From Marvania coccoides (taxonomy: Eukaryota > Chlorophyta > Trebouxiophyceae > Chlorellales > Chlorellaceae): a stretch of 64,000 nt of DNA. The notes beneath the pieces were generated by a model. The model had not been told where the DNA came from, searched no databases, and saw only the letters and a program-made list of their open reading frames with translations. The stretch lies in the NCBI GenBank assembly GCA_963854735.1, contig OY978100.1, forward strand, positions 2,108,001 through 2,172,000, written 5' to 3'. Numbering within the stretch: the first letter of the stretch is position 1; each line of letters starts with the position of its first letter. The position numbers and the translations under genes were made by a program. Positions 1 through 64,000 of the stretch are shown here, one piece after another.

Positions 1-1285
1 GCCTGGGGGTGCTCCACTGGGGCCATGGCCCAGAACAGGCACACCATGGCGGCCAGATAGACACCGCAGAAGGTGGCGTCTGAGAGGGCGTGGGTGCGGG
101 CCTCTGAGGTGATGAAGTGGGACTCCAGGGCAGGGGAGGCACGGAAGACGAGCAGCAGGGACATCTGCGCAGCCGCGTCTGCTGCGGGGTCCGCAAACGA
201 ATGCGAACGTTTGCTGTTGCTGTGATAGTCGGTTTGCTTGTGGGGGGGCAGTTCCTCGTCAGACGCTATCGCCTGAAGCGACTTAGAAGAGCACGATACA
301 CTCTGGTGGCGAAATAAATGCTCTCCGCCCCCCCAACGAAACTGCTGTTGCTCTGGCTTCGCCTGGCCAGTGTCGGCATCTGTTGCGTGTTTGCCTGCGT
401 CGGGAACCACCGGCGGCGCCTCTTCCGCGCTGCGGTAGCTCATCTGGCTGCCGTCCTCCTCACCATGCTCTGTGCTGTGGCGGGGCGTGTCAGGCGGCTG
501 CACAGAGGGCTGCCGCTTGGCGGACACCGCTGCTGCAGGAAAGATAGCGGCGGGGGGCTGCTGCTGCAGCTTCAGGGTGTGGGTGGGGGCGCCCTGCGGC
601 GGGCGGGACACCTCCAGCGGCAAGTCTTGGAGATCTTCTTCTGCGCCAATGTACTCAGCGTCGGCGTCTCGCAGCGACAGCAGGTGTCCCAGGTGCTGCA
701 CCCGCGGCAGCGCGATGGTGAGCAGCGCGGGGCCCGCAGCCGCAGCCAGCCGTGCCAGCGCGTCTTTAACTGTGGCACTGGGCTGCGTGTCTGGGCACCC
801 CACCAGCAGCGATCCGACGTACAGCGCGCGGTAGGCGGCGCCCGCGGGGGGCTGCACGGCCACGGGAGCGCACGCCACCAGCTGTGTGGCTTTTCCTCCC
901 CCAAATGGAGCTGGCCCAGGCGGCAGGCGCACCGCCAGCGGCATTGCCTGCTTCATGGCCTGCCCTGCCAGGCTGTACTTGAGCGAGACCAGGCTGACCA
1001 TGGAGTGGCCGGGTGTGAGGAGGTTGTCAGTCACAAACAGACCGGTGCCGCAGCGAATGGATGCTCTGTGAGGGGGGTGAGGGATGCGATGTGAAAAAGG
1101 ACCAGGGTTTGAAAAAATTGGGCGTAATAATGAAGGGCGGGCTGGTACGCTCACCTCAAAAACGTCGTATCGGGGAATATGGTGGCCAGCGACGAAGCCA
1201 ACGCGTCGGGCACGGACTCAGTCGCGAAAATTTCGGCAATCGACAGCGAGAGGATGCTAAAGGTGGCGTCCTCATCAGGCGCCAT
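1..1285 (-). CDS. GAF-like membrane protein, 3' part cut off by the window
   Basis: Two exons are visible: 1155-1285, holding the start codon, and 1-1065, which runs off the window. They give 398 residues. The donor reads TTGAG/gtgagc and the acceptor ctcacag. Residues about 45-190 resemble a GAF-type sensor fold, with 'YRALYVGSLLVGCPD' near the end of that block. A Ser/Gln/Pro-rich linker of low complexity follows, and the last visible residues (FCGVYLAAMVCLFWAM) look like the start of a membrane helix. The GAF assignment is by eye and weak. The part that would name the protein, such as a cyclase, kinase or transporter domain, lies outside the window. It is divergent from the COX6B gene, 313 bases apart. 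Confidence 0.5.
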
Positions 1286-1598
1286 GGCTACGAATGGCGT
1301 TTATTTAATTAATTTGTAAATCAATTTGGTGGGGGCGGTAGCGTTGTGGCTCTATATCGATTTTAAGGCATTCTGCGAAAGCTCCAACACGTTCGTGTTC
1401 GGAGACGACGCGGGCGTAGTTCGGGTTTATAAATTATATAAATTTGAATTAAATATGCGAGAAGACGTGTGAAAAACAACAAAAAAGATTTGCTTGCTTG
1501 CGACGAGGCCTCGTGCTTTCCTCTCACTCAAAATCCACCATCTCACAGCAAACCCCTTTATTGTATAGTTAATACCAGGCTATCACCGACCAGTGGAG
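1286..1598. promoter_or_regulatory. Shared divergent upstream region
   Basis: AT-rich spacer between two divergent genes, the GAF-like protein (-) and COX6B (+). It must hold both 5' untranslated regions and promoters. A TATA-like stretch (tataaattatataaa) lies at about 1427-1441. I see no other motif I can name. Confidence 0.4.
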
Positions 1599-2371
1599 AT
1601 GTCTGAAGCCGTAGAGGAGATCCCGCAGCCCACCGTGGTGCCCGAAGCCGTGGTAAGTCTGTGAATACAAAAAGCGAGGCTTTTTTAGGGCAATGCATTT
1701 GAAAGACGGCGTCTTCCGCGCTGATCAATATATTAGTCATCGCCTACGCTGATTTTTTTATGCTGCGATCGGGGGTCTCCGAGATATTCAGTGACTAATT
1801 TTGTCCCATTTCCGCCTTCCTTCAGGAGGTTGTGGAGGTCAAGGAGATCCACGTACGTTGTCATTGTTACCTTGACTGCAATCAGCGCCGCAGTGACCGC
1901 TGGATGTATCTTATTTGCCAGCCCTTATTTTGTTTCATGGCTGGGCAGCTGAAGGAAGCCTTTTTCTTTGGTTTTTTGCTCCACGCCCCCTCCATTACCC
2001 CACAACCGTTCTCATTATTCATGTATCCCTCCCTTCAGGTGGACACCTCGCCCGTGGACCCCCGTTTCAGCGCCACCAACCAGACCCGACACTGCTTTGT
2101 CAAGTACAATGAGGCGCACAGGTGCATCGCGGAGAAGGGTGCTGACGCGTCGGAGTGCGCCAAGATGGCCCGGGACTACCGCGCAATCTGCCCGTTGGAG
2201 TGGCTGGCCACCTGGAACGAGGCGCGCGAAAACGGAACCTGGTGAGCGAGGAAAAAAGAACGCTGCTGAAAGTGCATACGAAGTACACAGATGATGAAAC
2301 TATAATAGCAAGTATACTGCACTCTTTAACGGCTCTTTGGTAAACAATTATGCAGGTGGGGCAAGTACTGA
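1599..2371 (+). CDS. COX6B: Cytochrome c oxidase subunit 6B (COX6B / COX12)
   Basis: Small intermembrane-space subunit that helps hold the two monomers of mitochondrial complex IV together. The model has four exons: 1599-1652, 1826-1852, 2039-2241 and 2356-2371. The second exon is a 27-nt microexon. The twin cysteine motifs are present and spaced as in the family: CX9C (C-FVKYNEAHR-C) and CX10C (C-AKMARDYRAI-C), the substrates for Mia40-dependent folding. Without the fourth exon the protein would end at NGTW-stop; splicing into 2356 gives NGTWWGKY, matching the family's usual G-T-x-x-G-K ending, so I include it. The N-terminus before 'DTSPVDPRF' is acidic and rich in Glu and Val, a common plant-lineage extension. 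Assignment is firm. Confidence 0.93.
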
Positions 2372-2683
2372 GCGGCTGGCTCTCTCAGCTGAAACTGGGC
2401 TGCTTTTCTCCATCTCCTCTCCCTTCAAATGAACGATGACGTCGGCAGAGCCGGCTGTAGGGGGCGATGAGGGAGCGGCCCAGTCCCGGCGCCCTTTCTC
2501 TGCTTCCCGAGAGACAACCCACCCTTTGTACTTCCTTATTTTGAACACTCCCCTCCCGCTCTCGTCAATGATGTTTCTTTCTTTCCTGCTTTCTTTTGCT
2601 CTAAATATATTTCCCATTCAAACGGCTGTAAACAGCGTGCTCAATTACGTTTCCATTCAGTCGCTTGTCGGCTTGTAGAACTA
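2372..2683. other. Convergent 3' spacer, COX6B to SPT2-like
   Basis: Spacer of 312 bases between the 3' ends of two convergent genes. It holds their 3' untranslated regions. A 'ctaaatatat' stretch at about 2601 is AT-rich. No gene or repeat seen. Confidence 0.4.
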
Positions 2684-3787
2684 CTACAGCACGAATTTCC
2701 GGCCTCCACGCTGCCGCCGCCGCTTCTTTGCCACACCATCCTCCTCCTCACTTTCACTCTCGCTGTCGCTGTCGCTGCTGTCCTCCAGCAGCTCCACCGC
2801 CCCCCGCTTCTCTTCCTGCCGCTCCGTCGCCGCCCCAAGCCGCTTTGCCCGCTCCTCTTCCGCAGCAATCTCTTCGAACGAAGCCCGCATGCGCCCCAGC
2901 GGCAGCGCATCCACTGCAGCATATTTAGAAGCGTCGTAACCATTGAGTGCAGACCGCAGCTCCTCTTCCCACCCTGCCTGCCCGCTGATAACACAGCCGC
3001 CACCATCTCCGCCATCTGCGTTTTCCTCATCGTCTGAAGCCAGGAACGACTCCAGGTCGCTGGCGCTGTCGTCATCCACGGTGCGAATGGGCTGGAAGGC
3101 TGCAGGTGGTTGCGCGGAGCCGTAGAACGTGCCCTGCAGGCGCTGCTTCTTTTTCTGCTTAGCTGCTGCTGTTGCTGGTGGTTGTTCGGGGGAATGCGCG
3201 TGGGAATGGCGGCTGATGGCCTTGGCCTTCGAGGCGCGCTCGCGTCCAGGGGACGCCAGCGCCAGCGTGGCATCCAGCTGCCGCGTCGATGGCAAAGCAG
3301 GCTCAATATTTTCGTCAGAGCCCTCGGCGGGGTAGTGACCAGCTGATGGGACGCCGCGGCGGCCCAGAAGCTTTGCTGACGTTGTCACCAGCTGCACAGT
3401 CTGCACCCCCATCGACGTCATTTGCTGGTGGCGCAGCATTTGGGGAGCTGTCCTTTGTTCGCCTCCAGCCAACGACGGCTTGAGATCCGGGGTGGTGGCG
3501 TCCTGCTGCGCCTGCTTCGCCTGCTGTACAACGCCCCCAGTCGCAGCGGCCGCGTACTTGCGCAGCAGCTGGCCGCGCTGCTCCCTCTTCTGCATTGCTG
3601 GCGAGGTTTTGCGGAGCTTGGCCGCGTTCTTGGCTGACTTGCTGTCCCCAAGGGATGGTGCCGCTTCTTGGGACTTTCTTTTGTCGACCACGGCCTCCAT
3701 GGCGGCGGCAAAGGCACCCCGAGGCCTGCGCACAGGGCGCTCCGCTGCTTCCGCTGTCTTGCCGACGAGCGTTGTGATGGAGGGCAT
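2684..3787 (-). CDS. SPT2-like chromatin protein
   Basis: Intronless reading frame of 367 residues, highly charged (Lys/Arg/Asp/Glu) with long disordered stretches. The C-terminal block 'GRMRASFEEIAAEEERAKRLG' fits the conserved SPT2 domain, which in yeast and animals binds the histone H3-H4 tetramer behind polymerase II. An acidic serine run (DSSDSDSESESEEEDG) and a final basic cluster (KKRRRQRGGRK) complete the usual SPT2 tail order. The start chosen is the first in-frame ATG (3787). The frame stays open upstream through a GTG at 3862 to an in-frame stop, so a longer N-terminus is not supported without an extra exon. The name rests on the C-terminal domain only; another chromatin factor of similar composition is possible. 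Confidence 0.6.
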   Translation of the reverse strand: MPSITTLVGKTAEAAERPVRRPRGAFAAAMEAVVDKRKSQEAAPSLGDSKSAKNAAKLRKTSPAMQKREQRGQLLRKYAAAATGGVVQQAKQAQQDATTPDLKPSLAGGEQRTAPQMLRHQQMTSMGVQTVQLVTTSAKLLGRRGVPSAGHYPAEGSDENIEPALPSTRQLDATLALASPGRERASKAKAISRHSHAHSPEQPPATAAAKQKKKQRLQGTFYGSAQPPAAFQPIRTVDDDSASDLESFLASDDEENADGGDGGGCVISGQAGWEEELRSALNGYDASKYAAVDALPLGRMRASFEEIAAEEERAKRLGAATERQEEKRGAVELLEDSSDSDSESESEEEDGVAKKRRRQRGGRKFVL

Positions 3788-4397
3788 GTCACGCCAAGAG
3801 GGTGTTTTGCTGGCGTGCCTGGTGGACACTGGCCCTCCGAAGAAGGACTGCCGGCTGCACACATTGAAGAAGGAAATTTACGGTGTGCGAACAAAGTTAA
3901 CATCGAAACATTTCAAACGCAAAATTGCTGCTGCCCACCTTGCTAGCCGGGTCCTTGCTGCAGTGTCGCCTTCACGCGACATGGCTGGCGTATGGATGCA
4001 AAATGCAGAGAACCTGTTGCGTTGGCCTCCCACGAGCGGAAATGCGAAGTTTGAAATTTTGGTTTCAAATTTTATAAGGCTCAGAGACGGACCACGCCGA
4101 ACGTGTATGGTCTATTCGATATATGCCAACTTTGTTTTAAAAATAAAGTAATACAATGCTCACAAAAATGGGGTTTAAATTGGTCGACGGGGGGAAAAAG
4201 CAGGAGAATTTTCCAAACGCATTGAATTTTATATTAGTATAAACCTTGACTAGCTTTTCGAATTGCACAGACCCCTCTTGAGAGCGCAGGAGGGCTATCA
4301 TTCACTGTGAACTATCGTTTCGGAAGGGATCATTTTCTCTCTCTCGGAGGACAGCCTCACGCATTTCCATAGTATCCGGAGGAGGCCCACACGCATC
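3788..4397. promoter_or_regulatory. Divergent upstream region, SPT2-like and Ku80
   Basis: About 610 bases between two divergent genes. It contains short AT-rich runs near 4130-4260. No coding sequence or repeat is evident. Confidence 0.35.
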
Positions 4398-7107
4398 ATG
4401 GTGCAAGCTCGCTTGCAAGTGAGTCGTTTTCTTGAAATACAAGAGAGACAACATCAGCACCGTCATGTGACTTTGCATTTTTTTTTCTTCAACAGGAGCT
4501 GAGCGTGGTGGCGCTGGACGTGGGTCCCGCCATGGCCCCACACCTGCAGCACGCCATCCGCGGCGTCCTCTCCTTCCTTCACTCAAAAATCATCGGCAAG
4601 CCCCACCACGAGGTGGCAGTGGTCGCCTTTGGCACCACAGAGACACACAACGAACCCAACGAAGAGAGCGAGGCGCAGGGGGTTCCAGACCAGTACGTGC
4701 ACATCACCACCCTGGTGCCTCTAGGCCTGCCGAGCATTGACACGATGAAAGCGGTGCGCGGTATTGAGCCTGGCGCAGGTGTGTCTGATTTTGTGGACGC
4801 GCTGGTGGTGGGCATCGACATGCTGAACAAGCGCGTGGCGGCGGACGGGGGGCTGCAACGTGTGCCCAAGCGCGTCATCGTCATTTCAAACTTTCTTTCT
4901 CTGGCAAAAGAGGACGTTGAGGGGCAGTTTATGGAGAGCCTGGCGGCGTCGTTCACGCAGCTGCCCGCCACGCTGGAGGTTATGTCGCTGGACATCGCGG
5001 AGGAGGACGCTGCTGGAGGAAACAGCGGCGTCAAGAGCGCCAACATGCAGCAGTTGGATGCGCTGTTCGGTTATGTGGACCACGTGGAGAGGAGCTTCAC
5101 CACCCCGCAAGACCTGGCGGTACCTTTCCCGGCCAAGGAGCACTCTCCCACCTACACCATCGCCAAGCTGCCGCTGGAGATCGGGTCGGCAAAGATTGCG
5201 CTCAAGCTGTGAGGAGTGAAAAAAGAAAAAGAATCCATTTTTCCGCGTACATTGCAGAAACCACTGTTTACGTTCAACTGCCTTCGTATACTTCATGTGT
5301 TTTACCTCGTTCTTTTTCATGTGTTACTGCAGGTCCAACAAGACCACCAGGGAGAAGTTTCCGCTGCTGGGCAAGGAGTCGCCGCTGCACGCGCCCGGCA
5401 GCTTCGCCGGGGTGGAGGAGAGCAAGTTTAGGTACCGGGAGGGGGACCCCGAGAAGAAGCCAGTCGACGACCCAGAGGCAATCTTGAGGAGCTACAGGGT
5501 GCGAGATCCGAATTTATTTCTTCTTTGGAATTTTTATTTGTAATTTACATCCCATTTTTTCCCATGCATGTGTCTTGTTACAGTACGGCGTCCAGAACGT
5601 GCCCATGACCAGCGAGACCATTGAGATGGCAAAGTTCGCCGGGGTCAGCAGGGGACTCAAGCTCATAGGCTTCATGGCGGCAGGGCAGACCCCCAGGACC
5701 AGCTACCTTGGGGTGAGTTGCATGCAATTGCGTTTTAATCATACTTATATAGAAAGAAAAAGAGGGAAAAACAAGATTTCTTCAACGATTTTCCTTTCTT
5801 TTACCATCTCCACCCATCAATCAATAAATCTCCGCAGGTTGCGGTGGTGGGGGTGGCTGACAAGGACGACCCCCGCGCTGACGTGGCCCTCGCCGCCCTG
5901 GTGACCACCCTGCTGCAGCGGCAGCAGGTGGCGCTCCTTCGCGTCGTCATGCGAGAAGCCTCAACCGCCAAAGTCCAAATAATGGTCGCGGAGCCCGTGA
6001 TCGCCACTGGCATCGCCCCTCCACACCTCCTCATGAACTATCTCCCCTTCCAGGAGGACATTCGCGCATTTTCGTTCCCTTCATTCGAGAAGCAGGAGCG
6101 CCGTCCCACGCAGGAGCAGGCCGCCGCCATGGAGGAGCTGGTGGAAGCGATGTCTCTGGAGCGCAACCCGGGGTCAGGTGGTCGCCGCGACTGGAGCAAG
6201 ATCATGGACGCTATGCCCAACCCTGCGCTGCACCGGATGATGGACGCTGCAACTGACAAAGCGCTGGAGAGCGTGGGAGCCGCGCCTGGGCTGGACTGGG
6301 AGGAGCTGATGCGGCACTTCACCAGCCCGCCGATGGACGAGCGGGTGGAGGCGGCGGTGGCGGCCGTGGCGGCGGCGCTGCCGACGGGCAAAGCGGCAAA
6401 GGCTGCAAAAGCGGTGCACCGGCTGCGCAGTGGCCACGAGGAGGAGGACTTTGTGGCCATGATGGACCAGGGTGGGTGGGACTCGCAATGCGGAGGTTTA
6501 TCAACTCATTACTCAACGTACTATTAGATTTTTTGATAAAACAACATTCACCCTAATAGTTTTTATCGGATATCCCCCTTCTCGCTGCGCAGAGAACTTC
6601 AGCGCGGCCATCAGCGCCATGCGCCGCAACATCGACCAGCTGGTGGACCAGTCTGTGGGCGAATCCAAGTTCGGCACTGCGGTGGACAGGCTGGAGCTGC
6701 TGCGCCGGCAGTGCGTGGTTCACCCCTCCATGACCTACACCTTCAACACCCAGATGCGGCAGCTGCAGGCCAAGTACGCCAGGCTGCAGCTCAAAGCAGG
6801 GTTTTGGGGGGCGGTGTGCGCGCGGGGGGTGACCTTGATCGCAGAGCACGATGTGCCGCTGGGCGTGATTGGCGTGGCATCGCCAGAGGACGCAGATAAT
6901 ATGCTGAAGGAGGCGCTGCCGGCTGAGGCGGCAGCGGTGGCAGAGGGTGCTGGAGAAGCGAAGGAGGAAAGGGAGGGAGCGGAGGTGAAGCCGCAGCTGG
7001 AGTTTGGCGAGGGGCCTGCTGCGATGCCGCTGGAGGTGGAGACACAGCCTGCTGATGGCGGGGAGGGGCAGATGGAGGTGGACGATGTGGCGATGAAGAG
7101 CGAGTAG
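4398..7107 (+). CDS. KU80: Ku80, DNA double-strand-break end-binding protein
   Basis: Large subunit of the Ku heterodimer, which with Ku70 loads on DNA ends for non-homologous end joining and also binds telomeres. Exons: 4398-4418, 4496-5208, 5333-5498, 5584-5712, 5838-6471 and 6593-7107, giving 725 residues, close to the family's usual length of about 730. The first exon codes only seven residues. Domains in order: N-terminal vWA-like (ELSVVALDVGPAM), Ku core/beta-barrel with 'GLKLIGFMAAGQTPRTSYLG' and 'HLLMNYLPFQEDIR', helical arm, then a Ku C-terminal domain from about residue 555 (NFSAAISAMRRNIDQLV). The tail is acidic and lacks an obvious DNA-PKcs-binding end, as expected outside vertebrates. 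All splice joins keep frame. Confidence 0.92.
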
Positions 7108-7672
7108 GAGAAATAGAAAAGATGGGGCAATACGGAGAGAATGTTTCCTCCGTTTGCATGAAAATGAAATCTGAGATGCTCCTGGCGCCATGATAGAGCG
7201 CTGAAAAGCCGGGAGCAGTAATAATCGACTTTGACGCGAAGTGTGTTTGCGTGCTTGAAAAAATGACAACAGCCGTCGAGACGCATTGGCATGCAGCGGA
7301 AGACATTGTGCACGGCATTTCCATGCAGAATGTGTGAAAAACGAGGCGCTCCAATTCAAAGCTTTTGCCGCGGGTGCTCAACGAGAATACTTAAATTGGC
7401 CATGTTTGAATTGGGATGAAAAGAAAGTGAGAGGCAGGGCTATTTATAGGGCTTACTTTTTAGAGTTGTATATTGTTATTATTTTAGGATTTATTGGCGT
7501 ATGTTGAATTTGGGTGGATTTATCATGTCTTAAGAGTGAAAAAGACGATATTTTTCTATTTATAGGGAAATTAGGGATCGAGATTCCACATTCCCAAGTA
7601 CTCTCATTCGCCACAGAGGCCTCCTAATTCAAATCATTTATCTTCGATCGAAATCTTAGTCACTCTGGCACA
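7108..7672. other. Spacer between Ku80 and the DUF1538 gene
   Basis: About 565 bases, GC-mixed then AT-rich. It holds the Ku80 3' region and the promoter of the downstream gene; a 'tatttatagg' TATA-like sequence lies at about 7440 and another at about 7556. I see no gene here. Confidence 0.35.
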
Positions 7673-10543
7673 ATGTTTGAAAGCATAAAGAGCTGGCCGA
7701 GGAGGGCTAAAATGAGCACAACCTCGTTCATGAAAAACAAACTCGGTTTCTCAAATCGCCAAGTTGATCTTTCATGGCATTGGTGAGTTTATGCGGTTCT
7801 TGCGAGTTCGAATGCGGATTTTTTCTCTCAACCATCTCCAATCCCTTTGCTTTGCAGGCTTCGTCTGCTACGTGATCAGGTGCTGGCCGTCATGCCAATC
7901 AGTCTTCTTCAGGTGAATTATTTTTTTTAGATGAGTTGCGCACTCGATTAATGCTTTGTAGACCTTCGAAATTCAAAACTCACACATCGAAAGCATTTTC
8001 TCTCCCCAAAATGCCAACACCCATCTGTCAATCAAGCCCTGATTAATTTTAAAATAAACATAGCAAGGCCCTGGTGTGGCCATTCTTCAATATCGCCCCC
8101 CTTATTGTCATTGTATTATTAACTAACACCGCTGCTGTCCTCCCTTCAACCATTGCAGTACTTTGTGCTCCTGGTGTTCTTCCAAGTTGGCATTGAGCAA
8201 GCTGGACTCCAAGTCATGGGCCTGTTCTTGGCCATCGTCGGCCTTTCCATGTTCCTGGACGGCCTGCGCATCGTCGTCATCCCCATCGCAGAGCTGCTCG
8301 GGGAGGAGCTCCCCAAGCGGCTGCCGCTGCCTCTCGTCCTTCTGGTAGCTGGATTTCTCGGCGTTCTGGTCACGTACGCAGAGCCAGCCATCGCCTCTCT
8401 AGGACCTCTGGCTGACCTGATTGACCCTGAGCGCGCTCCCTACCTCTTCTTCATCATGAACCAGCAGAAGGAGCTAATGGTGCTGTCCATTGGGCTGGGA
8501 GTCGGCGTGGCCGCCATCCTGGGTACCGTCCGCTTCATCAAGGACTGGCCCCTTAAGCCCCTCATCTTCAGCGCATTGGCGCCCACAATCGGAACGGCAT
8601 GCTATATGCAGTGGGGAAACCCCAACCTGGCGCCCGCCATTGGTAAGCGACGCATGCACATACTGTGCAATGCTCGAAGAGATTGACGCACAGAGGATGA
8701 AATGACCCCGGGCCTTTCTTCCCTCTGCGTCTCAATGTACGTGCATGCTTACTTGTCTCCTTTCACTTCCATCATTGCAGGTCTCGCCTGGGACTGCGGA
8801 GGTGTGACGACTGGCCCTGTGACCGTCCCGGTGCTGCTGTCCCTGGGCATCGGCTGCATGAGGAGCACCCGCAAGCGCCGCCTCGCTCAGGCCGCCCTTG
8901 AGAGCAGCGTGGCTGCAGGCGCTGGCCAGTCCCTAGAGGGCTTTGGCATCGTCACCCTCGCCTCTCTGTTCCCCATCCTGGCAGTCCAGCTCATGGCCAT
9001 CGTTGATGGCATCATCTACGATGAAGATTACATCCTTAATGAGGCACGCAAGGCAGCGCTTGCAGCCCAGACGGCGACTGACGCAGCCATTGATACGTCA
9101 CCCCTAAAGGAGGTAGTATACTCTATTCGGGCCATCATGCCCCTCGTTGCCGCCCTCATCCTGCTGGTGGTGGTGGTCCTGCGCGTCCCGCTCCCAGAAC
9201 TTTCTTTCTGGGTCGAGCCTTCCAACGAAGACGATGGAGACGTGTCCGTGCACAGCACCACCAGCGAGGGCAAGTCCGACCTCTCCCGTGCCAGCATGGC
9301 CATCTCCAAGGGCCTGGAGATGAGCATTGGCATGGAGCGCCACGACTCTGAATCCACCATTGACGACGGCAGCGCCCACGGTGGTAACGCCGCCATGGCC
9401 GCCATGGCCCCTGACGTCGTCGTGGTGCCATCGCCCTCCGAAGAGGCCGAGACGAAAGTGGGGTGCTGGACGCGCACTGGCCGCTGGATGCGCAACCAGC
9501 TGCCCCTCCTGGGCGGTATCGTCTTCCTCCAGGTGGGAGTCATCGCGTTCAACGAGGGGCTGACCTACGCGTTCACCAAGCTCGGAGACCAGACCGGTCT
9601 GACGCTGCCTGCCGCCTTCCTGGAGCTCCCCAACTTCCCCAAGTCTCCCTACTACAGCTACGCTGGCGGCCTCATTCTCGTGCTGGTGGTCATTTTCCTG
9701 CTCGGAATTCTGGCCACGCGGGCGGAGCCAGCGCTCAACGTGCTGGGCCGCACAGTCGAGCGCCTCTCTGGAGGCTCATTCACCTCCTCCATGCTCATCA
9801 GAGCAGTGTGCCTGGGTGTGGGCATCGGTCTGGCAGCAGGAGCTGCCAAAATCATCTACATTCTGCCCATCATTTACTTCATCTTGGCGAAATACACCAT
9901 CGCCATCATCCTCACTATTTTCAGCGCTGAGTCGATCACTGCTGTGGGGTGGGATAGCGCTGGAGTGACGACTGGTGATTTCTTATTTAGTGATTGTTTT
10001 GTTACCCGCTTTTTTGGAGAATTCTCTCCACCGCCTTCCCCATTGAAATCTCACCACGGTCATCTTCCCCCTCTCCCTTTTCTACTCTCTAGGACCGGTA
10101 ACCGTGCCAATCGTGCTTTCAATCGGTAAGATATGGTGCCCTGCGGTTCTGCATATTTTCTGCTGTGGTTTCTTTATGCCGGGGACTGAAATCTCGCATA
10201 ATTTATTGCAGGCGTGGGCCTTTCCATTGCGGTGGACTCCCCCGAGGGTTTCGGCTTACTCACCATCGCCTCTGTCGCCCCAATCATTTCTGTTCTCTTC
10301 TCCAACATCATCAAAAAGCCGGCAGCTGCTGCCCGGCGCACCCTGTCCCTGGGGGCCCGCTCCCTCAGCCGCAACCTCACCAGCCGCAGAAGCGAACGCC
10401 TGAGGCGCCAGTTGCAGGCCAACCCTTCCTTCGCCATGGCCGCTTTCGCTGCCGATGCTGGCGCGTCTGTCGGTCCGACGCCGGATGTTTCTGTGCACAA
10501 CCAGACTGAGGGAGCGCACGCATTGCAGGATGTCCGTGAGTAA
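7673..10543 (+). CDS. DUF1538 integral membrane protein with two tandem repeats
   Basis: Six exons: 7673-7782, 7858-7912, 8159-8642, 8781-9974, 10093-10125 and 10212-10543, giving 735 residues. The protein has two homologous halves of several membrane helices each. The repeat signature is W-D-x-x-GVTTGPVTVP followed by 'LSLGIG' in half one and 'LSIGVG' in half two. Each half also carries a 'RAEPALNVLG' or 'YAEPAIASLG' helix start. The middle loop (about residues 345-450) is acidic, serine-rich and probably soluble. DUF1538 proteins are widespread in bacteria and some algae and have no settled function; a membrane transporter role is only inferred from the fold-like duplication. The 33-nt exon codes 'PVTVPIVLSI', the core motif of repeat two. 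Confidence 0.85.
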
Positions 10544-11575
10544 AACAAACCCAGAAATTAAGGCTTTGAGGAATGCAAAATTTGAAACTTAACCGCCCGC
10601 GCACTGTCTTTTGCCATGGAACCTTGCGCAGATCGCATCTTTGTTTATAAATGCTATTTTTTTTACTATGCGTTGAGTACTCTTTTCTCTTCCACTTTGC
10701 TACAAGGCCGCTCTTTTTTCCTTTTTGTTGCGTTTAATAATAATAGTAGTGTAGCCTCTTTTTTCATTTTCTCAAACAAACAAAAAATGTTTGATATTAA
10801 TCACCCATAATGTTTTTCACACCATTGTGACTTATTGTGTGACTGTAGAGCCGGCGAAATCCTCGCCTGAAGCTTATGTTTTCCCCCCAGAATAGCTCTT
10901 AATACATGACTGTGTTTTCGTTGAAAGCTAAAATGGATTTTCATCTTGTAGCGACAACGTCATTTTTCTTTCCTCTTGATAAATACTTATGGTTGTAATA
11001 TATACGTCTTCTTCTAAGCAGCATTGCATTTGCTATAGCAGAATTAGTGCCGTATGCTCACCGAGCTCCAGCAGGAAGCTATCTTTACTAATAAAAAAAA
11101 AAAAAAAAGGCAGACAAGCCACGTGGGGTCGTCTGTTTACGTCCCGTCCCTCACTTTTTTTTAATTACTTTATTATATCATCAACAAGAGCGGTGCCCAA
11201 CTTGAGAATTCCCAGAGCTGATCTGCCGCCGCTCGGTTTCCGAGGGGCACTCCCCCGAGGGCAGATCGGGTACCAGAGTTTCTGGTCTGGCTTTAGAACA
11301 TACCGAGTTAGGGGTGTTCTATTCGGCAACTTGGAGCAGATGTCCAACGATTTGAATATGATTTGGACGCTTGCCGCTGCAAATGCGTGCATGCAATTCT
11401 CTCTCACTTGGCTACAAAAGAGTTCTCTAAATCGTATTTTTGTCTATTTTTTTGCTGCACGGGCCATTGGGCGCTCACGCCGCCAATTTAATATTATTTT
11501 TCATCAATTGAAATTGATTAAATTATAAATCCTTATTTTTGGGGGGGCGCGAGAGACTTCTTGTGAAAGGAGGAA
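10544..11575. other. Intergenic region holding a candidate structured RNA
   Basis: About 1 kb between two genes on the same strand. It is AT-rich with an A-run near 11092-11107. The GC-richer island at about 11190-11420 is described separately as a candidate RNA gene. Apart from that island I see no gene here. Confidence 0.4.
11190..11450 (+). ncRNA. Candidate structured non-coding RNA of unknown family
   Basis: A GC-rich island between AT-rich flanks with four stem-loops in a row. Hairpin 1 pairs 11218-11227 with 11260-11269 (ten pairs, one G-U) and contains a further five-pair stem (11232-11236 with either 11240-11244 or 11255-11259) and GGG-CACT-CCC. Hairpin 2 is ACCAGA-GTT-TCTGGT at 11272-11286. 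Hairpin 3 pairs TAGAACA (11294-11300) with TGTTCTA (11315-11321). Hairpin 4 pairs TTGGA (11331-11335) with TCCAA (11343-11347). A TATA-like 'tattatat' lies at 11170 and T-runs occur at 11436-11452. I could not match it to U1-U6, SRP, RNase P/MRP or U3 signatures. Strand is inferred from the T-runs. Confidence 0.4.
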
Positions 11576-13161
11576 ATGCCATTTTCAAAGCAAACCGCTC
11601 TGGCATTTGCCACCGGCGCAACTTTGGGCGCCGCATCTTTGTGGGTGGCGATGAAGTGGAAGCGCCGCAAGCTGGCAAAAATTGATGATGCAGCAAACGG
11701 CTGTGCCGCTTCTAACGGTAGCGCGGCGGTGTCTGTGCAGATGGATCCTTTGAGTGTCAGGCCCCAGCCGTGCAGCGGATACGGCTCTGGCGTGGCTGAC
11801 TTTGACAGCGACGTCGTTTTGATGGAGCAGTTCACGCGCAACGTGCAATTCTTTGGAATGGAGGGGCAAAAGAAGATCGCTGGGTCTCTGGTAGTTGTAG
11901 TGGGCCTAGGGGTAGGTCATTATCTTGATTGTGTTCTTCTAATCAATAAAAAAAACATTTTTTTGTTGCCACGCTTGCGTTTAATATCTTGTGCATACAA
12001 GTACAAATAATGCCCGGCAGTTGATTCTCGCAGGGAGTGGGAAGCCATGCAGCGCACCTACTGCTCCGCAGCGGCGTGGGTCGCCTGCGCCTAGTTGATT
12101 TCGACCAGGTCACCCTTTCTTCGTTGAACCGACACTGCCTGGCCACTCGAGCAGACGTAGGCATCCCCAAGGCTACCTGTCTGCAACGACACTTCGCAGA
12201 TATTGTGCCCGAAGCCTCGGTGGAGGCCTTGGTGGAGATGTACACGACTGAGACCGAGGATTTGGTCCTTTCTGGGCGCCCTGACTACGTGATCGACGCC
12301 ATCGACAACATCGACACGAAAATAGCGCTGCTGGCGGCTTGTCACGCCCGGGGCATCCCGGTGCTGTGCTGCGCGGGCGCAGGCGCCAAGGCGGACCCCA
12401 CCCGCCTCCGCCTGGCTGACGTTTCTCAGTGTGCTGCAGATCCGCTGGCCAGGGCAGTGCGTTGCCGACTGCGACGGGACCACGGCATCGAGTCTGGTAT
12501 TGAGGTGCTGCTGTCCACGGAGCGTCCCCGCTGCGGCCTCATATTTGCAGGCGAAGACGGCGCTGACCTGCGAGACTATGAGACCATCCCCAACTTTAGG
12601 ATTCGTACGATCCCGGTGCTGGGCACCACGCCGGCGCTGTTTGGTATGGCTGCAGCGGGCCAAGTGCTGTGCAACCTGGCGGGCGCGCCCATTGACCCCA
12701 CCCCTGTGCATCGTGTCCCGGCAAAGGCAATACAAACGCAGTACGACAGGCTGGAGGCGCGGGAGTGGGAGCAGCACGGCGTGAATCCTGACGAGCTTGG
12801 CGTAGACCAGCAGGAAGTGGAGGTTTTGATTCGTGAGGTGTGGCAGGGGGTCAGTGCGCGAACTCCAGCTGGCGGGCTTCCCGGGGACGAGAAATCGCTG
12901 ACGAGGGGGCTGGGGGAGCTGGCCCTGACGCGGTGGGACCCTGCACGGCCTGCCACTGTGGACAATTTGGTGCTGCTGACGCGGGAGGAGGCTGACGCTC
13001 ATGACGCGGCAGTGGGGGTGGGCGACAGTGAGGGAGAGGGAGCGGGAGGAGAACCAGGGGCGCGCTTGGCGGTGCTGGAAGCGGCTGAGCCGGAGTTTGC
13101 AGCCAGGGTGAAGGCGGGGCTGGCCAGGGCGCGGCGGCAATTCATCAACGCGTATTATTGA
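11576..13161 (+). CDS. E1-like tRNA threonylcarbamoyladenosine dehydratase (TcdA/Tcd1 type)
   Basis: Enzyme of the ThiF/MoeB/E1 superfamily that in bacteria (TcdA/CsdL) and yeast (Tcd1/Tcd2) uses ATP to cyclise t6A37 in tRNA to ct6A. Exons 11576-11911 and 12034-13161 give 487 residues. The nucleotide-binding loop 'VVVVGLGGVGSHAAH' spans the splice junction, followed by 'LVDFDQVTLSSLNRH' and 'VIDAIDNIDTK', all diagnostic. An N-terminal hydrophobic helix (about residues 7-25, ending in a basic KWKRRK) suggests a membrane anchor, as in yeast Tcd1 on the mitochondrial outer membrane; the location here is inferred. Other ThiF-family members are possible but the LNRH context favours TcdA. Confidence 0.85.
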
Positions 13162-13640
13162 ACCCCGCATTTTATTTCAATCGATTAATATTTAAGCGCA
13201 GAAATCCGCAGAATTTCATTAATACATCACCAACTCTGTTTCAGTGCTCTCGTATACGACCGTGCTTACATCATAGTGAAGCTCAAATGCTGTGAATTTT
13301 GAACAACAGGTTGTATAGGAATGGAATGGTGTGTGTGGAAAGAAAAGTACCAAACAAAAACACAAGATTGCGTTACGCAACATAGCAATACTATAAACAT
13401 ATGTGTATACTAGCAATATTATAAGCACATACCAGTTATAACTATAAATAACCATGTAAAAAAGTTGTGTTCCAAGCATGCCAGAATGGAAAGAAGTATT
13501 AAGTGGACGGTCGGAGCGTGCGATGGCCTGATACAAAATGGGGGTCATACACCATGTGCATCCTGCCTTTAAAATGGGAATGGTTGGTATTGTGTGCAGT
13601 AGTTTCCGTCACTCGCATGTGTGGTTTTCACGTTATTTGT
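13162..13640. other. Convergent 3' spacer
   Basis: AT-rich spacer between the 3' ends of the TcdA-like gene and the multicopper oxidase gene. It contains their 3' untranslated regions. No gene, RNA or repeat recognised. Confidence 0.4.
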
Positions 13641-16600
13641 TTATAATGTGCAATGGTCCTCCCACTTAGCCTTCCAGGGATTTGTCGGTCCCGTCAAAAA
13701 CTCCACATCGCTTGCGTTTGGATAAAATATTCTGTATAAATTCTTCGCCAGCATGTTTTGGCTGTAGCCTGGAGAGAGCTTTTTGTAGCCGCCCGATTTT
13801 CGCGCTGCGGTGTCTCCGAGCATGGGGTTGGCGTATGCCCTGGATTAGGAGGGGATAAAAAGAACAAGGGTGAGCTTTTGCATGGATATTTTAAAGGGAA
13901 AAAAAATCAGCGTTTACGCTTACCAGTTGCTGTAGACGATATTGTTCAATGTGAGGAACGGTTCTGTGGGCTGCACCTTGCTCGGGCCATTCGTGATGGT
14001 AAATGCACGCATCATATCCGAATCTTCATGTCTTCATAAAAGAAAAAAGTACATCAGAATCATAAGGGCAAAAGATATGTGCAAAAGGAAAGACAGGTAT
14101 GTAAAAGGAAAGTGCAGCAATATAATATATACTCCTATATTGGGCATATGAAAAAGTACTCCTATATTTTTTCATTTTTGTATTATTTTCATAACCCATA
14201 AACCCATAAACCCAAACCCATATATAGGACTCTTTTTCTTACCTCAAGTTGTGGCAATGGAACATGTAGTCTCCCCTGATATAGCATCGAGCATCAAAAT
14301 GAGAAAATAAAGAGTATTGGAGGGGGGAATCATCAGGTTGCTGTCGCAAATACTCATTTCCTCACCTGTGGGCACCAAAGCGGGCGACTATCCAGATCTT
14401 TTCGCTGGGGCCTGCAAAGAAGAATACGAGAGGATTGTAACTCCGCACGAAAGGGTGACTAATGCTCCACAGCAGAGTCTGCGCAGTGGATCGCCAGAGA
14501 CCGGTAAAAACTGGACCCCCCAAGTGCCGGCTGTTTTGCGCACACACAAACACACAGCTCACCTAAAAAGAAAACGTCCTTGGGGCTGTTCAGCTCAAAG
14601 GTTTCTACAGAACGAGATGAGGAATCCCTGCAGAACAAGAAAAGTCAGCATTGAAATAATATTTTGAAAAACATATTTCGACTCAACGTTTTTTTCCTAT
14701 ATGTTTTCTATATTGTATGAATGGATTCTTTTTGCCGCAAGCCAAGTTAAGACTTCTTTGGGTCGCATGTTCTTTCGCAAATGTTGGCCCAAATTGAACC
14801 ATGGGAGAATTTTTCTACCTTCGGACGACATACAGGTCGACTAAATGGATGTGCACGGGGTGCTGCAAAAGGGCAATAACAATGAGTGAGTTTTTTTCTT
14901 CTGGGGGAAAGCATGACGCAGGGGGACCGGGAAAAAAATAATCGTCATCAAGTGGAGCGGCAAAACAACAAGTATTATGTTTCCATTACTTACATACTGA
15001 AGTGAGGGAAGGCGGAAGCGGGAAGGAGAAAGGCAAATATGTTAGCAAGTTCGTTTATTAAATACACAGAGGAATTGTATGGAGAAGCAAGCTTCTGTCG
15101 TGCAGATATGTTTCCGATGTCAAATGCTTACCCAGCCACCGCCTGTCTCGAAGCGCCACACCTCCCAGGTGTTCTGACCCACGTCCGCTGCTGCGATCTT
15201 GAACGAACCCCACGTCTCGCCGTTGATAGCCCACTGACCGCCCGTTTTCCCAAACTTCATGATACGATGCTGCTGGCCAGCCTGGGCCATCGCAACTGCC
15301 TGGGCCATGTCCAAATCGCTCATTACCCGGTGCATCGGCTGGTCGGGCTTGATGGTGGTGTCGGCAGCGTTAAAAACTGCGCCACTGCCCGATGCAGCGA
15401 CCTCAATTTTGGAGATGAGGTGAGAGTAGCAAAAATAGGGGACGTCCTTCATGACCTTGTCATTATGATCGTTCCAGATGTAGAGGGTCTGACCAGCATA
15501 TTTCTCCAGGTTGCACACCACTTCATATCGCTCTGCCACCCCTAGGAGGAGGCCTGCAGCAGGGAATAAAATGAAAAGGCGATGAAAGCACACCAACTTT
15601 GGGTCATCAACAAATATATAAACGAACCTGATGCGGGGAAAGCAACTGGCTCCTTGCGGAAGCCTCCGTCGCTGGCAATGACGAGGCAGACTTGGGGGCC
15701 AATGTCGTTGAGGGCGGCGTTCTTGATTTTCAACAGGTAGGGCCGGGACACAGCGGCATTGAGAACGCGCATGCGATAGTATTTGGGCTGGAGCATCATC
15801 TTAGGGAAGGGAATGCCTGCGCAGACGAGAAGCCACATATGTCCGGAAAAGCAAGTTGGTTAGCAGGGTTTTAGAAAGCACGGGGCCTCTCACTGGGCCA
15901 CCACTTTTAAGAAAGCTCTGGCCTCCACACCGTGTTTTAGAAGACGTCGCACGTCTTAAACAATTCGTATAATGTTATTGAACCTCTGCAAGGCAAGCAG
16001 CCTCTGAATTTCGCACATTTTGGGAAAAAGAGGTGATCAACTTGCAAAGAACACCCACCCTATTTGGTTCAGCCTGCCACACCATTCTCTGGCGCGTAAT
16101 TCCGATTGTTTATGCCACCCGTGGATATAATCAGCACGCGTGAGCCACTTTTTCGGCCATTGTTGAAGCATTTCCCTCTCGAGGATGGAAACCTGTCCTA
16201 CCAACAGCCAGCCAGGGAACACTGTAAGTTTCAAATTATACAATATGTGATGTACTGCGAGTTATATTTTATTGCAATGTGTCAATTGTTGTCTCAATTT
16301 TGTGACTCTTTTCAACATTTGATCTGATTTTCGGCACTGCGCAGGACTCCTTCGTGGGCCGTGCGCATGGTTTACGCGACCTGGCCAGTCAGAATCCTGA
16401 CTGGGAGATCCACGAGCGCAGAAATATGCCTTATCCGTACGGTAACCTCCCCAAAAGTGCATGGGGGGAAAAAATGGTCCACATCGTCCACGGCTGCAAG
16501 TTTGGGAAGAAGGAAACTGAGAGTCGTTGTCCTGAGAGCGAACAGAAAGCGACCGCCAAGGTCGGCTGCCCCTGGGAACTCGTGGTGGTGGGTTGGGCGG

Positions 16601-19600
16601 ACCGCCCCGGCGAGCTCTACATCTTCGACAGGCATGGGCACGTTGGGCACGTGCCTGGAGCTGGGCTAGATCAACGGCTCCGCAATATCCTCCCTCGCGT
16701 GAAAGAGGAGGCGCTACCGGTACCGGATATTTGAAATTTGAAATTTGTCAGCGCCATATATAACTATTTTTCTATACCTTCTGCAGCTGCTGAAGTACGG
16801 CATGACCCCATTCAGGGTGCTGCAGGTGCTGGAGGAGAAGTTCAACTTCGGCATCGGCTCCGACGGCAACTTCAACTCGAGACAGCTGCCCACGCTGCGG
16901 GAGCTTCAAAACCTCCAGAAAACTGTGCAGCACGAGCTCCGCCCCAACAGAAACGACAGCCTCAGCCTGCAGCATCTCGTAGACGGCCTGAAGCACGGCA
17001 GCCCTGGCGTCGTGCTCAAGTACCGCCCCCAAGTGATGGACGACGGGAAAATCACGCAGCACTTCATGCTGGTCCTGTCCACCCCCTTCCTCACCCGCAT
17101 GCTGAAGACCTTTGGGAGCCGCCTCGTCTTCATGGACGCCACCTATGGGATGATCAAGTACGGCTACCCCCTCATCTCCATCGTCGTCCGGGACGAGTTC
17201 ACCAACGCCGTGCCGGTGGCGTTCTGCATAGCGGACAGCGAGGAGGCCGCTACGTACGAGGAGTTCTTGAAGATTGTGGCTGAGGTAAATTTGACAGTTC
17301 AATTTATAAATCACCGAGCGTCAATACCTTTGATTTATTTCAAATTTCCTCACTATTTTGAGTTAATCACTGTGAAATTTATTCATAATATTGTCCAATC
17401 TATCGTTACAGGCGGCGGACTTCAAGTTCGACTCCATCATGATCGACAAGTCTCCTGCAGAGATGGCGGCGTGTCAGGCGCTGGACATCAAGTTCCTGCT
17501 CTGCATCTTCCACGCCATGCAGGCCATCGAGCGCTTCTGCAAGTCTCACAAAAGTGGCGTGCAGGGCGTGGAGAAGAAAGGCCTGCGGCTCAATATCTAC
17601 GCAGCGCTGCGGGGCGTCATGCGGTCCACCTCAGAGGCGGAGTTCAAGGCCAACTCTGAGGCTTTCAAGCGGCGCTTGACCGATGACGGGGATCTTGGCA
17701 ATTATCCAGCCTTGGTCAGCTACTACGCGGCGGAGTGGGAGTCGTGTGCTGTGCGCTGGGCAATGTTCGGCCGCCGTGGGCTGGACGACCTCCAGAGCAA
17801 CACCAACAACCTCGCTGAGTCCGCGCAGTACAAGATCAAGTACCATTTCAGCGGAAAGAAGGTGGGGAAGCGCGTAGACGACGTGGTGCGGCTCCTTCTC
17901 AAGGCAATGCAACACTACTTGGCCGACCGCTTACGCAAACACTCCGGCATGGTGCGCACTGGGGCAGAGGCGGCCGACGAATCGTATGCGAAGCGGGTGG
18001 AGCGGGTAGAAAAGCTGCCGAACGGGGTGACTCGGGTGGATGCGGGGGTAGGGCGGTGCCGCGTTCGCAGCGCCAACAAGGTGTGCCCTTTTAAGAGTCA
18101 TGACACGGTTATCGGCGACTTGTCGTGTGACTGCGGTGCTGACGGTGTGTGCCACCACCTCCATGCCGCCGCCAACAAGTTCCCCTACACCTCAGATTTG
18201 CTGAAGTCCATAGCAGCTGCTTGCGCTGAGAAGCACAAATCTGGTGAGAAAAGGCATTCATTCTCTACAATGCTCTCTCCAAGGTTAAAATTGTATAAAT
18301 TCTTCTGGTTCTTTGCCTTCATTCACGAATATATAATCAAGAATTCAAATAAGACAAGTAATATCGCTTCAAATTCAAACTTCATTTTTTCATCCAGGCG
18401 CTGCGAAGTTCACCAATCTCCCCGGCAGCCAAGAGGGTGAAAAGCTTTTCTTGTCCCCCAACCTCGCCGGCAACGGCAGCGCTGTCATCAGCGCGTTGGA
18501 GGGCATTTGCAGCTGCCCCGTCTACGATGTCGCCCGCGTGTGCCCCCACCTCCTCGCTGGCGCCTCCCTGCCGGAAGTTGGGGCTATCCTGCACCTAGAG
18601 GAGCCCCCTGACATCGTGGAGGTTGCGCGGCCTGCTCGCATGGGCCCATCTCCGGAGAAGGAGCCGCTGATCTCTCTTGGCGCTGCGAAAAAAGAGTTGG
18701 ATGCGCTCACGACCGCGATGAAGACGGCGCAGCCTAGGATGAAGCTGGGACCAATGAGGATGGAGGTAAAGCGCACCGTGCAAGGCATAATGGCTGCCCT
18801 CCCCTCCATTTCAGAGGATGTTGCCGCAGCGCACCTGCCGGCGCTGAAGGCCACATTCCAGCAAATAAAAGAGGCGGAGCAGAAGTTTGCGGCCACACAA
18901 GTGCAGGTGGGCAAGCAGCAGACGCGGGCTGCGGGGCGCCGCGTGGAGAGGCCGCTTTTCGCCGGGAGGACGAGCGGGCGCAGCAAGGGCCACTTCACAG
19001 CCGGAGGAGGCCGCGGCGAAGAGGAGGAGGTCACAGCAGAGTTCTCGCACGTGAAATCTGCTGGGAGGCCGAAAACCGGCGCGCGTGGGTGCGAGAGGCG
19101 GGGCTACTTGTCTCCGGCAGGCGGCAAGGCGGCGGAGGGAGACGATAATTTTTAAATTACACTACTTTTTACTCATTGATAGCTTTATTTATTTATTTTT
19201 GAATTTTTGGAATTGAATTCACTGTGTTTCCTCTCCGGAAAATGATGTAAACTGTATGTGCAATAAAATTGGAGGAGTGCATACAATTCCACGAGGCGTG
19301 CCAATGGGACCTTAATCGAGCTTCAAGAAATCATTATAAATAATGTTTATTAATAAGAAGCGGTGGGCGTAGTGTTGGCGGCTCGCAATTGTACGCTGAA
19401 AGTGTGTGAACTGCCGATCTCAACAAGCATGTGAAAACTCCAAAAACAATCGCGCCAAGTTACAACAGCCTGCGGAGCTATCAAATATAATACTAAAAAA
19501 AATTGTGTCCAGCGCAAAGGGTGTCATAATACTGTTTCGCACCCCCAAAAATGTTCAACTGATGAGAGTACGAAGGCCAAGAATCGCTGTACTTTGCTCC

Positions 19601-22600
19601 AATTTAGAGCTTAAACCCATACAGAATGGAGTATAAAAATTTAAATAAAGAATCTACACGCACGAGGAGGTGCGCCAAGTGTCTGGCAGTAAAAATTGTG
19701 TCAACGTGCCGGTGGACAACGGCAAAGAGTTCAAATTATAGTGTTCAAATTATACGTATTAAAAATCTCCAGGGAGGCGCATTTACAATTCAAGGTTACA
19801 CAAAGCTTGAGCAGCCTCGTCTTCCGTAATTTTTTCTTGCTCTGCCGCCATTGAAACAAATTTTTCAAGTTGAGAAATCTTCGATGCTCGTGAGTGGGGC
19901 TCCTTCAGGACAAGATCCAACTGACCGCCATCAAGCAGCTGCGAAAGAAAATCGTCATATTTATCAGCGGGAATTTTTATACATTCAACATCCTGCACCG
20001 GCTCGATGGTGCGTTTTAACGGCTGCGCTCCTTTTTCGTTGACATGAAGGTACGAATTCTTCACGGAAACCACCACATCACCCACATCCAGCTTTATTTG
20101 AGAGTATTGCGCGGCCCAGCTCTCCACGAAGCCCTCCAGCGGCGGATTTCGGATGTAACGACCGCCGACCACCATCACCCGCTGCCCGGTTGCGGACGGG
20201 GCCACGCAGAGATGGGCTGAGAGAGGCAGCACCACGTAGTTCTCGGGGTTGGCGGGCCGCTTACGCTTCTTGTTGTCCACCACCTTGTTGTTGTCCAACA
20301 CAATGCCTTTCCTTTCGACCCCCACAATCACCGCTTGGTCATTTGAATTGAGGCGCTGCACAACCTTCCCTACAGCCATAGTCGGGGTAATCAACGTAAT
20401 AGAGTCATCGGGAAGGGGGAGGCAACGCTCAGGTGGAGGCGTACGGGCTCGTTGGGCTGCCGCCGCCACCGCGCAAGCTCGACGCTCCTCATTTTCCAAC
20501 AGTTTGGGCAGCACTCCTTCTAAATAAAATATGTGGGCGGCCGGGAGCAGATGTTCGAACCACAGAGCCTGCGATTGGTCATCCCAAGGCACGTCCCAAA
20601 ACGCCAAATTGTCGCCCACGCCTGCCACGACCACCGCTTTTGGAGGGCTGCCAAGCCAATCCACGAGCTCAGAGCTCACGGCAATCGCGAGCTGCATGAC
20701 GACCTGACACTCTGCTGCCCTGGGGAGGTCATCAGGTTCCCTTGAGGGGGCCTTAACCTCTAAAATGAAGGCCTCAGACCTGGCTTCGTTCACCACCCAG
20801 TAGTCCATCGATGCGCTTAAGTGCGGGTAGTCTGGATGCAGGAGAAGGCCAACTTCGTGAAGCTTGTAGACGCCCCCCTTTCTCTTCTGCGATTTAGATG
20901 ATAGAACCAGGTGAAATGGGGCGAAATCGCCTTCAGAAACGGAGGTAAGTAGCTTACCTGAAGATCAAGGATGTAATTGTCAGCGATGCTGCGCTGCAGA
21001 TCGATCCCCCGCTGCATGTGCGTGGTAACCTTAGGCGGGTTAAATATTTCGTGAAGAACATCCTCGATAGAGGGGTGTGAAACGAGCCCAGCGATGACCG
21101 CAATTCTGCTGGCTGTAACTCGCAGTTGCCGCTCATCATGCCACTGTTCTGAGCCCTGCTCCATCTTAAATAATTCCTTGGCCTTCACTGAACAATAATC
21201 ACGTGTCCCCATGGCCTCCATTTGCCGCATCTGGATCGGGTCGATGGACATCGATGCCATATTTAAAGTTTAGACTGCAATTCAAGTTGCCTGAAGCATA
21301 AAGCTAACATTAATGATCCCATGCATTGATTAAATGCGGCGAAACGTGCCGAAACGCTCGGAAAAGCGCGGAGTGCCCTTAAAAGTGGTGGCCCAGTGAT
21401 CGTGTTCTTGCTTTTAGAAAAGAACATGCATAAAGGGATCAGAAAAACGAGCTTCTTTTTTCTCAGGGTACGCTGGGTATATTGTGTATAAAAGCAGCGC
21501 AAAAGATACATTTCTTACCGCTAACAAGGTTAATGTCGCCGTAGAAGTTGTCGCGGTGGGGGCCATCGGCGTCCAGAGCAAGCTGGCAAGAAGAGTCAAG
21601 CGCCTTGTCCTGAAGGATCATGTGCAGCTCCTCAATATCTTCCATGTTCCATGGCTCGCCGCACGCGCCGTCTTTCGCTTTTGCACTGACGAGGTAAAGG
21701 CCCGCAAGGCCGTAATACGCGTTGGCCGCAGTGATGTGCAGAGCGTGGTCATGGTACCTTCATTGCACAAATTTGTTTGCGCAATTAAAAAACCTTCAGC
21801 ATGTTTGAAACGCATAGAACCTGAATTTGGGTACTCACCATCCAGTGACAGGGCGGTTGTTTGGGTACAAATATTCTTTGACCTCGCCGAAGCATGTCTC
21901 GTCCTCTGCCCAGCCGTCAAATGGAGCCAGGGACGCGCTGCCGTGCAGATGGACGGAGAAGGGACGGCCAGATCGGCCAGGCGCGTCGCAGGGGTGCACA
22001 GTTCCGTTCAGAACACCGGAGATCTTGTTTTTGTAGCGCACTATGGTTTCATGGCCCGCAGGCGCCACGATGGTGGGTCCAGGGATAGTGCCAGCATAGC
22101 TGCAGCGAAAAACGCCTAATCAATAACCTCCCAGCCTTTCCATTTCTATTTTTTTAATGCAATTTTATTGCGTAAAAAACCAGCTCAGCATACCTCAAAA
22201 AACGCGTGGGCGTGGCTGCGCACGAAGGGATGAGGCTGGTCCAGGGCGTCAGCTCGGTCTCGAGGACCTCGATCTCATAGGTGGAGATGCAATGGCCATC
22301 ATCCCGGCACGCCTTGTTCTGGCCGGCGACAATTGGGGGATTTCGAAAGATATCTTTGAATACGTTGAGCTGAAACGGAGTGCCAGGAAATCCGTCGACT
22401 TCATAAGCCACGTTCCCAGTGGGGCAGATTTTGTCCGGGGTGTCAAATGGAGAGGCGGGCGGAGGGACGTTGACGGCAACGGGGTCGGCGACTACTGGGA
22501 CGGATGCAGCATCTTTCTTGACACGCCTCCTCACGCGCGCCGCCTGCCCATCACGAGCAAGGAGCACGGCAGCAAGCAATAGAACCAAGCACGACTTCCT

Positions 22601-22618
22601 CATCTTTATGCTGCACAT
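13641..22618 (-). CDS. Secreted multicopper oxidase (bilirubin oxidase/CotA-like), host gene of the nested transposon
   Basis: Exons, 5' to 3': 22194-22618, 21839-22099, 21519-21757, 15628-15816, 15132-15553, 14819-14862, 14563-14627, 14366-14411, 14243-14275, 13924-14031 and 13641-13839; sum 2031 nt, 676 residues. All copper ligand motifs are present: HLHG, WYHDHALH, HPVHIHL and HCHNLRHEDSDMM (T1 Cys, His and axial Met). The enzyme should oxidise a phenolic, tetrapyrrole or metal substrate while reducing O2 to water. A signal peptide (MRKSCLVLLLAAVLLA) suggests secretion or wall location. Several exons are only 33-65 nt. Intron 3 is 5702 nt because it contains a transposon; removing it and one target-site copy leaves about 159 nt. 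The start could also be the ATG at 22603. Confidence 0.88.
14136..14156 (+). repeat. Dispersed 'TATATTGGGCATATGAAAA' motif, copy 1
   Basis: Located in an intron of the multicopper oxidase gene. Similar copies are at 51657-51678 and 54905-54926. Confidence 0.6.
15891..15911 (+). repeat. Left terminal inverted repeat, identical core
   Basis: 21 nt whose reverse complement is found exactly at 21378-21398. With 13 less conserved nucleotides outside it (15878-15890), it forms the left end of the element immediately next to the 9-bp target-site copy. Confidence 0.9.
16185..19155 (+). CDS. MULE-type DDE transposase with two SWIM zinc motifs
   Basis: Exons 16185-16223, 16345-16719, 16787-17284, 17412-18243 and 18398-19155; 833 residues. 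It should bind the element's inverted repeats and cut and paste it. An N-terminal zinc-binding region (about residues 45-115) has 'HGCKFGKK', 'VGCPWELVV' and 'RHGHVGH', resembling the WRKY/FLYWCH-type domains of MULE proteins. The catalytic core shows D255 (FMDATYG), D316 (MIDKSPAE), the family's C-x2-H insert at 335-338 (CIFH) and E440 in 'NNLAESAQY'. A SWIM motif starts at residue 543 (CDCGADGVCHH) and a second CxCx8CxH at 619 (CSCPVYDVARVCPH). The C-terminus is basic. Exon 1 is short; the other frame through it would join to a stop, which supports this choice of ATG. Confidence 0.87.
19156..19782. other. Spacer between the two transposon genes
   Basis: 627 AT-rich bases between convergent 3' ends inside the element. 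A 'caataaaa' at about 19260 could serve as a polyadenylation signal for the transposase. No open frame of interest. Confidence 0.4.
19783..21260 (-). CDS. YqaJ-type (lambda-exonuclease fold) nuclease carried by the transposon
   Basis: Exons 20958-21260 and 19783-20886, 468 residues. Residues 36-58 (GSEQWHDERQLRVTAS) match the N-terminal motif of YqaJ-like recombinase nucleases, in which a protein resects double-stranded DNA 5' to 3'. The PD-(D/E)xK active site is D129 (SMDYW) and E144-V-K146 (FILEVKAP). After the nuclease, from about residue 230, there is an extra region with a basic KKRKRP motif and a beta-rich segment (VMVVGGRYIRNP) that I do not recognise. The gene is convergent with the transposase, 627 nt apart, and starts 118 nt inside the right inverted repeat. 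Its role in transposition or in repair of the donor site is inference. Confidence 0.82.
21378..21398 (-). repeat. Right terminal inverted repeat, identical core
   Basis: Exact reverse complement of 15891-15911. The outer 13 nt (21399-21411) separate it from the right target-site copy TTTTAGAAA at 21412-21420. Confidence 0.9.
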
Positions 22619-23939
22619 CAATAGCACGGCTCCACGATTAGAGGCTCAACTAGCAATTGGTTGTCGACGAAGGTGTATTTAAATCGAGAAAATAGTCGTG
22701 TTTCGGGCTGCAACAGCGTGTGGATGTTGTCTGCAATAAAAGTGTGAAGATTGATTCAGTTCAGGACAAAAAAAATACCCAATAAACCACGCTATCACAT
22801 CGTACCTTCTGAAAGTTAGGCTGGGGGTGCGCAATTAATTTAATGCTCCTCGATGCGGGAATTTGCGAGGAAACTCCTCAACTGCAAAGAAAACACTGTA
22901 GGGTGCTGGATTGGCCGTACTACCTTTTTTAATGCTAATTTCAGGGCAGCGCTGCAAAGCCCGGGCATGTATGATGATCAGAATTCGTTTGCGCATAAAT
23001 GCGCATTAAAATTTAGACGAACGGGTTGCTGATTTTGCAGAATCGGCTCACTTCAACAGTCAACGCCACTTTCTTTTTGTACCTCCGGAGGATCCTGCAG
23101 CTAACACAACAGATTTCGTATCGATTTCGTATCAATATCGATACGGGAACGGCGTTTTCTTTGACCAGAGCACGTCAGCCTCTGGTTACCATGCGCGGAT
23201 GGTATTCTCGTATCATTAATTCATGATGATGTGCAATGCGCGGTGCTCTTAAATCGTCGCAATTAGGTAGTATGATCCATAATGGCAAGGCAAATCATCA
23301 GATTAGACTCGCCTGCGTCTAATATTCACAACTCGAAATTTTATTTTCGATCACTTTCGCTCTTTGTTTCAAAGTTTGCCCGCTGCCTTCCTTGAAACCT
23401 GCCTTGAAATGCCCACGTGCGCTCGTTGGAGAAAACTGCACCATGTAACCAGCCTCCAGGACGGTGCTGGATAGTGCCACATGTCGGCGCAGCAATATTT
23501 GAAATTAAATTGCTGTACTGATTGTGCCTTTTGAGTGCCTCTATTGGGGTACAATTGCTGTCCTGCTGTGAATATAGCAATTAATAGACGAAGCATAACT
23601 TGAGGAAGACGTGGCGGTGCAAAAAGCTTCTTTCGCTGCGCAGTCGCAGAGGCAGAGGGTAGTACATGCAAGCCAGCACGATAGAGTCGATGATATTTAG
23701 AAGCTTCAACAGCTCAAAAATCATGTAAACATTCGTTTCTATGCGTAAAAATTAAACAAAATTGTTTCAACGCTTCGCTCACGTGGGGGCCAGAGAAGAA
23801 TGAAGAAAGAGCACTCAGAGAGCACCCAAAAAGAACGTTTATCTTAACATTGTGTCGTCATCCCGCATTAGTTGCATCTGCATCGATACACAATGGGCAG
23901 CAATCGGCAGCAGCTGCTTCTGCTGATCCCTCTCTGCCT
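22619..23939. other. Intergenic region upstream of the oxidase
   Basis: About 1.3 kb between the oxidase start and the 3' end of the lumenal pentapeptide gene. It includes a short imperfect repeat around 23108-23144 (repeats of 'atttcgtatc' and 'atcgatac'). Open frames of 80-100 codons at 23341-23671 have no recognisable motif and no consistent splice sites. I see no gene I can support. Confidence 0.35.
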
Positions 23940-24828
23940 TTACTTTCCTCTGCACCCCACCTGCGCCCTACTCTCCCCAGTGAGAGTGGGGTTGAGACAG
24001 AGGCGCTTAGCGTCCTCGTTGCCGATCAGCGCGTCCTCGAACACTGCGCCCTCCAAGTTTGTGCCCACAAAGGTGGTGCCGGTGATGACCTGCGTAGAAA
24101 GTGGCAGAGAGGGGGAGAAACCATAAATTAGGTGGATATATGCGCCGGCGTATGCATATAACACAGTTATATATATAACACACGCCGGCGTATGCATATA
24201 ACACAGTTACAGATTACTAATTGCTTTGCTACGTACTGCATTGACAAATTTGGCTCCGCTCAAATTCGCCTTGTCAAACGCCACGCGATCCACCACGGCG
24301 TTGGTGAAGTCCGCCCCCGCAAAGTTGGTGCCCACGGCGTAGGCCTTGCTCATCACCACCTCTCTGAAGTTGGCGTTGGCGGCGTTGGCGTCGGCAAGCA
24401 GCGCCCCAGACAGGGTCTTGCCAGACAGGTTCTTGCCGGCAAAGTCGCAGAAACGGAGGTCCAGCACGCGGTCTGACACGGCGTTGGCCTGTCCGATGGT
24501 GTTGCCAGTATAGGCACGCTCGCAGCGCAGCGGGTCGTTGTCAAGGGGAGGCAGGCGGATGTCGGCCATCGCGGGAGGGGACACCAGCAGGGCGGCCGCA
24601 GCCATAAGGCCGGCAAGCCCCACGGCGGGCTTCGGCAAGGCCAGATGCAGAGCTGGGTGCACTGCAGGGAATTGTTTTTTGAGGACAGGATTCAATCGAA
24701 GGTAAAAGATGCGGCCTTTCGATTTCGAAATGCAATGTGGGTCCATATATCTCACCATTAGGCGCACAGGTGCGTTTTGCGGCCACGCTTGTGGCGCAAA
24801 TGAAGGGTGTGGCTTGGGCTTTGATCAT
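23940..24828 (-). CDS. Thylakoid-lumen pentapeptide-repeat protein (TL17/TL20-like)
   Basis: Exons 24756-24828, 24237-24661 and 23940-24089, 215 residues. The N-terminus is a basic, Ser/Ala-rich plastid transit region followed by a hydrophobic stretch (GLMAAAALLVSP) ending in PPAMA, an A-x-A lumenal processing site, so a bipartite thylakoid-lumen signal is visible. The mature part has pentapeptide repeats A(N/D)(L/F)xx, for example 'NLSGKTLSGALLADANAANANF' cut short here by position 130, and ends in the lumenal family's 'LCLNPTLTGESR' and 'QVGCR' block with two cysteines. Function of these beta-helical lumenal proteins is not established; redox regulation has been proposed for relatives. It is good evidence for a photosynthetic host. 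Confidence 0.88.
24143..24209 (+). repeat. Short direct repeat in an intron
   Basis: A 27-nt unit beginning CGCCGGCGTATGCATATAAC occurs at 24143-24169 and again at 24183-24209, in intron 2 of the lumenal pentapeptide gene. Each unit holds two small palindromes (CGCCGGCG and TATGCATA). Confidence 0.8.
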
Positions 24829-25119
24829 GAAGAACAATATTTTTAATTTAAAGGTGGATACACTTCAGATGGAAATATGAATGTAGGATACAATCAATTA
24901 ACGGCACAGTTGACACAGAGGTGGCTGAAATACTCAATTTGATCGAGCCGTCCAAAAATAAATTTGTTCGTGTACACGAGACATGTCTCGTCGCTGGATG
25001 TGTTTTTTTTAAATATATATTCACGTAAAGTAGCATCCATGGGCCATAGGCAGAGCTTGGAGTTCAGGAAGCCCACCAATTCCCTCAATATTTTAAAATT
25101 TGATATAGTTTAAAAAACC

Positions 25120-28100
25120 ATGAACTACACAATAGGAGGGTGTTCCGTGCCCTTTCCGCACCAGGCATACGGCACGCAGCTGTCCTTCATGGGAAAAGTT
25201 ATCTCAGCGCTGGAAAACCGCCAGAACGCTCTTCTCGAGGCGCCCACAGGCACGCCTCCTCCTCACCCTCTTCCTCCCCATTCTACTTTCTCACTTCCAC
25301 GCCACCCTCTCGCCCTCCCATTTTTCAGGGTCCGGGAAGACGCTGTCGCTGCTGTGCGCCTCCCTGGCGTGGCAGACGCGAGAAAAGCAGCGCGTGGAGG
25401 AAGGCTTCCGCCGCCACCACGAGCAGATGGGGGCGGCCAGCCTGGCAGCGGAGCAGGCGCTGCAGGCCAACGGCGTGGATGCCGCGCCCGTGGGCTTCGA
25501 TCCCAACCTGTACGGTCGCACAGTTGGAGGCGCAGGAGCTGCAGCACCGGGAATGCTGCCAGCAGTGAATGGCAGCACTCCGCTGGGCGTCCCGCCAGTG
25601 AACCCAGCAGCAGCGGTAGAAGGTCCGTCTTCTAGCAGCGGCGTTGCCCCAGCGGGAGCGAGCATGGACGGCGGATTTCTGCCTGGCAGCGGCGACACCG
25701 GCGAGGGCGACATGACTCGCAAGGTACCCAAGATCTACTACGCCACCCGCACCCACTCCCAGATCGCACAGGTGGTGAAAGAGCTGAAGCGCAGCGGGTT
25801 CTCCCCCCGCATGGCGGTGCTGGGCTCCAAGCAGCACTACTGCGTGAACGCCTTTGCGCGGGACGGCTCCTCAAAACACGCCTCGCTGGAGGAGACATGT
25901 GACGAGCTGATGGGCAAGCAGGCCTGCAACTACTTCAATGGGGTGCGGGGGATGGTGACCAGCGAGCTGTCCCGCACAGTTCACGACATTGAGGACCTGA
26001 AGGCGGCTGGCAGCACCTACAAGGCGTGCCCCTACTACCTGTCGCGACACTTTGCGCAGAACGCAGATCTGGTGTTTGGGCCGTATAACTACTTTGTGGA
26101 CCCCGTCATCCGCCGCTCCTTGCAGATCGGCAAGTGGTTTTTATTGAACTTGTTTCCCTCTCCTCTCCAAGGTCTTTTTGTTTGGTGCTTCTCAATACTC
26201 GTTTCTGGCGCCCTGCAGACATAGAGGGCGCGATCTTGATCTTCGACGAGGCCCACAACATCGAGGACGTGTCCCGGGAGAGCGCCTCCCTGGACATTGA
26301 GCTGCCAACCATCCTCGGCACCATAGAGGCGCTCACCAGGGTCTACCAGTACAATGGAAAGCAAGAGGTGTACGGCCCGCTGCTGGGCGTGATGAAAAAT
26401 GTGCAGAACTGGATGAAAGAGCGCGAAAAAGAGGCCATAGCTGCCGGAGCCAACCAGCAGCGCTCCCACAAACCCTCTCGCTTCCCAGACCCGCCCTACG
26501 ATCGAATCTGGTCGGGGCCCCCCATGATGAAGGAGCTGGACACGGGGCTGGGGCTGGGGCCACGCCGCATCGACGAGCTGTGGGAGGCCTACCAGCTGGC
26601 CCGCGCGGCGGATGAAGAAATGCAGAAACAGGGCGGCCCTGAGCCGCCGGCAGCAGGCGGGAGCGCGCCCAAGGTCAACAAACTGGGTGCAGGCGCGCTG
26701 GGCACGCTATCCCGCGTGCTGCAGATAGTGAAGCTGGTGCACCAGGTGTCCACAGACGGGGGTCGGGACTTTCGGCTTGTGCTGAAGCGGGAGGCGCTCT
26801 CCGGGACGCAGGCGCGCGCCATGCGCAGCCGCATTGTAGTGCAGGTGGCAGATGATGGCCCCCCTCCCACCCACATGCTTACCCTGTCCCTGTGGTGCCT
26901 CTACCCTGGCGTGGCGTTCAGCCAGGTCTCCGTCCCCGCGCACTCCGTCATTCTCACCTCTGGCACCCTCTCCCCGCTGGACTCCTTCGCGTCGGAGCTC
27001 AACACCGAGTTTGCGGTGAAGCTGGAGGCCCCCCACGTGGTGAACATGCGCAGGCAGGTGTGGGCGGGCGTCATCAGCCACGGGCCGTCCGGGGCAGAGG
27101 TCACAGCCACCTTCTCCCACACCGACCAGCCGCAGTTCCAAGACTCGCTGGGGCAGATAGTGGTGGACTCGTGCCGCACCATCCCCGACGGCGTGCTGCT
27201 GTTCCTGCCGTCGTACTCGCTGCTGGACAAACTGTCGGCGAGGTGGAAGGCCACGGGCGCGTGGGCGCGCATCGCGGAGCGCAAGGTGGTGGTGCAGGAG
27301 CCTCGCGGCGGGGGCCCGTCTGCGCTGCAGGAGGTCATGGAGGAGTTTTATCAGGCGATCGAGGCTGGCCGGGGGGCGCTCTTCATGGCCGTCTGCCGCG
27401 GGAAAGTGTCCGAGGGGCTGGACTTTGCGGACGCGCGCGCACGGGGGGTTCTGGTGGTGGGCATCCCTTTCCCCAACGTCAAAGACACCAAAGTCAATGC
27501 CAAGAAGAGGTTCAACGACGCTGGAGCAGGGGGAAAAGGCCAAGGGAAGATGGGGCTGCTGCCCGGGTCGGTGTGGTACGAGCAGCAGGCGTTTCGCGCG
27601 CTGAATCAGGCGGTGGGGCGGTGCATTCGGCACCGAGCGGACTGGGGAGCTGTCATTTTGGTGGACTCGCGCTTCCAGCAGGCAAAGTACCAAAAGGGGC
27701 TGTCAAGATGGCTGCGCGGGTCACTGGCGGTGCACGCCAACTTTGGGGCGGCGGCAAGCTCCATGGGCGAGTTTTTTCAGCGCATTCAAGCTGACCCGCC
27801 ACAAATGCCCCAGGCTGTTCCTGCTGCTGGCGGCGGTGCTGAGCCCCCACAGGCGCCCAAGGTGGATGCGGTGGCGCTGCTGATGGCTGGTGCGCGTCGG
27901 GTGAAGGCTGAGAAGCAGACAGCACGAGCAGCAACAGCGTTGGTGCAGCCTGCGCAGCAGCCCCTGCCGCCCAGCGGCCCTTCAGCGCTGCTGCGACTGT
28001 TTCAGTCTGGACCGCTGGAGAACTGGGTGAAGGGCGACGTGGCTGCCTGGAGCGCGTTTGTCATCGCCAGAGGCACGCCCCTCTCTGACGCTGTCACAGA

Positions 28101-28647
28101 GGCAAGCAAGCTCATTCTGTGCGCGTTTCAAAAGGCCAGCAACGTTATTTTCAACAGTCCCACAGCTGTGCACACGTGGATGGTGGCGGAGGGCCCGCAG
28201 CCGCTGCCGCCGTCGGGGCTGCAGGCGCTGCTGGCGTGCGGCCCACCCGGCTCCCTGCCGGTGGCGCTGGACGCGGATGCGGCCAAGTACGGGCAGGCCC
28301 ACTTCATGGGGGTGGCTCTGGGGGAGGCCATTGCAACCATGGGTTTTGCTTACGGCGAAGCTCTGGCCGAAATTCAGCAGCAGGTGGAGCGGGAGCGGGG
28401 AGCAGGTGCGCCCCCTTCAGAGCACACCGGGGTAAAGAGGAAGCCTTGTGGCGAAGCTGCCGGCGACCCTGCCTTCCCCCCTGCGCAGCGAGCGGCAGTG
28501 GCGGTGTCATCAAGGGTGGCGGAGGCGGAGGCGGCGCGCGCCCACCAGGCGGCTCAAGCCAAGAGCGTGGTGGAGGCACGGCTTGCTGCCCAGCAGGTGG
28601 AGGATGACGCCCCGGATTGGGGGGATGAAGACGACGACTTCAAGTGA
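25120..28647 (+). CDS. FANCJ/BRIP1-like Fe-S superfamily 2 DNA helicase
   Basis: Exons 25120-25249, 25329-26129 and 26219-28647; 1119 residues. XPD-family 5'-3' helicase for interstrand-crosslink repair and G-quadruplex unwinding. Motif I is EAPTGSGKT (about 40-48), formed only if intron 1 is removed. Motif Ia is 'YYATRTHSQ'. The four Fe-S cysteines are C215, C234, C243 and C277. DEAH is at about 319-322. Later motifs are 'LTSGTLSPLDSF', 'GKVSEGLDF' and 'QAVGRCIRHRADWGAVILVD', all diagnostic. Both introns have GC donors (ACAG/gcacgc and ATCG/gcaagt). The C-terminal 270 residues are Ala/Pro/Gln-rich and not conserved. A nuclear location is expected. RTEL1 or DDX11 are the alternatives; the order of insertions fits FANCJ best. 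Confidence 0.85.
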
Positions 28648-29486
28648 TGCCAGAAATGCCAGATTCTAGATAATACCATGAATTCGAACACTTTAATATT
28701 TTTCAATTATTCAGATGTAGCTGACTTCCTCTTCTGCACTACAACGTGTTTTAAACCACTTACTGCCTGCATTTATCCTGTTTTCCCCCCAACTATAGCG
28801 GCGGCAGGATGGGTCTGGGAATTTACAACTATAATTTGCTTTTTTAATGAATGAAGTGTTAATAATTACTCTTGTACTGCCAGTACCTTCATCTGTAATA
28901 ACAATGCACTTATTTTCTGAGCATGCTCGACCTAAGGATGTTCAAAGGAGAGATAATGGACACAACCGCTCACCAGCCAAACGCTTCTCCATGCAAGCTG
29001 GTCTGGTCTTCCAGGCTGCTATCATATCTCCATGCACTTTGCCTGTGCCAGATTATTTTCCATGGTGGCCTTTCCATTTTGTGTTTCTTTTTATTCATTC
29101 TTGAGAACCTTTCTTTCTGAATTGAATTCTTATGAATTCTGGGCTCAACTACCAATCTCAAAACCGAAACAGCGAAACGCGCTTCAACATTAAATAATTA
29201 AAATTAATTCATCTTAAGCCATCCCTGGCCTCTGATGAGCAAAAAAGCCTTGCTGGTTTTACTTAAATTGTCATCGTTTAAAGTTCAACTTATTTTAGCT
29301 TCTCCCGCTGTTAAGGTTCAGCATTTAATACTCCAGATAAATTAACGGTTGCCAAACTATAACTTCCAAACGATGGCGAACCCGGTGAGCCGGTGTTCGA
29401 CATTGCGTTCTCAACATCCCACCCCCCCATTTTCTCTTCTCTCTCAGAATTCTCAAGCTTAGTTCATTTTTTTCTTATACTAATTA
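28648..29486. other. Intergenic region
   Basis: 839 AT-rich bases after the helicase and before the next gene on the same strand. Short frames of 60-85 codons have no motif. I see nothing else. Confidence 0.35.
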
Positions 29487-29972
29487 ATGGCTGACACTAT
29501 CTCCACCGATGCTCCCCTCCAGGCCGAAATCGTGAGGCAGGTCGAGCAGGAGCGCTCAAAGTGGAAAACGGAGCAAGCTATGCTCCTCTCTCACCTGGCC
29601 AACCACATGCACTGGCAGCAAAACGAGAACGACTTCCACACCCTGCTGAACCGCTACAACATCTTGGACAGGGATCACAATCTGCGCATCGCCCGCCTGC
29701 ACCAGCTGCTCTACGCAGCTGGGGGAGCTTCTCCGATGCAAGTCTGCTCCACTGAGCAAGCTCAGAACGAACAAAACCAGGAGCAGTCGCAGCCGACCCC
29801 CTCTGACATGCGCACCTCCCCTTCGCCCCCTGGCCGGCAGCCTTTCGGCTCCAGGAGTCAGGAAAACACGGTACGACAGCCGCCGCCGTCGCAGGCCCAC
29901 CCGCTGCGCAAGCGTGGACCTGAGGTGGCCTGGAACCAAGCGCAGAACAAGCGCCAACACCACCAGCACTAG
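29487..29972 (+). CDS. Uncharacterised small protein
   Basis: Single-exon frame of 161 residues; not recognised. The first half (about 10-80) is predicted helical and heptad-like (EIVRQVEQERSKWKTEQ, then 'LLNRYNILDRDHNLRIARL'), so a coiled coil is plausible. The second half is low complexity, rich in Gln, Pro, Ser and Arg (RKRGPEVAWNQAQNKRQ) and ends in histidines. The GC and codon use match the neighbouring genes, and the ATG lies after an AT-rich leader, which supports it being a real gene. It could be a nuclear or RNA-associated adaptor, but there is no direct evidence. Confidence 0.6.
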   Translation: MADTISTDAPLQAEIVRQVEQERSKWKTEQAMLLSHLANHMHWQQNENDFHTLLNRYNILDRDHNLRIARLHQLLYAAGGASPMQVCSTEQAQNEQNQEQSQPTPSDMRTSPSPPGRQPFGSRSQENTVRQPPPSQAHPLRKRGPEVAWNQAQNKRQHHQH

Positions 29973-30293
29973 GCAAACACGGAAACTAACTTGATTAGTT
30001 AATTCATTCATTAATGAAGCAATGAAAATATGACAGTGTCTACTTGACAAAAACTTGCCCATGCAGTGGCCGCTAATTAAAATGAAGGCTGAAGCCTGTA
30101 CCCTTTCTTTATTTTATTTTTCCAGATATGTGTTGAAAATAAATCAAAATTTTACTTGCATGAATTAATTTTGAATACCACACACATTTTTCTCAATCAT
30201 TTTTTTTTCCTAACGAGCACATAAGGTGCTTCCAAAGAATGTAAACAAATCATTCGTTCAATTCATTCACAGTGTTGTATTTCGGTTCGTTTC
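29973..30293. other. Convergent 3' spacer
   Basis: 321 AT-rich bases between convergent genes. AATAAA-like sequences occur at about 30139-30144. No gene seen. Confidence 0.4.
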
Positions 30294-31028
30294 TCAGCAG
30301 CGCTGAAACTCCAGCTTGACCAGAACGGACGCAGGGTGGCTGGAGATTGCAGCCATCACCGTGTCAAAGCTCTCGCCACGCACTTGCAGCCGCACAACCT
30401 GCTCCCCTCCTCGCACCACGATCTCGCCGTACGTCTGCTCTGTCGTCCGAGTGTACCTGAAAAAGAAAAAGAATAAGATGAGAGAATGCTTTATTTTAGA
30501 AAGGCAATAATATAATTATACAATAAATTCCTCAGTTTATTTAAATAAAAAATAATAATGACGGTTGCTGAAGCGCTTTCGCCATGCTCGGGTCGCGCAA
30601 TCATGGTGCGAAAGAGGGACGGCGCCATTTTTTTAAGCAGCAGGATGCAATTGAGAAGCAAAACGTTCAACTCACCCGGATGTCGCAACCAGCTGGTCTC
30701 CCACGCCAATCAGGCCTGCACGCTCGGCGTTTCCTCCTGCCAACACCTCCGCGACAACGATGGACCCCGCTTGCTTGTTCTCCTCTAACACCAGGCCCAG
30801 AGGCTTGTTCAGCGTGACGCTGTAGCGAGCGCATCCAGGTGGGACTTCGTCCATCGACTGCTGCGCTGGAGGAGTACCATTTTCCAAAGCACGGACCACC
30901 ACGGCGGCGGGGCGCCTGGGAGTGAAGTCGTGTGCACAGGGGCTTGATGCTGGCCGCAGGCGTTGCTTTAAAAAGGCGTGGGTGGGGTGGAGGTGGGTCC
31001 GTGCGATGGATTGAATTTGCAGAGCCAT
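30294..31028 (-). CDS. Plastid-targeted PDZ-domain protein
   Basis: Exons 30676-31028 and 30294-30456, 171 residues. The first 48 residues are basic, hydroxyl-rich and free of acidic residues, typical of a chloroplast or mitochondrial targeting peptide. A single PDZ domain follows (about 68-165): 'YSVTLNKPLGLVLEENKQAGSIVVAEVLAGG' is shortened here to its key parts PLGLVLEE and 'AGLIGVGDQLVATSG', the carboxylate-binding loop and the alpha/beta turn. The last exon gives 'VVRLQVRGESFDTVMAAISSH'. Proteins of this kind are found in plants as stand-alone stromal PDZ proteins; the ligand is unknown. The protein is complete and in frame. Confidence 0.8.
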
Positions 31029-31520
31029 TTTTTGAAAAATATTATAATCAAAGCAAAAATATAAACAATATCAAGAGGGCATGCAGGGATCGGGTCTTGT
31101 TTAAAATCTCTGGTTTTTATTTCAAGTTTATATTTCAATAACAAATAAAACAAAATTTGATGGGGCTGACACACACTCGTTCCAAAACAAGGGGGGGGTG
31201 AAAGGGTTTAGGGTTTAGTTCATATCTTCTTCAAAATCTGGAAGCATTGACTTGAAAGCTGTCAAGGCATAAGGCCTGGCGATTGCTGCCCAGTGTTGTA
31301 TGTTCGCCAAGATGTTGGAAGCTTCTTTTGCACAACTTCACATCCGACAGCGCAAGCGAGCGATCCCGCCTCCTTTTATCTATCTTCTCAAGCCTATAGC
31401 GTTGCATGCTCGGCTCATTTTTCAACGTTGCGGTAATTTAAAACATCTCCAGCTTCTTTTACACTGTTTGGGAAGCAGCTATACTGAGAGAAAAAAACCA
31501 CAATGCGACTTAAGGAAAAT
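31029..31520. promoter_or_regulatory. Spacer with telomere-like box upstream of the PDZ gene
   Basis: 492 bases holding the PDZ gene promoter and the 3' end of the next gene. It contains two tandem TTTAGGG-type repeats (GGGTTTAGGGTTTAG at 31204-31218), the 'telo box' arrangement known in plant promoters. A G-run (31189-31197) precedes it. No gene is visible. Confidence 0.45.
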
Positions 31521-32639
31521 TCAGTGGTGCTTGACTTGAACGTACACAAAGTGCTCCCACACCGCGCGCATGTACAGGAACAGCGACCACAGCGACAGCA
31601 GGGTTGACCCCACCAGCAGCGCAAAGCTGGCCAGCGTTGCTCTGTGCAGCCACAGCACCACTGCCTCGCTGTCCCCAATGAGGTGGTCGTTGCGCAGCAC
31701 CAGCAGGAGGCTCATCGCCGTCATTTGCAGCGCGGTCTTCCATTTCCCCAAGCTTGACACCTTGACGGCCTGCGATGAAAAGAGAGGGCAACCATAAATA
31801 GGAAGGGGAAACATATAACTAATGAATACAGCAGTGAGGGAACTTGATTAAACGATCTAATTACTACTACTAGAATGTAACAACAACAATTTATTTTGTT
31901 TACCTTGTGCGCCTCCCCCCCTGCTGCTGCCGCCCATTCCCTGAGCGCGCTGTTGGCTATCTCCCTGGCGATGATGGTGGCCACGGGCGCCGTCATCATC
32001 CAGGGCTGGCTGATGGGCGGAGGGGGCTCGGTGGCCAGCAGCACCAACGCTGTGGACACCATGATCTGTAAAAAACGCGTTTTTTAATTTGTTGCAAGAA
32101 GAAGTATTCATTTGATAATCGTGGCCTACCTTGTCGGCCACAGGGTCCAGAAACGCGCCAAAGGCAGACACCAGCCCCATTCGCCTGGCCAGGTAGCCAT
32201 CCAACCAGTCAGTGATCGACGCCAAGATAAAGACCTGCACCGAGAGAATTACAAAGTTCGCATTAATTTATTTACGATCGATTTAAACCGCAGAAATGAA
32301 AAAATAGTTTGGTTGCCGTGAAACAATATAAGTACGGCATGCTTGTCTGCCCACCGCTGCTGTGGCCACGGGGGCGTGGACATGGGCGTGGTACCAACAC
32401 AGAACCAGCACGGGAACCAGGCCCACCCTCAGCATGGTGAGAATGGTGGGCAGGGTGAGGATGGTCTGGCGCTGGCGCTCTACCGGCTGTGCCTTTTGCA
32501 GCGCTTTTTCGCGGTAAAATAGGGAGCGGCGGTCGACCCCTGAATCCAGAGACTCGAGCTGCGAGCTGACGCGAAACAGCGGGACGCGAGGGATCAATCC
32601 ATTTGAACCTCCGCCAGCTTGAGCTCTTGTCTGCACCAT
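31521..32639 (-). CDS. CDP-alcohol phosphatidyltransferase, probable phosphatidylglycerophosphate synthase
   Basis: Exons 32355-32639, 32130-32234, 31904-32065 and 31521-31769; 266 residues. It probably condenses CDP-diacylglycerol with glycerol-3-phosphate, the committed step to phosphatidylglycerol, needed for thylakoids and for cardiolipin. The catalytic signature D-x2-D-G-x2-A-R-x4-S-x-x-G-x3-D-x3-D is complete in exon 2 ([20 protein letters not shown]...DPVADK). Residues before it include '[19 protein letters not shown]', the usual first membrane helix of bacterial-type PgsA. The N-terminal 60 residues are basic and Ser-rich and may target plastid or mitochondrion. Other CDP-alcohol transferases share the motif, so the substrate is inferred from the PgsA-like 'NxLTxxR' start and the length. 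Confidence 0.85.
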
Positions 32640-32921
32640 GGCGATCTGCTGCCGAATTTATTTTTTGATTCGATTGCTCTGATAAAAGCAGGAATGCTGG
32701 GCTCAGCTTAAACGGTAACGATATAAAAAACTATATAATTCTGCTTGGAGAAAAAAAATAGAATGGAGCTCTGCGGGGGTCCGAGGAAAAATTATAGGAA
32801 AATAAAAAATGTATGCTATTCGAATAATTCACGCCCCGTGCTCATCAACCAACGCCAGCGCACAATACGCGCAGCTGAGAGACCTGTGCATGCTATCATG
32901 CCATATTCCGTGTGATTTCAC

Positions 32922-34793
32922 TCACACCCTCGTTACCGCCTGCTCCCCGCCATGTACTGGCTGCCCCATAGGCCCTGACCACATTTGCTGCCTTCCACCC
33001 CTATCTCTCTCGCTACTTGGCGCTGCCCCGTTCCACCCTCCCATTTGCCGCCCTCCCATCTCTCTCTCGCCTCCTCTCCCACTCCCGTTCAATCCACCAC
33101 CACCGCCCATTTCCACCTCTCCACCACCAACCTTCGGCAGAGAAACTCCTCCGTGTTCATTCAGCATGTGATCCACAATTACGCACCCAAACGCATCCGC
33201 CAGTAGATTGACGCACGTCCGCAGTCGGTCCAAAATCCAGTCTGCCCCTAAAATGACCGCCAGGTCGCCGCTGAAGGCGTCCAGCCCCACCGCTTGCAGC
33301 ACAATCATCATGGTCACCAGGCCAGCGGAGGGGATGGCTGGCGCGCCCACTGCAGCAAGCGATGCTGTCACGGCAACGACTGCCAGCTCAGCAGGGCCCA
33401 GCGGCACGTTGTGCGCCTGGGCGATGAACACCGCCGTGGTGGCTTCATACAGCGCCGTGCCGCACAAGTTGACCGCGATTCCCAGGGGGATGAAGAAAGA
33501 AACGACGCCGGGATCACACCCAGCGTCCCTCGCTCCAGCCATGGCCATAGGCAGCGAGGCAGCGGAGGAGCCGGTGCCGAATGCGAGCGCCAGCGCCTGG
33601 CTGAAGTGGGATGCCACGGTGATGGGGGAGCGGCGCGTGACTGCCATCAGCAGCGCCGGCATGAGCACCACCGCAAACAGCGTCAGACCAGCTATCACGG
33701 TCACCATCCACCACCCCAAGGCAGCTGCAGTTGCGCCCAGGTCGCATGCAGTCAAAATACTGCCGGCTACTAGGCACCCCACGCCTATTGGCGACGCCCA
33801 CAGCGCCAGCGTCACCATTTTCCCTATGGCTTCGTTGATCACGTGCACAATGATGACCACGGGCTCAGCTCGGGGGCCCAGCGACACCAGTGCCCACCCA
33901 AACAACAGGCTGAAAGTGATGATGCCCAGGACGTTGGTGTCCACGGCTGCTTGGGCCACATTGTCTGGGATGACGAGGTGGGACACTCGCAGCAGCGCCT
34001 CCACAGTGCTGTGACTGGCTGCGCCGCCTTTTGCTTGCTCAATGGGAGGGGAGGACACCGCCGCCGCCTCCGCTGCCACCCTGCACTTTCCTCCTTTCGA
34101 AACCACCTTTTCGAAGGCTGCATTTTTTCCCGGGTGGATGGTCGTCACCAGAACCAGGCCCAGCACGATGGCCAGCAGCGTGGACCCTCCGTAGAACCCC
34201 GCTGTGAGCTTGGCCAGCCGCCGCATGTTTTGTGCGCTGCCAGTATCTGCCAAGGAGCACACTCCGGACACCATGGAAGCGGCTACCAACGGCAGCACCA
34301 GCATCTTTAGTAGGCGCAGCAGCAGGTCCCCTGGGAGGCTAATGAGGGATATGGCTGTGGGCCCCAGGTGTGCTGGGCGCAGCGCTGATCCAAGCACGAT
34401 GCCCGTCACGACGCCAACCAGCGTGAAAACGAGACTGCAAACCGAACGGCGAGCTTGAACAGCAATTCAACACTGAGATACCATCACCAATAATATTTGA
34501 AATTAAACTCACAGAGGCTCTCGGGCCAGGCATGACCGCCAGGTGGGTGGGGCCTCCCGAGGTTTGGTAGGAGACCCGACGGCATCAAAGTCGTAGTTGT
34601 CAGGCACCATAGGAGAGCCAGGGATGAGCGCCAGCAGTTCAGCGTCGGCCTCCCCATGGTTTAAACCCCGTCCAGTGGGCCCACGAGACATGTCTCTCGA
34701 GCTGCCCACTGACTGCATGCGGCGCTTGCTTCTCCGCCCGTCCTGAGGGCTCGCGGAGTCGATGGCCTCTAATTGCGAGGAGGAAGGCTTCAT
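32922..34793 (-). CDS. Dicarboxylate/amino acid:cation symporter (DAACS, SLC1-like)
   Basis: Exons 34513-34793 and 32922-34434, 597 residues. Sodium- or proton-coupled carrier of the glutamate-transporter fold. Membrane helices begin at 'LLVFTLVGVVTGIVLG'. The family's serine-rich re-entrant loop is 'FGTGSSAASLPMAM', and HP2/TM7 gives 'FFIPLGIAVNLCGTALYEATTAVFIAQ' (only its start, FIPLGIAVN, is needed as marker) and 'VGAPAIPSAG'. The substrate-binding Asp/Asn pair in TM8 is seen as 'ADWILDRLRTCVN'. The N-terminal 90 residues are soluble, with an N-x-F/Y acidic patch, and the C-terminal 70 are Gly/Arg-rich and unlike the family. It could carry glutamate, aspartate or C4 acids; the membrane is not known. 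Confidence 0.9.
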
Positions 34794-35437
34794 TAAAAAC
34801 AACAATCTAAATATAAAAGATGAATCTCGAGTCTATGTGGCTTGCATTTCTAGAGTTTAAAATGAGATACCAATTATATATAAATAATAAATAAAAATTG
34901 CAATGAAAACATGCTGAGGAGCGTTTTAAAAATTTGAATTTTTTTCCTGAGTTTTGCAGGCATTAAGTTCAAGGACAAGCATGGCTGTTTCAAAGCAGTT
35001 CCATGGCCGTACTTTACTTTAAAATAAGATGCGCACGATTACCGTCCGGCGATACCGATGGCCTGCTGCGAATGAGCTGAATACTAGTTTTCTGCATTTT
35101 TCCACCGCCACCGCCGCCGCACATAAAAGTCAGCAGCCATGCAGCAGATTTTCGCTGCACCCGCCGCCCTTCCCCCCTTCCCAGCATGCTATGCTGCCGG
35201 AGAATAATTGCTCAACTGAGGGCTTACTTATGTGCCAAAGCTGAGTGAGGTTTGCCCAGCCCCAGAGCAGGGCGGATCTGCCAAACCTCCCACACCTAAT
35301 TTATATATTCTAATATATATATTCTAAGCTCGTATTATTTTCTCAAGGTCAGATTAAGGCTAGGCCGCGAACCGCACCCCCTGTTTCTAAGCAAAAATTA
35401 AACTTGAACATTTTGTGTGGACACAGAAATCCGCGAA
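34794..35437. promoter_or_regulatory. Divergent upstream region, DAACS carrier and NFU
   Basis: About 640 AT-rich bases between divergent genes, with TATA-like runs at 34873-34886 and 35300-35324. No gene is recognised here. Confidence 0.35.
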
Positions 35438-36255
35438 ATGCCGTGCCTCGCAGCCTCACACGCCAAAATAAACGCACGTTTATCGTTTAAAACACGCGGC
35501 TGGAGCGGGCTTCGCTCTGTGGGCTCTGCCCCTGCAGCAATCTCGAATTTAAAGCAGCTCAGGAAACAGCCAAACGCCCGGATTTTGAGGCGACCCGCAG
35601 CTGGTGAGTAAAATCATACATGAATGGCATATCCACCGCTTGTGGCCCGTTTTTTGCGCCATTTTTGGCCCTAAATCTTGGAATCCCTCCCTCTGCCGAC
35701 ACTTTGTTTCTCACTTTGCTACCCTCCTTCCCTCTATAAATTCCAGGTGCCAGCCTCCACATTGTGGCCACCATGGCCGCCGACCAGACGTTTGAGCTCA
35801 CAGAGGCCAACGTCGAGCTCGTTCTTGACGACGTCCGGCCCTACCTCATGGCAGACGGCGGCAACGTCGAATTCGTGGAAATTGACGGACCGGTGGTGTA
35901 CCTGCGGCTCGCAGGGGCGTGCGGGTCGTGCCCCTCCTCCCTCACCACCATGACCATGGGCATTAAGCGGCGGCTGATGGAGAAAATTCCCGACATCAGC
36001 GACGTCGTTCAGGTGGAGGAAGAAAATCTGGGGCTGGAGCTGACGTCGGAGAACGTGGACACGGTGCTGGATGAGATCAGGCCGTACCTGGTGGGCACCG
36101 GTGGGGGTGGGCTGGACCTGGTGGAGCTTGATGGCCCCATTGCCAAAGTTAGGATCAGCGGGCCGGCAGCAAACGTGATGACTGTGAGGGTGGCAGTGAC
36201 GCAGAAGCTGAGGGAACGCATACCCTCCATCGCAGCAGTGCAACTGGTCAACTAG
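35438..36255 (+). CDS. NFU-type iron-sulfur cluster scaffold, plastid form
   Basis: Exons 35438-35603 and 35747-36255, 224 residues. The protein holds a [4Fe-4S] or [2Fe-2S] cluster and passes it to client apoproteins, such as photosystem I in plastids. The N-terminal 60 residues are basic and Ser/Ala-rich, a transit peptide. The first NfuA-like domain carries the cluster motif C-G-S-C-P (residues about 119-123, '[10 protein letters not shown]'). A second, related domain follows ([10 protein letters not shown] through '[17 protein letters not shown]') that has no CxxC, the arrangement of plant NFU1-3. Divergent from the DAACS carrier. Assignment is firm; plastid rather than mitochondrial rests on the second degenerate domain. 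Confidence 0.9.
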
Positions 36256-36709
36256 GCTACTCGTAGGGCTACTGTTTGATTGGATAAGAGACGCCATACT
36301 CTTTAATGTAGTAACATTAGCGTGCACTGCTTTTTCTCCCCATTTTTTTCTCATTCGTCTTGCATCGATGCGCTCTCTGCACGGAACTTCGGGAGCTAGT
36401 ATGGACAGGTGACACCATTGTATATCCATGACCTCATTGTATCATTTTTCAATTAGCAAAGTCCACGGAGGATAGAACAGAAAATCTTGAAGAAGAGCTG
36501 ATAGGGGAGGGAAAAAATAACGGTCGCAGCGAAACAGTTGGCCAGAATTGACACAGAAAAAGTGTACTGTTTTTGCACACAACGGCATGGGATAAAGAAT
36601 GAAGAAGGGACGGAGTGAACTAATACAAAAAAATGAACTAACGTACAACAAATGCCGCCACGTTGGCATTATAACTATTATTATCTATCAGCAAGAGCAT
36701 ACACATAGC
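36256..36709. other. Convergent 3' spacer
   Basis: 454 bases between convergent genes, holding 3' untranslated regions. No gene or repeat recognised. Confidence 0.4.
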
Positions 36710-37861
36710 TCAGTCCGCGCGCCCCACGAGCTCCGCCGCCGCCTCTGCCAGTTCCGCCACTGCCTTGTGGCAGAACGCAAACTGCTCGGGGGTCTGCACC
36801 ATGCCGGCGCGCTGACGACGTAGGCCAGCCACAATGGCGCCCATATCCACCGCCCGACGGGCAGCTTTCACGTCTTTGCCGCCCTCCTTCGCTCCTGCCG
36901 CCGCCAGGCGCTTTGCCGCCATGTCCACCGCGCAAAACACCCCAGAACGGCCAATCCCGGCAGAGCAGTGCACCACAATGGGGCCAAGCGACTGCCGCTC
37001 AGCACGTCCCTCAGAAATGGAGGTGATAGGAGAAGCAGAGGGCTCCAACTGCAGAGCTCCGGAAGAGAAAGCGTTGGGGGCAGGCTGCTGCTGCCGCTGC
37101 TCCTCTTTCTGGCGGGGGGTTTCCTTCAGCAGAGCGCAAATGGTGAGGATTCCGGTGGCCGAGCGCGGCACCCCGTGGTCTGGCCATGCCTTGTAGTGCA
37201 AATGGTCAACCGTCCAGGCAGCAGCACCAGGCACTGCCCCTGCCACCTCAATGGTGCGCCTCACCAGACCTGGAGCCTCCAAACGCACGGCCAGGGTGCG
37301 CACCGTGATGTCACCAAACGCCACAGACCTTCCAGCTTCAGGCGCAAAGTAGGGGTCACCTTTCTTCCGCTGGTTTTCCACCAGCTCGGTCAGCATCACC
37401 ACCACTGGGGTGCGCTGCTCCACCACCATGCGCCAGAAGGCGGCGCAGGTGTGCGGCAGCGGGGCCTGTGCCGCTATGTACTGGCACGCGGTGAGCGCGT
37501 CAGCGTCGCGCCACGCCGCGTTTTTTGTGACAGTGGAAGCGTTGATGTAATCGCTGCCAGCGGCGGTGGTTACCCTGACCCTGGTGTGATCGTAAGGCAG
37601 TACATCGCAGTACCGGTTGTCGTCTGCGGCTGCGTTGGCGGCATCGAAGGTGCACTCCTCCATGAGTTGGCGCTGCAGCACCTGGAGCGCGTTGTATTGC
37701 GCTTTCCACTTGGAAGCAGAAAGCGCCGCACGCAGGTCGGCAGCTGCGGCCACCAAGGCATCAGGCCTGCGGAAGGCGCGCGCAAGGTCGGCCGCCATCG
37801 CCTCGGGCACGGCCGTTGGCTCATCTGGGGCAGCAGCGGCGGCGGCAATTTTGCGCTTCAT
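36710..37861 (-). CDS. Classical protein tyrosine phosphatase
   Basis: Intronless, 383 residues from the first in-frame ATG at 37861; the frame is open farther upstream but lacks an ATG. All classical PTP motifs are present: 'NRYCDVLPYDHTRV', 'SDYINAS', 'AFWRMVVEQ', the mobile WPD loop 'KAWPDHGVPRS', and the P-loop 'VVHCSAGIGRSGVF' with the nucleophilic cysteine and arginine. 'TPEQFAFCHKAV' supplies the Q-loop glutamine. An insertion of about 45 residues (KETPRQKEEQRQQQPAPNAF onward) sits between the WPD loop and the P-loop and is low complexity. A cytosolic single-domain tyrosine phosphatase is the natural reading; the substrate cannot be told. Confidence 0.9.
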   Translation of the reverse strand: MKRKIAAAAAAPDEPTAVPEAMAADLARAFRRPDALVAAAADLRAALSASKWKAQYNALQVLQRQLMEECTFDAANAAADDNRYCDVLPYDHTRVRVTTAAGSDYINASTVTKNAAWRDADALTACQYIAAQAPLPHTCAAFWRMVVEQRTPVVVMLTELVENQRKKGDPYFAPEAGRSVAFGDITVRTLAVRLEAPGLVRRTIEVAGAVPGAAAWTVDHLHYKAWPDHGVPRSATGILTICALLKETPRQKEEQRQQQPAPNAFSSGALQLEPSASPITSISEGRAERQSLGPIVVHCSAGIGRSGVFCAVDMAAKRLAAAGAKEGGKDVKAARRAVDMGAIVAGLRRQRAGMVQTPEQFAFCHKAVAELAEAAAELVGRAD

Positions 37862-38059
37862 TGTTTGACCAGCAGCGAAACCACCCGTGGGGGTGGCAGT
37901 ATGGGGGCGGCGGTGAAAATAAAAAAACGGGCGGGCGAGGAACGCAAAAATGCCAGCCAGGGTGCCCAACGACGCGTTGGTGAGAAACGCAGCCAAAGGT
38001 TTGTCTGGCGCAAATTTTGTCTGATAGTGTCGATTTATTATTTTATTTGTTCCTTCTTA

Positions 38060-39045
38060 TTAGTGCAGCACGGACGGTGGGTGTGCCGACGACAGCATGC
38101 GCTTGACCAGGTCCACTCCAAAGCCCGATGCCGCTCCCTCAGCGCCTGCGCTCTTGGCCTCGTACGCTATGTCAAAGGGGAAGGTCAGGGCGGAACCAGA
38201 CACCACGGGGGGAATGTGCTCGCGCTTCTCGTTGACAGCCACCACGATGCGGGTCAGGCAGTCTTCAAGGCCGGCCTGTAGGTGCTCCTTGCGGTGGGCT
38301 GCACGTAGGGGTCAGCACAGCTTTGGAAGCATTTCATTTTCTAGGGGGGGGGGGGCGGGGGGCGATATACACAAAGATGTACAATGACGGCTATAGTGCA
38401 AATTGTAGCCAGTTATCCTACGTACCTGAGCCTCCTGCTGCTGCTGCTGCTGCTCTGAGCAGTGCTGGCGGCGTTGGGTCTTCTCGCTGCAGAGCTAAGC
38501 TGCTGGCACCGCGTCTGGGGCTGCGAGGGATGGCCTTGGAGGCGGCTTCTTCTCCCACTAGCAATAGGTTGATGTTCCACTGCTCCCAGTAGAGCCGCTG
38601 CTCGTGGCGGAGGAACCAGCCCTGCTGCTGGCGACGCTCAAAGAAGGAAAGACGCACGGACAGCTGCCTGCCGGGGCTGCGGTCCACCCAGGCCTGAATT
38701 TGAGAGACTTTGGACTCTACGAGACGATCAACCTCGTCGTCCCCGCAATGCACCTGCACCCACAATTTTGAAGGGGAAACAGCGGTGAGTGGCGAGGGTG
38801 AACATTCTTGGAAAGAAAAAGCTGCGAATTTAGGTGGTTAACAGCCCCCCTCAATCCACACACGGGTTCAAATAATAAACACTCGCCCAGGTGAGATCGA
38901 ACAGCTCTGCGTCCACCTCCCTTGGCTTGACGGCGCCCAGCGAGCGGTTGAACAGGATGGTGTGGATCAGGCAGCGCAGGACCTCGGTCACTTGGTGAGG
39001 CTCAACTTCTATGTCCGGCAGGGGAATGGTCTCGCAGTTGCTCAT
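38060..39045 (-). CDS. ATG101: ATG101, autophagy-initiation protein
   Basis: HORMA-fold partner of ATG13 in the ATG1/ULK kinase complex. Exons 38887-39045, 38426-38753 and 38060-38298; 241 residues, close to the family's 200-220. The N-terminal match runs 'HQVTEVLRCLIHTILFNRSLG' (key: LRCLIHTILFNR) and 'FDLTW/VHCGDDEVDR', which aligns residue for residue with the family's I-D-x-T-Y-V block only if exon 1 ends at TGG/gcgagt, a GC donor. Exon 3 gives 'EKREHIPPVVSG' and 'LTFPFDIAYE', the conserved C-terminal part. Between them is an Ala/Ser-rich insert (about 130-170). The protein implies a plant/animal-type autophagy initiation complex. Confidence 0.85.
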
Positions 39046-39396
39046 TGAGCGGGCAGAGACATTGCAGAACAGGAATAAATCAAAAAGTGAAAGAAGTCAG
39101 TAGTCCCTTTGGCCGTCCCCTATCTCACACAATGGAATCGGCAGCTTCGTCTGCGAAAACAAACAAACTTTTGCTTGAAAAAAAAGCCCGTCGAAATTCT
39201 TAATTCCCGGAATGCTATGTCCAGCAACGCCATTTCAATCCAATCTCTCGGACCAAAAAAAAAACCTTCTTCAAAGCTTTCAAGCTGCATAACAGCACCT
39301 CAACTCGTCAACGAGTGGCCAAGGGCTGCACCAACCCTTTTTCGACGAAAGGTTGAGAATTAATTTTACCCAACTTTCCCAAAGGACTCGAAACAG
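39046..39396. promoter_or_regulatory. Divergent upstream region, ATG101 and A20/AN1 gene
   Basis: 351 bases between divergent genes. Nothing beyond short A-runs (39178-39190 and 39256-39267) is visible. Confidence 0.35.
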
Positions 39397-40021
39397 ATGG
39401 AGCCCACCACGCGCGAGCAGCCCTCCACCGAGCCCGGACTTTGCTCGGCTGGCTGTGGATTCTGGGGGTGAGCTTTAATTTCGATTTCGTCAAATTGTAA
39501 TAAATTGTCCTCCTCGCCGTGTTTCAGCGACTCCGCTTCGCTCCCCTTTTCGCTCACCATCCACTACGCTCGTGTACAGGAACCCTGCCACCGAGGGCTT
39601 CTGCTCCAAGTGCTACCGCGAGCAGCAGGCCCAGGAGAAGAAGATCACAGAGTCTTCCGTCCCTGCCCCTGCCGAAGCTGCCGCTGCTCCCGTTGAGGAG
39701 CCGCCCGCTGCCGCTGCCGATGTGACCGTGGCCGAAGTGCCTGCCGCTGCTGCCTCCCCCGTCGCTCTGCCCGCTGAAGCTACCACCCCTGCTGCTGCTG
39801 CACCTGAGCGCCCCGTCCAGGCCAACCGCAACCGCTGCTTCTCTTGCAACAAGAAGGTGGGGCTGCTGGGCTTTGAGTGCCGCTGCGGCTACACCTACTG
39901 CTCCTCCCACCGCCACGCGTCTGACCACAAGTGCGACTTTGACTACGTGGCATTCGACAAGGAGCGCCTCACCAAGGCCAACCCCGTGGTGGCAGCGGCC
40001 AAACTGGCGGACAAACTCTGA
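39397..40021 (+). CDS. A20/AN1 zinc-finger stress-associated protein (SAP)
   Basis: Exons 39397-39467 and 39580-40021, 170 residues. The N-terminal A20 finger reads C-SAG-C-x11-C-SK-C, split by the intron inside 'GFWG/NPATEGF'. The C-terminal AN1 finger has the full set of Cys and His: 'CFSCNKKVGLLGFECRCG' then 'YCSSHRHASDHKCDFDY'. A Pro/Ala/Glu-rich linker of about 65 residues joins them. SAPs bind ubiquitin through A20 and act in abiotic stress response in plants; this architecture is the plant-lineage one. Single in-frame junction; complete. Confidence 0.93.
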
Positions 40022-40863
40022 CCAAAACTCATCATTCACTCACTCGTTAATTTTGTGGGGCAAATTGGAGCAGCGTTTGCACGCAGACGACTTTTCGATT
40101 ACCTTCTTATTAGGCAGGGCCAACTGAATAGTACACCAGAAACACATAAACAAACAAACACACAAAAAACATGCCTGTAGTAGTGTGGGCGGCCTTTTTT
40201 ATTAGAGGCCTCTTTTCTCAACCAGTCGACTCTCGCTCTTTTTCCTTCTCATTCATCCATCAATCCTAGTTAATAGTTATTTTGTGGCAGCGCTTCGGTG
40301 GCCGCCTCATTCTTTCCTCTTTTTTCCTCCCAACTCCCTTCCATTGTGGGAGGTGTACAGCAATCTTTCTTCTGAAAAACTCCAGAGTCGCTTGGCTTCA
40401 TTTTTAGTTCATTCAAAGTCATCAACAACATTTTTTCTCTTGTTTACGGTCGCCGTTCCTGATGGCAACCTGTCAAAAAAGGTTTCGTCGCAGGCCCGCT
40501 CCACTATCAAATTGCTTTCATGCGTCCAAAGGCCCCCACGCGGCCTCCACTTTCTTTCTTTTTTCGTGTCGAAGAAGATGGAAACGCCATGCTTTATAAC
40601 TCGTTGTACCTTTTCTTCACCCTGCTGGCTGGCTTTTCATCGAGCATGTAACATAACGCGTGTGCCAAACAACACACACAAGGAAAGGGGGTACACTGGA
40701 ATTCAATGATGAAAAAAACGTGGGGAAGGGCAACCGAGATGATACATTGATCACGTTTGTTAATCACGAGTTTGCTCAGAGTAGGAAAAGGCTGCGCTAC
40801 AAATACCACCGTCATTAAAGAATATTATTATTTCGTCATAAAAAAAAAGGGGGGTTGGAAGTA
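40022..40863. other. Convergent 3' spacer
   Basis: 842 bases between convergent genes. T-rich and C/T-rich, with several short frames lacking motifs (for example 40284-40709). I see no gene. Confidence 0.35.
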
Positions 40864-42546
40864 TCAATCCAGCTTCAACACCAGCGCCGTGATGTCGTCA
40901 GCTTTACCACCGTTGAACACCAGATCAAAGGCCTCGGAGGCCGCAAGGCTGTACGGCGTGGCGCGCTTTTTATCCATGGACGCATTGAACGCCTCGAACG
41001 CCAGCACCTGTGCCACCGCGGAAGGAGACTGCCCCTGCAGCAGCGCGCTCTCCACCCGCTGCACCACTTCCTCATCTGACAGATTATCAAACAGCCCATC
41101 CGACCCCATCACCAGCACATCACCAGGGTACACCGCCATCGTGGCCAGCATGGCATCCTCGGGGGAGTCGGCGGCTTCGTGGTGGCCCAGCTGGTAGGGG
41201 TGCCCGAACGAGTGCTCCTGCTGCGGGGAGCGGTACCGAACTTGCAGCTGGCTGTTGAGCGACCCCCCCGCGGTGCTGCGCAGCGTCCCCGGCCGCCGCC
41301 CCAGCAACATGAACCCAGAGTCGCCCACGTTGGCAGCAGCCAGCCGCCCCTGCAACGTGTCCACCAGCACCAGGCACGCGGTGGACGACCCCTGCACCCC
41401 AGATCGCCGCAGGTGCCGCGTGGCGAACTGCAGCACCCTCAGCACGTCGGTGGTGCCCAGCTCCACCGCCTGGCGGCAGTACTCCATCAACTGACGAGAG
41501 AAGGCGCCCGCGTCGATTCCCATGCTGCGCCACGCGTACACCCCGTCCGCCACCCCCAGCGCGAAGATGCCGTTGCGGTTGGACGCAAAGAAGTAGGAGT
41601 CTTCGCCGCCGTGGCCAAACCCCTTGCGATTCACGCCCTTGGCGCCCTGCTGCACTTTTTCGGGGTGCGGCAACGCCACCCCTGATGCCTCCACCGACAG
41701 CGGGCGCGTGATGCGGTGCGTGGGGTCGTGCAGCGAGGATCTGTGGATGTCTCGGTACGGGTGCGTCGGAATCAAATTTCGCTCGTTGCAAGCGTCGGAA
41801 CCGTCGTCGTCTGCGCTGCCTGGTCTCCCCAACCACGTGCCGCATGGGAAAACCCAGTAGTCTCCCTCTGGGCCCCTCACTTCCACTCTGTCTAGGTACC
41901 ACCCCGTGTTCTGTGGTTGAGATGCATCGTCTATGGATGTGGGGTGGTCGGTCTCAGAGGTGGGCGCCAGCTGCTGCACCAGCACCCGCTTCAGCTGCCC
42001 CAAGTCTTTGCAGTACACCGCGTACGTCTTGCGAGTGGCGCGCTCAAACCCAGAGCCGGAGTTCTCGGCCCCAATCACGTGGCTCTCGCTCTCACCATCT
42101 GCAGCAGTTGAATGCGAATTTCGTGGGGTGAAAACAGGGATCAAAAATCGATCGATTTAGGCACGCATTCCAGGGTGCTGCCTCCTCCCAACACCGACAG
42201 ACATATTTTTAAACTGCTTCTCACCTTCCCCAAAAAGAGTTATGGCCGCTGGGGCGGGGCTGCCTGCCCCCCGCACATCCCCTGTGATGATCTCAACATA
42301 ATAGGTGGCTTGTCGCGGCTCTGCTGCCTCAGCTTCCAGGCTTGACAGGCCTCTCGCCCCAGCCGGTGCCCCAAGGCGCCACCGTGGGGAGCACCCTTCT
42401 GCGGCGGGCGCAGTGTGGTCACGCCACCCTGAGAAGAAACTGTTGTCGAAGGGGGACGCCCTGCCGCTGCTCGTCGCTTCAAGAGATGTGAGACTTCGAA
42501 GAATTTGCGAGGCACCTCGCCGCAAATTGCCAATGCCTCTCAGCAT
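40864..42546 (-). CDS. PLAT-domain/PP2C-type protein phosphatase fusion
   Basis: Exons 42225-42546 and 40864-42098, 518 residues. The N-terminal 75 residues look like a transit or disordered region. A PLAT/LH2 beta-sandwich follows: 'ATYYVEIITGDVRGAGSPA' (about 88-106), 'ITLFGEDGESESHVIG', and 'GWYLDRVEVRGPEGDYWVF' before 'CGTWLGR'. The PP2C (PPM) domain comes next: 'EDSYFFASN', 'ALGVADGVYAWRSMGID', 'TACLVLVDT', 'AANVGDSGFMLL', 'VMGSDGLFDNLSDEEV' and 'KADDITALVLKLD'. This is the group of small bacterial-like PP2C phosphatases seen in plastid or mitochondrial proteins (azr1/PTC7-like). The PLAT fusion is uncommon and may tether the phosphatase to a membrane or lipid. Confidence 0.88.
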
Positions 42547-42817
42547 CAGTCAATAAACGGTGTGTGTACGAACCAACGGCAGCTCTTGCTCGTGTACTTT
42601 TAAAAGGTCGATCAACTAAAACATTTTTTTTAAAAATAAATGCTAGGGCTGCTCAAAAGTCGTGGCTCAGGACTAAAACTGCGCCCATCGTGCACTGTGA
42701 TTTATGCTGAATGAGTTTTTTTCCTATTTAAAAATGCTGGGTGTAGGTCAATTTGACGATTTTATGCCCAAATTTTGGGCTCATTTCCCTTCACAACACT
42801 CGTGAGATCACCACCAT

Positions 42818-44049
42818 TCACGCCACCCCCAGCGCTGCACTCCGCTTGGCCAGCCGGTCCAGCGCCGCTCGATTCACCACAAACAGCAGCTTCACCGGGC
42901 CCACCCTCAGCAGGCTGAGGTGCGGCAGCGGCACCACTTTTTCAGCACCCACCGCCTCGCCGTTGACCCTCATGTCCCTGCGCCCCACGCACCGCAACTT
43001 GAAGCCTCGCCCGTCAGCGTCCAAAAACACCTGTGCCTGCTGTCTGGACACCGCTCGCGCCGCTTCAGCCCCTCCCTCCACCCCCAGATCCACATCGACG
43101 CTGCCACCGTCACTACTAGCACCCACACCGCCCCCTCTCCCCAGCGTGACGGCAGTGCGCCGCAGCAGGTAGCGCGTGGTGCGTCCGCACAGCGCCGCCA
43201 CTGCGCCATGGGCGTCCAGCTCCCTGGAAATGGCGGCAGCGGCTGAGGCTTCTCGTCGGCCGCTCACTGCCAGGGTTGACAGGAACGCCTCCCGCCGCTC
43301 CACCACCTTCTGACGCAGGGACTCCACTTGCGCAGGGTCATCAGGCACGTGGAAGCACAGCACCAGGTCCTCCAGCTCCTCCACAGCCGGCAATGGGGGC
43401 TGAGCTGCCTCGCAGCTGCCAGACGAATGAATCGCTGCCCACGCTGCCTCCAGACCACCTTCCACCACCGCAGCACGCACAGCATCGCGGGCAGCCGCTT
43501 CGGTGAACCGGTTCCCCGTGAGGAGCTCGGCGAGCGCGGGCTTGGCTGCGTCCCAGCGCCGCAGGAGCAACTCATCGCCTGCCGCCCACAGCTCCTGGGT
43601 GTAGCTGGCCGCCAGGTCGGTGTAAACCCCTAGTCGGCGCTCCAGCAGCTGCTCGCGGGTGAGCGGCTCCCCTTCTGACTTTGGGACGGGCGCCTGCTCC
43701 AGCAGGGCTGCCTGTGAGAGGCCTGCAAAGAGGGGGTCGGCAGCCCCGCCATGGGTTTGAACCAAAACCACAGCTGGCCGGTCGTCCTCCTGCTCCTCGC
43801 GCAGCTTCAGCCGGTCGTTGCCATCTGCTGTGCCCTCGCCCTCCTCGTCGTCCGCCCAGGTGACCGTTTTCTTGCGTTTTAAAGATGGAGCTTCGTGAAG
43901 CAGGTCGTCATCTGCACGAATGGAAGTTGCATAACGAAGGATGACGATCGTGCTATATATCTGGATTTATTCAAGCTACGATAAATTAAAATGGACGCAC
44001 CTTCGCAATGCCTGGGCTCCGCATCGGTTTTGTTGGCCTCTTCTTGCAT
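42818..44049 (-). CDS. FHA-domain protein, possibly MCRS1-like
   Basis: Exons 44001-44049 and 42818-43911, 380 residues. The N-terminus is acidic and basic in turn (KRKKTVTWADDEEGEG). The middle is helical (about 120-255) with 'LRQKVVERREAFLSTLAVSGRR'. The C-terminal 110 residues form a forkhead-associated, phosphothreonine-binding domain: 'LLRRTAVTLGRG', 'VSRQQAQVFLDADGRGF', 'DMRVNGEAV' and 'LLRVGPVKLLFVVN'. Domain order (helical region, then C-terminal FHA) resembles microspherule protein 1 (MCRS1), a subunit of INO80 and NSL complexes, but the identity is only suggested. It is divergent from the ribosomal protein gene. Confidence 0.65.
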
Positions 44050-44461
44050 CGCTGCTCCCTCCAGCAGCTTTAGTAACTTCTCACGAGTCTTTTGTGATTT
44101 TTATTACTTGAAAATGAGGTCTCTGCAGGCCGCTAGCCACGTTTCAAGGCTCCAGAAAGAAAGAATTTTTTTCTCGCAGCTTTTTCGCTTCTCCCTGGCC
44201 GCTGAGACGCTCTTTTTAATTCCTCAGTGACAGAGGTTTAATACAGTGACCTGCTGACTCGGGAATACAACTTGCAAAGGTATGTATTTTTATTTTCAGC
44301 GATTAAAGAATGGAGGCGGCTGCGCAGCCACCCGCTCCCTCTTCCCTATCAATTGCTTGCTATGCACAAATTTCACGTCTTACGCGCACTTGCAGCCCCG
44401 CAAATCGCCGAACCGCCTTCTTCACTTGTTTCAAATCTTTATTTATTTGTTCCACTCACAG
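44050..44461 (+). promoter_or_regulatory. Promoter and 5' UTR intron of the uS10 gene
   Basis: Between the FHA gene (-) and the ribosomal protein gene (+). A donor at 44280 (caaag/gtatgt) and an acceptor ending at 44461 (cactcacag) bracket an intron in the 5' untranslated region, so the start codon is the first codon after the splice. Such leading introns are common in ribosomal protein genes. Confidence 0.6.
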
Positions 44462-44833
44462 ATGGCCACCGCGATGAAGCCCGTTTCCAAGCCCGGCGTG
44501 GAGGAGGCCGACGCCCCCCAGGTGCACCGCATCCGCATCACCCTCACCTCCCGCAACGTGCGCAACCTGGAGAAGGTGTGCGCCGACCTGATCCGCGGCG
44601 CCAAGGAGAAGCAGCTCAAGGTGAAGGGCCCCGTGCGCATGCCCACCAAGGTGCTCCACATCACCACCCGTAAGACCCCTTGCGGTGAGGGTTCCAAGAC
44701 CTGGGACCGCTTTGAGATGCGCATCCACAAGCGCCTGATCGACATGCAGTCGCCCGCAGAGGTGGTCAAGCAGATCACCTCCATCTCCATCGAGCCCGGA
44801 GTAGAGGTCGAGGTCACCATCCAGGACGTCTGA
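44462..44833 (+). CDS. RPS20: 40S ribosomal protein S20 (uS10)
   Basis: Cytosolic ribosomal protein of the small-subunit head. Uninterrupted coding exon of 123 residues after a leader intron. Conserved blocks: '[24 protein letters not shown]', shortened here to its core '[14 protein letters not shown]', then '[18 protein letters not shown]', '[18 protein letters not shown]' and '[12 protein letters not shown]'. The C-terminus '[12 protein letters not shown]' matches eukaryotic S20. Length and motifs are standard. Codon use is strongly biased to C/G third bases, as expected for a highly expressed gene. Confidence 0.97.
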
Positions 44834-45500
44834 AAAGCCTGGTGAATCAGTTATTCGCTTCTTTTTTGTTCTGTTCTGTGTCTCGGTGGCGTTGTGATGT
44901 AAGGAAAACGTGCTTACAGGCAAACAATTCACACAGGGGCAGACAGATAACGTAGTGAAGGGGAAATGAATCGAAAGGGGGAAAATAAAATACAACGAAC
45001 TAGAACTACAGCTACAAGGAGAAAGAAGAGTCGAATGAAGAACGGGTGAAACACAGGCACACAGGGGGGGGGAGACAATTGCTGGCTAATTGGTGATGGA
45101 ATGGAAGAGGATTCAAGCTCTGAACATGCATAGCAGGGCATGGGGAGGGAGAATCGCTCTGTAGGAGCTGAAAAGTGCAAAAGGGGAAGGAAAAAATCAA
45201 CCAGAAAAAAAAAAAAAACTTTAGAAAATCCGACGAAAAAGGCAACACAAGCTTGCAAAAGGCAAGCATCATGCAGCAGCATCACCAGAAGCAAACACAT
45301 TAATATAAATGAGTATACACGAGAGAAGAGAGCATTTGAAAATGAAAAGACATTCGCCTCGACAAATGGTTGGATTGCATTGAATTGAGGGTATAGTATG
45401 CATGGGGGAACAAAGAAAAGGAAAGAAAGAAGTACACGAGGTGTTTTCGTTTGTTTCAAGGGAAGTATCAAACACGGAGGAGTGCGTGTCATTGGTATAT
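44834..45500. other. Convergent 3' spacer after uS10
   Basis: 667 AT/purine-rich bases between convergent genes. Several frames are open, but none has a recognisable motif. Short A/G-rich tracts occur at 45173-45232. Confidence 0.35.
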
Positions 45501-46796
45501 TCAAATGTCAGTCAGTGCTGCAGCGGCGGCAGTGGGAGAGGAAGCAGCGTTCACGCTGTTTTTCAGGATGGACAGTGCCGCTCGGGACGCTTCTTTGACC
45601 GCAGCCAGCGAGGGTGGGTCGTGGTATGGCACTGTCGTCCACCGCCATGAAGAACTCTTCACCAGCACCAGGTCAACCAGCTCAGCAGACGCCGCCTGGT
45701 TGGGGTCTGCCACCCGCCACGCCACCTCGGCCAGCGCCACCGCAAACACGGGGTGCACCAGGTCTCTGGCGCTGGGGGTTGCCCTGCCGCGAGAGGCGAT
45801 CAAACTCAGCGATGGGTCGGTGCGGTGCTGGGCGATGTCTGCCAAGGCCCGCAACAGCGCCTGCATGCGGGACTCCGGCATACGCTTTACCACCGCCGGG
45901 ATGGTCATTTTTGTGAGCGTCTCCAGGGTGGCTGCGCCCAGGCGGAAGTGGCGCGGCCATCGCCTGCACGAAGTCGTGCATCATCAAACGGATCAAATCC
46001 ACATTCATATGCTGCAAATTTTCCGGATCTGCTTTTTTCTTGAGCAAACAAAAAAGCGACCCCACGAAGTATACCTACCGCAGCAGCACCAACCATGCCT
46101 CGAAAATGTCAACAACGTCCTGTCCCGTGCACCACGCGGCACAAGCTTCGGTTGCGGGCCATAGCGCGGCCATCAGGCTGACTGGGGGCGCGCGTTTTGC
46201 TGCCGACATGGCTGCCGCCTGCCCCCACCCCCAAGCAACCACCTGCCCTGTCAGTGGAGGGGATTGGAGGCGGCGCACCACGTCGGAGGCGCTCACTGCA
46301 GGTGCCCCTGGGTCCAAAGGGGGCAGCTCCACCGAGTGGTACCTGGAGGAGTCGAATGAGCGGGCGCCAATGGGCGTGGAGGCGCCTGTGGCAACGCCCG
46401 AGCTCCAGCCGTCTGAGGACTCTCGGGGGGTGGAAGACCCCGAAGAGGTGGTTCGCTGGATGCCTGACACGTTGGTTGGGGAGCGCAGGCTGTCTTTTAC
46501 AGGGCCACCAGGAGGCAGAGCAGCAGACAGGTGGTCAGGACTGTGTCTGATGTCTAATTGCGCGGCCGAGAAGACCGCCGCGCTCGCAGAAGATGCGGCC
46601 ACAGCTCCAATGGACTGGCTGACGGCACCAACGCTCATGGCCACGCCTGAAAAACGAAAAACGAGGTTTTAAAACGTGATCTAATTTTTTATACTACAGG
46701 CGTGGGGAGGAGGGGCGCCTTTGGGGATGCCATAAGCTTTAAAATACGTGGCATATTTCGCTCACCGGCGGCGTGGAGAACAGCGGCAGCTTCCAT
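45501..46796 (-). CDS. Uncharacterised three-exon gene
   Basis: Exons 46766-46796, 46079-46646 and 45501-45963; 353 residues. I do not recognise it. The three splice joins keep frame and produce 'AAGVAMSVG' and 'LVLLRRWPRHFRLGA', which argues it is real. The N-terminal 45 residues are hydrophobic and Ala/Ser/Val-rich, possibly a targeting or membrane segment. The middle (about 55-130) is Ser/Thr/Pro-rich and disordered. The C-terminal 200 residues are helical (KMTIPAVVKRMPESRMQALL, 'FAVALAEVAWRV', 'SLAAVKEASRAALSILK') and could form an alpha solenoid. No conserved catalytic motif is seen. Confidence 0.6.
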
Positions 46797-47043
46797 CGAG
46801 TTGTGATACCCCCCCAAAAAATGTGATATCGAGGGATGTGGAGGTCAGTTCTCCTATCAAGGGGCCATTATACAGTTGAGATATGACAATTAATGTCCAA
46901 AAATTAAAATTTTACTGAAATGCATAAACATTTCCGGGAACCCTTGTTCAAACCCCAGCCAAAGTCTTGGCCCGCCAAAATTCGGCTGTGGCACACGATT
47001 TTCTTCCAAATTTAAACATACACAGGTGTCGATCTAATGCAGT

Positions 47044-49240
47044 TCATGCACTGGAAAAGTCTGCCCCCAGGCTGGCGGTGCTGGCTCCCTTGCCGCCACC
47101 ACTCGGCGACAGGCTCGCCACTCCGCCACCGTCACTCCCATTTTCTGGCGCTGCGTGGCTGGAAGCCTCTCCCGACAGGGTGGGCATGGGCATGGGGGGC
47201 GGCCGCCACCCCCTGGATGCGGGCCGGCCCAGGCCGCTACCGCTGCCCTCACCTCCTGCTGTGCTGCCATAGGGCGATCTTGCGACCTCGGGCAGCCTGT
47301 CTACCAGGGAGGTAGGGGTTGCGGCCCCCCTTCGCCGCACTTCAGCGGGCGACATCCTGCCAGCGATGACACCGGGGGAGCCGTGGTGCGGCGACGTTGC
47401 CGCCTCAAAAATCGAAGCAGCGCGGCGCCGCTCGGCCCCCGCCAGTGCATGCCGCGGCGAGGGGCTGCTGCTGCCGCGCATGAACGAGCTGGGCACCCCC
47501 GAATCGGCGTCGTCACCGCCGCCGTTGTTGTTGTTGCCGTTGCCGTTGCCGTCCTCGTGCAATTCCTCATCGAGGGTACCTGCAGGCAGCGCTGACGGGC
47601 TCAAGCTGATGCTGCCCTGTGGGTAGTCTGGCTCCACAGTTGTGGTGATGGCGCTGAGCGGGTGGGCAGCGAGGCCGGGCTGCTTGTGCAGCTGCTGCTG
47701 AGGGGCGTCAGGAGCAGCAGAAGGCGTGGCAGTAGAGGAAGAGGTAGCTGCTGCTGCTGCTCCTGTGGAGCGCCCTCCTTCCCAGGGTTTGGGAGGCATG
47801 GCCATGCGCGAGGGAGGCGGGGGCTGTGCTGGGTTTGGGGGTTTGTCGTTGATGTCATCCCTGATGCCCGGCGGCGTCTCCCCCCTCTCCAACATTTCTA
47901 GCACCTCCATATAGGATGAAGGGTGGTGCGCAGGCTCACGGCTGCCGCCACTGTGCGAGGAAGACCCGTCTGCTGCTGCAGCCGCAGGAGCGGGTGCTGC
48001 TGCCGCCGCTTTGCTGGAGGACTCCTGGCGGGAGAGCAGCCCCGAGGGGCGGGAGGTGGACGTGTGTGCATCGAATTGGGGAGTAGAGAGGGTGCCACGG
48101 TCTACGCCAGAACATGAAGGAGAAATGCAATGAGACTGATACTGACTTACAAAATTATAGTTGTTTTGATATTTTCAATTATTACACACCTTTGCTGGCC
48201 CCTCCTGTGGACGATGACGACGGCCTGGGCGGCGTTCTGAGGTACTCTGCCAGCATGGCCTTGATTTCTGCCAGCTCAGCCACAGGGGAGGCAGCGGGGG
48301 CGGCGGCATGCGGGGCAGCAGCGATCCTGAAGAGGGAAAATGTGATACGGGGGGCGAATTAGAAATAGTGTATACTCGGAATTCGTATGCTGCGTTAAGC
48401 AGGGCAGAAAAAAATATAGAATCAAATGCATTACAAATCTCACTCGCTGAGGCTGTGGGTGATGGACTGCAGCTCCTGCCGCAGCTCCGCCGCGGTGACC
48501 CTGTCCTCCGCGCTGGCCGGGCCGCCGCCATCCATGCCCCCCACCAGCTCCTTGAGTGCCTGGATTGACGCAGACATCTCGGCTGTCTGCGCCCTGATGG
48601 CGTCGGCAAGCGCTGCAACGTCGGAGGCGGGGGTGGGGGGCGGCAATGGCTCAGCTGCAGCAACTTCAACAGAAGGTCGTCCCCTCCAGGACGAGATTTT
48701 CGAGTGCACAAATGGCCATGCGATAGATTTCACAGCATAGGCACTGGCAGCGGCAAAACCAGCACCCAGGGCGACCTGGGACCACCGCACAGGCGGGGGC
48801 TCAGGCGTGCGGGGTGGTAGCTGCGTCAGCGCATGCTGGGAGGGCTGCACGGGGCTGGCGGTGGTGGCTATGGCACCGCCGTGCCCCGTCGCAGCGAGTG
48901 GCTGTTCAGCTGAAGGCACTGGGGTGGCAGGTGCCCGCCTGAATGCCTCCTCGATTTCATCGGCAGTCAAACCCTTTTGATGCAGGAATGCTCGCTTCGA
49001 GGCTTCTGGGCTGCCTCGGACCTGCAGGAAAAAAAAAATGAAAAGGTGAATTTGGGGGAAAATATAATTTAAATTGGAGATGAAGGGGCAGTGCCGGCGC
49101 ACCTTTGGATGTGATAAAAATGCCACTGCGTTTGAGATCTGATCTTCACGCAACATAGGCTGCGTTGGGGGTTCCGGTGCGTTATTAATTTGATCTTGGG
49201 GGCTTCCGCCTGGGCCATTTGAGTCGCCAGGCGAGTCCAT
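47044..49240 (-). CDS. PEX14: PEX14, peroxisomal docking peroxin
   Basis: Membrane docking factor for the PEX5-cargo receptor at the peroxisome. Exons 49103-49240, 48444-49021, 48190-48326 and 47044-48101; 636 residues, longer than animal PEX14 but like plant forms. The conserved PEX5/PEX19-binding N-domain is 'REDQISNAVAFLSHPKVRGS' and 'KRAFLHQKGLTADEIEEAF'. A hydrophobic stretch 'ALGAGFAAASAYAVKSIAWPF' (about 122-142) is the membrane segment, followed by a predicted coiled coil (IRAQTAEMSASIQALKELV). Exon 4 contains the plant-lineage block 'SYMEVLEMLERGETPPGI' and 'MAMPPKPWE'. The Ser/Pro-rich tail is poorly conserved. The convergent or nested frames in this region are shadows. Confidence 0.92.
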
Positions 49241-49648
49241 GGCGAGCTCAATTTAGTATTTCGACGACTGCTTTTTTTTGTGAATGAAACATAGCGACTC
49301 AGCGTGGGACGTCGTTTCAAATTTTCTTTGCCGCAAAAAAATAGCACAAAAAAATGAGAATTACACCAACAGCTTGATGTTTGAATTGAAGGTATCACAT
49401 GAATTCATCTGCCGACGTTCCCTCGTGCACAGAATTGACTTTTATTTCTGCTTTCGGATATTAAAAAAACGTCTATACCCTGCTGCTGAACTCGGCAAAA
49501 CGTCGACGAAACACACGCAATGAGCTGTGCACGTATATAATGGCAAGACCAGCTGAGCGCAGGTCAGTCCCTTCCTTGCGTTTGTCACCACCAACTGTTA
49601 TGCTGTGGGTCGGCAGGAAGCAATCGACCTGCTTAAGCCAGCGATTCA
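49241..49648. promoter_or_regulatory. Divergent upstream region, PEX14 and membrane protein
   Basis: 408 bases between divergent genes. A 'tatataatgg' TATA-like sequence lies at about 49535-49544. An upstream ATG at 49600 opens a 21-codon frame that overlaps the start codon at 49649 in another frame; it could act as a translation control but is not shown to. Confidence 0.4.
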
Positions 49649-50647
49649 ATGCTTGTTCTACTTGAATACAGTCAAATTGAAGGAGAAGGTACGGGTGTGG
49701 CGCGGCTGGATGAGGAAAAGTCGGGCCTCGAAGCTTCAGATGGCGTGAGCACCAGCTTTGTTTTCGGCATCCACTTCCTAGCGCTGTTCAGGCTCTGGGG
49801 CTCGCTGGCACCGTTTCCCAAGGCACACATTGTGTGCATCTTGGCGGCATGCAGCCTTGGTAAGTCAGAAACATGCATGCATTGGGGGTTTACTCATTTT
49901 TTTTATTTTAATTATAGTTCCCAAAATAACACTCTTGCAGCTGAGTGTTGGCGATTCAGGTGGCGGTCAAGCTACTCAACGTGGCGAGATTGGGGGGCGC
50001 TGGCTTTGATTCTCACAGCCCAGCTCGGCCCCGGAGGGTGGACCATCCTCTACTACTTACTCGGCAAAGCCCCGAGAGGGGAAGCGGCAGCGGCAGCGGC
50101 TGCAGTCGCGGTGTACGTTTTGGGTCCTTTCTTTTTCTTCGACCGCCCTTGGCGCCTGCCCCTTGAAGTCCACATCGTTTCCTCGCTGCTGCTGCTGCCC
50201 ACCACGCTGTACTGGAACGTGAAAGTGTGTGACACCGCAGTCATGACCAGCGCAGCCGCAGAGGGAGTCACCCGAAGATGCTTTGCGGCAGCGTTGCGAT
50301 TGCGGGGTGTGTTTGCGCCAATGGACATTCAACCCCACGCTGAAAGCTTGTCCGCGAGGAATCAGTGCGCAAGCGTCATGAACACGCTGGTTTGTGTGCT
50401 GGGATTCTTGATGCCTACGCTGCTTTTGGCACGGCAGCTGAGGCGCGACTGCAAAAACAAATGTATCGACGACTGGGTGACAGCGTCGCGTAGGGGCCAG
50501 GTGCGGGTGCGCCTGATCAAGTTGGCCCGGGCGATGAGCGGCATCAACTGGGCGCGGCTTTACTTGCTATATGGCATGGTTTCAATGCTGATTTTTACCC
50601 TTCACATTGTAGTGCTCAGTGGCGCAGGCCATGCTGCACGAACTTGA
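49649..50647 (+). CDS. Polytopic membrane protein, not recognised
   Basis: Exons 49649-49859 and 49941-50647, 305 residues; the intron is spliced at CTTG/gtaagt and ttgcag/CTG. About seven hydrophobic segments are visible, for example 'VFGIHFLALFRLWGSLAPF', 'WGALALILTAQLGPGGWTILYY' (start), 'AAVAVYVLGPFFFF', 'EVHIVSSLLLLPTTLYW', 'VCVLGFLMPTLLLA' and 'LYLLYGMVSMLIFTLHIVVL'. A loop 'RRCFAAALRLRGVFAPMDI' is basic. I see no family motif. Membrane location and multi-span topology are direct reading; function is unknown. Confidence 0.6.
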   Translation: MLVLLEYSQIEGEGTGVARLDEEKSGLEASDGVSTSFVFGIHFLALFRLWGSLAPFPKAHIVCILAACSLGKSETCMHWGFTHFFYFNYSSQNNTLAAECWRFRWRSSYSTWRDWGALALILTAQLGPGGWTILYYLLGKAPRGEAAAAAAAVAVYVLGPFFFFDRPWRLPLEVHIVSSLLLLPTTLYWNVKVCDTAVMTSAAAEGVTRRCFAAALRLRGVFAPMDIQPHAESLSARNQCASVMNTLVCVLGFLMPTLLLARQLRRDCKNKCIDDWVTASRRGQVRVRLIKLARAMSGINWARLYLLYGMVSMLIFTLHIVVLSGAGHAART

Positions 50648-51144
50648 CTTTATCATAATAATAAGAATTTGGTTTCGCCGTCTCTTTTTTCTAATTTAAC
50701 TTTGTGTGCACACTCATAATCAACATCAGTCTTAGCAATAATTCATTTTCAGTATAGTTTTGTCCATGTTTTTGTTTCCCCCCCCGTCTTCTTCTTGATC
50801 AACTGGTTTCATTTATTTCCCCCCTCTTTTTTATTAATTTTGAAGTTTAAGAATTGCGCACTGCACTATTTTTCTTCGGTATATGCATTGTATATATTTT
50901 TGTTGTTGTGAAGGAGCACTAGCTTCTCTTCAGCTTCCCTCCGAATTTCCTTTGAACTTTATTTTCTTGTAAACTACATCGTTTTATTTTTGGGCTACGT
51001 ACTTCAACAAAGACTGGCTGCCGTGTTTCGTTTTGAAAAGGTGTCTGTGCTTAAATTAAAAAAAGAATGAATGGGCATTTTAAGGTAAAATATGAGACCC
51101 CTATTCTGAGCAAAAAATAGTTTAGCTTCTATTTTGGGCTTTGG
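50648..51144. other. Intergenic region
   Basis: About 500 AT-rich bases between two genes on the same strand. It contains 3' and 5' untranslated sequence. No gene or repeat recognised. Confidence 0.35.
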
Positions 51145-51839
51145 ATGGTAGCGATGCGGTTCTCTGTCCAGCTTAGGAGTGCGAGGCCTAATTTTGGCCC
51201 GTCTAACCCCCCCCCCCCCCCCTCCCCGCCAGGTTTGTGAAAGAGGGAGCTCTGCGCGCCCAGCATGCTGTCGCGCGTCAGCAGCCTGCAGGCTTGGAGG
51301 GCATCTCCGCAGCGAGGCGCTCCGGCGCTGTCGCCGCTCAGCGCTGGATTTGCTCGCCGCCAGACCAGCAGTCCCAGGAAGGCAAAGCGGAAGAGGAGCA
51401 GGTTCAACGAATCCTGGACGCTGGCACCACCAGCCTGTTTGAGTCCGAGGAAGGCAAGGAGAAACTGCGCGAGCACGGCTATGCAGCTGGCGAAACCGCC
51501 AAAGTGGTTTTGGAGGCAGCCCAGGAGGTCATGGGGAAGGGTGATGAGGAGGAGAGCAAGGCAGACGCCGTGAAGGCCAAAGTACGTCATATTGTTGCCC
51601 GTGGCGGGTGAATTGCGGACACTTTTTTTAGCAAGATACGTGTTAATTATCCTCGAGTATACTGGGCATATGAAAATAATGTGGGGCGGCAAGAAATGTA
51701 ATTATCATTGACGGAGGTGTGCTTCCATTTCTATAATTCTATGCAGGGTGCAGCCAAGGAGATCGAGACGGGAGCTGAAGAGGGCGGTGTTGCGAAGCGC
51801 GTGAAGGAGCGAGTGCTGGGGCTAGGGCACACGGGTTGA
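51145..51839 (+). CDS. Small helical (LEA-like) protein, reading frame broken at a C16 tract
   Basis: The clearly coding part is 51237-51581 joined to 51747-51839 (donor AAA/gtacgt, acceptor tgcag). It gives an acidic, Lys/Glu/Ala-rich helical stretch such as 'SEEGKEKLREHGYAAGETAK' and 'KGAAKEIETGAEEGGVAKR'. This frame has no ATG; it opens with a GTG at 51237. An ATG at 51145 starts a plausible targeting peptide (MVAMRFSVQLRSARPNFG) that enters a run of 16 C (51207-51222) and then falls out of frame. One more C, or two fewer, would join the two. A sequencing error, an unrecognised intron or real frame loss are all possible. Composition is LEA-like, but that is weak evidence. Confidence 0.45.
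51657..51678 (+). repeat. Dispersed motif, copy 2
   Basis: Reads GTATACTGGGCATATGAAAA, inside the intron of the small helical-protein gene; differs from the other copies by one base in its core. Confidence 0.6.
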
Positions 51840-52350
51840 TTGAAGTCCTCCTGTGTCGTCCGTCGGTCGCTAAACCAAAGTTTTCCAAATTCTGCTTGCA
51901 ATTGCGTAAGTATATACACTAGCTGCGTGTACTAATTTTAATGTAAATTGAGTAGGTCGGTATTTGTGAGACGGCATATAGATCAATTTCCGGGCGAAAG
52001 GGTTTGCTGAGGAAGCTTTGGCGGCAGGATGAACAGCACCACGCTCCACGGGGCTGTCATTTTACAATGCCAGAAATGCTCAAAGTGTCTTTACAAGTGG
52101 TCATTCATTCCCAGGCAGAAACAGCTGGTCTGAAGTTCGAAAAACCAGCGTCCATTTCCAGGACTTGAAGTCCTAATAGGCCGATTTCGCGTTTCTTCTG
52201 CACCAAAATAAAACAGCATTACATGCAATCAAGCAGGGGTATCCTAGCGAGTATCCCTTTAGCCACGCTTTTTGCGTTTTTCATTTCAATTTGCTGTCGA
52301 GAACCAGACTTCATCGACAAGCACCGATCGTCAGGACGAACATAATTGCA
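51840..52350. other. Intergenic region
   Basis: 511 bases between same-strand genes, AT/GC mixed. Beyond untranslated sequence I see nothing. Confidence 0.35.
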
Positions 52351-53372
52351 ATGTCTCTGTGTCGGGTGTTTAGCTGCGGCTCGGCAGACGGCTCCGATGA
52401 AGAGCCAGCGCTGCTGGATAGTGAGGCCGACCGGCGTGAGAGCCTGATGTTGTACGAGCAGCTGAGCGCCGTGCAGGCCCCACACGTCGTCACCGCCGCC
52501 GATGCTACCACAATAAACTTCAACGCCACCCAAATGCAGCCCCCTCTCGACCGCCAAGTTTCAGGGTTTGCTCGCGTCACGTCGTGCCGCCCTGGACAAG
52601 GTTTGGAATGGACAGAGTCACGCAAGCTCCTAGAAGCGGCCATAGTTTTTGAGCAGTCAGCGCCGACCATACACCCAACGTTGATGAACCGCCACGACAT
52701 GGTGGCGCAGGAGCAGCGCCTGCAGTCTCGGTTGTGGTCGCTGGGGCTGGGATCGGTGCTGGTGCGAGGGGACGGCAACTGCCAGTTTTCATCGCTCAGC
52801 TATGGTCTGTTCGGGCGGCCAGACCACCACAGAGTGGTGCGCAAGGCGGTGGTGAGGGAGCTGAGCCGGCGGCGGGTCCACTTTGAGAACTTTTTGGGCC
52901 CTGAGTTCGACTACTACGTGCGTGAGATGTCTAAGAACGGGGTGTGGGGGGATGAGCTCACATTGCGGGCTGCCTGCGAGGCCTACAGCGTGGTGGTCAA
53001 CGTGGTGACGTCAGCAGCCCCCCAGGACATATGGTTTCATCGCTACGTGCCGGAGGAGGGGGAGGTGAAGCGAGAAGTGTTCCTTTGCTACATTGCGCCG
53101 GTGAGCGAGCGAGGGGCGAAAAAACACAGTTTTGCATTAATGTGCAGCTATGGTGCATCTTGGTTGGTGTTCATGCCGTTCGGATAACCTCTTCTTTCCA
53201 TTCCATCATCTAGGTTCACTACGACGCCATTCGCAAGCTGCCGAGAGGCGCTGCGCCCATTCTGCGCAGCATGAGCTCGCTGGGCCGGCGAAACAGCCGC
53301 ATCGTGGCCACGCTGGACGAGTTTGAACGCACCAAAGCAGTGCCCAGGGAGCCCTCCGACGTACTGGGCTAA
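52351..53372 (+). CDS. OTU-domain cysteine protease (deubiquitinase)
   Basis: Exons 52351-53100 and 53214-53372, 302 residues. The start is the ATG at 52351; the frame is open to a TTG farther 5'. The OTU catalytic centre is complete: D-G-N-C144 in 'GDGNCQFSSLSYGLFG' and H252 in 'VHYDAI', the latter supplied by exon 2. Intermediate OTU features include 'VRKAVVRELSRRR', 'WGDELTLRAACEAYSVVV' and 'FLCYIAPV'. It should remove ubiquitin from proteins. An N-terminal acidic region (SADGSDEEPALLDSEAD) and a basic tail follow the usual plant OTU layout (OTU9/10/11-like). The active site is intact, so activity is likely. Confidence 0.92.
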
Positions 53373-53496
53373 TTTTGCCGTCTCTGTGCTACAAAATACG
53401 AAATGAATGAATCTTATTTTACCCCTAAATACAAAGTGAATGGCCAAAGGTCTTAGTTTTGTGGTAAACAGTTTTTTTTTTGTGGTACAACGCGAT

Positions 53497-54022
53497 TCAA
53501 ATCATTTTGAGCAGCCCCTTCTCCTTTAACAGCAACGCCAGCTTGCCGCTCCTCTCCAGCGCCATGAGATCGTCCGACCCCCCAATGAATGCGCCGTCGA
53601 TAAACACCCGGGGCACCGTGCGAGCGCCCGTCAACTGCAGCAGGTAGTCTTGAAGGTCATCGGCGTCCTCGCGCTGATCCAGCTCAACAACCAGCCCGAA
53701 CTTGGGGCCCAGGTGCTTGCTGAGCACGCCCTTGGCCCGCTGGCTGAACCCACAGTAGCTCTGCAAGGGAGGTGAACATGTTTAGAAAAGTTGCGCTGGC
53801 GACAAGGGACGACATTCAAACCCTAGGAACAAGTAAATGAACATGTGATCTACTCACCTTGGAGAACACCACCACGTTGTTGGACTTGATCATGCTCTGC
53901 ACGATGGCTTCAGGTCCCTTGGGAGCAGCGGGAGCGGAGCTGTCCTTGCCGCCGCCCAGCCACAGATAAGCACCAAGGCCGAGGATCACAATCCCCGCGA
54001 CGCGCGTCCCATTTAAACGCAT
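53497..54022 (-). CDS. Membrane-anchored glutaredoxin with a CGFS active site
   Basis: Exons 53858-54022 and 53497-53760, 142 residues. An N-terminal hydrophobic helix (about 8-24, RVAGIVILGLGAYLWLGGG) suggests a signal anchor or organelle targeting. The active site is C58-G-F-S (SYCGFSQRAK), the monothiol motif linked to iron-sulfur cluster binding. However, the rest of the domain is of the classical dithiol type: 'GARTVPRVFIDGAFIGGSDDL' in key parts TVP and 'FIGGSDD', not the 'WPTxPQLY' of true CGFS class proteins. Glutathione binding (TVP, GGxDD) is therefore expected. Either a hybrid or a class I enzyme with a changed active site. Confidence 0.87.
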
Positions 54023-55117
54023 GGTTGGGTTGAAAATGCGAACCACGCTTATATCTTCACTTTGTTCGCAAGATCAGTATTTTGATTTAAAAAAACCAAA
54101 TTTTAAAATCAGCGCGTGGAGAGAACCCAATCCTTCTATAGCCGCACTATGCCTATTGGAAATTTTATTAAAAAATTACTGCTGCCAAGCTGCTGCTATG
54201 AGAAAAGCAAAAAAAAGAAATACACTTTGGTTGGGATGGGTTACATGTAGTTGGTTTTCATGGGCAGTGCAAAAAAAAAATAAAAAAAATGGGGTTCTTC
54301 GTATGTGCAAGAGAGCCTATATGGAGGCTGCGCAGGTGGCCAGAGAGTGCCATGCAACGGAAGGAAGTGCATGGAAGGCGGCGGCAGCCTAAACACAACA
54401 TATCTAGTAAAACAAAAACCAGAACGGGAAGACGGGGTGGTTGCTGTGCATCGCCTCAAAGAGCATCAGTGCCGCAAACATATATCGGTCGTATTTGAAG
54501 GCTATAGCGTTTGAAAGTTTCGAAATAAACGCTAGAGAGGACGAGGCCCGAAAAGAAGAAGCTGCAAGGAAGCGAATGAATTTCGACCCCCCCCCCCCCA
54601 CCCTGACTCTCGCCAGGAAAGAACGAAACCAGTGCAGATAGTATTATTATCATGCAGCCATTGCCACCAATGCCATCCTACTCCCAGTGCTGACGGCGCG
54701 GCGGATATCGCAGAAGAGGGATGAAGAAGAAGGTGAAGTAAAAGAAGAGGGCGCAGGAGCCAGGCTGAGAGGTTCGCCAACAGCACAGTAGTAGTTCCAC
54801 TCCGTGAGACGGGGTTGCATTAGATTTCAACATTGAATTGCATGATAAATCTGCACCATCTTGATAGTTCAAACGCTAACCGACAAAGACCAAACGACAA
54901 AGGAGTATATTGGGCATATGAAAAAAGACCAAACCCAGTGTAGTGCATTTTCTATATTTATAGTCGATGGCTTTGAATCACTTATGTAGCTGCGTGTTCA
55001 TAATAACAATTAACCCAATTTTCCGGAAAGACGCTGCTTTGTCAAAAATTCAATAAATGCGCCGCGAGCTATTTCGAATCAGCCACATTCAAGGTTAAAA
55101 TGAATCGTCGTTTTTAT
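54023..55117. other. Intergenic region
   Basis: About 1.1 kb between two minus-strand genes. It holds a C10-type tract near 54590 and the dispersed motif described below at 54905-54926. No gene recognised; the frames at 54289-54641 lack motifs and splice support. Confidence 0.35.
54905..54926 (+). repeat. Dispersed motif, copy 3
   Basis: Reads GTATATTGGGCATATGAAAA, in an intergenic region. Confidence 0.6.
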
Positions 55118-56550
55118 CTAGAAGTCCGCTGCAGGAGGGCGCGCCTTGTTCCCGTCGCCCTTCACGCCATTGCCGGCGGTCTGCATTCCATCTCCAGCTG
55201 CCGGGGCATCGCCGGTCATTGTCCCGCGCTCCGTCTCCACAGTGCCACCAACATCGCGGGGCGCGTGTGCCTCAAATGTGTTAATCTCCATCGCCATGTA
55301 GTCGCCCTCTGCTTCATGCTCGGTGCGCTCGGTGCGGCCTTCAGCAGGGGCCGCAACATCGCGCGCAGGAGCATGAGACCGAGGGATTGAGATGTTGCCC
55401 TGCTCTCCTCCAAATGCCACGGGGTCGTACGTCCGCCCTGCAAAAAAATAGGCAAACACTTGTGTATAAATAAAAAATGAAAAAAAAAAAACCCGTCGAA
55501 ATAAAACAACTTCAAAACTTGCCTCCCTCGCCCCAGCCCTCGCGCAGCTCCAGCGTGCTGAGCTCCTGCAGCAGGCCCCTGAACTCCTGGTTCATCATGA
55601 ACCCCTCCAGCCCCTCCTCCACCAGCTCATACACGTGGGAGGGGTCCTCTGCAGCCAAGCACAAGAAAAAGCACTTCCGCATTACTGTTGGCGGCATATT
55701 GGGCTGCTTACGAACAGTTGAAAAAACCCACCTGTTTCGGAGAGGGACTCGAAGGCGATGGGCACTCCGGAGGCAGACACCGCAGCCAGAGCGTCCTGAA
55801 ACGCCTGGCGCTGAACGCCGCTCAGCGGGGGGACGGCGCCGTCGGCTTCTGCTGCTGCCAGTGCAGCAGCCGCCATGTTGTGGTGGGAGTGGGGGGCGTT
55901 CTTGCCGACGTGGAAGCGGCGCAGGTGCAGAAGAAGCTCCGCTGCCGTCGCCAAAAGGCCTTTGTCGCTTCCCTTGCTGGTAACCTGTGACAATGTAATA
56001 TGCAGGGTTGGAAGTTTATACACTGTTGTTTTAAAAAAACATATGAGAGCCTGGAGGTGGTTCAAACAAATGCCCGTAGGCAGAGGGAAGTGATTTAAAA
56101 CAACCCCCCACACTACCTCGTCAAAATCCCCAGAACCGTAGCCAGATTTTGGAGACGTGGCGGAGTGCTGCGGAGTGGCGCGTGATTCGTCGTCAGGGAA
56201 GTCCCAGCTGCCATAGGCTGCGTTGTGGGCAGCGGCAGAAGGGACGATCAAGGGCTGGACCTGTGGGGGGAAATGTACAGAAAATTGGGTGAGACATATA
56301 CACTGCAGAATGTGGAAGTAGCTGCGCTAGCTTTTCATCTTTACCCTTTTAACCAAAAAGTTAGAGCTGAAATCGCGTCGAGAGCGCAAACCCTTGGGCC
56401 TCCCGGCCACGCAGGGCAGGGGAGTAGCCTTGCGAGACAATTGCATATCGTGTTCGCAATATAAATGTGAAGATCCCTTCTCGCGCTTGCGCGAAATGCC
56501 AGCTGGCAACAGTCAATTACTTTCTTCTTCTTGTGATGGGTGCTGGCCAT
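55118..56550 (-). CDS. Uncharacterised five-exon gene
   Basis: Exons 56521-56550, 56117-56260, 55732-55984, 55523-55648 and 55118-55437; 290 residues, not recognised. The join of exon 1 (MASTHHKKKK) to exon 2 gives 'KKKKVQPLIVPSAAA'. Exons 3-4 carry the only well-formed helical part: 'GLLATAAELLLHLRRFHVG' and 'HVYELVEEGLEGFMMNQEF' with 'ELSTLELREGWGEGG'. The C-terminal third is acidic and low complexity. The donor of exon 4 is a GC (GGAG/gcaagt). All joins keep frame, so the gene is likely real and spliced. A protein-protein adaptor is possible; there is no evidence for more. Confidence 0.65.
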
Positions 56551-56625
56551 ATAATAAAAAAATTCAACTGTTTACACATTCGTGTTCACACGAAAACACT
56601 CGCCAGTTCTCAGCGGATACCGCCC

Positions 56626-57589
56626 TCACCCTCCATAGCTCTCCCTGCTTGGCGGCAGCTCCCCGACCTGGTCGAACAAATTCACCAGCTTGGGCGGCGG
56701 TCGCGCAGGGCGCGGCAGCAGCCTACCCTTCTTCTCAAACCACTCTGGCCGCAGCAGCGCCCTCAGCCCCAGTTCGTTGTAGTATACCGTCTTCACGCTG
56801 CCCCCTGCCTTCCGCACCGCTTCTCTGGCGCTGGCAGACGCCTGACTGACTTGCAGGTGCACCGCCGCGGTGAAGCGCTCCGCCCCATTGGCCAGCAGCT
56901 TAACCCCATGCCCGACCCTGCGCCTCACCACCCCGCTGTCCCTGAGCTCCTTCATTGTGACGGTTTGTGATGTGTCCAGCCGACCAGCGTCAATCCACTC
57001 CTGCAGACGGTCGAGATTCAGGGGGTGGTAGACGCGGGAGAAGGGGTTGTGGAAGCCGCGCTTGGGCACCCGCAGCCGCATTGGGGTCTGGCCTCCCTCA
57101 AACCCAGGCTTGGGGCCGCCCCCCGATCGCGCCTTCTGCCCCTTGTGCCCACGCCCAGAGGTTTTGCCCTTGCTGGAACCGATGCCGCGGCCCACTCGGC
57201 GAGCCTGGGCGAAGGAAATCGAAGAAAAGTGGAAGCATGAGGGGATGAAGAGGGGGGCAAGGGCGGCGGGCAATTATAAATGAGCAATCAGGGAGGCAAT
57301 TCACCTTTTTCGTCGCTCCAGGGTTGTCTCGAAGGTCGTTTAAAGTGACGTAGCGTCCGTCTGGGGGCGAACCGTCCAGCGGCGAGCCGAGATGGGATGA
57401 GGCAGCAAAACTTCTTGTGAATTGAGGCAGCAAATGCAAGGACGCCGGTGCTGCGCAGCTTGCCGAAGAGACCAAGCTTCGCAGCGACGTAGCTACGCTG
57501 AAACTCGTGGCTGCGGCATCAGCAGTGCCTCGTTGCAAGAGTTGTAAGAGAATCGATGAACATCTGCCGCCACGCCAAAGGCTGGCCAT
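56626..57589 (-). CDS. Organellar ribosomal protein L15 (uL15)
   Basis: Exons 57305-57589 and 56626-57204, 287 residues. Bacterial-type large-subunit protein targeted to an organelle. An N-terminal extension of about 75 residues (basic, hydroxyl-rich) precedes 'LNDLRDNPGATKKARRVGRG', which spans the splice site, then 'GKTSGRGHKGQKARSG', 'GFEGGQTPMRLRVPKRGF' and 'VSQASASAREAVRKAGG'. These are the classic L15 blocks. The C-terminus 'LLPRPARPPPKLVNLFDQ' is typical of mitochondrial rather than plastid L15, so mitochondrial L15 (MRPL15) is the better guess. Complete and in frame. Confidence 0.9.
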
Positions 57590-57755
57590 TGTGCAGCGAA
57601 ATGGAAAGAGTTTAATGTTGGAATAATTATAATTCAGTGTTGATCGGCATCCAAGTGAAATTGGTAATTTGGGAACTTGATTTTGTTTGACAATTTTTTT
57701 CTCAAGGCTCTATTTAAAAGAATGTTTTGAAACATAATATACCATAGCTGTTAAG

Positions 57756-58570
57756 ATGGCGGACCTCGTCGCAGAGTATGTCGATTGGAAGACAGTCGAG
57801 TGCCTCAATTCTAAGCCTGAGAAACCAATAGGAAACGCTCTCAAGCAGGTGTGTTGTTTCTGTGTCTCATTTAAAGCTGTCGGCGTGCTATGATAGCGCC
57901 ATCGGCAGCTGGTTCACCCCCCTCCTTCCCATGTGTGTTTGCACCGCCTCACCGCCCACAGAAGAAGAAAAATGCTGACCCTTTGCTGTGGCTATTGCTC
58001 AGGGGTACCGAGAGGACGATGGGCTGCTGCTGGAGTCGGACACCGACGAGCAGCTGATCATCCACATCCCCTTCAATCAGATGGTTCGGCTGAGCGGAAT
58101 TGTCATCAAGAGCACATCCGCCCCCAACTCTGCGCCCAAAAAGATCAAGCTGTTTGTCAACCGCCCCACAATAGGATTCGACGGTCAGTAGCAGCTCGAC
58201 AATGTGTGCAGTGAGGCAGCTTATTGCGATTGCTTTGTTGCGGCAGAGAGTGTGAGGCGGAGTTCATGCAGAGCAAGTTTTGCAGAGTTCAAGTAAACAT
58301 GTTGCTCCCTTCTACCCTATTCTTCCCGCAGAGGCCGAAAACACCGCCGGCGTTCAAGACTTTGAGCTGACGGAGGAGCAGCTTGCTGGCGAGGTGCTGC
58401 AGCTGCGCCCCGTCAAGTTTTCTCGAGTCAACTGCCTCACCATCTTCGTGGAGTCCAACCAGGGCGACGAGGACACCACGATAATTCAAAAGCTTGCAGT
58501 GCTGGGGTCAGCAGGCGACAAGTTCGAGGTGTCGCAAATCAAGGACCTCTCAAAGGAGCAGCACGAGTGA
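57756..58570 (+). CDS. PITH-domain protein (PITHD1/TXNL1 C-terminal type)
   Basis: Exons 57756-57848, 58003-58183 and 58332-58570; 170 residues. The PITH domain of thioredoxin-like 1 proteins binds the 26S proteasome lid. Here it stands alone: 'VECLNSKPEKPIGNALKQ', 'LLLESDTDEQLIIHIPFNQ', 'SAPKKIKLFVNRPTIGFD', 'ELTEEQLAGEVLQLRPVKF' and 'CLTIFVESNQGDEDTT'. There is no thioredoxin domain upstream; the ATG is 8 codons before the domain starts. Proteasome contact is known for human TXNL1 and only inferred for this stand-alone form. Confidence 0.92.
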
Positions 58571-59004
58571 CTTGAGGCTAAGCTTACTACTGCAGTTAAA
58601 AGAAAACGAAAATAGAGGGTACTCTAAATAATAAGAGAGACTTGGAAAAGAAGAGAGAGTCATCGTGTGGGCGTAATGGAAAAAGCTCAGTCAAGCTCAA
58701 AAAGCAGGGAAGCACGGTCAATTCAATGCAAGAAAGGTCGACACAGAAGGGACGGGGAAGAAAAAAAATGGCCAGGGGTCTTGTACGCATATCATGGGCA
58801 TACAGCCATTAACGTAATGCGACGATACAGCAGGAAAAAAGAGTATTATTGATTGCGACAGTTTAAGACTGCTGGTAGTAGGTAGGCAAGTCGATGAAAA
58901 ATGGTTCTTTCTTGTGTGGTGATCTATAGAGAGTACTCAATGCCCACATCTTCCATAACACGAGAGAAGGGAGCGAGGAGACGAAAATCTGTTTTATTTT
59001 CATT
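58571..59004. other. Convergent 3' spacer
   Basis: 434 bases between convergent genes, purine-rich on + near 58590-58850. No gene, RNA or repeat recognised. Confidence 0.4.
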
Positions 59005-59835
59005 TTACTGGGGGGCGGCACCATTGGGTGGCTGTTGCTGTCCCTGCTGCTGAGCAGCGCTGATCCTCTGTGCCAGGTGGGGCAGCGAACCGCCAGAAAT
59101 CTTGCGTAGCAGCGCCTGGAACGCCTCGAGGGAGTTGTCGGCGGGCATGCCGCCAGTGACAGCAGCGGGGGGAGGAATTATGGTGTCAATATTGTCGTTG
59201 TGGGCACCAGGGGCGCCGCTGCCGTTGTCCGCCCTGGCGCCCTCGGTGGGCACGTCGCCGCCGCCGGCGCCAGACTCTGCTGTGGGAACGCTTCCTCCTG
59301 CCGCTGCCTCGGTCGCCTGCTGCCGCTGCTGTCCAACCTCCTCCTTGACCTGCACAGCACCTCCTCCGTTGGTGGGCTGGAAGCGAGAAGGCTGAGGGGG
59401 GGCGTTTCCGCCGCTGCCAGCTGCCGCTGCATCCCTGGCGCGCATCATCTCCTGCGCCTGCTGCATAGCTGCAGCGTCCGCGCCCTGTTGCGGCGTGGGG
59501 GTGTGGGCGCGCGCAGCTACTGCTGCAGCCGCCGCAGCGATAGCGGCCTGCTGCTGCTGGGAGGGTGTGGGCGCGCGGCCCTGCTGCTGCCCTTGCTGCG
59601 CCATTTGCAGCGTGTGCTTGAGGGTGCGGATGTAGTCTTCGTGGTTGGTGGGCAGCTGCTGGGCTGAGGGGCCCGCCTGGCCTCCCCGCTGTGAGTTTGC
59701 GTTGAGCAGCACTTGGAGGGCCTGGAGGGCAGCAGGGGTGACCTGGGGCTGCTGCTGCTGCTGCTGCTGGTGCTGCTGTTGGTGGTGCTGCTGCTGGGCA
59801 TGGTTGGCAGCCGCTGCCGCAGCAGCATGGCGAAC

Positions 59836-59878
<43 letters not shown>

Positions 59879-61847
59879 ACCTGCTGCATGCGCTGTGCAG
59901 CGGCAGCGTCTCCCGCGCCCCAGCGCGCCCCCTGCAGCGCCGCAGCCAGCGTGTTTTGGTGCTGCTGCTGCATCATCTGCGCCTGCTGGTGTTGTTGCTG
60001 CTGCTGGTGGTGGTGGCGCTGCTGCATGGCCGCCCCCTGTGCCGCCTGCCGGGCAAGCAGCTGCTGCAAAAGCTCCGCGATCTCAGGGGAGGGACCGCCA
60101 CGCTGGCCAGCGGCGGCCTGCGCCGCGGCCAGCATCTGCAGCGCGGCAGCCGAGGGCGGCGGGGCGGCGGGCTGAGGGGGCGGACGCACCGCCGCAGCCA
60201 CAGCTGCATGGTGATTGGGGAGGCCGCCACCCCCGCCCTGCCGCGCAGCCTGCAGCATGGGCAGCAGCGCAGCCAAGGAGGGTGGGAACCCAGCAGGGGC
60301 CCGCTGCTGCTGTTGCTGCTGCTGCTGGGCATGTTGCTGGGCCGCCTGCTGCTGCTGTTGGGCGTGGCGAGACGCCGCCGCGGGGGGCTGGCCGAACGCG
60401 GCAGGGCCACCGTTGGTGCCAGCCAGCGAGCGCAGCAGGCTGGCAGCGGTGACAGGGCCAGGCGGCATCTGTGTGTGCTGCTGCTGCTGTCGCTGCATGG
60501 GAGGCCCGGCAGGCAGCTGGGCCGGCGGAGGAGGCGCCTGTGGTGCAGGCGCCTGCCTTCCCGCCATTTGGCGGTGCCAATGGATGAAGTGGGAGATGGC
60601 CACATGGTTGGGGCCGCACTTGAAGCGTGGGGCTGCGGGGGGGAAGGGTCCCTGCCCCGCTGCCTGCCGCATCCCCTGCTGCTGCCCGGGGTGATGCGTT
60701 GCTTCAGCACCGCCAACCTGCTGCATTGCCCTGCCACCCACCCCACCGCGTCCACGACCCCCACCACCCAAGCCCCCCGCCTGCGGCGTCCTCTCCCTGC
60801 TGTCGCCCGAGTCTTCGTGAGTGCGGTGAGCGCTGCCGCGCCCTCCCCTGGCCACCCCTCCCCTCCCCTTCAGCGACACCCCCCTGCGCTTGGCGAGGTA
60901 CTCGTCTTCTGCGTCCCACTCCTCCTCGTCCATGTCGTCAAATGTGGTCTCGAAGATGGCGGCGTTGCGGGGCGGCTTGCGGGGGCGCTTGCGGGGGGCG
61001 GGGGACCCGGGGTTGTCCTCGGTGTCGCTGTCAGGGGCTACAGGAGCGGCATTGGCATTGGCCAGATCGAACAACGCCGCCGCGATCTCCGCCTCATCGT
61101 CTCCGCGCAGGGAGGCAGGGCCGTCGCCAGCATCGCCATCGTCGTCAGCGTCGCCATCGCCGTGGGGAGGGGGGGACGCAGGGCGGTCCTGCTGGGCAGC
61201 GAAGCCGCCAGGGGCTGCAGCGTCCTGTGAGAGGGAGCATGGAAGGGGGTGGGAGGGAGAAGTGAGGGGAATGCGGTGAGGGAGTGAGGGGGGCACTTGA
61301 GATACATATAGGCGGGGGGAGGGGGTGAAAGTGGGTGAAAGTGTACCTGAAGGGCAGCAAGGCGGACTGGGTCGTGCCAGGCACGTCCTGGTCGCCTGGA
61401 TGGAGTGCCTGAAGAGCAACGGAAGGGCAAAGAAGGGGAGTTTGGTACGCGATTCTGGGCGTGTGCAAGACATCAGGTTCGATTGAAATTTTGAAAAGGC
61501 AAAATTGCTGCTCACCACTGCGGCGTTTGCGAGGAATAAATGAATCAAAGTCGTTCTCGGCCTCGGCCATGGGCTTGGGGGGCTCCTGCGACGGGCGAAT
61601 GCGGACAAATGATTTTATAATTGCCGGGTAGGCACTGAGGCTGGCTCCCTCTTGGAAGTGCTTCCAAGTTGATATAAATTCGGAACTACGAGTCGCTGCT
61701 CACCTCTGGCTCCAGCTGCTCTTGTTCGGGCTTTTCGACGCCTAGTGCGAGAGGTACTGGTGGTTCTTCGTTGCCTCCGTTTTGCGGGCTCATCTCCGCT
61801 TTCACCTCATTTTGCACTGGATCTGTAGCATTGGTGTCCGTCGGCAT
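59005..61847 (-). CDS. Glutamine-rich nuclear-type protein with long CAG repeat
   Basis: Exons 61704-61847, 61516-61585, 61347-61408 and 59005-61224; 831 residues. Starts at ATG 61847. The N-terminal 160 residues are acidic with a basic patch (PRKRPRKPPRNAAIF) and 'FDDMDEEEWDAEDEYLAKRRG', followed by Arg/Gly repeats. A short more conserved-looking segment 'FKCGPNHVAISHFIHWHRQM' lies near residue 300. The rest is dominated by Gln, Ala, Pro, His and Met, with a pure polyQ run (coded by a CAG/CTG array, about 59838-59879). Composition suggests a transcription co-regulator; the name of the complex cannot be told. Antisense frames over this repeat are artefacts. Confidence 0.7.
59838..59879 (-). 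repeat. Trinucleotide (CAG)n array coding polyglutamine
   Basis: On + it reads as CTG repeats, uninterrupted for about 14 units, within the glutamine-rich gene. Shorter arrays occur nearby (59749-59768, 60303-60358). Confidence 0.9.
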
Positions 61848-62780
61848 TGAGGCACGCACTCCCCCCAACCTCGAGTTGTGTAAGGGTGGCTAAATGCCTC
61901 CTGTAACCGGTGTAAAGATGTTGGCTCGTGAGCTGTGAGAATATTTTTAATTGTCACTTGTCAAACCAAATTCCATTGATAGATATGTCGGTTTTTTTCC
62001 CCAGTGTAATTATGCAACAAGAAGAAAGGGCGCTTCGTTTCATACGGTGGCTTGTGTCTGACCCCTTTCTTCAAAGAAGCTGAACGCTTCGATATTGCCG
62101 CTCTCCCTTCGATCTCGCTAGCTTTGGATTACTATCAGTTCGCGCTCTCCCACGGGGGGGGGGGGGGACACCAACTGCCAGTCGCCCCCCTCCCCCCCCC
62201 CCCCCCCATTCTTTACAGTCGCCGTCTTGCCATGCATTCTTACAACTTTGGGGTAGTGGTGCACCTGAAGGAGCACCGGGGGCGAGCGCGGGAGGAGAAA
62301 TTGGAGAAGAGGCAGCGGGGAAAGGAGCGGCGCAACAATAAAAGAAGAATAATGAATGAAGGAATAAGTGTAGAATTAATTGATTGATGTAGTATATAGA
62401 CAATAACATAAAAGAAGAAGAATGAATGAATACGTATATAATTAATTGATTGAGCGGCCAGGGCAACTATTTAAAACCTCAAGCAGCACACCACCACCAA
62501 CAGAAAATATTGTAAGATTTCAAGGATTTGAGACCTCTCTACTTTACTTTAGAATAATTCCTTTTCATTGAAGTAGTTTTTCTCCCTGTCATTCGCTCTT
62601 TCCATTGTTGATGATTTGTTCCCGGCACAATAATTGGAGACATTATGTGCGACGTTGACAACCAAACGCTCCTGATCTGATCTGATATTTGCAGCGTGAG
62701 TCCAGCCCGCCGATTTCAGACTGAAATTTGCTTCAAAATAGTTGACATCGTCAAGATGATCTTGCAACGCAGCAGGCAAC
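61848..62780. other. Intergenic region with G and C homopolymer tracts
   Basis: About 930 bases. A run of about 14 G (from 62154) and a C-rich tract (about 62184-62207) could pair or form unusual structures. No gene is recognised; the frame at 62052-62387 reads through these tracts and has no motif. Confidence 0.4.
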
Positions 62781-63958
62781 TCAGCGCACCACGCGATTCC
62801 TCGCATGCATGCCCCCAGCCATGAACGCGTCCCGTCGGGCTTCCATCCAGCTTCTTCGTCGCACTGTTACACCGGCCGCGTCACTCACCATCATCTGACA
62901 CGGCATATGCTGGTCATCGGTCCCGCTTCTGCGCTGCAACCTGCTACGCGGCCCTTCGCGCCCGTCTGGCGCCGACCCCAAGTGGCCACGCCATGTGGCA
63001 GCACTGTTGCCTGCATTCTCTGCGACCATATCAGACGGCAGGCTGGCAGCCCCGCACCCCGTCAACTGCAGGTCCACAGCCACGGCAGGAGCGACGTGAA
63101 GATGCACCGCGCCGCGGCTGCTCCTCACACCCACGTGGCGCGCGCCCTCGTTGATTTGTAAATCCACCACCCCCTGGGCTTCGATCTGCACTCTGCCGTC
63201 AACGCCGCCGATTGTGACGCCGCCGCCAGCTTGAACGCTCACACCAGCGCAGCTGTCGTCGCCCAGCGTCCCACCGCGCACAGACTCGGCACACAGCGAT
63301 CCACACGCAAGTGTGCCTGCCTTTTCGACAAAGCAGGCGCCGATCTGGACGTCTGCGCTGCCAGCATCGATTGACGCTTCCAGCCCCGCCAAGCGCTGCA
63401 CAGCCAGAGAGCCGCCACCCGTGCGCACCAAAACGTTGGCGCCCGTGATTTGAGAGACCGCAACGTCGCCTCCTTGGGTGTCTAGTAGCACCTCGCCAGC
63501 GTGCAGGGAGCCTCCTTTGATGGAGCCGCCAGCCGTGCTCACCACCACGCTGTCTGCCTCTTTAACGGCCGCGATGCTGACAGGCCCAGCCGCTGTGGTG
63601 ATGCTCAGGCTGAAGTAGCGCGGCGGCACCACTGCCAGGATCCGCAGCGTGCCTGGGGGTGGGTTTGATGCTACATGCGCCCCTATGTATTGAAAATGGA
63701 AAAATAAACAACTGATAAATAAACAGCCAGCTGGAAAAGGAAATAAAATGACAGATTTTCTCACACATCGCAGCCACGTCGTTCTCTCGCTTGATGACAT
63801 GGATGATCATGCCCTTGACCACCTCCGGCTCGCCATGTCCTTTGTACCAGCTGAAAATCTTGACGGCGTCGACAGACCCAACCACCACAGAGACAGCAGC
63901 AGCACGAAGGGATCCCAGCTGCAGCTCAAGGGAGCTGCCCACAGGGATGTCGTTGTAC
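62781..63958 (-). CDS. DUF4097/FAM185A-like beta-helix protein, 5' part cut off by the window
   Basis: Two exons are visible: 63765-63958 (acceptor ttaccag at its 5' side, so the gene starts outside the window) and 62781-63682. The join ATG-T/GG gives 'AAMWAHVASNPPPGT'. From there on the protein is a run of short beta strands: 'TTAAGPVSIAAVKEADSVVV', 'TAGGSIKGGSL', 'TQGGDVAVSQITG', 'TGGGSLAVQRL' and 'GGGVTIGGVDGRVQIEAQG', the parallel beta-helix of DUF4097/FAM185A proteins, whose role is unknown. The C-terminal 75 residues are Arg-rich and off family. The N-terminal part visible (GSSLELQLGSLRAAAVSVVV) is consistent with the same fold. Confidence 0.75.
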
Positions 63959-64000
63959 CTGGTAATGTGCGCAATAGGAGGAGTTGGAATCAGTTGTCAG

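Follow-up and report, generated by a model that had tools for sequence, protein, structure and literature searches.

A recent Mutator-like transposon with a predicted YqaJ-type second gene inside an oxidase intron of Marvania coccoides

How does a gene of short introns accommodate a complete transposon, and what kind of transposon is it? This question is raised by a bilirubin-oxidase-like multicopper oxidase gene (13641..22603, minus strand) in the Marvania coccoides genome, lying in a window of 64,000 nt that comprises the whole stretch analyzed. Alignments to relatives and to bilirubin oxidase 2xll support a model of 11 exons and 671 codons (671 aa), with all ten introns bounded by GT..AG. 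Intron 3 (15817..21518, minus strand) is 5702 nt long; subtracting the element and a single copy of the duplication leaves 159 nt. The remaining nine introns measure 74-269 nt. Of 11 paralogous loci retrieved, 7 have an intron at the same site, 71-161 nt long, and intron 3 retains intact splice sites similar to those of these 7 paralogs. The exon 3/4 junction is gapless in 15/15 aligned relatives and in the alignment to 2xll. Along with the open exons, this bears out the claim of an earlier note on this DNA that the element lies wholly inside intron 3 and that the 11 exons still join in frame. A broken host frame was ruled out by the 11-exon model and the alignments to relatives and 2xll. Continued joining of exons 3 and 4 by splicing, and a working oxidase gene, are predictions from the sequence. 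Separately, all 15 aligned relatives carry a Phe at junction 5/6 that is missing from the model, which may reflect either a misplaced splice site or the loss of one codon. The window contained no Rfam matches at gathering scores and no tRNA genes by tRNA scan.

The element spans 15878-21411 (5534 bp) between two perfect copies of a 9-bp target-site duplication, TTTTAGAAA (15869..15877 and 21412..21420), as the earlier note had described. Elsewhere in the window, TTTTAGAAA occurs once on the same strand, at 30494, and 0 times on the other. The note's 34-nt inverted termini also stand (left, 15878..15911, plus strand; right, 21378..21411, minus strand), matching at 27/34 positions, while their inner identical block is 22 nt rather than the 21 nt reported. 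In a search of the window, this pair was the sole perfect inverted repeat of at least 20 nt at 1-10 kb separation. The terminal 22-mer was found 11 times in the 22.46 Mb genome (≤2 mismatches allowed; all 11 exact), compared with 0 occurrences of its backward-read control. A chance repeat as the origin of the ends was ruled out by these genome counts and by the uniqueness of the inverted repeat in the window.

The 11 terminal 22-mers resolve into five pairs at one spacing and one single end. The genome holds five full copies of the element, each 5534 bp. Three (L009, L010 and L011) have 0 differences from the intron-3 copy and the fourth sister copy, L013, has 3. Copies with different ends would have contradicted the earlier reading; these were looked for, and the ends proved to be the same throughout the five full copies. 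Flanking 9-bp duplications are clear in three cases, namely TTTTAGAAA for the intron-3 copy, AATGAAAAA for L010 and TTATAGTAT for L011. L009 is flanked on both sides by a TTA tract that is compatible with a duplication, here counted as TTATTATTA, without proving one. No target-site duplication was found at L013. The presence of identical copies at different places suggests transposition, and part of this identity could stem from gene conversion or assembly. With the intact duplication, the open genes, and three identical and one near-identical sister copies, the proposal of a recent insertion holds.

On the plus strand, five open exons would encode a transposase of 833 aa when spliced. Exon 1 (16185..16223), the weakest at 39 nt, was placed by its GT/AG sites with a putative start codon, and exon 2 occupies 16345..16719. 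The catalytic residues and motifs lie in the other three: exon 3 (16787..17284) contains the first catalytic Asp, D255; exon 4 (17412..18243) contains D316, CxxH, E440, and the first SWIM-type motif; and exon 5 (18398..19155) contains the second SWIM-type motif and the C-terminus. The protein matched Pfam MULE PF10551 with an E-value of 8.6e-10 (39.4 bits; cut-off 27.6), a score about equal to that of the ZSWIM1-3 RNaseH-like domain (39.1 bits). Pfam matches up to E 1 comprised MULE, ZSWIM1-3 (two), and rve_3, with no THAP or Harbinger DDE domain. Residues were assigned by eye using the DDE/CxxH motif, which we take to identify the triad, giving a spacing of D255-60-D316-123-E440. The CxxH (CIFH at 335) falls between D316 and E440, and both SWIM-type motifs have the form CxC..CxH. 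In a protein search with the transposase, 7999 candidates were scored and none reached E ≤0.01, and a scan of viral contigs with exon 4 alone revealed no relative. The Pfam MULE match above cut-off, DDE triad, SWIM-type motifs, and 9-bp duplications support the earlier assignment as a complete Mutator-like element. It is a real, recent Mutator-like (MULE) DNA transposon in an ordinary genomic position.

The less ordinary feature of the element is its second gene, which the earlier note overlooked. Convergent with the transposase gene, it consists of two open exons on the minus strand (exon 1, 20958..21260; exon 2, 19783..20886) with a predicted spliced product of 468 aa. This product matched Pfam YqaJ PF09588 at 38.4 bits (cut-off 22; E 1.9e-9), which points to a YqaJ-type nuclease-like protein. 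D129, E144, and K146 lie in exon 2 and form an Asp, Glu-x-Lys core that is presumably catalytic. The same core is present in P0001, a protein of 356 aa on a 3584-base public contig that shares 68% identity and was the sole match among 8000 scored in the protein search. YqaJ nucleases usually have Glu in the first motif. Glu was also read by eye in the host's own YqaJ gene, a separate single-exon gene at C4:157110-157544, while the intact copies of the element and relics L012 and C3 have Gln. Comparison with relic L012 gave a dN/dS of 1.51, meaning that constraint was not seen; by contrast, the transposase C-terminus gave 0.4. The gene is entire rather than a fragment and is open in 5/5 full copies. 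Its product shares with the host YqaJ gene one 50-residue match (E 2e-4), with the remainder at chance level. Older relics on C3 and C13, 75-78% identical, retain pieces of the gene, so its association with the element is not new. Scans of viral contigs with the protein and with alignment A1, and of genome contigs with A1, revealed no relative. PDB sequences gave five weak matches (best E 0.27), 0 of them nucleases, and a predicted model of exon 2 with P0001 was too poor for use (mean pLDDT 30.7).

The position of the element in an intron had been presented as a puzzle, which our data suggest was overstated. Three of the five full copies lie in introns and 0/5 in recognized coding exons; the three host introns, in the oxidase gene, an expansin-like gene, and a polyketide synthase gene, are 5.6-6 kb with the element, and removing it would shorten them to 93 to 408 nt. 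Including TTATTATTA for L009, the duplications contain 3 G/C in 36 letters (P ~2e-6 at 45% G/C). Omitting this TTA-tract copy leaves 3/27 (P 0.0002 at 45%, 0.005 at 35%). For comparison, G/C content is 41-46% in 200 nt of flanking DNA at the three clear duplications and 55% in the window. Within the host gene, 9-mers with at most one G/C occupy 142/1307 intron positions and 21/1928 exon positions, making them ~10x commoner in introns. Because the duplications are A/T-rich and A/T-rich 9-mers are concentrated in introns, the location in an intron is unsurprising and calls for no further cause, within a sample for target choice that is small at five full copies. With three of these five young copies in introns, they also offer a natural setting in which to test splicing of 5.6-6 kb introns by genes whose introns are otherwise short.

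We consider it very probable that a MULE recently entered intron 3 of the bilirubin-oxidase-like gene by cut-and-paste insertion, through the following mechanism. The transposase would bind the terminal repeats and excise the element, which would then be joined to a 9-bp staggered cut. A/T-rich targets would be chosen, placing insertions in this G/C-leaning DNA mostly outside coding exons. The original splice sites flank the element and could still be joined, which would explain how the host tolerates it. The YqaJ-like protein would most likely act as a helper on broken DNA ends during excision or insertion.

An alternative is that the insertion silenced or truncated the oxidase, with transcripts ending inside the element or exon 3 joining the YqaJ acceptor at 20887, such that open exons reflect youth only. 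The YqaJ-like gene shares the strand of the oxidase gene and needs a 3' end of its own. The acceptor of its exon 2 is phase 0 while oxidase exon 3 ends in phase 1, and such a join would therefore leave the oxidase frame. Moreover, the copies are too young for dead exons to have decayed, and at least 11 paralogous loci could make up for the loss. Yet no decay was seen in any exon, and the intron 3 splice sites are intact and similar to those of the 7 paralogs with that intron, leading us to view this alternative as possible and somewhat doubtful. Selection alone could also produce the intron bias, if insertion occurs anywhere and copies in exons are lost. With five full copies only, 0/5 in recognized coding exons is weak evidence of target choice. 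However, the duplications are more A/T-rich than local composition (3/36 G/C, or 3/27 without the TTA-tract copy; flanks of the three clear cases 41-46%), and we find this account rather improbable.

The YqaJ-like gene might instead be a passenger captured from the host with no role in transposition. The separate YqaJ gene in the same genome, the replaced first-motif Glu, and the lack of visible constraint relative to L012 are in line with capture. Against it stand a gene that is whole and open in every full copy, the core Asp, Glu, and Lys retained in the 356-aa P0001 at 68% identity, the bare similarity to the host YqaJ gene, and the pieces already held by the older C3 and C13 relics. On balance, we regard a passenger as unlikely and favor the helper role. 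A bolder extension, which we offer as speculation that probably will not hold, is that a MULE lineage independently took up the YqaJ-type exonuclease of ISL2EU elements. Trimming of the broken donor ends could expose the 9-bp duplications to anneal, so that the element leaves cleanly or repair restores the copy; combined with A/T targeting, this could permit a low-cost intron life in a compact genome.

MULEs have duplications of 8-11 bp and terminal repeats of at least 14 bp (Dupeyron 2019, PMC6446971); here, 9 bp is clear in 3/5 full copies and the terminal inverted repeats are common to 5/5. The element further resembles MULEs in its transposase domain, DDE triad, SWIM-type motifs, and short terminal repeats. 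It differs from the tabulated MULE groups by its YqaJ-type second gene, which appears in no row of the group table of PMC6446971. That table does give a second ORF, described as unknown, for group 6 (MULE-Co from Filozoa). Within the open-licence PMC literature, YqaJ was absent from the MULE/MuDR/Mutator papers among the matches listed, and the available portion of PMC6431247 does not mention it. Arthropod MULEs of six species have two ORFs, given as transposase parts (PMC13359780), and a scallop paper counts YqaJ genes among recombinases (PMC10225492).

MuTAnT, a microsatellite-targeting MULE of Medicago, occupies intron and UTR sites termed 'safe havens', with TA repeats hosting all but 14 of 218 copies (PMC4486113). 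The two share A/T-rich or microsatellite targets, as seen for L009 in its TTA tract, but our element has only 1/5 copies in a microsatellite and carries a second gene. Like maize MuDR, it has two genes; mudrB is apparently required for integration, with its function described as unknown (PMC6446971).

The closest parallel for the second gene is ISL2EU, a PIF/Harbinger-like group of the PHIS superfamily. These elements average ~4.8 kb and pair a transposase with a YqaJ exonuclease-domain protein (PMC4482050, PMC9179366), an arrangement of two genes matched here through PF09588. The role of PHIS second genes is stated as unknown in PMC4482050. ISL2EU elements, in these accounts from animals only, have duplications of the dinucleotide AT and encode a DDE/HTH/THAP transposase (PMC4482050, PMC9179366), unlike the 9-bp duplications and MULE transposase found here. 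Membership in ISL2EU was rejected, as duplication length and transposase type do not fit. A YqaJ-type second gene is known from ISL2EU and, as predicted from sequence, here accompanies a MULE transposase. If true, the use of one kind of nuclease helper by two different transposon superfamilies would hint at a common requirement where donor or target DNA is broken.

The element spans positions 15878 to 21411 (5534 bp) and is flanked on both sides by TTTTAGAAA, confirming the boundaries and length claimed in an earlier note. Its 34-nt inverted termini also stood (27 of 34 positions matching), with a mismatch-free inner block of 22 nt in place of the 21 previously given. The window held no other perfect inverted repeat of at least 20 nt at a spacing of 1-10 kb. 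The assembly that contains the window (22.46 Mb, 15 contigs) has 11 occurrences of the inner 22-mer, 5 in forward and 6 in reverse orientation, and none of its backward control; ten of the occurrences form five pairs and the eleventh is a single end. Five full copies are present, including that in the window. L009, L010, and L011 are identical to it, while L013 (2002-7535 of its locus) differs at three positions. Clear 9-bp target-site duplications flank three of the five (the window copy, L010, and L011), and all five share the ends first read in the window. L009 sits in a TTA tract, where a duplication is compatible but not provable; L013 has none, perhaps through recombination or an adjacent deletion.

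Assuming a star-shaped history, the four identical copies give an upper 95% bound on divergence of 1.4e-4 per site, and gene conversion or assembly could have contributed to their identity. Older remains include the relic L012 (internal deletion, 90-94% identity, right end retained) and pieces on contigs C3, C13, and C8 (75-80% identity); three of these four reach the right end. The Pfam MULE model matched once per full copy, five times in all, and thus no second MULE family was seen in this search (E threshold 0.01, with 6 candidates scored; match counts are lower bounds).

Three of the five full copies lie in introns and two between genes; none interrupts an exon recognised as coding, the mapping having covered translated exons. 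Besides the oxidase intron, which holds the window copy, the hosts are an intron of an expansin-like gene (L009; 5951 nt with the copy, 408 without), where a DPBB_1 match crosses the junction at 25.6 bits, under the Pfam cut-off of 28.8, and an intron in the ketosynthase region of a polyketide synthase gene (L011; 5636 and 93 nt). L010 has a RING-variant gene on one side and, on the other, a small gene that was predicted by eye; L013 lies between the Med31 and Paf1 genes. Taking TTATTATTA for L009, G/C accounts for 3 of 36 letters in four duplications (P ~2e-6 at 45% G/C); without L009, it is 3 of 27 (P 0.0002 at 45%, 0.005 at 35%). This small sample suggests a preference for A/T-rich targets. 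9-mers containing no more than one G/C account for 142 of the 1307 positions in the introns of the oxidase gene, compared with 21 of 1928 in its exons, so such a preference would lead insertions to introns. Selection against exon insertions could also explain these addresses, and a 'safe haven' reading has been published for MuTAnT (PMC4486113). The intron location is in itself ordinary.

The host gene (minus strand, 13641-22603) comprises 671 codons in eleven exons and encodes Cu-oxidase_2 and Cu-oxidase_3 domains. Its best solved relative is bilirubin oxidase 2xll (E 2.8e-71), with alignment continuous over the exon 3/4 junction. A search returned 422 relatives (E <=0.001, 7998 scored); the 120 listed share 53-59% identity, and all 15 hand-picked from these for alignment cross the junction without gaps. 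Bdelloid rotifer proteins (Rotaria and Adineta) are among those listed, and gene transfer is possible. At least 11 further loci (L059-L069) place the oxidase in a multigene family. Among the 11 fetched, which cover part of the clusters formed by 89 matches, four lack an intron at the intron 3 site and seven have one at exactly this position (134, 71, 161, 103, 129, 129, and 82 nt). The pre-insertion length of 159 nt proposed earlier therefore fits this range of 71-161 nt. As the splice sites resemble those of the paralogs, intron 3 is probably still spliced by the host.

The transposase gene contains 833 codons in five exons and scored 39.4 bits for MULE and 39.1 bits for ZSWIM1-3 RNaseH-like. 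We located D255, D316, E440, CxxH, and two SWIM-type motifs in its product. The second gene (468 codons, two exons; Pfam YqaJ, 38.4 bits) is oriented towards the transposase gene. As it runs in the host's sense, it may end or hijack part of the host transcripts. A public protein, P0001 (356 aa, on a 3584-base contig), is 68% identical and retains the core Asp, Glu, and Lys. Against this stands a Gln at the place of the first-motif Glu, shared by the intact copies and by two of the relics. Also against it, dN/dS relative to L012 is 1.51, compared with 0.4 for the transposase C-terminus, although the former rests on few synonymous changes (9.5) and L012 may have decayed freely. Exon 1 of the YqaJ-like gene (20958-21260) differs from L012 by 21.5 amino-acid changes versus 1.5 synonymous, too few to claim positive selection. 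An 18-nt tandem near-repeat in this gene (20266-20301) may be a recent duplication, since P0001 is shorter there. A further match, at C4:157110-157544, belongs to a distinct YqaJ-domain gene (L043:487-2247) with 587 codons in one exon, scarcely similar to that of the element.

The second protein would most likely act as a helper at DNA ends, with the MULE transposase presumably performing cut-and-paste with a putative 9-bp stagger. Excision of the mosquito element Muta1 is ~90% precise with flanking duplications and ~10% without (PMC5225508), so a protein exposing the duplications would be useful; we propose that the YqaJ-like protein may do so at excision. In contrast to the A/T-rich preference suggested here, the same source describes Muta1 as lacking sequence preference in yeast. 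A YqaJ second gene is also on record for ISL2EU (PMC4482050 and PMC9179366), and a clam genome paper describes YqaJ-type elements as able to fuse with transposases (PMC7826175). As YqaJ is known from ISL2EU and is named nowhere in the MULE table rows of PMC6446971, we consider the element a new variant of an already known kind: a MULE with a YqaJ-type second gene.
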